A DNA stretch of 43,505 nucleotides, from NCBI GenBank assembly GCA_001303185.1, contig LJNP01000003.1, positions 1 through 43,505 of the forward strand. Reading direction: 5' to 3'. The notes under the pieces were generated by a model. That model made no database searches and was not told the origin of the DNA. It saw only the letters and a list, made by a program, of their open reading frames with translations. Shown piece after piece: positions 1 to 43,505 of this stretch (positions are counted from its first letter, which is position 1; each line of letters starts with the position of its first letter). Position numbers and translations under genes: made by a program. The stretch comes from Parcubacteria bacterium SG8_24 (lineage in GTDB: Bacteria; Patescibacteriota; Patescibacteriia; SG8-24).

Positions 1-822
1 CACGCCGACGATTACGATCAGTCCGGCGAACAGGCCGACATCCAGGTGCTCGCCGCCGAACACCAGGAACAGGAAAATCGGCCAGATGACGAAACCGACC
101 TCGCCCTCGGCGCCGAGCGCCACCATGGACCAGGTCATATCCCGGTAATCACTCGAGAAAAGACGGCGGAAAGTCTCGAAAAAACCGAACTCGTAACGCA
201 CCCGGACCCGCGGCAGGAAGGCCAGGGGGATGAGCGACAGGAGTATCACCACGATGCCGACCAGGAAGGCCGCCCCGTAACCGTAGGAGGCGATCAGCAC
301 CCCTCCCAACATCGGCGCGCCGATGCCGATCAGCTGCTGGGCCGCATAGAATATGCCGATTTGCCGTCCCCTCTTGCCCTTCGTCGAGAATTCGGCGAAA
401 TCGACATGAAACGGCGCCCAGTAGAAACAGTTGAAGACGCCGAGGGAGACGACGATGATGCCCAGCATGAGCCAGGGATGGAAGTCGGGGCGGGTCGCCA
501 GGGAGAACGAGGTCACGTAGAAGACCACCCAACCGGCCGTGCCGACGACCATGCTCGGTATGAGCCCTATCCGCGAGAATATCCGGGCGGCCCAGACGAA
601 AAGCGGCAGGCGGATGAGACGCGATATCAGGAACCACAGGAGGACCTTGGACAGGCTCAATCCGAAGAACTCGTAAAGGAAGATGGGGAAGAATATCCAG
701 ATGAGGTTCGACGCAGCGAAACCCAAAAGACGGTTCGTCGCCAGCGAAGGCAGGGCTCCCAGATGCCTGACGTCGAACCGATGGGAGGGTGGTGTCTGTT
801 TCTGATGTCCGAAAAACCGCAT
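1..822 (-). CDS. MFS-type transporter, partial (runs off left edge)
   Basis: Minus-strand frame open from ATG (822) to the window edge: MRFFGHQKQTPPSHRFDVRHLGALPSLATNRLLGFAASNLIWIFFPIFLYEFFGLS...FHVDFAEFSTKGKRGRQIGIFYAAQQLIGIGAPMLGGVLIASYGYGAAFLVGIVVILLSLIPL; multiple TM helices and MFS-like layout. Not in the ORF track because it lacks an in-window stop. Confidence 0.75.
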   Translation of the reverse strand, partial: MRFFGHQKQTPPSHRFDVRHLGALPSLATNRLLGFAASNLIWIFFPIFLYEFFGLSLSKVLLWFLISRLIRLPLFVWAARIFSRIGLIPSMVVGTAGWVVFYVTSFSLATRPDFHPWLMLGIIVVSLGVFNCFYWAPFHVDFAEFSTKGKRGRQIGIFYAAQQLIGIGAPMLGGVLIASYGYGAAFLVGIVVILLSLIPLAFLPRVRVRYEFGFFETFRRLFSSDYRDMTWSMVALGAEGEVGFVIWPIFLFLVFGGEHLDVGLFAGLIVIVGV

Positions 823-878
823 AGGGCCATTGTACAACCCTGGGGCCGACAACGGAACGTCCGGACCTTCGGGTCAGT

Positions 879-908
879 AAAAAAGAAACCCCCCATGAAC
901 CTGGGAGG
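879..908 (-). terminator. Rho-independent terminator for the 979-1500 gene
   Basis: Minus strand CCTCCCA-GGTTCA-TGGGGGG followed by TTTCTTTTTT. Confidence 0.7.
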
Positions 909-978
909 CAGAGACGATGTCGTCTTTTTCGCGGGCCGGTCGATGGCCTGTCGACGGCTCCGGATGATGCCGGTCCGG

Positions 979-1500
979 TCACCGCCTCTCGCGGTAGGCC
1001 AGGTCTTCCCGTAACGCCCGGACCAGCTCATGGAGCGTCGTCGCCCCGAGCAGGCCGGAAGGACACTCCATCGGCGCCTCGGTCGAGGCGAACCGACGTG
1101 GCGTGACGTACCGGACCAGGACGATATTGTCCTTGGTGTAGACCGCCTCGATCATGAACTTGCCGCCCCGGAACATGATGCAGGAGTCCTGTCTGGCGAC
1201 CAAGGGCATGAAACCCTTGACCTTGCTGTCCTCGACCGCCACCACCGACACGTGGCTGATGACGTTGACCTCAAGACCGATGAGCTCCGCGGGAGGCTCC
1301 TCTTCCGGAGGCGACAGGAGACGGTCGTTCAATATGAGGATATAGGCGATCAACGAAGCGGCGGCGATCACGATGATGGCCTTGCCGACCTTGATGCCCG
1401 GAGTATCCCGATGACCCTCCGGCTCCATCCGGTCCTTTTCCTTGACTTCCCGATGATTCCCGTTGCCCTCAGGCATGACGTCCTCCGATCCTGATATCAC
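979..1500 (-). CDS. Hypothetical single-pass membrane protein
   Basis: 173-aa ORF with one TM segment (VGKAIIVIAAASLIAYILIL) and a C-terminal soluble domain; terminator just downstream. Confidence 0.65.
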   Translation of the reverse strand: MISGSEDVMPEGNGNHREVKEKDRMEPEGHRDTPGIKVGKAIIVIAAASLIAYILILNDRLLSPPEEEPPAELIGLEVNVISHVSVVAVEDSKVKGFMPLVARQDSCIMFRGGKFMIEAVYTKDNIVLVRYVTPRRFASTEAPMECPSGLLGATTLHELVRALREDLAYRERR

Positions 1501-1618
1501 GACAGAAGATCACAATGAACATCCCGGCACCATAACTCACTGCCCGCGTCATGTCAAAGGTGTCGGCCCACCGCATGCCGACGGCCCGGCCACGACATTT
1601 CCCGGCCGCCCGATGTCA

Positions 1619-1650
1619 TAAAAAAATCCGGCGCGCTGGACGCCGGAGTA
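1619..1650 (-). terminator. Rho-independent terminator
   Basis: Minus strand TCCGGCGtccagcgCGCCGGATTTTTTT immediately after the 1662-2357 gene. Confidence 0.8.
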
Positions 1651-1661
1651 AGGCATATATC

Positions 1662-2357
1662 TCAGGACACCAACACCAGCCATTCGCCGGTGCCGAGCTC
1701 CCGCTCCATCGGATCCTTCGTCGGATCCCGCTTCTCCCCCACAGGAATGCAGCCGGGCATGAGCTGCATCAGGGGAACCATCGCGTCCATCCTCTTCTGG
1801 TTGCCGCCGACGGCGAAACCGACGAAATAGAGCAGGGCGTGGCAGAGGTTCTTGGGCAAGGACTCGCAGAGACGGTAGCCGAAACCGGATTGCCGCAGAG
1901 CGGTCTGCAGGCTGTCCGTCAACGGACGGCACAAGGACCGGTCCAGCACCCCCCATAGGGCATCGCCGAGCGACGGGCGCTTCTGGCCCTTGATCAGGGG
2001 CTGCTTCAGCGGGCCCCACATCGTCACGTTATGCTTGGCCCACAACGCGTCGAACAGCATCCGCTCGAGCGCGTACCACAGGCCGTTCCTCTCCCGGTTA
2101 CCCGACTCACGTTCGGCATCGTCGATTGCCCGGGCGATGGAGATGAACCGCACCGCCTCGACACGACGGACGACCGCCAGGGCGATGGCCCGCTTCATCT
2201 CTACGGCATCGAATTCGTCTTCACTCTTGAGCGGATACGGCCCGTTGTCGGCCATCTTGATGAAAGGGTTGAGGTATTCAAATGCCCGGAACACCAGTGC
2301 CTGGTCGACCGCGTGCTTCTCGCAGAACTCTCGCAACTGCTCCCGATCGGTGTTCAT
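1662..2357 (-). CDS. Hypothetical protein
   Basis: Start set at MNTDREQLREF (CAT 2355-2357) with upstream GGAGGATAAT SD-like sequence; own terminator downstream. Confidence 0.65.
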   Translation of the reverse strand: MNTDREQLREFCEKHAVDQALVFRAFEYLNPFIKMADNGPYPLKSEDEFDAVEMKRAIALAVVRRVEAVRFISIARAIDDAERESGNRERNGLWYALERMLFDALWAKHNVTMWGPLKQPLIKGQKRPSLGDALWGVLDRSLCRPLTDSLQTALRQSGFGYRLCESLPKNLCHALLYFVGFAVGGNQKRMDAMVPLMQLMPGCIPVGEKRDPTKDPMERELGTGEWLVLVS

Positions 2358-2501
2358 AGGATTATCCTCCGAAGGTTGTGATGATGGAATGAACCGCGCC
2401 ACCGGACGACTGTCTGAAGCCAGGCGGCGATACAAGTAAACATGGCATAATCGGCGCCTTTTGTCAATCCTCGGAGGAAAACTTCCGGGAGGTCCGCGGA
2501 A

Positions 2502-2541
2502 CAAAAAAAAGGCCGCGATTCAATCCTCGATATCGCGGCCG
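2502..2541 (-). terminator. Rho-independent terminator overlapping the 3' end of the 2520-3272 CDS
   Basis: Minus strand GGCCGCGATatcgaggattgaATCGCGGCCTTTTTTTT; the hairpin contains the stop codon. Confidence 0.8.
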
Positions 2542-3272
2542 GAGAGCACGTCCCAGACCATCCGGACGATCCGGCGGACCGCCGGATCCTCTGCCCCCCT
2601 GATGTCGGGCCGGCCACTGACAGACCATTCCAGGATGGTCTGACCCAAAGGATGGCCGTCCCACAGGAGGAAAAAGACGTCCCGACGCCGTACCAGGCCG
2701 GATCGGGTGGTGCCCCGAAGCGTAGCGACCTCCTCCGGCCGGTCGAACATCTGACGCAACGCCTCGACATCCATGCCCGGAAAAGGCGGGATGATGAGGC
2801 CGCGCTCGTTGAAGACCTCGTCCACCGCATGCTTCCTCCGGATGCCGACTTCACCGTTTCCGACCCGCAATCTTTCCCGGGTCCTCGGATGGACATGGCC
2901 GTTCCGGGCCATCAGGGCGTCGGTCTCGTCGATCAGACTCCTGACCTCATCCAGAGCCACTCCCCTCTGCCAGGCGACGAAGGAACCGCTCAGGTCCAGG
3001 AGATGCACGACCCAGGCATCCTCGAACCGGACCCCGTCCGGACGGCGGCTGACGATAATGTCATGACGCTTGCCGGAAGTGGCGCGGACGCACGGACTGC
3101 CGGCCGTCGGGTGACAGAGCCGTCGCTGGGCGACTCCCGGGATATCGGTACCGAACTTGATCACCAGATCGTAGAGGTTGGCCAATCCATCGCTGTCCAG
3201 GCCGGAGAGTGCCGGCGGAACGACGATCGGCGTGAAAGACAGGTTCTTCATAACCGGCCTCCCGGTCTCCAC
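2520..3272 (-). CDS. Hypothetical protein (start may be internal at MKNLSF)
   Basis: 250-aa ORF with terminator at its end; no family recognised. Confidence 0.6.
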   Translation of the reverse strand: METGRPVMKNLSFTPIVVPPALSGLDSDGLANLYDLVIKFGTDIPGVAQRRLCHPTAGSPCVRATSGKRHDIIVSRRPDGVRFEDAWVVHLLDLSGSFVAWQRGVALDEVRSLIDETDALMARNGHVHPRTRERLRVGNGEVGIRRKHAVDEVFNERGLIIPPFPGMDVEALRQMFDRPEEVATLRGTTRSGLVRRRDVFFLLWDGHPLGQTILEWSVSGRPDIRGAEDPAVRRIVRMVWDVLSGRDIED

Positions 3273-3379
3273 TCCCTAAGTCATGGACCGGAGCGTCCTC
3301 ATGCAAAGATCCGTGACCACCTTATCATCTCCGACCGCCCTGTCCAATGGAAAATCCCGGGCAGTAATGACGCCGGAAT

Positions 3380-3413
3380 GAAAAAGACACCTCGATCTGC
3401 GAGGTGTCTGGTG
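3380..3413 (-). terminator. Rho-independent terminator
   Basis: Minus strand AGACACCTCGCAGATCGAGGTGTCTTTTTC. Confidence 0.8.
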
Positions 3414-3451
3414 GACCAGGGATCGCCTGCCCAGTCAACCGGCGCGGTCGG

Positions 3452-4531
3452 TCAGGAACCCTCCTCCGTGACATCCGGATCTTTTGTCTCCGGATTCGCG
3501 GTACCGTTCTGCTTGGCGGCGCCGTTCACCTTACCGTTCCTGGACTTGACCGCTTCCGACGGGCTCTCCTTCCGGGTCTCGGGAGGCTTCTCCTCGATGA
3601 TGCGCCGATGCAGAGCGATGCATCCCTCGATGATCCGCCCCACTTCCTCCGGAGGCAGCTTGCTGCCGAGCTCACGCGGCGAACCGCCATGGTTCTTGCC
3701 GCCGCCCCAACCCTTAGTCAGGTCATCGATGCCTTCAGCCTCATTGAGGGCCAGGCAGATCAGCTTCACCGGGAAAGGGATGAACGAGGAGAGCCGGCCC
3801 AGGGCATAGTGATACCTGTCGCCTTCGGAGGCCCGCAGCTCGACATAGGCAGTGATGCCCTTGCTGGCCATGCCGAACCTGGCGTGGATACCGACGCTCC
3901 GTACCAAGGCCCAGTCCTGATAGGATCCCAGGACCTCGAAACGGGTATCGAGCTGCAGCTCCTTACCGCGCCCGAACAGGGTGCTGCGGACCCGACGGTG
4001 CATCTCCTCCACCAAGGCCTTCATGTTCCTGGCATCCATGGCTGTGAGCTCCCCGTTATGCCGGGCCTCGGTATAAGGCTCGCTGATCCAGGCCAGTTGT
4101 CTGATCAGCTGGCTGTCGCTCTTGTCGGCAGGGAAAAGCCCGGCCGACATGTCGAGGTGGTCCTCGAGACGCACCAGCTCGCGCAGGCGGGCCCGGGGGA
4201 CGTGATCCGGATACGACAGGACGTAAGTGGCCAGCACCACGTCCTGATCGCAATCGTTGAGATACAACGTCGCCTTAGGCTTGCCGTTCCTGGTCTGGAA
4301 CGTCTTATACAGCCCCAGCTTGACCAGACACAGGGCCTGTTCACAGCTGGAACGGGTCGCCATGGAGTCGACATCCTCATGATGGTTGATGTTGAGAATC
4401 AACCCATCAGGCGTCGAACGAGGCGCCCCCTTACAATAACCGTCGACAGCGATGCTGAACGGGGGATACTCGCTGCTGAAAGCGTCCCATTCCACCACCG
4501 TCCTCGGCTCGAAGATCATCTTCACTGTCAT
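3452..4531 (-). CDS. Hypothetical protein, possibly a divergent DHH/DHHA1-type phosphoesterase
   Basis: 359 aa; LNINHHEDVDSMATRSSCEQ and LYLNDCDQDVVLATYVL, plus C-terminal GWGGGKNHGGSPRELG resembling DHH and DHHA1 motifs; assignment by eye. Confidence 0.5.
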   Translation of the reverse strand: MTVKMIFEPRTVVEWDAFSSEYPPFSIAVDGYCKGAPRSTPDGLILNINHHEDVDSMATRSSCEQALCLVKLGLYKTFQTRNGKPKATLYLNDCDQDVVLATYVLSYPDHVPRARLRELVRLEDHLDMSAGLFPADKSDSQLIRQLAWISEPYTEARHNGELTAMDARNMKALVEEMHRRVRSTLFGRGKELQLDTRFEVLGSYQDWALVRSVGIHARFGMASKGITAYVELRASEGDRYHYALGRLSSFIPFPVKLICLALNEAEGIDDLTKGWGGGKNHGGSPRELGSKLPPEEVGRIIEGCIALHRRIIEEKPPETRKESPSEAVKSRNGKVNGAAKQNGTANPETKDPDVTEEGS

Positions 4532-4682
4532 GTCTGTACCTCCCGCGACGGTCGGCGATCTCCCTGGATTCTAAAGGACTCCGGAGGCAATTTATCGCGG
4601 CGGTCTGGGGGCGTCAAGGAGGCCGGGGAGGACTCCGGCGACACGCCGACCTGACCAGGGACCGAGGCCGGCGTGGCTCCAC

Positions 4683-4712
4683 TTGAAGTTAAAGCGGAGC
4701 CGATGCTATACT
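4683..4712 (+). promoter_or_regulatory. Sigma70-like promoter of hsp20
   Basis: TTGAAG (4683-4688), 18 nt, TATACT (4707-4712). Confidence 0.6.
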
Positions 4713-4744
4713 TGACGCGAAATCCGCTTAACCTGGGTCAGGGT

Positions 4745-5194
4745 ATGGCGATCCATATTCCGTTACTCAACAAAAGCGGTGAGGAGGACGTGGTCCTTTT
4801 CCCTCAAGCCGAAAAGAGATCGGCGAGCGGGAGCGGGACGACCGAGGCCGAACCGTGGCTTGAAGGTCAGGACGAAGGACAACTGGCCGTCGATGTCTTT
4901 GAGACCGAGGGGGAGATCGTGGTGAAATCGGCTATCGCCGGCGTCAAGGAAGAGGATCTGGAGGTGTTCCTGCACAATGACATGCTGACGATCCGCGGCC
5001 AGCGGACCCATGACAGCGAGCCGAGCGCGCGCTATGCGGTGCGCGAATGCCACTGGGGGCCCTTCTCCCGCTCGCTGATCCTGCCCAAAGAGATAGACGC
5101 CGACCGCATTGCGGCCACGCTCAAGAACGGGATCATGACGGTGCGCCTGCCGAAAATCGAGCGATCCAAGAAGATCTTCGTCAAGAAGCTGTGA
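4745..5194 (+). CDS. Hsp20/alpha-crystallin small heat-shock protein
   Basis: LAVDVFETEGEIVVKSAIAGVKEEDLEVFLHNDMLTIRGQR...WGPFSRSLILPKEIDADRIAATLKNGIMTVRLPK. Start placed at MAIHIPLL because the promoter lies inside the longer ORF call at 4673. Confidence 0.92.
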   Translation: MAIHIPLLNKSGEEDVVLFPQAEKRSASGSGTTEAEPWLEGQDEGQLAVDVFETEGEIVVKSAIAGVKEEDLEVFLHNDMLTIRGQRTHDSEPSARYAVRECHWGPFSRSLILPKEIDADRIAATLKNGIMTVRLPKIERSKKIFVKKL

Positions 5195-5254
5195 CGGCCC
5201 GTCCGGTGACGACGGATGACGGGCCGGGTCAGCGGACATACTGCCTCAATCTAC

Positions 5255-7222
5255 ATGAAGACGAACCGCGCCGGATCGGCCGACCTGTTACGGGCCCGCG
5301 GGGTCCGGAAGGCCGGCCGCGGTAAGAACATCAGACAAAGGGTCAGGTCACCCTTTCCGGTTCGGGGGGTGGCTGTTTTTCTGTTCATCCTGACCGCAGT
5401 CCTGATCGGCACCTTCGGACTTTTCGCCCGCCCTGGCGGATCCGGCATCGTCGAGGGGGTCTATGTCGGTCCGGTCTATGTCGGCGGCATGACCATCGAA
5501 GAGGCACGCGAGGCTATCCGGACCCACGTTGACGGGTTCTCCTTGACCTTCACTTCGCCGCTGGGTGGGGCGTCCGTCCTGCCCCCGAGAGGTGGTCAGG
5601 TACGCCCGCTGCTCTCCTTCGAGACGGAATCGGCCCTCGATCAGGCCTTCGGCATCGGACGCCATTCCAATATCCTGATGGCCGCGGCCTCCCGTCTCGG
5701 CGCCTCGATGTTCGGGAAACGTATCGCCCTGCCGCACTCCCTCGATGAGGAGCTGCTGGATACCCTGTTGCACCGGGAGATGAGCGACCTGATACGGCCG
5801 ACGCGCGAGGCCGGCCTCCGTATCGTGGTCGACGAAGATGGGAATTATCATATCGAGGTCGTACCGGAGCGGGCCGGCACGGAGATCGATGTCGACCGAC
5901 TGATCAGATTGGCCCGTCAGCGGGTCGAAACGGTATCGTCTGAACCGATTGAGGTCGAGATATCCGAACACGATCCGAGCATCCATGTCTCGGATGTCGA
6001 GCCGCTCGTATCGGAGGCCGGGCCGATCCTGGAAAGACTGCCGTTGGACGTGTCGGTCCAGGGTGAATCATGGACGATCTCCCGTCAGACCGTCGCCTCC
6101 TGGCTGATCACCTCGCTCCAAGGGGATGCCGGAGACGACGGGGTGGTCCTGACGCTGGATCGGGACAAGATGCGCAAATACCTCGAGTCGCGTGGCACCT
6201 CAATCCATACCGAAGCCAGCGACGCCGTCTTCCGGCTGGAGGACGGACGGGTCGCCGAATTCATCCCCAGCACCGAAGGCCGAAGCCTAGATCTGGAGGC
6301 ATCGATCGAGCTGCTAACACGGCTCATACTGGAGGGTAGCGAAACGGGCGGAGAAGTGGCCGTCCTGCCGATCACCACGGTCAGTCCGAAAACAGACACG
6401 GCCACCTCAAACCCGTTCGGGATACGGGAGATCATCGGGGTCGGCGAGACCAATTTCCGCGGCAGCCCCAGCAACCGAAGACATAATATTGCCGTAGGCG
6501 CAGCTACGCTCAACAATATCCTCATACCGCCCGGTGAAGAATTCTCCCTGATCGGCGCCTTGGGCGAAATCGACGCCGCGCACGGTTACCTGCCGGAACT
6601 GGTCATCAAGGAGACGGAGACCATACCGGAATACGGCGGGGGGCTCTGTCAGATCGGCTCGACCGCGTTCCGTGTCGCCCTGGACAGCGGACTCCCCATA
6701 ACCGAGCGCCGCAACCACTCCTACCGCGTCCCCTACTATGAACGCGACGGGGACGGCAATTACATCGGGCCGGGCATCGACGCCACCATCTATGATCCGG
6801 CGCCCGACTTCAAGTTCATCAACGACACCCCGGCCCATATCCTGATCCGGACGGCCATCGACGGCAACCGCCTGACCTTCACCTTCTGGGGCACGGATGA
6901 CGGCCGGACCGTGGAGATGTCCGACGTCAAGGTCTGGAACTACCAGCCGCCACCAGAGACCAAATACGTCAAGACCACGGAACTGCCGATCGGCGAAGAA
7001 AAATGCACCGAGAGTGCCCACGCCGGCAGCAATACGGCCTTCACCTATACGGTCACTTACGCCGACGACGAGAAGAAAGAGACGGAATTCGTCAGTTATT
7101 ACCGACCCTGGCAGGCCATCTGCATGGTCGGAGTCGATCCCAGCGAACTGGAAAAAGAAGAGGCCGGCGAAATCAACCCGGAGATGACCGATGTCGACAC
7201 GGCCGGAGTCACCGGTGACTGA
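5255..7222 (+). CDS. VanW family protein with N-terminal TM and peptidoglycan-binding-like repeats
   Basis: NFRGSPSNRRHNIAVGAATLNNILIPPGEEFSLIGALGEI...EYGGGLCQIGSTAFRVALDSGLPITERRNHSYRVPYY is VanW-domain signature. Start could also be 5216. Confidence 0.9.
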   Translation: MKTNRAGSADLLRARGVRKAGRGKNIRQRVRSPFPVRGVAVFLFILTAVLIGTFGLFARPGGSGIVEGVYVGPVYVGGMTIEEAREAIRTHVDGFSLTFTSPLGGASVLPPRGGQVRPLLSFETESALDQAFGIGRHSNILMAAASRLGASMFGKRIALPHSLDEELLDTLLHREMSDLIRPTREAGLRIVVDEDGNYHIEVVPERAGTEIDVDRLIRLARQRVETVSSEPIEVEISEHDPSIHVSDVEPLVSEAGPILERLPLDVSVQGESWTISRQTVASWLITSLQGDAGDDGVVLTLDRDKMRKYLESRGTSIHTEASDAVFRLEDGRVAEFIPSTEGRSLDLEASIELLTRLILEGSETGGEVAVLPITTVSPKTDTATSNPFGIREIIGVGETNFRGSPSNRRHNIAVGAATLNNILIPPGEEFSLIGALGEIDAAHGYLPELVIKETETIPEYGGGLCQIGSTAFRVALDSGLPITERRNHSYRVPYYERDGDGNYIGPGIDATIYDPAPDFKFINDTPAHILIRTAIDGNRLTFTFWGTDDGRTVEMSDVKVWNYQPPPETKYVKTTELPIGEEKCTESAHAGSNTAFTYTVTYADDEKKETEFVSYYRPWQAICMVGVDPSELEKEEAGEINPEMTDVDTAGVTGD

Positions 7223-7253
7223 ACCCGGGTGACCTGAACACGAAACTTCACGA

Positions 7254-7278
7254 AGACCGGTCACGGGCCGGTCTTTTC
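7254..7278 (+). terminator. Terminator of the vanW-like gene
   Basis: AGACCGGtcacggGCCGGTCTTTTC. Confidence 0.75.
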
Positions 7279-7332
7279 GGGTGCCGGACGGTCGGGCGAT
7301 CAGTCACCCCATCGGTCCGGACCTTACGTAAA

Positions 7333-7484
7333 TGAAAAACCCCAGGGATTCGCGCTCAAGAAGATCATCCCAAGGAATATTCGAGCCGGAGCCCGAAGCA
7401 CCCTTCGAATAACCCCCATGCTTGTCGTGAGCGCGAATCTCCGGGGTCTTGTGTCCACCCCCGGCACGGGCAGTCCGAGGTGAC
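7333..7484 (-). ncRNA. Candidate structured non-coding RNA, own transcription unit
   Basis: Minus strand: 19-nt arms 7428-7446/7340-7358 pair at 18 of 19 positions, inner stem UAUUCGA/UCGAAUA (7405-7411/7378-7384), 5' hairpin CACCUCGG/CCGGGGGUG (7475-7482/7456-7464), U-run at 7335-7339, strong promoter upstream. Confidence 0.6.
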
Positions 7485-7489
7485 ATCAA

Positions 7490-7518
7490 ACTTTACCATG
7501 AGCCCCGAAACATGTCAA
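7490..7518 (-). promoter_or_regulatory. Near-consensus sigma70 promoter driving the ncRNA candidate
   Basis: Minus strand TTGACA (7518-7513), 17 nt, TAAAGT (7495-7490). Confidence 0.7.
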
Positions 7519-7681
7519 GGTATCGGCCCTGCCGGCACCGTTTCGCCAAAAATGAGCCTAAAACGGGTTCCGTTGGCCTCCGATAAGCCGGCCGCGACCC
7601 TTGACATCCGGCCTCGGTTATGTCATCATGACGCGTTGGTCGTTCCTTGGAATAACCGGATAAAAGAAAAGAGGAGGAATC

Positions 7682-7942
7682 ATGAAAACCGGTAAATTGT
7701 TGGACAGGAAATGCGATAACTCGCGGCGCGAATGCCCGCACGGTCGTGGCGGATCATGTGACTGCTGCCACGAGAACGCGGGGGCCGACCTGGGTCTCTG
7801 CATCCACGGCCTGGCGGATGACGTCGTCTGCCTCAGCTGCCTGTCGAAGGGCTGCGTCGGCGGCGGCGAGTGCAGCTGCGACACGGCGTCATCGGAAGAG
7901 ACCCGGAGACGGGTAGCGCTCTTCTGCCGCTCCTTCTCCTAG
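7682..7942 (+). CDS. Small Cys-rich, probably metal-binding protein
   Basis: 86 aa preceded by strong SD AAGAGGAGG; about a dozen Cys including CxCC, CLSC and CSC clusters. Confidence 0.65.
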   Translation: MKTGKLLDRKCDNSRRECPHGRGGSCDCCHENAGADLGLCIHGLADDVVCLSCLSKGCVGGGECSCDTASSEETRRRVALFCRSFS

Positions 7943-8184
7943 CCGCCCGGGTGTCCGGCCCGCCTGAGGTGCCCTCGTGCTCACCGCGAGGGCCCTTGCC
8001 CGAGACCTTCTCACTGAGGAGATCTCAGGCGAGAGGATGAAGTACCTTCAAGAATGATGACGGCATCGGTGGGTTCCTGACGGGACGGCCTGGGCGCCCC
8101 GACGGCGCGAGACCGACCCGGTCCCACCGACAACTGATGGAATCTCGAGTGCCCCGCCTGTTTCCTATTCCAAGGAGCTGTGAC

Positions 8185-8682
8185 ATGAATCCGACAGGAA
8201 GAAGGCCGGTGACCTTGCCGGTCCAGACGAACGAAGGAGTGTTCTGCCAGGGTATCCGCAAGGCGCCCGCGGACTCCGACCGGGAAGAAGGCCGGAGAAG
8301 ACGCGGTTCCAAGAGGGAGATCCGGATCCGCTTCGAAGAGGGCGGATTCATCCATCGGGGTCTCTTCGCCCATATCCTCCATATCATGGAGGATCGGGAG
8401 GTCGGATACTCCGAGCTTTTCGAGCGGGGTCCCGTGAGCATCGAGGCCAGCCGGACGGAAGGCGGCATCACGATGGAAGTGGCGATCGAGATCACTGCGG
8501 AAGGCGATCAGTCGCCCCGGACGGTCAGGCCCTACCTGGATGAGGTGTCCGTCGCCGAAATCGAGAAACGGGTCACCCAGATCGATGCCCTGCTCTTCGA
8601 CTATCGGCTTGACGCTGACGACGAAGCCGTCCGGACATCCGTCACATCGGGCAGTTCGACGGCGGCGACCGTCGCCCGTTGA
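8185..8682 (+). CDS. Hypothetical protein
   Basis: Start at MNPTGRRPV with AAGGAG SD upstream; terminator downstream. Confidence 0.6.
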   Translation: MNPTGRRPVTLPVQTNEGVFCQGIRKAPADSDREEGRRRRGSKREIRIRFEEGGFIHRGLFAHILHIMEDREVGYSELFERGPVSIEASRTEGGITMEVAIEITAEGDQSPRTVRPYLDEVSVAEIEKRVTQIDALLFDYRLDADDEAVRTSVTSGSSTAATVAR

Positions 8683-8702
8683 ATCCCCTTTCCTTTGAAG
8701 CC

Positions 8703-8736
8703 GATTCCCGCGCCCCGCAGGCGCGGGTATTTCTTT
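8703..8736 (+). terminator. Rho-independent terminator
   Basis: CCCGCGCCccgcaGGCGCGGGTATTTCTTTT. Confidence 0.7.
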
Positions 8737-8841
8737 TCCCCTGATGACTATGGGGGGCGGCGGCTGGGCGGCCCGGTAGACCTAAAGGACGGTCCTCCGA
8801 CGGACCGTCCTCATCCGGTCACTGCCTGAAAGGAATCGTCT

Positions 8842-9450
8842 TCAGGTGATGACCTTGTCGATCAGGCCGTATTTGATCGCCTCCTCGGCGCTCATGAAAT
8901 AATCGCGGTCCGAGTCCTTCTCCACCTTCTCGAACTTCTGGCCGGTGCGGTCGGCCAGGATACGATTGAGGGCGTCCTTCATCTTAAGTATCCGCTCAGC
9001 CCTGATCTTGATGTCGGTGGCCTGGCCTTCGGCTCCGCCCATCACCTGGTGGATCATCACTTCGGCACTCGGTAGAGCGAACCTCTTGCCCTTGGCGCCG
9101 GAGGCCAGCAGCACCGCACCCATCGAGGCGGCCATGCCCACGCAGATGGTCGCCACATCGGGTTTGATGTGGTTCATCGTGTCGAATATCGCCAGGCCAG
9201 CCGTAACCGAACCTCCGGGACTGTTGATGTAAAGCTTGATGTCCTTGGTCTTGTCCTGACTCTCCAGGAAAAGCAGCTGGGCGATGATGATATTGGCCAT
9301 CGGCTCGGTGATGACATCGCCCAAGAAGACGATACGGTCCTTGAGAAGCCGAGAATATATGTCGTAAGCCCGTTCGCCGTAAGCGGACTTCTCGATGACC
9401 GTGGGTATCAGATAAGAGCTGAGTGAATTAACGGAATAGGGATTGGTCAT
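8842..9450 (-). CDS. clpP: ATP-dependent Clp protease proteolytic subunit
   Basis: 202 aa; [70 protein letters not shown]. Confidence 0.98.
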
Positions 9451-9473
9451 AGTTTCGTGATCATCTCTATCCG

Positions 9474-9502
9474 AGTATAGCGCCGTTGCGACACCATGTA
9501 AA
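9474..9502 (-). promoter_or_regulatory. clpP promoter
   Basis: Minus strand TTTACA, 17 nt, TATACT. Confidence 0.6.
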
Positions 9503-9510
9503 CGACCGCC

Positions 9511-9539
9511 TTGACCGCCCCGGACCGCTGGGCTAGGGT
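9511..9539 (+). promoter_or_regulatory. Promoter of the 9576 lipoprotein gene (divergent from clpP)
   Basis: TTGACC, 17 nt, TAGGGT. Confidence 0.45.
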
Positions 9540-9575
9540 GAGACGAAGCACCTTAAACCCGTCAAGGAGGCCGAG

Positions 9576-10256
9576 ATGAGAAACTGCCCCCGGCCAGTCA
9601 TGACCTGCCTATCCGTCCTGACCGTCGCCCTACTGTCATCCGCCTGCGGTGACGACACTCCTGATATCACGGAACTCACCATCCGCTCCGACGATATCCA
9701 CGAGGGCGTCCTGCCCGCCATCAAGGACCTCGGCACCCTGGTGAGTGTGAGCGCCAAGGACAGTTCGGGCCAGGAAGTCGATGAGCGCACCCTGGGCTGC
9801 GTCACCTGGATGTCGAGCGATAAGACCGTCCTGGACGTCAAATCGCTCGGCGGTTCGGCCATGATCAAGGGACGTGAGGACCTTTTCGATGCCCTGACCG
9901 ACGTGACGACCCTGGAAGATCTGCTGCAGACGCCGGAACCCTCGGCCACGCTGACCGCCAGCTGTGGCGAGACCAGCGACGAGATAGAGGTCCGGGTCGT
10001 GCTCAACGCCGGAGGCCTGTGGCAGATCGTCCTCGACGACGGCGCCTATGAGATCGAACTGGATCTCGCCCAGTCCGGAAGGAGACTCTTCCACGAGATG
10101 ACCGGCGCCGAAGGGACGATCGACGGCACCCGATTCATCCTCAACCAGTTCGGCTACGAACTGGACGGTCACTTCCTGGGACGGGATACGGCGTCAGGAA
10201 CCTACTCCTCATCCGGAGGCAGTACCGGGACCTGGACGGCCCAAAAGACAGACTAG
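9576..10256 (+). CDS. Putative lipoprotein
   Basis: Signal peptide with lipobox LLSSAC; 226 aa; AAGGAGG SD; terminator directly downstream. Confidence 0.75.
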   Translation: MRNCPRPVMTCLSVLTVALLSSACGDDTPDITELTIRSDDIHEGVLPAIKDLGTLVSVSAKDSSGQEVDERTLGCVTWMSSDKTVLDVKSLGGSAMIKGREDLFDALTDVTTLEDLLQTPEPSATLTASCGETSDEIEVRVVLNAGGLWQIVLDDGAYEIELDLAQSGRRLFHEMTGAEGTIDGTRFILNQFGYELDGHFLGRDTASGTYSSSGGSTGTWTAQKTD

Positions 10257-10257
10257 T

Positions 10258-10282
10258 GACCTCTGGGAGGTCACTTTTTTGA
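10258..10282 (+). terminator. Rho-independent terminator
   Basis: GACCTCtgggAGGTCACTTTTTTG. Confidence 0.8.
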
Positions 10283-10335
10283 TCTCTTCATCCCGTCCGC
10301 CCCGTCATGCCGGGGCGGATCTCAGATGCCCGGGT

Positions 10336-11304
10336 TCAGTGGACCGACCAACGGTCCTTACCTTCGACGATCCGGCCGGTCACGGTGAAACCGGCCGCCT
10401 TCCGGTGACCCCCACCGCCGATGGCGGCGGCGATCTCCGAGACATCCACCTCCTGGGCCGTCCGTAGGCTGCCCTTGACCCTTCCGCCCGGTACCTCCTT
10501 GAGCAAGAGGACGACCTTGGCGTCGAGGAAATTATTGAGGAAATTGATGAACCCGCCCATATATTCCTCGTCCACTTCCCGCCCGCCGAGATCGTCGACG
10601 AACAGGGCGGTGGAGGCGACGCCCAGCTCCCGGTCATACTTGAGCCGGGCCAGCAGGTCCCCCCAAAGGCGCAATGCCGGCACGGGCTTGTTGCGCAGCA
10701 GGAAACGTGAGATGAGGTGCGACCTGGCGCCGCGCCGCAACAGGTCTGAAGCGACCTCGAGCGAACTGCGGGTCGTGGCCGGATTGGTGAAATTACCCGT
10801 GTCATTGAGTATCCCGGTCAGCAGGGCTGTAGCGATCTCCCGGTCGACCGGCAGATTGAAATGGTCGAAAAAGCGGTACAGCAGCTCCGACGTGGACGAG
10901 GCGTGTTCATCGACCACGTTGACGTCTCCGAACAGCCGATTGGTCTTGTGGTGGTCGATATTGACGATGCGGGGGGTCCCGGCGGGACGTCGGACGATGA
11001 GCCCGTTGATGCCGGCGTATTCCAGATCGCCCGCATCCAATACCGCGATGACGTCATAGGCCTCATCCGAAAAGACCGTCCGGTCGGTAGTGAACCGCTC
11101 CAGGCCGGCCAGGTACCGGAACTGCTGGGGCACGGGGTCGACACAGAACCCGGCGGCCGGTACGCCCAAACGGTCGCAGAATCCCAACAGGGCGCTGCCC
11201 GCCCCGAGCGCGTCCCCGTCCGGTTTGCGGTGGGCCACGACCAATACGCCCTTCGCCAGGCGCAGGCTATCGAACGCACGCTGGAAATCAAAGACGATAT
11301 CCAT
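10336..11304 (-). CDS. DHH family phosphoesterase (NrnA-like)
   Basis: VVAHRKPDGDALGAGSALLGF, VLDAGDLEY, RIVNIDHHKTNRLFGDVNVV, GGGGHRKAAGFTV. Start set at MDIVFDF. Confidence 0.92.
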   Translation of the reverse strand: MDIVFDFQRAFDSLRLAKGVLVVAHRKPDGDALGAGSALLGFCDRLGVPAAGFCVDPVPQQFRYLAGLERFTTDRTVFSDEAYDVIAVLDAGDLEYAGINGLIVRRPAGTPRIVNIDHHKTNRLFGDVNVVDEHASSTSELLYRFFDHFNLPVDREIATALLTGILNDTGNFTNPATTRSSLEVASDLLRRGARSHLISRFLLRNKPVPALRLWGDLLARLKYDRELGVASTALFVDDLGGREVDEEYMGGFINFLNNFLDAKVVLLLKEVPGGRVKGSLRTAQEVDVSEIAAAIGGGGHRKAAGFTVTGRIVEGKDRWSVH

Positions 11305-11522
11305 ATTTCCGATGTCTCGAGCCCCCAAGGTTAGCAACGCTGTCCAGGAACGTCAACCCGGACCGACCGCCAAGACCCCGTGCCTTCGGGACAGCACACC
11401 GTGACGCCTAACCAGCCTATTGCAGATAACGCCTGACCTGCTACAATTCCGCTGGAAAGGGGCGGCACCTTGGGTCAAGGACGGCCGCCATATTCATCAT
11501 TCATCGCCGCTGAAATAGGCTT

Positions 11523-13820
11523 ATGTTCCTGCAGAAACTGGAGATGACCGGTTTCAAGTCCTTCGTGGACCGCACGGAGATAGATTTCCTGCCGCCCTCG
11601 GCCGCTTCCAAGGGCATCACCGCCGTGGTCGGCCCCAACGGCTCGGGCAAATCGAACGTGGCTGATGCTATCCGCTGGGTGCTCGGGGAACAGAGCACCA
11701 AGCTGCTGCGCGGCAAGAAGGCCGAGGATGTCATCTTCTCGGGCTCGGAGAAGAAGCCCCGCGCCAATTTCGCGGAGGTGACCATCTCCCTCAACAACGA
11801 GGATGGTCAGCTGCCGATGGACTATTCGGAGGTCTCCATATCCCGCCGCATCTATCGCGACGGTGATTCCGAGTACCTGATCAACAAGAACAAGGTCCGG
11901 CTGACCGATATCCAGCTGCTTCTGGCCCAAGCGCAGTTCGGAGCGCGGACCTATTCGGTCATCGGTCAGGGTATGGTGGACAACATCCTGATCGCCTCCC
12001 CGCAGGAACGCAAGGAATTCTTCGATGAGGCTGCTGGGGTCAAACAATACCAGCTGAAGCGCCACCAATCCCTCATCAAGATCAAGACGGCTCGGGAGAA
12101 CCTGTCTCAAGCCGAGATGCTGCTGACGGAGATCGCGCCGCGCCTCAGGTCCCTGGCCCGCCAGGCCAAACGTCTGGAGACCCGAGAGGGGCTCGAGGAG
12201 GAACTGCACGCCCTCAAACACCAGTACTACGGCAAGCTCTGGGAGCGTCTCCGGCTGCTGATCGACGACCGCCGTGCCTCGCTCGACAAGCTGGAAAGCG
12301 CCTGGAAGGACAAGGAGACGATGCGTGAGGCTGCCCAACGGGACCTGAGTGCCCTCGAAAAGGAAGAGACCGAGGCTCCGACAGACCGGTTCACCGAACT
12401 GCAGGATAGGTACGACGGCCTGGTCCAGGAACGTGCCGAACTGGAGAGTCGGCGGCTCAAGATACGGAGCGACCTGGAGGTGACGCGGCGGGTGCGGCAG
12501 GAGACTTCCGGCTCCCTCCCCCTCTCCAAGATCATCGATGAAGTCAACGAGATCGGCACGGGGCAAGACACCGCGGTCCGGCGGCTAACGTCGGCCAGTG
12601 ACCTCAAGGAAGCCCAAGCGACCATACCGGATTTCGAGAAGGTCGGGACAAAGGCCAAAGGACTGGCCACGAGACTGGAACGTCCGGCCAGTGAGCCGCC
12701 GGACCACGAGTCGGACCCGAAACTCACGGCGGAGATGGAGGGGCTCCGTCGGCAGGTCGCAGACAAGGACCGGGAGATCACGGAGATCCAGTCGGCCATC
12801 CAGGAATACAACCGCTCGGAACGCCAGAAGAAATCCAAGTTCTTCGACCTGCAACGGGAGCTGCAGCAGAAGATCGGCGTGGTGCACGACCTGGAACGCC
12901 GCCTCAACGAGGAGCGGGTGGAGATGGCCCGGCTGGATACGCGCCGGGAGGCCCTGGAAACGGAAATGGTCGCGGAGCTGGGCGAGAATGCCGACCGCAT
13001 CAAGACCGGCTTCACGGCGGACGATGAAGGCGATCCGGAGTCCTACCAACCGCGGATCCAGAAACTCAAATATCAGCTGGAACTGATCGGCGGGATCGAT
13101 CCCGAGGTGATGAAGGAATACGAAGAGACCAGGGAGCGTCATGATTTCCTGGAAAGCCAGACCAACGACCTCCGCAAGGCGATCGCCGACCTCCGAGCGG
13201 TCATCGCCGAACTGGACCTGACCATCAAGGCGGTGTCCGAAGCCTCTTTCCGCCGGCTCAACAAGAGCTTCGACCGTTACTTCAAGACCCTGTTCGGAGG
13301 CGGTCATGCCGAACTGATCCAGCTCAAGAGCGGCGGGACGGCAGATGCCGAGCCTGACGCCGAAGGGGGCGGCGACACCGACGGTCCGACAGATCAGCCG
13401 GACGATTTCGTGTCCCGAGACGTCGTCACCGGCATCGACATCAAAGCCACGCCGCCGGGAAAGAAGATCAGCAACATCACCATGCTCTCCGGCGGCGAGC
13501 GGGCCCTGACCTCGATAGCCCTCATCTGCGCCATCATGACCACCAATCCCTCGCCGTTCGTGGTGCTCGACGAGGTCGACGCGGCCCTCGACGAATCCAA
13601 TGCCGAACGGTTCGCCGCCATCCTCCAGGAACTGGCCGAAAGAACGCAGTTCATCATCATCACCCACAACCGTTACACCATGAACCGGTCCAACGTGCTC
13701 TATGGCGTGACGATGAACGATGCCGGGACGTCCCAGATCCTTTCGGTCAACCTGGAAGAGGCCGGGAAGATGAAAGGGAAGTCACGGAAAGTCCGGTCGG
13801 AGGAAATGGCGGCTGCCTGA
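11523..13820 (+). CDS. smc: SMC-family chromosome segregation ATPase, short form (765 aa)
   Basis: N-terminal MFLQKLEMTGFKSFVDRTEIDF, Walker A GPNGSGKSN, YSVIGQGMVDNIL, signature LSGGERALTSIAL, Walker B FVVLDEVDAALDE. Confidence 0.92.
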   Translation: MFLQKLEMTGFKSFVDRTEIDFLPPSAASKGITAVVGPNGSGKSNVADAIRWVLGEQSTKLLRGKKAEDVIFSGSEKKPRANFAEVTISLNNEDGQLPMDYSEVSISRRIYRDGDSEYLINKNKVRLTDIQLLLAQAQFGARTYSVIGQGMVDNILIASPQERKEFFDEAAGVKQYQLKRHQSLIKIKTARENLSQAEMLLTEIAPRLRSLARQAKRLETREGLEEELHALKHQYYGKLWERLRLLIDDRRASLDKLESAWKDKETMREAAQRDLSALEKEETEAPTDRFTELQDRYDGLVQERAELESRRLKIRSDLEVTRRVRQETSGSLPLSKIIDEVNEIGTGQDTAVRRLTSASDLKEAQATIPDFEKVGTKAKGLATRLERPASEPPDHESDPKLTAEMEGLRRQVADKDREITEIQSAIQEYNRSERQKKSKFFDLQRELQQKIGVVHDLERRLNEERVEMARLDTRREALETEMVAELGENADRIKTGFTADDEGDPESYQPRIQKLKYQLELIGGIDPEVMKEYEETRERHDFLESQTNDLRKAIADLRAVIAELDLTIKAVSEASFRRLNKSFDRYFKTLFGGGHAELIQLKSGGTADAEPDAEGGGDTDGPTDQPDDFVSRDVVTGIDIKATPPGKKISNITMLSGGERALTSIALICAIMTTNPSPFVVLDEVDAALDESNAERFAAILQELAERTQFIIITHNRYTMNRSNVLYGVTMNDAGTSQILSVNLEEAGKMKGKSRKVRSEEMAAA

Positions 13821-13825
13821 GTTGA

Positions 13826-13858
13826 ACAAAAAACACCGGTATCAACCGGTGTTTTGTA
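13826..13858. terminator. Bidirectional terminator between smc and GNAT gene
   Basis: AAAAAACACCGGtatcaaCCGGTGTTTTGT. Confidence 0.8.
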
Positions 13859-13874
13859 TTATGAAGGCGCCGTC

Positions 13875-14291
13875 TCACAGGCAATAATCCTGCAGCGGTC
13901 CGTACCTTGCCTTGAACTTCTGCCAGTCGCGGATAACGAGCCTTCCGGGGTGCCTTTTCTTCACTCGCCTGAACAGTCCCCTCGAATGCGGGTCCCAACC
14001 GAAGGCGAAAAGCCTCTGCTCGCGCCGGAGCGCCGCTTCGAACAGGCGATCCGCCACCCCCCGACCGCGGAACCTTTCGTTGACGAAGACGTTGGCGCAT
14101 TTGCCGAAAGGCGTCGGAAAAACCATCAGCCATCCCATGACCTGACTACCGTCACTGAAGGCCACGAACGTCCTCGTTGCCGGCCTTTTACGGACGATGA
14201 AACGCATACTCCCGTTCTCGAAGGTAGCGTACAGCAGACGCCGCTGGACCTTCTTGCTCCAGGTCCGGAATGCTTTAGAGACCACTCTCAT
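13875..14291 (-). CDS. GNAT-family N-acetyltransferase-like protein
   Basis: FVAFSDGSQVMGWLMVF...ANVFVNERFRGRGVADRLFEAALRRE (GNAT motif A-like RGRGVADRL). Confidence 0.65.
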   Translation of the reverse strand: MRVVSKAFRTWSKKVQRRLLYATFENGSMRFIVRKRPATRTFVAFSDGSQVMGWLMVFPTPFGKCANVFVNERFRGRGVADRLFEAALRREQRLFAFGWDPHSRGLFRRVKKRHPGRLVIRDWQKFKARYGPLQDYCL

Positions 14292-14505
14292 GACCCCTCC
14301 TTGTCAGAAAGAACATCCTATCGTATAACCGCGTGTATGGACTGTCAATGAGGCCGATCTTACCTCGAGCTGCACCTTGACGGAAAACCTCATCCAAAGC
14401 ATAATCCCCACTACGACAAGCCCTACTGCTGCGAGGGCCACACGGATACGGGACCGCTCATCCCTAACCCCGGAGCCGCCCTGAATCGAACTTAAACCAA
14501 GGAAC

Positions 14506-14886
14506 ATGATAGTCATCAGACTTTCCCGAGTGGGCAAGAAGAAACAGCCGACCTACCGCATCGTGGTCCAGGAGAAACAGCGTGACCCCTGGGGCACTTC
14601 TCTGGAGATACTCGGCCACTACAACCCGCGCACCAAACCCAAGACCGTCTCCTTAAAGGAAGAACGGGTGCGTCACTGGCTGGCCCAAGGTGCCCGACCG
14701 ACGCCGACCGTGCATAATCTGCTGGTCGATGCCAAACTGATCGAAGGGTCGAAAGTCAAGGCGACCCAAGGAGAACAGAAGAAGCGGCAGGAGGCGGCCC
14801 GAAAGAAAGCCGAAGAGGCCCCCAAAGAGGCGGCAGTGGCCGCCGAAGCCCCTTCGGCCGAAGACGCCCCGACCGAAACGTCCTGA
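14506..14886 (+). CDS. rpsP: 30S ribosomal protein bS16 with Ala/Glu-rich C-terminal tail
   Basis: MIVIRLSRVGKKKQPTYRIVVQEKQRDPWGTSLEILGHYNPRTKP...VRHWLAQGARPTPTVHNLL. Confidence 0.97.
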   Translation: MIVIRLSRVGKKKQPTYRIVVQEKQRDPWGTSLEILGHYNPRTKPKTVSLKEERVRHWLAQGARPTPTVHNLLVDAKLIEGSKVKATQGEQKKRQEAARKKAEEAPKEAAVAAEAPSAEDAPTETS

Positions 14887-14908
14887 TCCGACGGTCGATT
14901 ACCGGATG

Positions 14909-14938
14909 ACAGACGGCCCCTCTGGGGGCCGTTTTCGG
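14909..14938 (+). terminator. Terminator of rpsP
   Basis: ACGGCCCCtctGGGGGCCGTTTTCGGTT. Confidence 0.75.
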
Positions 14939-14987
14939 TTCAATCGCGATGTCCCGCCTCCGCCCGATGCCCGCAAGACGACTCCGG

Positions 14988-15016
14988 TTGACACTTCATG
15001 GCAGAAGAGATAGATT
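14988..15016 (+). promoter_or_regulatory. khpA promoter
   Basis: TTGACA, 17 nt, TAGATT. Confidence 0.6.
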
Positions 15017-15146
15017 AAAGCCGTCCCCATGACGGGGCGGGCCCTGGCCCGAAGAATCTTTACATCACTAATCCATATTATCGCTCTAATTAATCACTGA
15101 ACGACGGTGTACTCCCCGCAATTTAGAGGGAAGCCGCCCAACCGAT

Positions 15147-15482
15147 ATGGCAGAAGATCTCAAGGATCAAGAGTTTGTTGAATACGTCGTAAAGGCGATA
15201 GTCAACCATCCGGAGGACGTCAGGGTCGAAAGGACCATCGACGAGCGAGGCGTCCTGCTCACCCTTCATGTCAACCCGGATGACATGGGTTACGTCATCG
15301 GCAAGTCAGGTCAGACCGCCCGTTCGATCCGCACCCTTCTCAAGATCGTCGGCGCCAAGGGCAACGCCCGGGTGAACCTGAAGATTTACGAGCCGGAAGG
15401 GAGCCGCAGATCCTCCCAGTATTCGGCCCCGGCACCACAGGAAGAGGAGATCGATACCTCGGCCGTGGATCTGGAGATCTGA
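15147..15482 (+). CDS. khpA: KH-domain RNA-binding protein KhpA
   Basis: EFVEYVVKAIVNHPEDVRVER...VNPDDMGYVIGKSGQTARSIRTLLKIVGAKGNARVNLKI. Confidence 0.93.
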   Translation: MAEDLKDQEFVEYVVKAIVNHPEDVRVERTIDERGVLLTLHVNPDDMGYVIGKSGQTARSIRTLLKIVGAKGNARVNLKIYEPEGSRRSSQYSAPAPQEEEIDTSAVDLEI

Positions 15483-15508
15483 CACAATCTCAACGTAAAT
15501 AGACCGGA

Positions 15509-15534
15509 CCCCGCATCATCGATGCGGGGTTTTG
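15509..15534 (+). terminator. Terminator of khpA
   Basis: CCCCGCATcatcgATGCGGGGTTTT. Confidence 0.8.
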
Positions 15535-15642
15535 GATATCCACCCTTGCCAAAAAGGGGGTTCCGTGGAAAGATGCCCTGACGCCCGTCGATACGGGTCG
15601 TCTGTCGCTACTCGGACCTCTGGCGTTTCAGGAGATGACACG

Positions 15643-16842
15643 ATGACCACCGATTTTACGGACCGAGACACGGCTTCGCAGTTCCTTAAACAGATGTCTG
15701 ACCATCCCCTCCTCACCAAGGAGGAGGAGTGCTGGCTGGCTAAGCTGGCCCAGGGTCGGGTCGTCAGCCGTCCGCTGAGGTTCTCGGTGGACCGTCAGTG
15801 CGGAAAGATGCGGGCCAATGACCGACCGATCCGCTCCCCGCGGACCGCAGAAGCGGTCCGTATCGTCCGCCCACATCAGGACGAACGGGTCAGCGGACGT
15901 ATCCATTTCTCGCTGAGGCTGGCCTGCCCGCTGCCCGATTTCCCTCTGGCCGGACTGGAGATCGTCATCAAACCCGCCGGCCCGGGCAAGCGTCGACCGG
16001 TCGCCCGACTGGCCTGCCGCCATCACGGGCGCTGGGGCTGGTACGCCCGGTGCGACGACGGACAGATCGATCCGGGGCGCTACATCGCCGTAGTGCAGGC
16101 CGGACCGTCGCTGCAACGTGCGGCACTCGAGGAATTCATGCGGTGCAACTACCGTCTGGTGCTCAAGATCGCCAACAAGTTCCTCTGGTCGGGGATGGAC
16201 ATGATCGACCTCTTCACCGAGGGTACCCTCGGGCTGCAGAAGGGTGTCGGACGCTTCGAGCCCGAACGGGGCTACCGTTTCTGCACCTACGCCGGACACT
16301 GGATCCGGCAGTCGATCAGCCGGGCTGTCTACAACCAGAGCCGGACTATCCGCATCCCGGTACACCAGTGGGGTCGGAACCAGAAGCTGGCCAAGAGCTC
16401 GCGTCGCGTCGCCGACAGCGATCTCTGTCCACCGGAGCTGGAGACGCTGGCCGAGGACGCCCAGATCGACCTGGAACATGCCAAAGGGACCCAGCGCGCC
16501 TTCCAGCAGACCATGGTACCGCTGGAGACGCCGATCGGTCCCGACGGCAACGGCACCCTGGCCGACGTGCTCGAGGACGATCCGGACGGCGAGAGGGATC
16601 CCCACAACCTCATCGAGTGCAGCGAACTCAACGAGAAGCTGGACTGGGCGATCGCCCAACTCGACCCTCGGGAACAGGCCATCATCAGACTGAGGTTCGG
16701 CCTGACCGATGACCGCGACCTGACCCTGGAAAAGGTGGGTAAGCGGTTCGGGGTCACCAGGGAACGGATCCGGCAGATCGAGGAAAAGGTCCTCGGGAAA
16801 CTGCGCCGCCACCTGGCGAGACAGGGCTTGACCGGCATCTAG
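15643..16842 (+). CDS. RpoD-family (sigma70) RNA polymerase sigma factor with large insertion
   Basis: Region 1.2-like FLKQMSDHPLLTKEEECWLAKLAQG; region 2 CNYRLVLKIANKF...MDMIDLFTEGTLGLQKGVGRFEPERGYRFCTYAGHWIRQSISRAV; RTIRIPVH; region 4 LTLEKVGKRFGVTRERIRQIEEKVLGKLRRH. Confidence 0.93.
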   Translation: MTTDFTDRDTASQFLKQMSDHPLLTKEEECWLAKLAQGRVVSRPLRFSVDRQCGKMRANDRPIRSPRTAEAVRIVRPHQDERVSGRIHFSLRLACPLPDFPLAGLEIVIKPAGPGKRRPVARLACRHHGRWGWYARCDDGQIDPGRYIAVVQAGPSLQRAALEEFMRCNYRLVLKIANKFLWSGMDMIDLFTEGTLGLQKGVGRFEPERGYRFCTYAGHWIRQSISRAVYNQSRTIRIPVHQWGRNQKLAKSSRRVADSDLCPPELETLAEDAQIDLEHAKGTQRAFQQTMVPLETPIGPDGNGTLADVLEDDPDGERDPHNLIECSELNEKLDWAIAQLDPREQAIIRLRFGLTDDRDLTLEKVGKRFGVTRERIRQIEEKVLGKLRRHLARQGLTGI

Positions 16843-16856
16843 GTGCCGGTCTTTTA
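16825..16856 (+). terminator. Terminator overlapping the sigma gene stop
   Basis: TTGACCGGCAtctaggTGCCGGTCTTTTATG. Confidence 0.75.
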
Positions 16857-16923
16857 TGTTATGGTATAGACGGTGCGGTCCGGCGTGACCGGAACCCCAT
16901 CGTCCAGATAACCCTATCAGGTC

Positions 16924-17607
16924 ATGAGATTCGACATCATCACCATCTTCCCCCGGATGTTCGACAACTACCTGTCCGAGTCGATAATCAAGCGCGCCCG
17001 CAAGCGCCGGCTCTTGGACATCCGGATGCATGACCTGCGGACATGGACCACCGACCGGCACCGCTCCGTCGACGACCGGCCGTTCGGCGGCGGACCGGGC
17101 ATGGTGATGATGGTCGGCCCCTTCCACCGAGCCCTCAAATCACTGAGGATCCGCGACCGCCGGAAGACGAGGGTCATCTTGCTTTCGGCCAAAGGCAAGA
17201 CCTTCTCCCACCGGGAGGCGGTACGCCTGTCCAAGTACCGCCGGATCGTATTGTTGTGCGGCCGGTACGAGGGGGTGGACGAACGCGTGGCCCGCCATCT
17301 GGCCGACGAGGAGATCTCTATCGGCGAATACGTCCTGACCGGCGGTGAGTTACCGGCTCTGGTGGTCCTCGATGCCGTGGCCCGACAGGTGCCGGGAGTG
17401 ATCGGCAAGGCGGTCTCGCTTCAGGAGGAATCCCACGCGACAGAAGGCGTGACCGAATATCCGCAATATACCCGGCCGGCTGATTATTCGCCGGCCAAAG
17501 GCCAGCACTGGCGCGTGCCCCAGGTCCTGCTCTCCGGGAATCACAGCAAGATCGCCGAATGGCGCGCCCGGAAATCACGACACCTACCCAAAAAGAAGGC
17601 TAAATAA
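16924..17607 (+). CDS. trmD: tRNA (guanine-N1)-methyltransferase
   Basis: MRFDIITIFPRMFDNYLSESIIKRA, RSVDDRPFGGGPGMVMM, LLCGRYEGVDERVA, EISIGEYVLTGGELPALVVLDAVARQVPGVIG. Confidence 0.98.
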   Translation: MRFDIITIFPRMFDNYLSESIIKRARKRRLLDIRMHDLRTWTTDRHRSVDDRPFGGGPGMVMMVGPFHRALKSLRIRDRRKTRVILLSAKGKTFSHREAVRLSKYRRIVLLCGRYEGVDERVARHLADEEISIGEYVLTGGELPALVVLDAVARQVPGVIGKAVSLQEESHATEGVTEYPQYTRPADYSPAKGQHWRVPQVLLSGNHSKIAEWRARKSRHLPKKKAK

Positions 17608-17623
17608 GGCCGCGACGAGGGCC

Positions 17624-17652
17624 TTGACACCCACACGGTACCTCTATATACT
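17624..17652 (+). promoter_or_regulatory. 16S rRNA promoter P1
   Basis: TTGACA, 17 nt, TATACT. Confidence 0.8.
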
Positions 17653-17724
17653 ATCCCCTGAGCGTCCGACCTGCTTAAGCGGGCCTCCGGACAGCTCTCT
17701 TATTTTCCGCTGACCTAGGGTCTC

Positions 17725-17754
17725 TTGACGCTTAAGCGTCTGATGCCCTAAAAT
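17725..17754 (+). promoter_or_regulatory. 16S rRNA promoter P2 (tandem)
   Basis: TTGACG, 18 nt, TAAAAT. Confidence 0.6.
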
Positions 17755-17792
17755 GCGGGAAGCCCTCGATTCGGGGGCAAAGGACTTTGACA

Positions 17793-17807
17793 ATGCGAAC
17801 GAGACAA
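17793..17807 (+). repeat. Left arm of 16S-flanking processing stem
   Basis: ATGCGAACGAGACAA, perfect reverse complement of 19496-19510. Confidence 0.8.
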
Positions 17808-17867
17808 CGAGTCACTGTCTGTTCCCAATAGTTGAGTACCCGGCGACGCGGAAGCGTCACGGGAACT

Positions 17868-19374
<1,507 letters not shown>

Positions 19375-19495
19375 CTAGGGAGTAAATCTAGCCGGAGACT
19401 CCGGTCATCGGCACACGTCATCATCCGCAAGGATGAGGCTCCCAGGTCGGTCATGGCCTCGCGCCATGGAGTCATGGGTAATACTGCAGCGGCTC

Positions 19496-19510
19496 TTGTC
19501 TCGTTCGCAT
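19496..19510 (+). repeat. Right arm of 16S-flanking processing stem
   Basis: TTGTCTCGTTCGCAT pairs with 17793-17807. Confidence 0.8.
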
Positions 19511-19515
19511 CGCCA

Positions 19516-19550
19516 AAGGAAAAACCGCCCGACAGGGCGGTTTTGGGTTA
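19516..19550. terminator. Terminator after 16S (also usable on the minus strand)
   Basis: AAAAACCGCCCgacaGGGCGGTTTTGG. Confidence 0.8.
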
Positions 19551-19556
19551 CCGAGG

Positions 19557-20000
19557 TCAGAAACGGACGGACAGTACGGATCCGTCCTCGGCATGACGCC
19601 TGACATAGGCCTGGAGGCCCGACTGCCGCAACAGGTCGGCTACGGCGCGGGTGACCCGACGGTCGGGCGGCTTGCGTCCGTGGCGAAGATAGATCGTCGC
19701 ACGGCGACCGCCTTCGGTCGCCCGACACCAGGCGAGGACGAGCGCGCCTCCCCACAGCAGTGTCGCGACGTCCCTCATGTTCCTGATCCTCGAACGGCAA
19801 CGGGCCTCGAAGGCGGGCCAGCGCTTGCGGTCGCGGCACGGCCGGCCGAGCTTCCCGTCCGGCTCCTCGCCGGCAACGTAGGCCATGAAATCGAACATCG
19901 GGAAAAGCTGGCCTTTCTCGGCGAGCTCCACGAGAATCTTCATCGTCGCGAGCGTGTAATCCCGCTTAGCGGGATCGGAATCAGCCTGTCCGGACATCAC
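19557..20000 (-). CDS. Hypothetical protein
   Basis: 147-aa ORF with AGGAGG SD upstream and terminator downstream. Confidence 0.6.
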   Translation of the reverse strand: MMSGQADSDPAKRDYTLATMKILVELAEKGQLFPMFDFMAYVAGEEPDGKLGRPCRDRKRWPAFEARCRSRIRNMRDVATLLWGGALVLAWCRATEGGRRATIYLRHGRKPPDRRVTRAVADLLRQSGLQAYVRRHAEDGSVLSVRF

Positions 20001-20067
20001 CTGAACACCTCCTGTGGGTTCGGTTCATCTAAAGGACTGCCTGATATCTTGACTGATGAGGGACTTG

Positions 20068-20097
20068 GCGTCAAAAAAACGCCCGAAAATGGGCGTC
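20068..20097 (-). terminator. Rho-independent terminator
   Basis: Minus strand GACGCCCATTTTCGGGCGTTTTTTTGACG. Confidence 0.75.
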
Positions 20098-20098
20098 T

Positions 20099-20806
20099 TC
20101 AGGTCGCGGCCGGCTCCCGTCGCACGAAGGGGTACCGCACCATCAGAATATGCTCCACCGCAGTGACGCTGGGGCCGATGATCTGACCCTCGAAGTCGCC
20201 GACCGCCGCCGCCGACAGCCTCCGCCCGTCGTCACTGGGGACGATTACCGGGACCTGCACGACGGTCGGACCGTCGTAACGACGGATGAACGAGGTACCC
20301 AGCGCCGCCAGACCGTCCGGTACCGAATCGGCGTATTGCGTGGCGAACGACAGCAGGTGTGTGATGCGGGCCGGTTTCAGCCCCCTCGATTCCATGAACC
20401 GCGAGAACTGCGGCCAATCCAGATCCACCTTGATGCGGAAAAGCTGCATCCGCAGATAACGCGGTGAGTCGTCCTGCAGACGGCCGAACAGCTCCCGGAA
20501 ATCCGGCGCCACCTCGATGATACCCGCGGCCTGCGCCAGACCTTCCCAATCCGGATGACTGACCTTTTCCACCACGTAATGCCTCGGGCGTTCGAAGATT
20601 CCCTCCCAGGGCACGTCCGGACAGCCGACATCCCGCTCCGACGGGACGAACTGCTCCAGGCAGGAGGTGAGCCTCCCGTTGGCGATCGCCTGGACGACAT
20701 GAAAGTTCTCCAGGAGCCGCTTCAACTGTTCCTCCGTGGCGATACCGACCAGCTGATTGAATCTGGCATCCAGCCGGTCGATGAGCGACCAGTCCACATT
20801 ACTCAT
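20099..20806 (-). CDS. Hypothetical protein
   Basis: Start at MSNVDWSLIDRL; the longer ORF upstream overlaps a promoter. Confidence 0.65.
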   Translation of the reverse strand: MSNVDWSLIDRLDARFNQLVGIATEEQLKRLLENFHVVQAIANGRLTSCLEQFVPSERDVGCPDVPWEGIFERPRHYVVEKVSHPDWEGLAQAAGIIEVAPDFRELFGRLQDDSPRYLRMQLFRIKVDLDWPQFSRFMESRGLKPARITHLLSFATQYADSVPDGLAALGTSFIRRYDGPTVVQVPVIVPSDDGRRLSAAAVGDFEGQIIGPSVTAVEHILMVRYPFVRREPAAT

Positions 20807-20864
20807 GCTTGACCTCCGCTGAAAGGACCGAATCAGTCTCCATTTACTCAATGAACGTCCGGAC

Positions 20865-20893
20865 ACAATAACATCTGCTTTGAAGCCTGTCAA
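20865..20893 (-). promoter_or_regulatory. Promoter of the 20099-20806 gene
   Basis: Minus strand TTGACA, 17 nt, TATTGT. Confidence 0.65.
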
Positions 20894-20953
20894 CTCGCGA
20901 TATTTACCTTGATTTAGCCAAAAACATGATATATCCTACCCCGGTACCAAGGG

Positions 20954-20982
20954 TTGTCAAAATCCCTAAGCGGTGCTATATT
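20954..20982 (+). promoter_or_regulatory. tRNA-Ile promoter
   Basis: TTGTCA, 17 nt, TATATT. Confidence 0.65.
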
Positions 20983-21014
20983 CTTCATTGTCCGTCTGCC
21001 GGACCCGGAAGCTC

Positions 21015-21091
21015 GGGCGTGTAGCTCAGTCGGTTAGAGCGTCACACTGATAATGTGAAGGTCGGTGGTTCGAATCCACCCACGCCCACCA
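21015..21091 (+). tRNA. tRNA-Ile (GAT), CCA encoded
   Basis: GGGCGTGTAGCTCAGTCGGTTAGAGC...CTGATAA...GGTTCGAATCCACCCACGCCCACCA; full cloverleaf. Confidence 0.95.
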
Positions 21092-21138
21092 CCAAGAAAT
21101 CGAACGGCCGGTCCCGTAACCGGCCGGCTGACCGATTT

Positions 21139-21630
21139 ATGATCCTGACCACTACAGACATCGTCATCCGCCTGGTGATCATCACCGTTTTGGCTGCGCT
21201 CATCGGTATGGAGCGGGAATATCACCGACGGCCCGCCGGTATCCGTACTAACGTCATGGTCGGCCTGGGCGCTACGCTCATGACTATGGCCTCCATCCAG
21301 ACGCCATCACTATGGGCTGACGTGACGACCGTCGACCCGGGTCGGATCGCGGCCCAGATCGTCAGCGGCATCGGTTTCATCGGTGCCGGCATCATCCTCC
21401 AACGAGGCAGCAAAAGGGTGATCGGTCTGACTACCGCAGCCACGCTATGGGTAGTGGCCGGACTCGGTATAGCCGTCGGTATGGGACTATACACCGAAGC
21501 GGTGGCCGCCACCATCCTGGTATTCATCACCTTCATCCTGCTGACCCGCGTGGTGGTGGCCGTCAGGTCCTATGCCAAGAGGAATCCGCCGAAATTCGAC
21601 AGCGACTTCGCGGACCTCATCGAAGAGTGA
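21139..21630 (+). CDS. MgtC/SapB family membrane protein
   Basis: LAALIGMEREYHRRPAGIRTNVMVGLGATLMTMAS...IAAQIVSGIGFIGAGIILQRGSKRVIGLTTAATLWVVAGLGIAVGMG. Confidence 0.93.
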   Translation: MILTTTDIVIRLVIITVLAALIGMEREYHRRPAGIRTNVMVGLGATLMTMASIQTPSLWADVTTVDPGRIAAQIVSGIGFIGAGIILQRGSKRVIGLTTAATLWVVAGLGIAVGMGLYTEAVAATILVFITFILLTRVVVAVRSYAKRNPPKFDSDFADLIEE

Positions 21631-21648
21631 AGCCGTTTCAGTATTGAC

Positions 21649-21681
21649 GGCCCGAGGTAGCTCAGTGGTAGAGCAGTGGAC
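21649..21681 (+). pseudogene. 5' half of a second tRNA-Phe-like gene
   Basis: 21652-21681 is identical over 30 nt to 21744-21773 of the intact tRNA-Phe; ends inside the anticodon loop. Confidence 0.75.
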
Positions 21682-21718
21682 AGCACCCTGAGGGGTGCGG
21701 TCGTATCATATCCGCTCT

Positions 21719-21738
21719 AAACATTTCCCGGATCGTGG
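21719..21738 (+). repeat. Left arm of 20-bp inverted repeat flanking tRNA-Phe
   Basis: AAACATTTCCCGGATCGTGG, one mismatch to the reverse complement of 21815-21834. Confidence 0.85.
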
Positions 21739-21741
21739 TCG

Positions 21742-21817
21742 TGCCGAGGTAGCTCAGTGGTAGAGCAGTGGACTGAAAATCCACGTGTCGCCAGTTCAAT
21801 CCTGGCCCTCGGCACCA
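21742..21817 (+). tRNA. tRNA-Phe (GAA), CCA encoded
   Basis: TGCCGAGGTAGCTCAGTGGTAGAGCAGTGGACTGAAAATCCACGTGTCGCCAGTTCAATCCTGGCCCTCGGCACCA; full cloverleaf. Confidence 0.95.
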
Positions 21818-21834
21818 CGATCCGGTAAATGTTT
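21815..21834 (+). repeat. Right arm of inverted repeat, includes the tRNA-Phe CCA end
   Basis: CCACGATCCGGTAAATGTTT. Confidence 0.85.
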
Positions 21835-21845
21835 TCCGCTGGGGC

Positions 21846-21882
21846 CGCGTGTCTTCAGTCCAATCCTGGCCCTCACCGCCAT
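21846..21882 (+). pseudogene. 3' half of the second tRNA-Phe-like gene
   Basis: CGCGTGTCTTCAGTCCAATCCTGGCCCTCACCGCCA aligns to CACGTGTCGCCAGTTCAATCCTGGCCCTCGGCACCA. Confidence 0.75.
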
Positions 21883-21921
21883 TCCTGAAGCGGTTTTACT
21901 TCCGACATAACATGACAATTT

Positions 21922-21997
21922 CGGGGTGTGGCCCAGCGGCTAGGGCGCCTGCTTTGGGAGCAGGAGATCGCGAGTTCGAGTCTCGCCGCCCCGACCA
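21922..21997 (+). tRNA. tRNA-Pro (TGG), CCA encoded
   Basis: CGGGGTGTGGCCCAGCGGCTAGGGCGCCTGCTTTGGGAGCAGG...GTTCGAGTCTCGCCGCCCCGACCA. Confidence 0.93.
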
Positions 21998-22008
21998 ACA
22001 AAAAATGC

Positions 22009-22082
22009 GCGGGCGTAGTTCAATGGTAGAACACTAGCCTTCCAAGCTAGCCACGTGGGTTCGATTCCCATCGCCCGCTCCA
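22009..22082 (+). tRNA. tRNA-Gly (TCC), CCA encoded
   Basis: GCGGGCGTAGTTCAATGGTAGAACACTAGCCTTCCAAGCTAGCCACGTGGGTTCGATTCCCATCGCCCGCTCCA. Confidence 0.95.
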
Positions 22083-22139
22083 GCTCGAGGGACGCGTACG
22101 GAGTAGGTGTCCCGCGAGGTGGAATAACCCTGCCTTGAT

Positions 22140-22571
22140 ATGAATGATGATAGGCGACCGCAAGTAGGTGTGGCCGCCCTGATCGTCAGGGACGGCAAGA
22201 TACTTCTCGGCAAGCGACGCGGTTCCCACGGTGCCGGTAGTTGGTGCCTGCCTGGAGGCCACCTGGAGTGGAAGGAGGAACCTGCGGCCTGCGTGCAGCG
22301 CGAAGTCAAGGAAGAGACCGGTCTCGACGTGATCTCCAGCCGGCCGTTCGCCTTCACCAATGACGTCTTCGCGGCGGAAGAGAAACATTACGTGACCCTT
22401 TTCCTGCTTACCGAGGTCGCGCCAGGCGACGCCGAGCTGCTGGAGCCGGAAAAATGCGAATCTTGGGGCTGGTTTCCGGTCGACGACCTGCCTTCACCGC
22501 TTTTCCTGCCGATCCGTAACCTGATTGCCTCAGGTTTCGATCTCAGGTCATTCATCTTGGATCTCGCGTGA
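22140..22571 (+). CDS. NUDIX hydrolase
   Basis: Nudix box GGHLEWKEEPAACVQREVKEETGL (GX5EX7REUXEEXGU). Confidence 0.95.
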   Translation: MNDDRRPQVGVAALIVRDGKILLGKRRGSHGAGSWCLPGGHLEWKEEPAACVQREVKEETGLDVISSRPFAFTNDVFAAEEKHYVTLFLLTEVAPGDAELLEPEKCESWGWFPVDDLPSPLFLPIRNLIASGFDLRSFILDLA

Positions 22572-22649
22572 ACCGTATCGTGGCCGTAGATCCAGCCGGA
22601 CTTTGACATCGTTATCACGGACGTATCCGATCATCTTGAGGAGGTTAGA

Positions 22650-22961
22650 GTGGTTTCAATGCGTACCATGCCGGCCCGCATCGACGGGATCTGGGAGGCG
22701 TATGAGCTCTGGCGTCCCGATCCGTCCCGCAAGTCCTCCAAAAGGAGACATGTGAGATTCTTCACCCGCAGCGGCGATGCCGAGGAATACGTCAGACCTT
22801 TCGGACTCCGGGGGAGGATCCGGTTCCATCAGGCGGTCTTCTTCGCCGACGGTAGGATCTACTTGCTCCGTTCGGGTGACCCGATCGAGCTCGGCGGGCC
22901 CTCTCCGGACTTCCAAGAATCCGGGAGCCCGACGGACGGTCGGTGCGGAGACAGCAAATGA
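22650..22961 (+). CDS. Hypothetical protein (GTG start, or ATG at 22659)
   Basis: GAGGAGG SD upstream; ATGA overlap with the next gene. Confidence 0.55.
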   Translation: MVSMRTMPARIDGIWEAYELWRPDPSRKSSKRRHVRFFTRSGDAEEYVRPFGLRGRIRFHQAVFFADGRIYLLRSGDPIELGGPSPDFQESGSPTDGRCGDSK

Positions 22962-23239
22962 TCCGGTTCGCGCCTGGACAGATTGACGTCTGGCGGGTGC
23001 TCCGTAGTACGGCCGAAGACGGAGTCCGTCAGGTCGTGATGGGTTATTTCTTCCAGGTCCGCAATGCCTGTAATCTGGCCCTCCGGATCAATCAGGCCGG
23101 GAACGGGCCGGCGGTAGTCAACGGCTGCCGTGCCCTCCTCTTGCCCGGCGGACTGATCCTGCCCGCTGCCGATACGGATTCCGTCAGGCCGCAGCGCTGC
23201 CTGGACGACCCTTCCGTAAGGGCTCTGCCCGATCGGTGA
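22958..23239 (+). CDS. Hypothetical protein
   Basis: Start MIRFAPG overlaps the previous stop as ATGA; terminator downstream. Confidence 0.55.
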   Translation: MIRFAPGQIDVWRVLRSTAEDGVRQVVMGYFFQVRNACNLALRINQAGNGPAVVNGCRALLLPGGLILPAADTDSVRPQRCLDDPSVRALPDR

Positions 23240-23269
23240 ACTGCCCCGCCCCGCGGGGTTTTTTCTTTC
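23237..23269 (+). terminator. Rho-independent terminator
   Basis: GCCCCGccccGCGGGGTTTTTTCTTT. Confidence 0.75.
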
Positions 23270-23301
23270 GGTTAGGTCCGGTCTTGCGGTATCATGACGA
23301 G

Positions 23302-24702
23302 ATGAAGCTGACTGATATGAGACTGGTCCCGAAACCGTCACTGGCGACGTTCTGCCTGGGCACGGCCCTGGTCATCCTGCTTACCATGACCGCCTTTGTC
23401 GTCTACGGAAGGGCGGCCGACCTGGCTTCGGAAACCTCAATCCCGCCCCATCTGCCCGCCATGAGATCGCTGTTGACGGTACTGTTCATCGGTCTGACGG
23501 CGGCTGCCGCCCTCCTGATCGCCTGGCATCACCAACTGTTATCGGGGGCGAATCGGAGACTTGTGGCGCTGACCATCTCCGCCGGACTGCTGCTGATGCT
23601 GGTCGGTATCTCTTTCGCGCCGATCGGATCGGCCGACGTCTACTGGTACACGCTGTCAGGGCGCTCCTTGGTGCTCCATGGTGATAACCCTTATGCCGGT
23701 TCCCCGTTCTCACACGCCGACGACATCTTCATCGGCTATGTCGATCGGTGGGCCGACCATTCGACCCCCTATGGACCGCTGCTGACCGCCCTCACGGCGC
23801 TGCCGATACTCCTGTCCGGTAATCCCGCCATGCAGGTAAGGTTGATGAGAGCCCTGATGGTATTGGGATACGTCCTGGCCGGCCTACTGATCTTCCGTGA
23901 GCTGCGGACGTCAGGGAAGCGACGAGCCGGGACCTTCCTGGCCCTCTGGTTCATCAATCCTTTCGCCGTATTCGAGGTCGCCAATGCCGGACACAATGAA
24001 GGGCTGCTGGCCCTGCCCCTGGCCCTATTGGTCATCGGCCTCATGAGACGCGATCCAGTGCGTCCGTCGGTCGCCCTGACCGCAGCGGCCCTCATGAAAT
24101 GGTGGCCGGCCATATTAGCGCCGCTGCTCATGCGTTTCCGGCGGGCCGGCAAGAGGCGCTGGGTGATCGCTGTCACAGCCTCCATCCTACTGATGATCGC
24201 TGCGGCCGCGCCGTTCGGATCTGCCCTGATACAGGCCGTAGGCCTTCGGCATCATGTCGCCTACGATTATCCGTTCTATTTCGGGCCGGTCCTGTTCATC
24301 CTCTGGGTGATTGCCCTATCTTTTACCGCCCCGGCTGCCGCCCTCATCGCCGCCAAGATGACCGGCGGCCTGCTGTTGCTGGGTCTGCTGATCTTCGTCA
24401 TGTCGGGACTCCACCGTCGTCGATATGAAGCTGCTCCGGCTGCCCTGCTCATCTCACTGTCTTTCCTGATGATCTCGCCGTGGGTACAGCCGTGGTACGG
24501 CATCGCGCTGCTGCCTTTCTTCGCCTCCCTGAAGACCCGGACGATGTTCGTCTCGTTCATCGTGGCCGGCCTGGCCGGTTTCACCGCCTATTCTGCCTCT
24601 TCGGTCGCCGTTACCCTTTGTGCTCTGACCGCTTACGCGATCATCCGAATCTTCCTGACCGCGACGTCTCTGGCGAGTAACCCGAAACCGCGACCCCACT
24701 GA
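23302..24702 (+). CDS. GT-C-type integral membrane glycosyltransferase-like protein (GT87/DUF2029- or mannosyltransferase-like)
   Basis: About 10+ TM helices; SADVYWYTLSGRSLVLHGDNPYAGSPFSHADD loop after the first TMs, typical of polyprenyl-P-sugar transferases. Confidence 0.7.
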   Translation: MKLTDMRLVPKPSLATFCLGTALVILLTMTAFVVYGRAADLASETSIPPHLPAMRSLLTVLFIGLTAAAALLIAWHHQLLSGANRRLVALTISAGLLLMLVGISFAPIGSADVYWYTLSGRSLVLHGDNPYAGSPFSHADDIFIGYVDRWADHSTPYGPLLTALTALPILLSGNPAMQVRLMRALMVLGYVLAGLLIFRELRTSGKRRAGTFLALWFINPFAVFEVANAGHNEGLLALPLALLVIGLMRRDPVRPSVALTAAALMKWWPAILAPLLMRFRRAGKRRWVIAVTASILLMIAAAAPFGSALIQAVGLRHHVAYDYPFYFGPVLFILWVIALSFTAPAAALIAAKMTGGLLLLGLLIFVMSGLHRRRYEAAPAALLISLSFLMISPWVQPWYGIALLPFFASLKTRTMFVSFIVAGLAGFTAYSASSVAVTLCALTAYAIIRIFLTATSLASNPKPRPH

Positions 24703-24721
24703 GACCGGACCGGATTGAAAA

Positions 24722-24755
24722 AGGAGTGACTCGATCATGTCACTCCTGTTCTTCG
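24722..24755 (-). terminator. Terminator overlapping the 3' end of the AAA+ gene
   Basis: Minus strand AGGAGTGACatgatcgaGTCACTCCTTTTTC. Confidence 0.75.
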
Positions 24756-26014
24756 TCGTCCGGCGACCCGGCGCTGTGGACGGCCTGGGCTGGTCTCTGG
24801 TAGACGTTCGCCCGGCCGGCTTCCCGCGGTTCAGGATGCGGCTTCCGGTAAATGGCCGGTTCCGAACCCTCCATGGTAAAGAGAACTTCGTCGCCGTGCT
24901 CCAGCGCACCGCACTCGATGCTGGTGGACAGCGGCAAGGTGACCCGCTTATGGACCACGTCCCTGAGCGGACGCAACCCATAGAGTCGGTTCGATCCTTC
25001 CTGGAGGAGAAAGGCCTTGAACTCCTCGCTGAAGTGCAGGAGCATCGGCGGGGCAGTCGTCCCGCGTCGTCCGGAGACCTTCTCCTGCTCGAGACTCAAC
25101 ATCAGTTCCAGGACCTTCAGGCGACTGGAATAATCCAGCGTCCGGAAGATGATGATCTCGCTACGCAGGCGTCCGACCAGCTCCGGAGCGAACCTCTCCT
25201 CGATCAGCTTGACCGTATCCCCGTAGATCCGCTGATCCAACAGGTCGGCGTTCTGGCTGATGTCGGACTCGGGCGTTCCGAAGCCCATCTGGTGCGACTT
25301 GCCGGCGAGCAGCTCCTGCTGACGCCGGCCTCCGACGTTGCAGGTGAGGATCACCACGCTGTTGCGGAAATCGGTGATTTCCCCGTTAGCCATGGTAAGC
25401 TCGCCGTCGTCGATGATGTGCAGCAGCAGGTTCCACAGGTCGTTATGCGCCTTCTCTACCTCGTCAAAGAGGATGACCGATAGGTAGGGGCGGTACTCCT
25501 GGTAGAAATTCGCCAGCACATCCTCCAGCTTCTTCGGATCGCGATCCCGGAACCGTTTCTCGAGGAAGGGGCGGGCCTTGACCCAGAAGTGCGGTTCGTC
25601 GATCTTCATCTGCGAGAGCATCCCCGGCTTGTCCGACTGGACATAGCCGGGCGGCGATCCGATCAGCTCGGAGACCCGGTGGCTCTCCTTGTACTTACCG
25701 CACTGGATCCTGATGAGTGGGGCATGGGGCTGGTCGGCGACCAGGCAACGTGCCAGCTCTTCAGCCATCAGCGTCTTGCCGACTCCTGTGGGCCCGGAGA
25801 AGATGAACGAACCGATGGGTCGGCGTCCGTCGCCGAGTCCGGAGTAATAGATGGAGAAACGGCGGGCCACGTGCTCAGCCGCCCTCTCCTGACCGATGAC
25901 GCGGCTCGTGAGATGGTCGAAGATCGCCTGGGTCTTCGGGCCGAATCTCTCGATCTCCACCCGCTCGGTGAAGGCGCGACTGTCACCATGCTTAAGGGTG
26001 CTGTCGTTGCCCAT
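24740..26014 (-). CDS. Single-ring HSP100/Clp AAA+ ATPase (ClpB/ClpC D2-like)
   Basis: GPTGVGKTLMAEELARCL, RIQCGKYKESHRVSELIGSPPGYVQSDKPGMLSQ, SVILFDEVEKAHNDLWNLLLHIIDDGELTMANGEITDFRNSVVILTCN, F-APELVGRL; no D1 or N domain. Start set at MGNDST. Confidence 0.85.
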   Translation of the reverse strand: MGNDSTLKHGDSRAFTERVEIERFGPKTQAIFDHLTSRVIGQERAAEHVARRFSIYYSGLGDGRRPIGSFIFSGPTGVGKTLMAEELARCLVADQPHAPLIRIQCGKYKESHRVSELIGSPPGYVQSDKPGMLSQMKIDEPHFWVKARPFLEKRFRDRDPKKLEDVLANFYQEYRPYLSVILFDEVEKAHNDLWNLLLHIIDDGELTMANGEITDFRNSVVILTCNVGGRRQQELLAGKSHQMGFGTPESDISQNADLLDQRIYGDTVKLIEERFAPELVGRLRSEIIIFRTLDYSSRLKVLELMLSLEQEKVSGRRGTTAPPMLLHFSEEFKAFLLQEGSNRLYGLRPLRDVVHKRVTLPLSTSIECGALEHGDEVLFTMEGSEPAIYRKPHPEPREAGRANVYQRPAQAVHSAGSPDDEEQE

Positions 26015-26106
26015 GCGCGGCCTCCTTATCAGACACCATATACCGTATATCTTTGCGAAAAGCGCCACGGAAACGGCGACTTCCGTACTTGAAGGAACTT
26101 ACCTGA

Positions 26107-26144
26107 AGTATAACCGACCGGGACGTTTGGTCAACGTCCCGGTC
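26107..26144 (-). promoter_or_regulatory. AAA+ gene promoter overlapped by a 12-bp palindrome
   Basis: Minus strand TTGACC (26134-26129), 16 nt, TATACT (26112-26107); palindrome GACCGGGACGTT-tggtc-AACGTCCCGGTC at 26116-26144. Confidence 0.55.
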
Positions 26145-26185
26145 ATCGGTCTGCGGATCCGCTTAAACCGCAGTTTACGCTCAAA

Positions 26186-27133
26186 TCAGCGGAAAAACCG
26201 TCTGTAATAAGTGGCGGCTTTCTCCGGCGGTATGGGGTTGATGATGATGCCCGAGCCTATCTCCACCCCGGCCCAGACACTACCCCGGGGCGTGATCTTC
26301 ATGTACAGATGCTGGTCCTGATCGTAGATGATCTGGTGGAAGTAGTAGTTATACGGTAACCCGAGATCGCCGATCGCCCGCAGCGCCCGCTTAAGTGCCT
26401 TGGCCCAACTCTTCCTTTCCTGACCGTTCAGGGCCGTGATGTTGTCGAGGTGACGACGCGGCAATATCCAAAGCTCGTAATTGTGCATCGAAGCGTACGG
26501 CGTGAAGACAACTATCTGATCGTCCTCATGAACCAAACGCGGCCCGCGACTCTCCTGTCCGATCACGTCGCAATAGGGGCAGGTGCCGTGATGGAGTTTG
26601 TATTCGAAGGTCTTCTTCGATTTGTCCAGGAGGTGGGGCGGAATGAAATCGGTCGCGAAGATCTGCGAATGGGAGTGGGCGATCGAAGCGCCGGCGCGAC
26701 CGCCGTCATTCTTGAAGATGAGGATGTACTGAATCCGGGGGTCTTCGGTCAGTTCCACCGTCCGTGCCGCATAGGCCTCTAGCAGTTCGACGACGGCGCT
26801 GACCGGCAGATCATCCAGCTGCCTCTCGGGATGAGGCGTTTCGATGACGACCTCCTGGACCCCATAGGCCCGGGGATTATCGACGCTCACTGCCGGAAAC
26901 CGGTTGGACACCACCTTGATACGCCAGTCCGAACGGGGTCCGACCGTAAGCAGGGCCTTTTCCTGATCTATCTCCTCCGGACACAAGGCGCACTCCCGGG
27001 CATCTCGACGGCCATCGCGCTCCGGACGACGGACAGTATACGGACGACCGGCCCGACGCGGAGCGATGAGCACATACTTGTCCTGGATGTAATCCTTGCG
27101 CAACTCGGACCGTGGGCGTCTGGTTGAAGGCAT
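26186..27133 (-). CDS. galT: Galactose-1-phosphate uridylyltransferase-like (HIT superfamily)
   Basis: LRKDYIQDKYVLIAPRRAGRP, CALCPE, IKVVSNRFPAV, VVIETPHPERQ, FKNDGGRAGASIAHSHSQI, WILPRRHL, HLYMKITPR. Confidence 0.88.
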   Translation of the reverse strand: MPSTRRPRSELRKDYIQDKYVLIAPRRAGRPYTVRRPERDGRRDARECALCPEEIDQEKALLTVGPRSDWRIKVVSNRFPAVSVDNPRAYGVQEVVIETPHPERQLDDLPVSAVVELLEAYAARTVELTEDPRIQYILIFKNDGGRAGASIAHSHSQIFATDFIPPHLLDKSKKTFEYKLHHGTCPYCDVIGQESRGPRLVHEDDQIVVFTPYASMHNYELWILPRRHLDNITALNGQERKSWAKALKRALRAIGDLGLPYNYYFHQIIYDQDQHLYMKITPRGSVWAGVEIGSGIIINPIPPEKAATYYRRFFR

Positions 27134-27182
27134 AAGACACTGACGTGAAGCGTTTATGGAGAGGTCCGGTGACGGGCCGGGC

Positions 27183-27695
27183 TCAGACCTGCTGACGGTA
27201 GAACGTCCGGGTATGGGCCAAGGTGATGGCCAGAGCCAGGGCATCCGCCGCATCATCAGGCCGAGGTGTCTCGCGCAGGTTAAGCAGCATCTGCACCATC
27301 TTCTGCATCTCCTTCTTGCCGGCCCGCCCATGTCCGCAGACCGCCACCTTGACCTCGGAAGGCCCGAACTCACGATAGGGAATACGATTGTTCTCGAGAC
27401 AGAGCCGGATGACCCCGCGGGCCTCCGCGACCGACATGGCGGTCTTGACGTTCTTGGAGAAGAATATCCTCTCCAGGGCGACATGCGACGGACGGAACCT
27501 CTCCACTACCTCCTCGAGTCGGGCATACAGCTCCTGCAGCCTGGCCGCCGCCGGTAGGGCCGGCGAGGTCTGGATGCTGCCGTAGGTCAGACAGCGCTCC
27601 CGGCTGTCCTTGATCTCGATGACGCCATACCCGAGATCGGCGAATCCCGGATCCAATCCCAGATAGACGGTGCTGACCGGACGGTAAGGCGTCAT
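27183..27695 (-). CDS. ruvC: Holliday junction endodeoxyribonuclease RuvC
   Basis: YLGLDPGFADLGYGVIE, VALERIFFSKNVKTAMSVAEARGVI, DDAADALALAITLAH. Confidence 0.96.
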   Translation of the reverse strand: MTPYRPVSTVYLGLDPGFADLGYGVIEIKDSRERCLTYGSIQTSPALPAAARLQELYARLEEVVERFRPSHVALERIFFSKNVKTAMSVAEARGVIRLCLENNRIPYREFGPSEVKVAVCGHGRAGKKEMQKMVQMLLNLRETPRPDDAADALALAITLAHTRTFYRQQV

Positions 27696-28414
27696 ATGAA
27701 CTCGGCTGACGTATATATCTCGTTGACGTCCTCATCGTCATCCAATGACTCCAGAAGACCCTCCAGACTTTTCCGCTCCGCCCCGCCGACACTGACCGGT
27801 TCCTTGCAGACCCATTCCAAACCGGCCGACCCGACCTCCAGGCCGACGGCCTCGGCCGCCTCACGGATGCGGCTCAGGTCGGTGGCCGGAGCCAAGGCGA
27901 TCTGCCGCCCCTCTTCTTCGGCGATATCCTCAGTACCGGCGTCGATAAGGGCCATTTCCTGACCTTCGGTCAACGGTTGGCCCTCTTTGAGACGGATGAC
28001 GGCCCGCCGTTCGAACATCCACTGTACCGCTCCCGAACCGGCCAGGTTACCGCCGTACCTGCCGAACAGATGTTTCAGATTGGCGCTGGTCCGGTTACGG
28101 TTGTCCGTCAACGCTTCCACCAGTACGGCTATGCCGCCGGGACCGAAACCCTCATAGAGTACCTCCTCGATGTTGTCGCCTCCGATCTCACCGGTCCCCC
28201 GTTTGACCGCCTTATCGATGTTATCCTTGGGCATGTTACCGGATACCGCACTGTCGATCGCCGTACGCAACCTGAAATTGAACTCGGGGTCACCGCCGCC
28301 CTCGCGGGCCGCTACGGTGATCGCTTTGGCCAGCTTGGTGAAGAGCGCCGCCCGCCGCTTGTCGGCAGCGCCTTTCCGGTGTCTGATATTGGCCCATTTG
28401 GAGTGTCCCGACAT
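27692..28414 (-). CDS. YebC/PmpR family protein
   Basis: MSGHSKWANIRHRKGAADKRRAALFTKLAKAITVAAREGGGDPEFNFRLRTAIDSA; stop overlaps ruvC start (ATGA). Confidence 0.97.
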   Translation of the reverse strand: MSGHSKWANIRHRKGAADKRRAALFTKLAKAITVAAREGGGDPEFNFRLRTAIDSAVSGNMPKDNIDKAVKRGTGEIGGDNIEEVLYEGFGPGGIAVLVEALTDNRNRTSANLKHLFGRYGGNLAGSGAVQWMFERRAVIRLKEGQPLTEGQEMALIDAGTEDIAEEEGRQIALAPATDLSRIREAAEAVGLEVGSAGLEWVCKEPVSVGGAERKSLEGLLESLDDDEDVNEIYTSAEFI

Positions 28415-28518
28415 AAGTCGCGTGAGCTGATGCTGAAATCCTATCATCCGCTGATGCAATTCACAACGCGCCCGGCGGCCCGCCGGATACCGACATCGCG
28501 GCCGGAAAACCAAAAACC

Positions 28519-28550
28519 GAACGGTCCGGCCGATGAGGCCGGACCGTCAT
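28519..28550 (-). terminator. Terminator downstream of rpoC
   Basis: Minus strand GACGGTCCGGCCtcatcGGCCGGACCGTTcggTTTTTGG. Confidence 0.7.
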
Positions 28551-28574
28551 GACATCAATGGATGATCCCGCCCG

Positions 28575-31500
28575 TCAGGCGGTGACCTCCTCTGTCTCTC
28601 TCTCTTCGTCCGGCGTCCCCCCTTCGGCCACGCCAGATGAACCGTAACCCGTACCGGCCGGTATGAGCCGACCGATGATGACGTTCTCCTTCAGGCCTTC
28701 CAACGGATCGATCTTACCCGTGACCGCGGCATTGATGAGCACCCGGGCGGTCTCCTGGAAGGATGCGGCGGACAGGAAGCTCTGCGTCGACAGGGCTACT
28801 TTGGTGATACCCAGGAAGAGCTCGTCGGCCACCGCCCCCTTGCCGTCCTTCTCTGTCACCGCGCGGTTTTCCTCGATCAGCTGGGCCTTCTCGACTATCT
28901 CACCGGGCAGGAGATCGGTATCTCCGGCGTCCTTGATATGCACCCTGGAGAACATCTGCTTGATGATCACCTCGATGTGCTTATCGTTCAGCTTCTGACC
29001 CTGTGAGGTATAGATCGATTGCACTTCCTTTAGGATATACTTCTGTACCGCCTCCTTGCCGCGCAGGCGGAAGAGCTGCTGCAGGTCCAGGCTGCCCTCC
29101 GTCAGGGCCTGTCCGGCCTCAACCTCATCACCGGTCTTCACGAACAGGACGTAACCGGGCGGAATGATGTACTCCTTGATCTTATCCATCTGCCTGACGA
29201 CCTTCAGCTGACGTTTCTCGAGACGCGCCGTCCCGGCGGCGGTCGCCTGGACCTTGTTGCCGCTGGCCTTGACCACCACGACCTGGCCCTCCTTGACCGC
29301 ATCACCCTCCTTGACCTTGACCTCATCCTTGGATGAGAACTTATAGGTCTCGCCATCCTCTTCCGAGTAGGAGACCTTGACGATCTTATGCCCGATATAG
29401 GGCGCCAACATCTTCTGTCCCTCCGGCCCCTCGATCATCCGCCTCTCGATCTCCTCGACGGTGACCGCGCCAGAGACATCGCTCATGAAAGCCTTGCGTT
29501 TGGGCGGCCGGGCTTCGAAAAGCTCCTCGACGCGGGGCAGACCTTGCGTGATGTCGGCACCGGCCACGCCTCCGGTATGGAAGGTGCGCATGGTGAGCTG
29601 CGTCCCCGGTTCGCCGATAGACTGCGCGGCCATGATACCCACGGCCGTACCGACCTCCACCGGCTCATTGTAGGCCAGATCGTGGCCGTAGCACTTCCGA
29701 CAGACCCCCTTGGAGAGACGGCATTCCATGACCGACCTGACGTGCACCTCATCCAGATCCATATCCTTGATCTCATCGGACAACTCCCGGGTGATCAACT
29801 CGCCCTTCCTGACCACCGCCTTACCGGTCCTGGGGTCCTTGATGGCTGAGGCCAGATACCGTCCCAGGATACGGGAGAGGACCGTCTCGTTCATCTCGTC
29901 ACTTTCCTTCTTGGTGATGAGAATACCTTCGGCGTCACCGCAGTCCTCCTCGCGGATCACCACGTCCTGGGCCACGTCAACCAGACGGCGTGTCAAGTAG
30001 CCGGCATTGGCCGTCCGCAGCGCCGTATCGGAGAGACCCTTACGGGCGCCGTGCGTCGAGATGAAGTATTCCAGGACATCGAAACCGTCCTTGAAGTTGG
30101 CCTTGACCGGCAGCTCGATGATGGCGCCGGCCGGATTGGCTACGAGCCCCTTCATGCCGACGATCTGGGTGAGCTGGCCCCAGCTGCCGCGGGCCCCGGA
30201 TTCTATCATCGAGGCCACGGATCCGCCGGTCGGCAGTTTCTCCTTGGAGAGCTTGGTCACCTGGTCCTTGACGTTGGTCCAGACATCCACGATCTTGGAG
30301 TGCCGCTCCGACTGCGTCAGCAGACCTTCCTGGTACTGTTCCTCGATCTCCTCGATCTTGCGGTCCCCGCCCTCGACCAGTTCGCGCTTCTCCTTGATGG
30401 CCGGCAGGTCGGCCATGCCCCAGGAATAGCCGGAGACGGTGATGTAATGGAAACCCAGCTCCTTCATGTCGTCGAGCAGCACCGTGGTCCGTTCCCGGCC
30501 GTAGGTCTCCAGGCAGCTGCGGACGATATCGGTGAGCTTCTTGGAATCGAGCTGCTCGTTAACGTAGGGGTGGTCCTTGGGCAATACCCGGTTGAAGAAG
30601 ACCCGACCGACATTGGTCTCCACCGGCTTGGCCCCGGTCTCGAGCCGGACCAGTATCTTCTCGCGCATCTCGATCTTCCTCAGCCGGTAAGCCACGATCG
30701 CCTCCTTGGTGTCGGTGAATACACGGGGCTCCTCGCGGTCGCGCGGCGGGATGAATGACGTCATGTAATAGATGCCCCAGGCCACGTCCTTGTCTGGTTT
30801 CATGATCGGCATCCCGGTGGCCGGTTTGAGCAGGTTCATGACCGAGGACATCTTGTCCCGGGCCTCAGCCTTGGCCTCTTCGGTGAGCGGTACGTGAACC
30901 GCCATCTGATCACCGTCGAAGTCGGCGTTGAAAGCCGGACAGACCATCGGGTGGATCTGGATCGCCTTACCCTCGATCATCCGGGGACAGAATGCCTGGA
31001 TACCGAGACGGTGTAGGGTCGGGGCACGGTTCAGCAACACCAGAGAATCCTTGGTGATCTCCTCGAGGATATCCCAGACCTCCGGATGATCCTGGTCGAT
31101 GAACCGGTTGGCGCTCCTGATGTTATGGACATACCCCCGCTGGATGAGCTGGGATATGACGAAAGGCTTGAAAAGCTCGAGGGCCATCATCTTGGGCAGA
31201 CCGCACTCGTTGAGCTTGAGCCCGGGACCGACCACGATGACCGAACGCCCGGAATAGTCGATGCGCTTACCGAGCAGGTTCTGCCGGAAACGGCCCTGCT
31301 TTCCCTTGAGGATGTCGGCCAGGGATTTGAGCTGGCGCTTCTTGCCGGTAGCGGCCACGACCGTCTTCGACTGTCGGGCCGAATTGTCGATCAGGGCGTC
31401 GACCGCCTCCTGGAGCATGCGCTTCTCGTTCCTGGTGATGACCTCCGGAGCGTTGAGCTCGACCAGTTTCTTGAGGCGGTTGTTGCGGTTGATGACGCGC

Positions 31501-32510
31501 CGATAGAGGTCGTTGAGGTCGGACGCCGCGAACCGGCCGCCGTCGAGCGGCACCATTGGCCGCAGATCCGGCGGAATCACCGGTATCACGGTGAGGACCA
31601 TCCACTCCGGCCGGATCCCGTTCACCTGAAGCGAATGCATCAGCTTGACCCGGCGGACCAGCTTGTCGTACTTGGCCCCCACCGCCGCCTCCTCCATCTG
31701 CTCGTTCAGGAACTCGGCCGTCTTGTCGATGTCTATCTTCTCGAGAAGCTTGCGGATGGCACCGGCTCCGATGTCTGCTTCGAACAGGTGGCCGTAACGA
31801 AGGGACCATTCCTGGTAAGTGTGTTCCGAGATGATCTTGAGCGGTACCAGCTCCTTGAGTTCACGATCCACGGAACGGAAGTCCTCATCAAGGGCCTTCA
31901 TCTTCTCCGTCTTCACCTCGAAGGCCTGATTGAACAGCTTCTCCCGCTCCGCGTCGGATGACGCGTTCTTCTCCGCTTCGGACACGGCCCGCTTGTACTC
32001 CCCGTCGATCTGTTTCTTCTTCTGCTTATATTCCGCCTTCAGCTGTTCCTGCGTGTCCTTCTTCAGCTCCTCGTCGACGTTGGTGACGATGAAATTAGCG
32101 AAATAGATCACCTTCTCCAGGTTCTGTACCGACAGGTCGAGCACCAGGCCTATCTTGGAGGGAACGCCGCGCAGGAACCAAATATGGGAGACCGGCGCGG
32201 ACAGCTCGATGTGGCCCATGCGCTCACGGCGCACCAGGGAATGGGTCACCTCGACGCCGCACTTGTCGCAGATGATGCCCTTGTACCGCACCTTCTTGTA
32301 TTTGCCGCAATAGCACTCCCAGTCCTTGGTGGGGCCGAATATCTCTTCGGCGAACAGGCCACCCTTCTCCGGTTTCTGGGTGCGGTAATTGATCGTCTCC
32401 GGATTGGTCACCTCGCCGTAGGACCACTGGCGGATGGTCTCTGGGGAAGCGACCTTGAGCCGCACGGCATCGAAGTCTTGTATCTTGAACTGTTCGACGA
32501 TGGGATTCAT
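28575..32510 (-). CDS. rpoC: DNA-directed RNA polymerase subunit beta'
   Basis: 1311 aa; CYCGKYKKVRYKGIICDKCGVEVT zinc site, NADFDGDQMAVHVPL active site. Confidence 0.99.
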   Translation of the reverse strand: MNPIVEQFKIQDFDAVRLKVASPETIRQWSYGEVTNPETINYRTQKPEKGGLFAEEIFGPTKDWECYCGKYKKVRYKGIICDKCGVEVTHSLVRRERMGHIELSAPVSHIWFLRGVPSKIGLVLDLSVQNLEKVIYFANFIVTNVDEELKKDTQEQLKAEYKQKKKQIDGEYKRAVSEAEKNASSDAEREKLFNQAFEVKTEKMKALDEDFRSVDRELKELVPLKIISEHTYQEWSLRYGHLFEADIGAGAIRKLLEKIDIDKTAEFLNEQMEEAAVGAKYDKLVRRVKLMHSLQVNGIRPEWMVLTVIPVIPPDLRPMVPLDGGRFAASDLNDLYRRVINRNNRLKKLVELNAPEVITRNEKRMLQEAVDALIDNSARQSKTVVAATGKKRQLKSLADILKGKQGRFRQNLLGKRIDYSGRSVIVVGPGLKLNECGLPKMMALELFKPFVISQLIQRGYVHNIRSANRFIDQDHPEVWDILEEITKDSLVLLNRAPTLHRLGIQAFCPRMIEGKAIQIHPMVCPAFNADFDGDQMAVHVPLTEEAKAEARDKMSSVMNLLKPATGMPIMKPDKDVAWGIYYMTSFIPPRDREEPRVFTDTKEAIVAYRLRKIEMREKILVRLETGAKPVETNVGRVFFNRVLPKDHPYVNEQLDSKKLTDIVRSCLETYGRERTTVLLDDMKELGFHYITVSGYSWGMADLPAIKEKRELVEGGDRKIEEIEEQYQEGLLTQSERHSKIVDVWTNVKDQVTKLSKEKLPTGGSVASMIESGARGSWGQLTQIVGMKGLVANPAGAIIELPVKANFKDGFDVLEYFISTHGARKGLSDTALRTANAGYLTRRLVDVAQDVVIREEDCGDAEGILITKKESDEMNETVLSRILGRYLASAIKDPRTGKAVVRKGELITRELSDEIKDMDLDEVHVRSVMECRLSKGVCRKCYGHDLAYNEPVEVGTAVGIMAAQSIGEPGTQLTMRTFHTGGVAGADITQGLPRVEELFEARPPKRKAFMSDVSGAVTVEEIERRMIEGPEGQKMLAPYIGHKIVKVSYSEEDGETYKFSSKDEVKVKEGDAVKEGQVVVVKASGNKVQATAAGTARLEKRQLKVVRQMDKIKEYIIPPGYVLFVKTGDEVEAGQALTEGSLDLQQLFRLRGKEAVQKYILKEVQSIYTSQGQKLNDKHIEVIIKQMFSRVHIKDAGDTDLLPGEIVEKAQLIEENRAVTEKDGKGAVADELFLGITKVALSTQSFLSAASFQETARVLINAAVTGKIDPLEGLKENVIIGRLIPAGTGYGSSGVAEGGTPDEERETEEVTA

Positions 32511-32553
32511 AGGCTTGTGGTCATGATGGCGAACGATGCGTCAGGATGGATGC

Positions 32554-36072
<3,519 letters not shown>

Positions 36073-36371
36073 AAAGAGACGTGGAGATCTCCCCTGCACC
36101 GGGGTTTTATTATTATGGTAGGTGGCGACGTGCGCCGCCCATCCTTCGTCGTGACACCCATCCTCACGACCGCTGTGGAACGATGGGCGTGGTATACAAA
36201 AATAATCCCCTGCCCTCCGTTGCTCACGAGCATCCGCAGACAGGGAAATCTCGACTCGGCCTCGATTTAGGTTATGATGCCGGTCAACATCGCGTTATTC
36301 GCTGATCCACGATGACCACCAGGAATCATCGTCATTCCTCTCTATCCTTAATAGGAGAGAAGTTCGGCATG

Positions 36372-36400
36372 ATGATACCAGATTCAATCTACACCGTCAA
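36372..36400 (-). promoter_or_regulatory. rpoBC promoter
   Basis: Minus strand TTGACG (36400-36395), 17 nt, TATCAT (36377-36372); implies ~290-nt leader. Confidence 0.65.
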
Positions 36401-36571
36401 GTACAAAACCCCCAACTTGTCAAGTATCGACATTTTTTGCCTAAATTAAGCGTTTATTTTACGTTCTCATATCGATCGGCCAGACTCGTGACCGACCCGA
36501 CCCGACCAGACGCCGCCGGTCTGCGCCGGAACGGCCGTCCGTACGTAAAAACGGCTCCGCAGCCGGCCCGA

Positions 36572-36600
36572 TTGACAATTGCCGTCGCTTCTGTTAACGT
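36572..36600 (+). promoter_or_regulatory. Promoter of the 36780 gene
   Basis: TTGACA, 17 nt, TAACGT. Confidence 0.6.
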
Positions 36601-36779
36601 GTTATGTTCGCACGGATTCTCGACAAGTGACCAAGGAGTGCCTAACGGGATAACGCGCGACTGGAACCTGTACCTTTCACTGCGATCGCCGCAGCATCGT
36701 CCGTCCCGATGGTCGGGACGTGTCATGAGCTCGGACCAGGTGGCCCGGAAGGGCCTCCCCAACCGCAAGGAGAAGGAAA

Positions 36780-37517
36780 ATGAAAAAGAAAGGCCAAGGA
36801 CATGGCGACGGGAGGGGTGGCAACGGGGCCACCGGGAAAAACGGACACGACACGGAGAAGACCCGCTATCGGTGCCGCTCGGCGGGCTGCGAGATGAGGG
36901 GCACGGCCGACATGATGTTCAACCTGCCGTGCAATCCCGGTCGGGTGACGGAAGAGGAACTGCTGGAGAAAGTGCTCTGTCACGCCTGTGCCTCTTCTGT
37001 CGCGTCCCTTGCCGGCAAGGAGCCCCGCGACAAGGGATCTGGCGTCTTCCCGCTCAGCCGGACCTTCGAGCTCCGACGTCGGCTCAACCACCGACGGTCC
37101 GAACGGCAGAAGGAGCTCGACGACTACCGCCGCTGGGTCGAGGAGAGCAACTACCGGAGGACGATCCGTGATTATGCCATCCGGTATGCCCAGGCCGAGG
37201 TCAGCGAACTCTTCGGTGACGGCTCATTGGCCGGCTCGCTCCCCCTGCCGCGGACTTCCGCTGCGCCCGACGGGTCCCTGTGCTGCGGACTGCCGATCGA
37301 GTGCTGCGGACACCACCGTCCGACCCGGCGTTTCCTCACCGTATTCGGTGAGGTCGTCGGCATCTGCGACCGGGCTGCCAGCGTCTTCATCGACGTCTTC
37401 CGTGAGCACGAGGAGACCGAGGGTTTCCGACGGCTCCTCTCCACGTCAGATCTGGAGATGGCCCGGCATATCGCGGCCAAGTGGCTCGGTATCGGCCGGA
37501 GCGGCGCAGGCGGCTGA
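36780..37517 (+). CDS. Hypothetical Cys-rich (putative zinc-binding) protein
   Basis: 245 aa; RYRCRSAGCEM...LPCNPG...VLCHACAS and CCGLPIECCGHH; AAGGAGAAGG SD. Confidence 0.65.
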   Translation: MKKKGQGHGDGRGGNGATGKNGHDTEKTRYRCRSAGCEMRGTADMMFNLPCNPGRVTEEELLEKVLCHACASSVASLAGKEPRDKGSGVFPLSRTFELRRRLNHRRSERQKELDDYRRWVEESNYRRTIRDYAIRYAQAEVSELFGDGSLAGSLPLPRTSAAPDGSLCCGLPIECCGHHRPTRRFLTVFGEVVGICDRAASVFIDVFREHEETEGFRRLLSTSDLEMARHIAAKWLGIGRSGAGG

Positions 37518-37546
37518 AAGCGGCCCCTCTGAAGGAGACAGACGGA

Positions 37547-37720
37547 ATGGTAAGGAAACTGATCGCTGCCGCCCTGGTCATCGGAGGTGCCGCAGCGATT
37601 CTCCTGCCTGGTGGTATCCCCATCATCCTCGCCCTTCTGGCACTGCACCGGGCCAAGACGGCCCGTCTCAAGACTGAAGGCGAGCTGTCCGGCGACCCTA
37701 CCCACGCCGAACAGGCTTAG
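37547..37720 (+). CDS. Small membrane protein
   Basis: 57 aa MVRKLIAAALVIGGAAAILLPGGIPIILALLALHRAK...; GAAGGAG SD; terminator follows. Confidence 0.55.
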   Translation: MVRKLIAAALVIGGAAAILLPGGIPIILALLALHRAKTARLKTEGELSGDPTHAEQA

Positions 37721-37749
37721 GCCCCGACCTCGTCGGGGCTTTTTCTTAT
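37719..37749 (+). terminator. Rho-independent terminator
   Basis: GCCCCGACctCGTCGGGGCTTTTTCTT. Confidence 0.8.
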
Positions 37750-37766
37750 CCACAATCCGACCCATG

Positions 37767-37795
37767 TTGACATGCCCAGAGGTCGCTTCTACAAT
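37767..37795 (+). promoter_or_regulatory. Promoter upstream of ftsK leader
   Basis: TTGACA, 17 nt, TACAAT. Confidence 0.7.
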
Positions 37796-38168
37796 TCTGG
37801 TCATCATCGGCCGTTTCAGCTCCCCATGGTGCCTTCCGACCATCGACAGGGCGATACGCCGTCGGAACGGTTGCGAGTCCGGTTAAGCACGATCATGAAC
37901 GGGGAAAAGGTATGGCCGCGCTGCCGCCGATCTGCGCGACATGCGCAGTGACCGGGCATCTTCTGCCCGGAAAAAGACGCGGCGACCCAGGCCATCTTCC
38001 CTTCCGGGGAAGCAACCCTCTTTTGCCTTATCCCTGCCTCTGTATCGAACGCTTGTTCCGGACCCGCAACCCTTCCGGCTGGCGTATTTTTTGACCTCCG
38101 GACACGTTGGTTTTTAAATAGGTAAATGGTATGCTGACCTCGGATTCCGTAAGGAAGACCTCTTGAAT

Positions 38169-40364
<2,196 letters not shown>

Positions 40365-40367
40365 TAC

Positions 40368-41105
40368 ATGACTCCGGTGACGACACAAGACAGGACAGCG
40401 ACCGATATCGGGACACTCCTGCGCACCAGGCGCGAGGAGTTCGGCCTGTCTCGGGAGAAGGTGGCCCAACAGACCGGTTTGCCGCTCAAGTACCTGGTGA
40501 CACTCGAGGAACAGGACCTGCATCGTCTACCTAACGACGTCTATACCCGGATCTACCTCAAGACCTATGCCCGTTTCCTAGGGGTGGATGATGCGGTAGT
40601 GGCCGGAACGCTGGCGCGGCTGAGACAGGTGCACCATCCTGAGGAGAGCGGCGATTTCGGTCCGGAATCGCGCCGGAAGCACCCTCGGACGTCCGTCCCG
40701 ACCAAGCATCTGCTGGTGACACCCAAACTCATCCAGCGGGCCCTCATCCTGTTCGCGGTCTGCGGTCTGGGCGTCTACCTGGTCTCCGCCGTCAAGGATA
40801 TCGTCGCGCCGCCGGAGATCTCCCTCTATAACCCTCGCGACGGATATGTCACTGCTGACAACAGCGTGATGGTCGAGGGTAAGACGGAGCGTGAGGTGGT
40901 GCTTCACATCAACGGCAAGATGGTACCGACGGATGAGGGGGGTAACTTCACCGACACGCTGGAGCTGCAGACCGGCCTTAACGTGATCAAGGTCGTCGGC
41001 ACCAAGAAACACAGCAAAGAGATGGTCATCACGCGCCGCGTGATCGTCCGGCCCTCAGACCGTCCGACAGCTTCGCTGAAGGACGTCCGGGAGGGGGGGT
41101 TGTGA
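40368..41105 (+). CDS. RodZ-like HTH plus single-TM protein
   Basis: IGTLLRTRREEFGLSREKVAQQTGLPLKYLVTLEEQDLHRLPNDVYTRIYLKTYARFLG; TM; C-terminal Ig-like domain. Confidence 0.8.
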   Translation: MTPVTTQDRTATDIGTLLRTRREEFGLSREKVAQQTGLPLKYLVTLEEQDLHRLPNDVYTRIYLKTYARFLGVDDAVVAGTLARLRQVHHPEESGDFGPESRRKHPRTSVPTKHLLVTPKLIQRALILFAVCGLGVYLVSAVKDIVAPPEISLYNPRDGYVTADNSVMVEGKTEREVVLHINGKMVPTDEGGNFTDTLELQTGLNVIKVVGTKKHSKEMVITRRVIVRPSDRPTASLKDVREGGL

Positions 41106-41174
41106 CGCGGGCACTTGCCCGAACCGCGTAAAGCGGTTATATGACGACCGTTAAGTCATTCTCAATAACGCACT

Positions 41175-42257
41175 ATGGCGAACACGAATAAACAGGCCAA
41201 ACCTAAAGCTCCCGCCAAAGAGGCGGAAGCGCAGCAGGACGGACGATCGCGGGCAGTGGGAGACGCGATCGAACAGATCCGTCAACGTTTCGGCGAAGGA
41301 TCGATCATGAAGCTCGGAGAAGCCAAACGTAAGGACATCGAAGTCATCCCGACCGGCTGCCTGTCGCTCGACCTGGCGCTCGGAGTGGGCGGAGTGCCTC
41401 GTGGCAGGATCGTCGAGATATACGGTCCGGAATCTTCCGGTAAGACGACGCTGGCCCAGCATATCGTAGCCGAGGTCCAGAAACTCGGCGGTACGGCGGC
41501 CTTCGTCGACGCGGAACACGCCCTCGATCCGGCCTATGCGGCCAAGATCGGCGTCAACGTCAAGGACCTGCTGATCTCCCAACCCGACACCGGCGAACAG
41601 GCGCTGGAGATCGTCGAGACGCTGGTACGTTCCGGCGCCGTCGATGTGGTGGTGGTCGATTCCGTGGCAGCGCTCGTACCCAAAGCGGAGATCGAAGGTG
41701 ACATGGGCGACCAGCACATGGGTCTGCAGGCCCGACTGATGAGTCAGGCGCTCCGCAAACTGACCGGTATCGTCTCCAAGACCAAGACCACGGTCATCTT
41801 CATCAACCAGATACGCCAGAAGATCGGCATCATCTTCGGGAATCCGGAGACGACGACCGGCGGTACGGCGCTGAAATTCTACTCGTCGCTGCGCATCGAA
41901 GTGCGGCGCTCGGCCCAGATCAAGCAGAACGACAAGGTCATCGGCAATCAGGTGAAAGTGAAGGTGGTCAAGAATAAGGTGGCGCCGCCGTTCCGTACCT
42001 GCCAGTTCGATATCATGTATAACGAGGGCATCTCGGTGGCGGGCGACCTCATCGATCTCGGAGTCCAGACCGGGACGATCACCAAGAGCGGAAACAGCTA
42101 TTCCTGCGGGGAAGTGAAGCTGGGAGTAGGACGGGAGAATGCCCGGCTCTTCCTGCGGGACGAGAAGAAACTCATGAAGGAACTCCGCCAGACCATCATC
42201 AAGACAGTACGCGAGGCGGAGACGGCCAAGATGGCGCCGGAGAGAACCCCGGCTTAG
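41175..42257 (+). CDS. recA: Recombinase RecA
   Basis: [71 protein letters not shown]. Confidence 0.99.
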
Positions 42258-42265
42258 ACCGATAA

Positions 42266-42294
42266 AACGCCGGCCGCCCGGCCGGCGTTTTGGG
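42266..42294 (+). terminator. recA terminator 1
   Basis: AACGCCGGCCgcccGGCCGGCGTTTTGGG. Confidence 0.8.
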
Positions 42295-42302
42295 CAGACG
42301 AT

Positions 42303-42332
42303 AAAAGCGTCCCCGTAGGGGACGCTTTTGGT
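42303..42332. terminator. Second hairpin terminator between recA and efp (either strand)
   Basis: AAAAGCGTCCCCgtaGGGGACGCTTTTGG. Confidence 0.75.
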
Positions 42333-42402
42333 CGGTCCTAGAAGAAGAACGGTAATATCCGGATGAGGTCGCCGCCCGGACGGTCGGCCGCACCTTTTGT
42401 GG

Positions 42403-42966
42403 TCATTTCGCCCTCTCCACGTACAGGCCGCTCTCCGTATTGATGATGACCTCGTCTCCCTGCTCGATGAACAGCGGCACGTCAATCTTCATCCCGGTCT
42501 CGAGCGTCACTTCCTTCTTGACGTTGCCGGAAGCGGTATCGCCTTTCACTGCCGGCATCGCTTCCGTGACCTTCAGCGTCAGTTTCTTGGGCAGATCGAC
42601 GGAGAGGGGTGAACCCTCATGGAACAGCACGATGACCTCCTGACCCTCGGTCAGATAACCGCCCTTATCCCCGATTAGTTCGGCGGAGATGCCGAGCTGT
42701 TCGAAGGTCTCGTTGTCCATGAAATGGAATCCCGAATCGTCCCTATAGAGATACTGGACCGTCTTCCTCTCCAGTTCGGCCAGTTCGATCGCCTCACCGG
42801 CCTTGAAGGTATTGTCGAGGACCTTGCCGCTCTGGACGTTGCGGAGTTTGGTGCGGATGAAAGCGCTGCCCTTGCCCGGATTGACGTGCTGGAAATCGAC
42901 GACCTGATAGACGGCGTCCTTGAAGATGATGAACACGTCCTTCTTGAGTGAGGTGGTATCGGCCAT
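42403..42966 (-). CDS. efp: Elongation factor P
   Basis: VDFQHVNPGKGSAFIRTKLRNVQSGKVLDNTFKAGE, tip lysine in NPGKGSAF. Confidence 0.97.
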   Translation of the reverse strand: MADTTSLKKDVFIIFKDAVYQVVDFQHVNPGKGSAFIRTKLRNVQSGKVLDNTFKAGEAIELAELERKTVQYLYRDDSGFHFMDNETFEQLGISAELIGDKGGYLTEGQEVIVLFHEGSPLSVDLPKKLTLKVTEAMPAVKGDTASGNVKKEVTLETGMKIDVPLFIEQGDEVIINTESGLYVERAK

Positions 42967-42976
42967 AATCCAACGG

Positions 42977-43505
42977 TTAATTCGTCGCTCCTTCCCCGGA
43001 GGTCGCGCCGAAGAGCTCTCCCGCGGGAAAAAACAATACGTCCCTGATGCTGGGGGCGTCCGTGAGCAACATTACCAGACGGTCCACGCCCAGGGCAATA
43101 CCGGCCGCATCCGGCATCGAACCTACCGCCTCCAGGAAAGCGCGGTCCAGCGGCGGGGTATCCTTGCCGGCCCGACGCCGCTCTTCCCGCTCCTGCACGA
43201 GACGCCGTTCCTGCTCCTCGGGATCGTTCAGTTCGGAAAAGGCGTTGGCCAACTCCAGGCCGGCACAATAGACCTCGAAACGCTCGGCCAGTCGGGGCTC
43301 GCCCGGTTTCAGGCGTGCCAAGGCAGCCATGGAGCGGGGGTAGTCATGAAGGATGGCCGGCCGCCCCTGTCCCAGATGCGGCTCGATGTCGCGCAGGAAC
43401 ACCTTGAAGAAGACGTCGTCGAAGCCGTCGTCGGGGCCGACCTCGATGCCCTCGGTCCGGGCGGCGGCGGCGAAAGCCTCCGGGTCATCGATGCCGGACA
43501 GCAGA
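42977..43505 (-). CDS. epmA: EF-P lysine lysyltransferase EpmA/GenX (class II LysRS paralog), partial (runs off right edge)
   Basis: DDVFFKVFLRDIEPHLGQGRPAILHDYPRSMAALAR...RFEVYCAGLELANAFSELNDPEEQERR...AGIALGVDRLVMLLTDAPSIRDVLFFP. Confidence 0.88.
   Translation of the reverse strand, partial: LLSGIDDPEAFAAAARTEGIEVGPDDGFDDVFFKVFLRDIEPHLGQGRPAILHDYPRSMAALARLKPGEPRLAERFEVYCAGLELANAFSELNDPEEQERRLVQEREERRRAGKDTPPLDRAFLEAVGSMPDAAGIALGVDRLVMLLTDAPSIRDVLFFPAGELFGATSGEGATN

Follow-up and report, generated by a model that had tools for sequence, protein, structure and literature searches.

We find that the sole full-length tRNA-Phe gene detected in this genome (about 1.1 Mb, 45 tRNAs) lies inside the anticodon loop of a second, broken tRNA-Phe, and we consider it fairly probable (roughly 0.6) that the nest stems from a cassette that targets tRNA genes, breaking the tRNA in a loop and carrying a replacement. 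In the window, by which we mean the whole 43,505-nt stretch of DNA analysed, the upstream neighbours are a tRNA-Ile and mgtC (PF02308), with the outer tRNA starting about 20 nt past the end of mgtC, and the downstream neighbours are a tRNA-Pro, a tRNA-Gly and a NUDIX gene. The features of the locus, in window positions, are as follows.

21629..21641, + strand: outer extension arm, 5′ strand, GAAGCCGTTTCAG; pairs 13/13 (including G-U) with 21885..21897
21651..21681, + strand: outer tRNA-Phe 5′ part, positions 1–31; also in the relatives G007 and G009
21682..21844, + strand: whole insert (163 bp) in the outer anticodon loop, with an outer half on either side
21683..21698, + strand: GC-rich hairpin at the 5′ junction, GCACCC-TGAG-GGGTGC
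21711..21716, + strand: direct repeat TCCGCT, left copy, read from the sequence
21719..21739, + strand: inverted repeat around the inner tRNA, left arm, 21 nt, 95% complementary to 21814..21834
21743..21817, + strand: intact tRNA-Phe(GAA) (ARAGORN; Rfam RF00005, 73 bits)
21814..21834, + strand: inverted repeat around the inner tRNA, right arm
21835..21840, + strand: direct repeat TCCGCT, right copy, read from the sequence
21845..21881, + strand: outer tRNA-Phe 3′ part, positions 39–75, 81% identical over 37 nt to the inner gene
21885..21897, + strand: outer extension arm, 3′ strand, 13 bp, enclosing the outer tRNA

The inner tRNA-Phe has a canonical fold and a GAA anticodon by both ARAGORN and Rfam, and when the genome was searched with the locus the only other DNA match was a tRNA-Asn, with no second tRNA-Phe. 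A repeat finder aligned 21652–21681 with 21744–21773, which are positions 2–31 of the inner gene, at 30/30 identity. An earlier note on this DNA had described an intact tRNA-Phe between the 5′ and 3′ halves of another, the 5′ half identical to it over 30 nt and followed by the hairpin; the three programs agree with this layout, the hairpin lies where it was placed, and the 3′ half is present, starting one nucleotide before the 21846–21882 given there. The 21-nt inverted repeat and the 13-bp outer extension arm are features that the note lacked. The outer tRNA is broken in its anticodon loop, positions 32–38 being absent from both halves, and the insert is fully occupied by the hairpin, the arms and the intact tRNA and is too short for any gene. 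The hairpin occurs at the 5′ junction only, and the insert ends are unlike the CCYGCC..GGCRGG ends of the younger nests described below. A search of the genome for a second exact copy of the hairpin found none and returned one other place with two mismatches, so that we rejected a high-copy repeat as its source. The 6-bp TCCGCT repeats flanking the inner arms are a possible, weak candidate for a target-site duplication; the repeat is imperfect in G007 and G009 and absent from the other nests that we read.

The same nest is found in G007 and G009, two Patescibacteria of a sister genus (records Candidatus Uhrbacteria RIFOXYC2_FULL_47_19, L128, and Parcubacteria CG1_02_58_44, L040). Since three assemblies agree, the assembly error that the earlier note had raised as a danger is excluded, and these relatives carry the nested layout rather than the plain tRNA with randomly decayed fragments that it had also named. 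Flanking sequence can no longer be aligned between the window and the two genomes, with the layout retained. Their outer tRNA is better preserved (acceptor stem 7/7, D stem 4/4, anticodon stem 4/5, T stem 5/5 or 4/5), and its 3′ part matches the inner gene at 37/37 in G007 and at 97% over positions 39–72 in G009. In each genome the 5′ half is an exact match to the inner copy even though the genera differ from one another (GTGGAC versus GAGGAC), which suggests conversion between the inner and outer copies. Seven further genera of this family (G001, G002, G003, G004, G005, G006 and G008) have a single tRNA-Phe, which lies 43–224 nt after the end of an mgtC homologue. Because of this arrangement in the sibling genera, we read the outer tRNA-Phe as occupying the ancestral place and the inner copy with its arms as the insert.

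The conserved layout could instead reflect selection for a composite RNA such as the earlier note had proposed, with the outer halves forming a tRNA-like scaffold that guides the processing or stability of one precursor. Such folding is possible: the minimum free energy of the 281-nt locus is -130 kcal/mol, where shuffled sequences average -93 (z = -7.0), and the duplicated tRNA is expected to account for part of this. Persistence of the layout in two genera with unalignable flanks also speaks for a selected RNA, as do double changes that keep pairs between the window and G007/G009 in the hairpin (GCACGC-TAGC-GCGTGC in the relatives, a C-G to G-C change), the inner arm (G-C/A-U) and the outer anticodon stem (U-G/A-U), and outer extension arms that pair 13/13 in the window and 14/14 in the relatives despite their different sequences. 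However, only two independent lineages are compared and palindrome-directed repair could also yield paired changes, so that these changes argue weakly for RNA function. The canonical pairs remaining in the window's outer tRNA are 4/7 in the acceptor stem, 4/4 in the D stem, 4/5 in the anticodon stem with one wobble and 4/5 in the T stem; three of seven acceptor pairs and one T-stem pair are gone, and among the outer stems, for which compensatory change had been suggested as a check, the anticodon stem shows such a paired change. One inner-arm pair is broken in G007 and G009, and the nest is absent from the seven sibling genera. Because the outer tRNA is decaying in the window, we regard a selected composite RNA as a minor and improbable alternative, and it is not needed to explain the locus.

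An origin from a self-splicing group I intron, once in the outer anticodon loop and later replaced by a tRNA copy, was prompted by the family itself: in two sibling genera the anticodon loop of tRNA-Phe holds an RF00028 intron (L033 974–1200 in G003; L032 1571–1821, minus strand, in G006), and group I introns at this position have been reviewed (PMC3984707). They share the loop and the gene with the window nest, but they splice out and leave the outer tRNA functional, whereas the outer tRNA of the window has lost its anticodon and the inner gene has taken over. The Rfam model that matches G003 and G006 gave no match in window positions 18000–26000 at E up to 5, so a group I intron in the window was rejected. 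Moreover, the G003 and G006 introns split U33|G34 on our reading of the P1 pairing, while the window lacks 32–38, and nests are also seen in D- and T-loops, and with many tRNAs that have no intron. An intron relic is therefore very improbable. In G006 a GIY-YIG ORF lies downstream of the intron-bearing tRNA-Phe.

We scanned 500 nt on each side of 151 tRNA-Phe loci collected from the class, and of their other tRNAs, for pieces of the same tRNA (422 tRNA loci in total); this survey was seeded on intact tRNAs and loci without a surviving tRNA would escape it. Fragments were found at 37 of the 151 tRNA-Phe loci, with further ones at tRNA-Ile, tRNA-Pro and tRNA-Gly, and across all tRNAs 127/136 were in the sense orientation and 9 antisense. 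Upstream pieces were 5′ parts in 62/69 cases and downstream pieces 3′ parts in 53/58 (Fisher p = 8e-22, a value that is overstated since loci of the same family are not independent, although the matches span many families), and all 21 loci with pieces on both sides were nested. This order contradicts an origin as plain random pseudogene fragments. Chance is excluded, since dinucleotide-shuffled flanks of 373 tRNA loci contained 0 tRNA fragments and two other genomes share the layout. Break points cluster in loops (at about 12|13, 20|21, 31–39 and 54–56), and GC-rich hairpins are frequent in the gaps of the broken tRNAs. The cleanest nests without an ORF are a tRNA-Ile (L167) and a tRNA-Arg (L295), both split inside the anticodon, with inverted ends CCYGCCYGCC ... 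GGCRGGCRGG around the inner tRNA. The window has the layout of an ORF-less nest, with positions 1–31, an intact tRNA and positions 39–75 in succession and the outer break in a loop. A plasmid search returned ordinary tRNA matches only. Nested tRNA loci are apparently a wider phenomenon, seemingly undescribed, of which the window is a real instance; we found no description of nested tRNA cassettes in the open-access literature, a scope that makes the absence a weak one.

The nests might also have arisen as duplication relics with no mobile element, through template switching or unequal recombination at the palindromic tRNA arms that re-copied the tRNA inside itself, with palindrome-prone repair supplying the arms and hairpins. 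The window insert, which has neither an ORF nor clear cassette ends, would suit such an origin, as would the large number of ORF-less nests and the identity of the 5′ halves to the inner copy, which suggests conversion between copies. The strict order of 5′ parts upstream and 3′ parts downstream, with nesting in 21/21 two-sided loci, points the other way, as do the recurrence of breaks in loops, the GC-rich ends shared by nests such as L167 and L295, the frequent GIY-YIG ORF at the same junctions and, in the window, the lack of resemblance between the inner and outer flanks. We therefore hold a duplication relic to be unlikely. Unequal recombination or an intron, both offered in the earlier note, fit more poorly than insertion, there being no group I intron in the window and the insertion rule being class-wide.

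Several other arrangements were seen around tRNA genes. The last 20 nt or so of many tRNAs, often with a terminator, are duplicated about 130–230 nt downstream, both in the window's own genome (L131, Asn; L136, Lys; L145, Met; L151, Asp; L159, Ser) and in relatives (L003, L004, L013, L018, L206, L234 and L270). Between tRNA and duplicate lies a conserved structured segment that often opens with the reverse complement of the T-arm, ends in the window's genome with GCCCGAGTCGGAGCGAGGGG directly 5′ of the tRNA 3′ copy, and has no match in Rfam; it looks like a second T-loop element, possibly RNA-based. In the class, tRNA-Phe genes are often enclosed by long inverted repeats, which lengthen the acceptor stem by up to about 19 bp (L008, L012, L034, L035). 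At L021 (902–1000) a ghost tRNA-Phe is split at 12|13 and 33|34 by 22-nt palindromes, with tRNA bases neither lost nor duplicated; the genome concerned, G082, holds 9 near copies of one palindrome/hairpin against 0 control matches. At L034 (1020–1150, G079) an upstream tRNA-Phe copy has palindromes in its D-loop and T-loop with D and anticodon stems intact.

Some nests contain a nuclease gene. Across 84,980 species, a scan for non-U33 tRNA 5′ halves that have another one after them recovered window-like nests as well as 5′ pieces with a hairpin in place of the anticodon arm in Verrucomicrobia, Bacteroidetes, Peregrinibacteria and others. Eight tRNA-Met loci of Verrucomicrobia show a ghost of positions 1–26 with a hairpin, then an intact tRNA, a GIY-YIG ORF and a ghost 3′ part that begins at position 42, 45 or 52; in several the identical hairpin stands on both sides. 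The cultured isolate Rhodohalobacter halophilus JZ3C29 has a nest at tRNA-Gly with a GIY-YIG-like ORF; in this locus (L050) the intact tRNA occupies 966–1038 and the ORF 1069–1371. Within the window's class an ORF lies inside nests at tRNA-Phe (L021) and tRNA-Ile (L251), and in its own family ORF-bearing nests were found at L324, L327 and L338, including a two-level nest at the tRNA-Val of G002 (L324) and nests at tRNA-Asp and tRNA-Ser of G008 with the ORF inside. All 7 tested ORFs, some lying in nests and others next to tRNA genes, matched PF01541. GIY-YIG homologues occur in 325/381 genomes of the class, and of the 30 such loci that scored best against a query which was tRNA-linked to begin with, 27 include a tRNA in their 3.2 kb, in many cases with a ghost beyond the ORF; about 12% of 3.2-kb stretches would be expected to hold a tRNA (from 45 tRNAs in 1.1 Mb). 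Neither a GIY-YIG ORF nor a remnant of one lies in the window nest, and its genome has a single GIY-YIG homologue, on another contig with no tRNA nearby. We therefore class the window as an ORF-less nest that shares the anatomy of GIY-YIG tRNA cassettes, rather than as a GIY-YIG element. In view of the missing nuclease gene, its descent from a GIY-YIG form is something we infer from this likeness in anatomy.

Tandem tRNA 5′ pieces, with a GC hairpin instead of the anticodon arm, also lie directly upstream of intact tRNAs in L041–L119 (for example L057, L059, L066, L067, L073 and L102), from Bacteroidetes, Verrucomicrobia, Ignavibacteriae and others. The nested tRNA-Ile of L251 (G134) is a mosaic of two alleles: the intact tRNA is near-identical to that of G043, and the 3′ ghost is closer to the tRNA-Ile of G080 than to its own intact tRNA. 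This hints at exchange between lineages.

Integrative elements that attach at tRNA genes insert into the gene, restore it with a piece that they carry and leave a fragment behind; they carry an integrase and usually restore the 3′ end alone. In contrast, the window insert carries a whole tRNA and breaks the anticodon loop, and has neither an integrase gene nor a restored tRNA 3′ end. To our knowledge mobile hairpin elements carry no tRNA and no nuclease gene. Their likeness to the nests is in GC-rich hairpins that spread in a genome, some of them in or near structural RNA genes, an example of such mobile palindromic or double-hairpin elements being those of sponge mitochondrial DNA (PMC2800124). 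Archaea have split, permuted and intron-bearing tRNAs (PMC4090602, PMC3978253), and in these the halves are separated at or near the anticodon, as in the window, but are joined by a splicing endonuclease; the window halves have an intact gene between them and, even combined, are still without an anticodon.

A cutting step is plausible because SegB, a GIY-YIG enzyme of phage T6, cuts within tRNA genes, triggers recombination there and drives amplification of the locus (PMC13096335). Its reported site motif RAWTSGAAC (PMC13096335) corresponds, as we read it, to the T-loop GTTCSAWTY in reverse complement. The window nest differs from the SegB system in having no nuclease gene. GIY-YIG homing endonuclease genes resemble the ORF-bearing nests in that small enzyme genes adjoin tRNAs; in the nests, by contrast, the cassette occupies a loop of the tRNA itself, an intact copy lying within and the halves outside, an arrangement of which we found no report. 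In synthetic home-and-rescue drives an essential gene is broken by a nuclease, and a working copy comes with the insert (PMC8996256). The nests share this logic of a break plus a working copy, which is workable because the engineered drives show it to be so; unlike the nests, those drives are engineered and target protein-coding genes, and their rescue copy is recoded.

We therefore favour a tRNA-targeting cassette as the source of the window nest. A small cassette, here about 163 bp long, would have entered the anticodon loop of an ancestral tRNA-Phe between mgtC and tRNA-Pro, splitting that gene and bringing a complete tRNA-Phe within inverted-repeat arms. The inner copy would now do the gene's work, and the outer halves would be what is left of the original. 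The nest would belong to the GIY-YIG cassette family, its nuclease gene lost or never present. The GIY-YIG enzyme would cut an unsplit tRNA gene in a loop, and repair would copy the cassette in, using the tRNA halves as homology arms. The carried tRNA would then act as a rescue copy, making the insert survivable and hard to lose. What is observed directly is the nest and its presence in two genera, the site with one tRNA in seven genera, the class-wide nesting rule and GIY-YIG nests of the same anatomy; we count against a cassette the missing GIY-YIG ORF in the window, ends unlike those of younger nests and a hairpin at the 5′ junction only.

More tentatively, and at somewhat less than even odds, several phyla may harbour natural home-and-rescue elements of about 150–450 bp, either with a GIY-YIG gene or as ORF-less miniatures, that place a tRNA replacement in a loop break and make the host dependent on it, with repeated rounds giving Russian-doll tRNA loci. 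If this is true, selfish DNA enters some of the most constrained genes of tiny genomes, and the host survives through the gene that the insert carries. Such elements would be a natural counterpart to engineered rescue drives and one source of the many odd tRNA fragments near bacterial tRNA genes. For annotation, this is a warning that halves of a tRNA close to a tRNA gene may be scars of an insertion and not split tRNAs.
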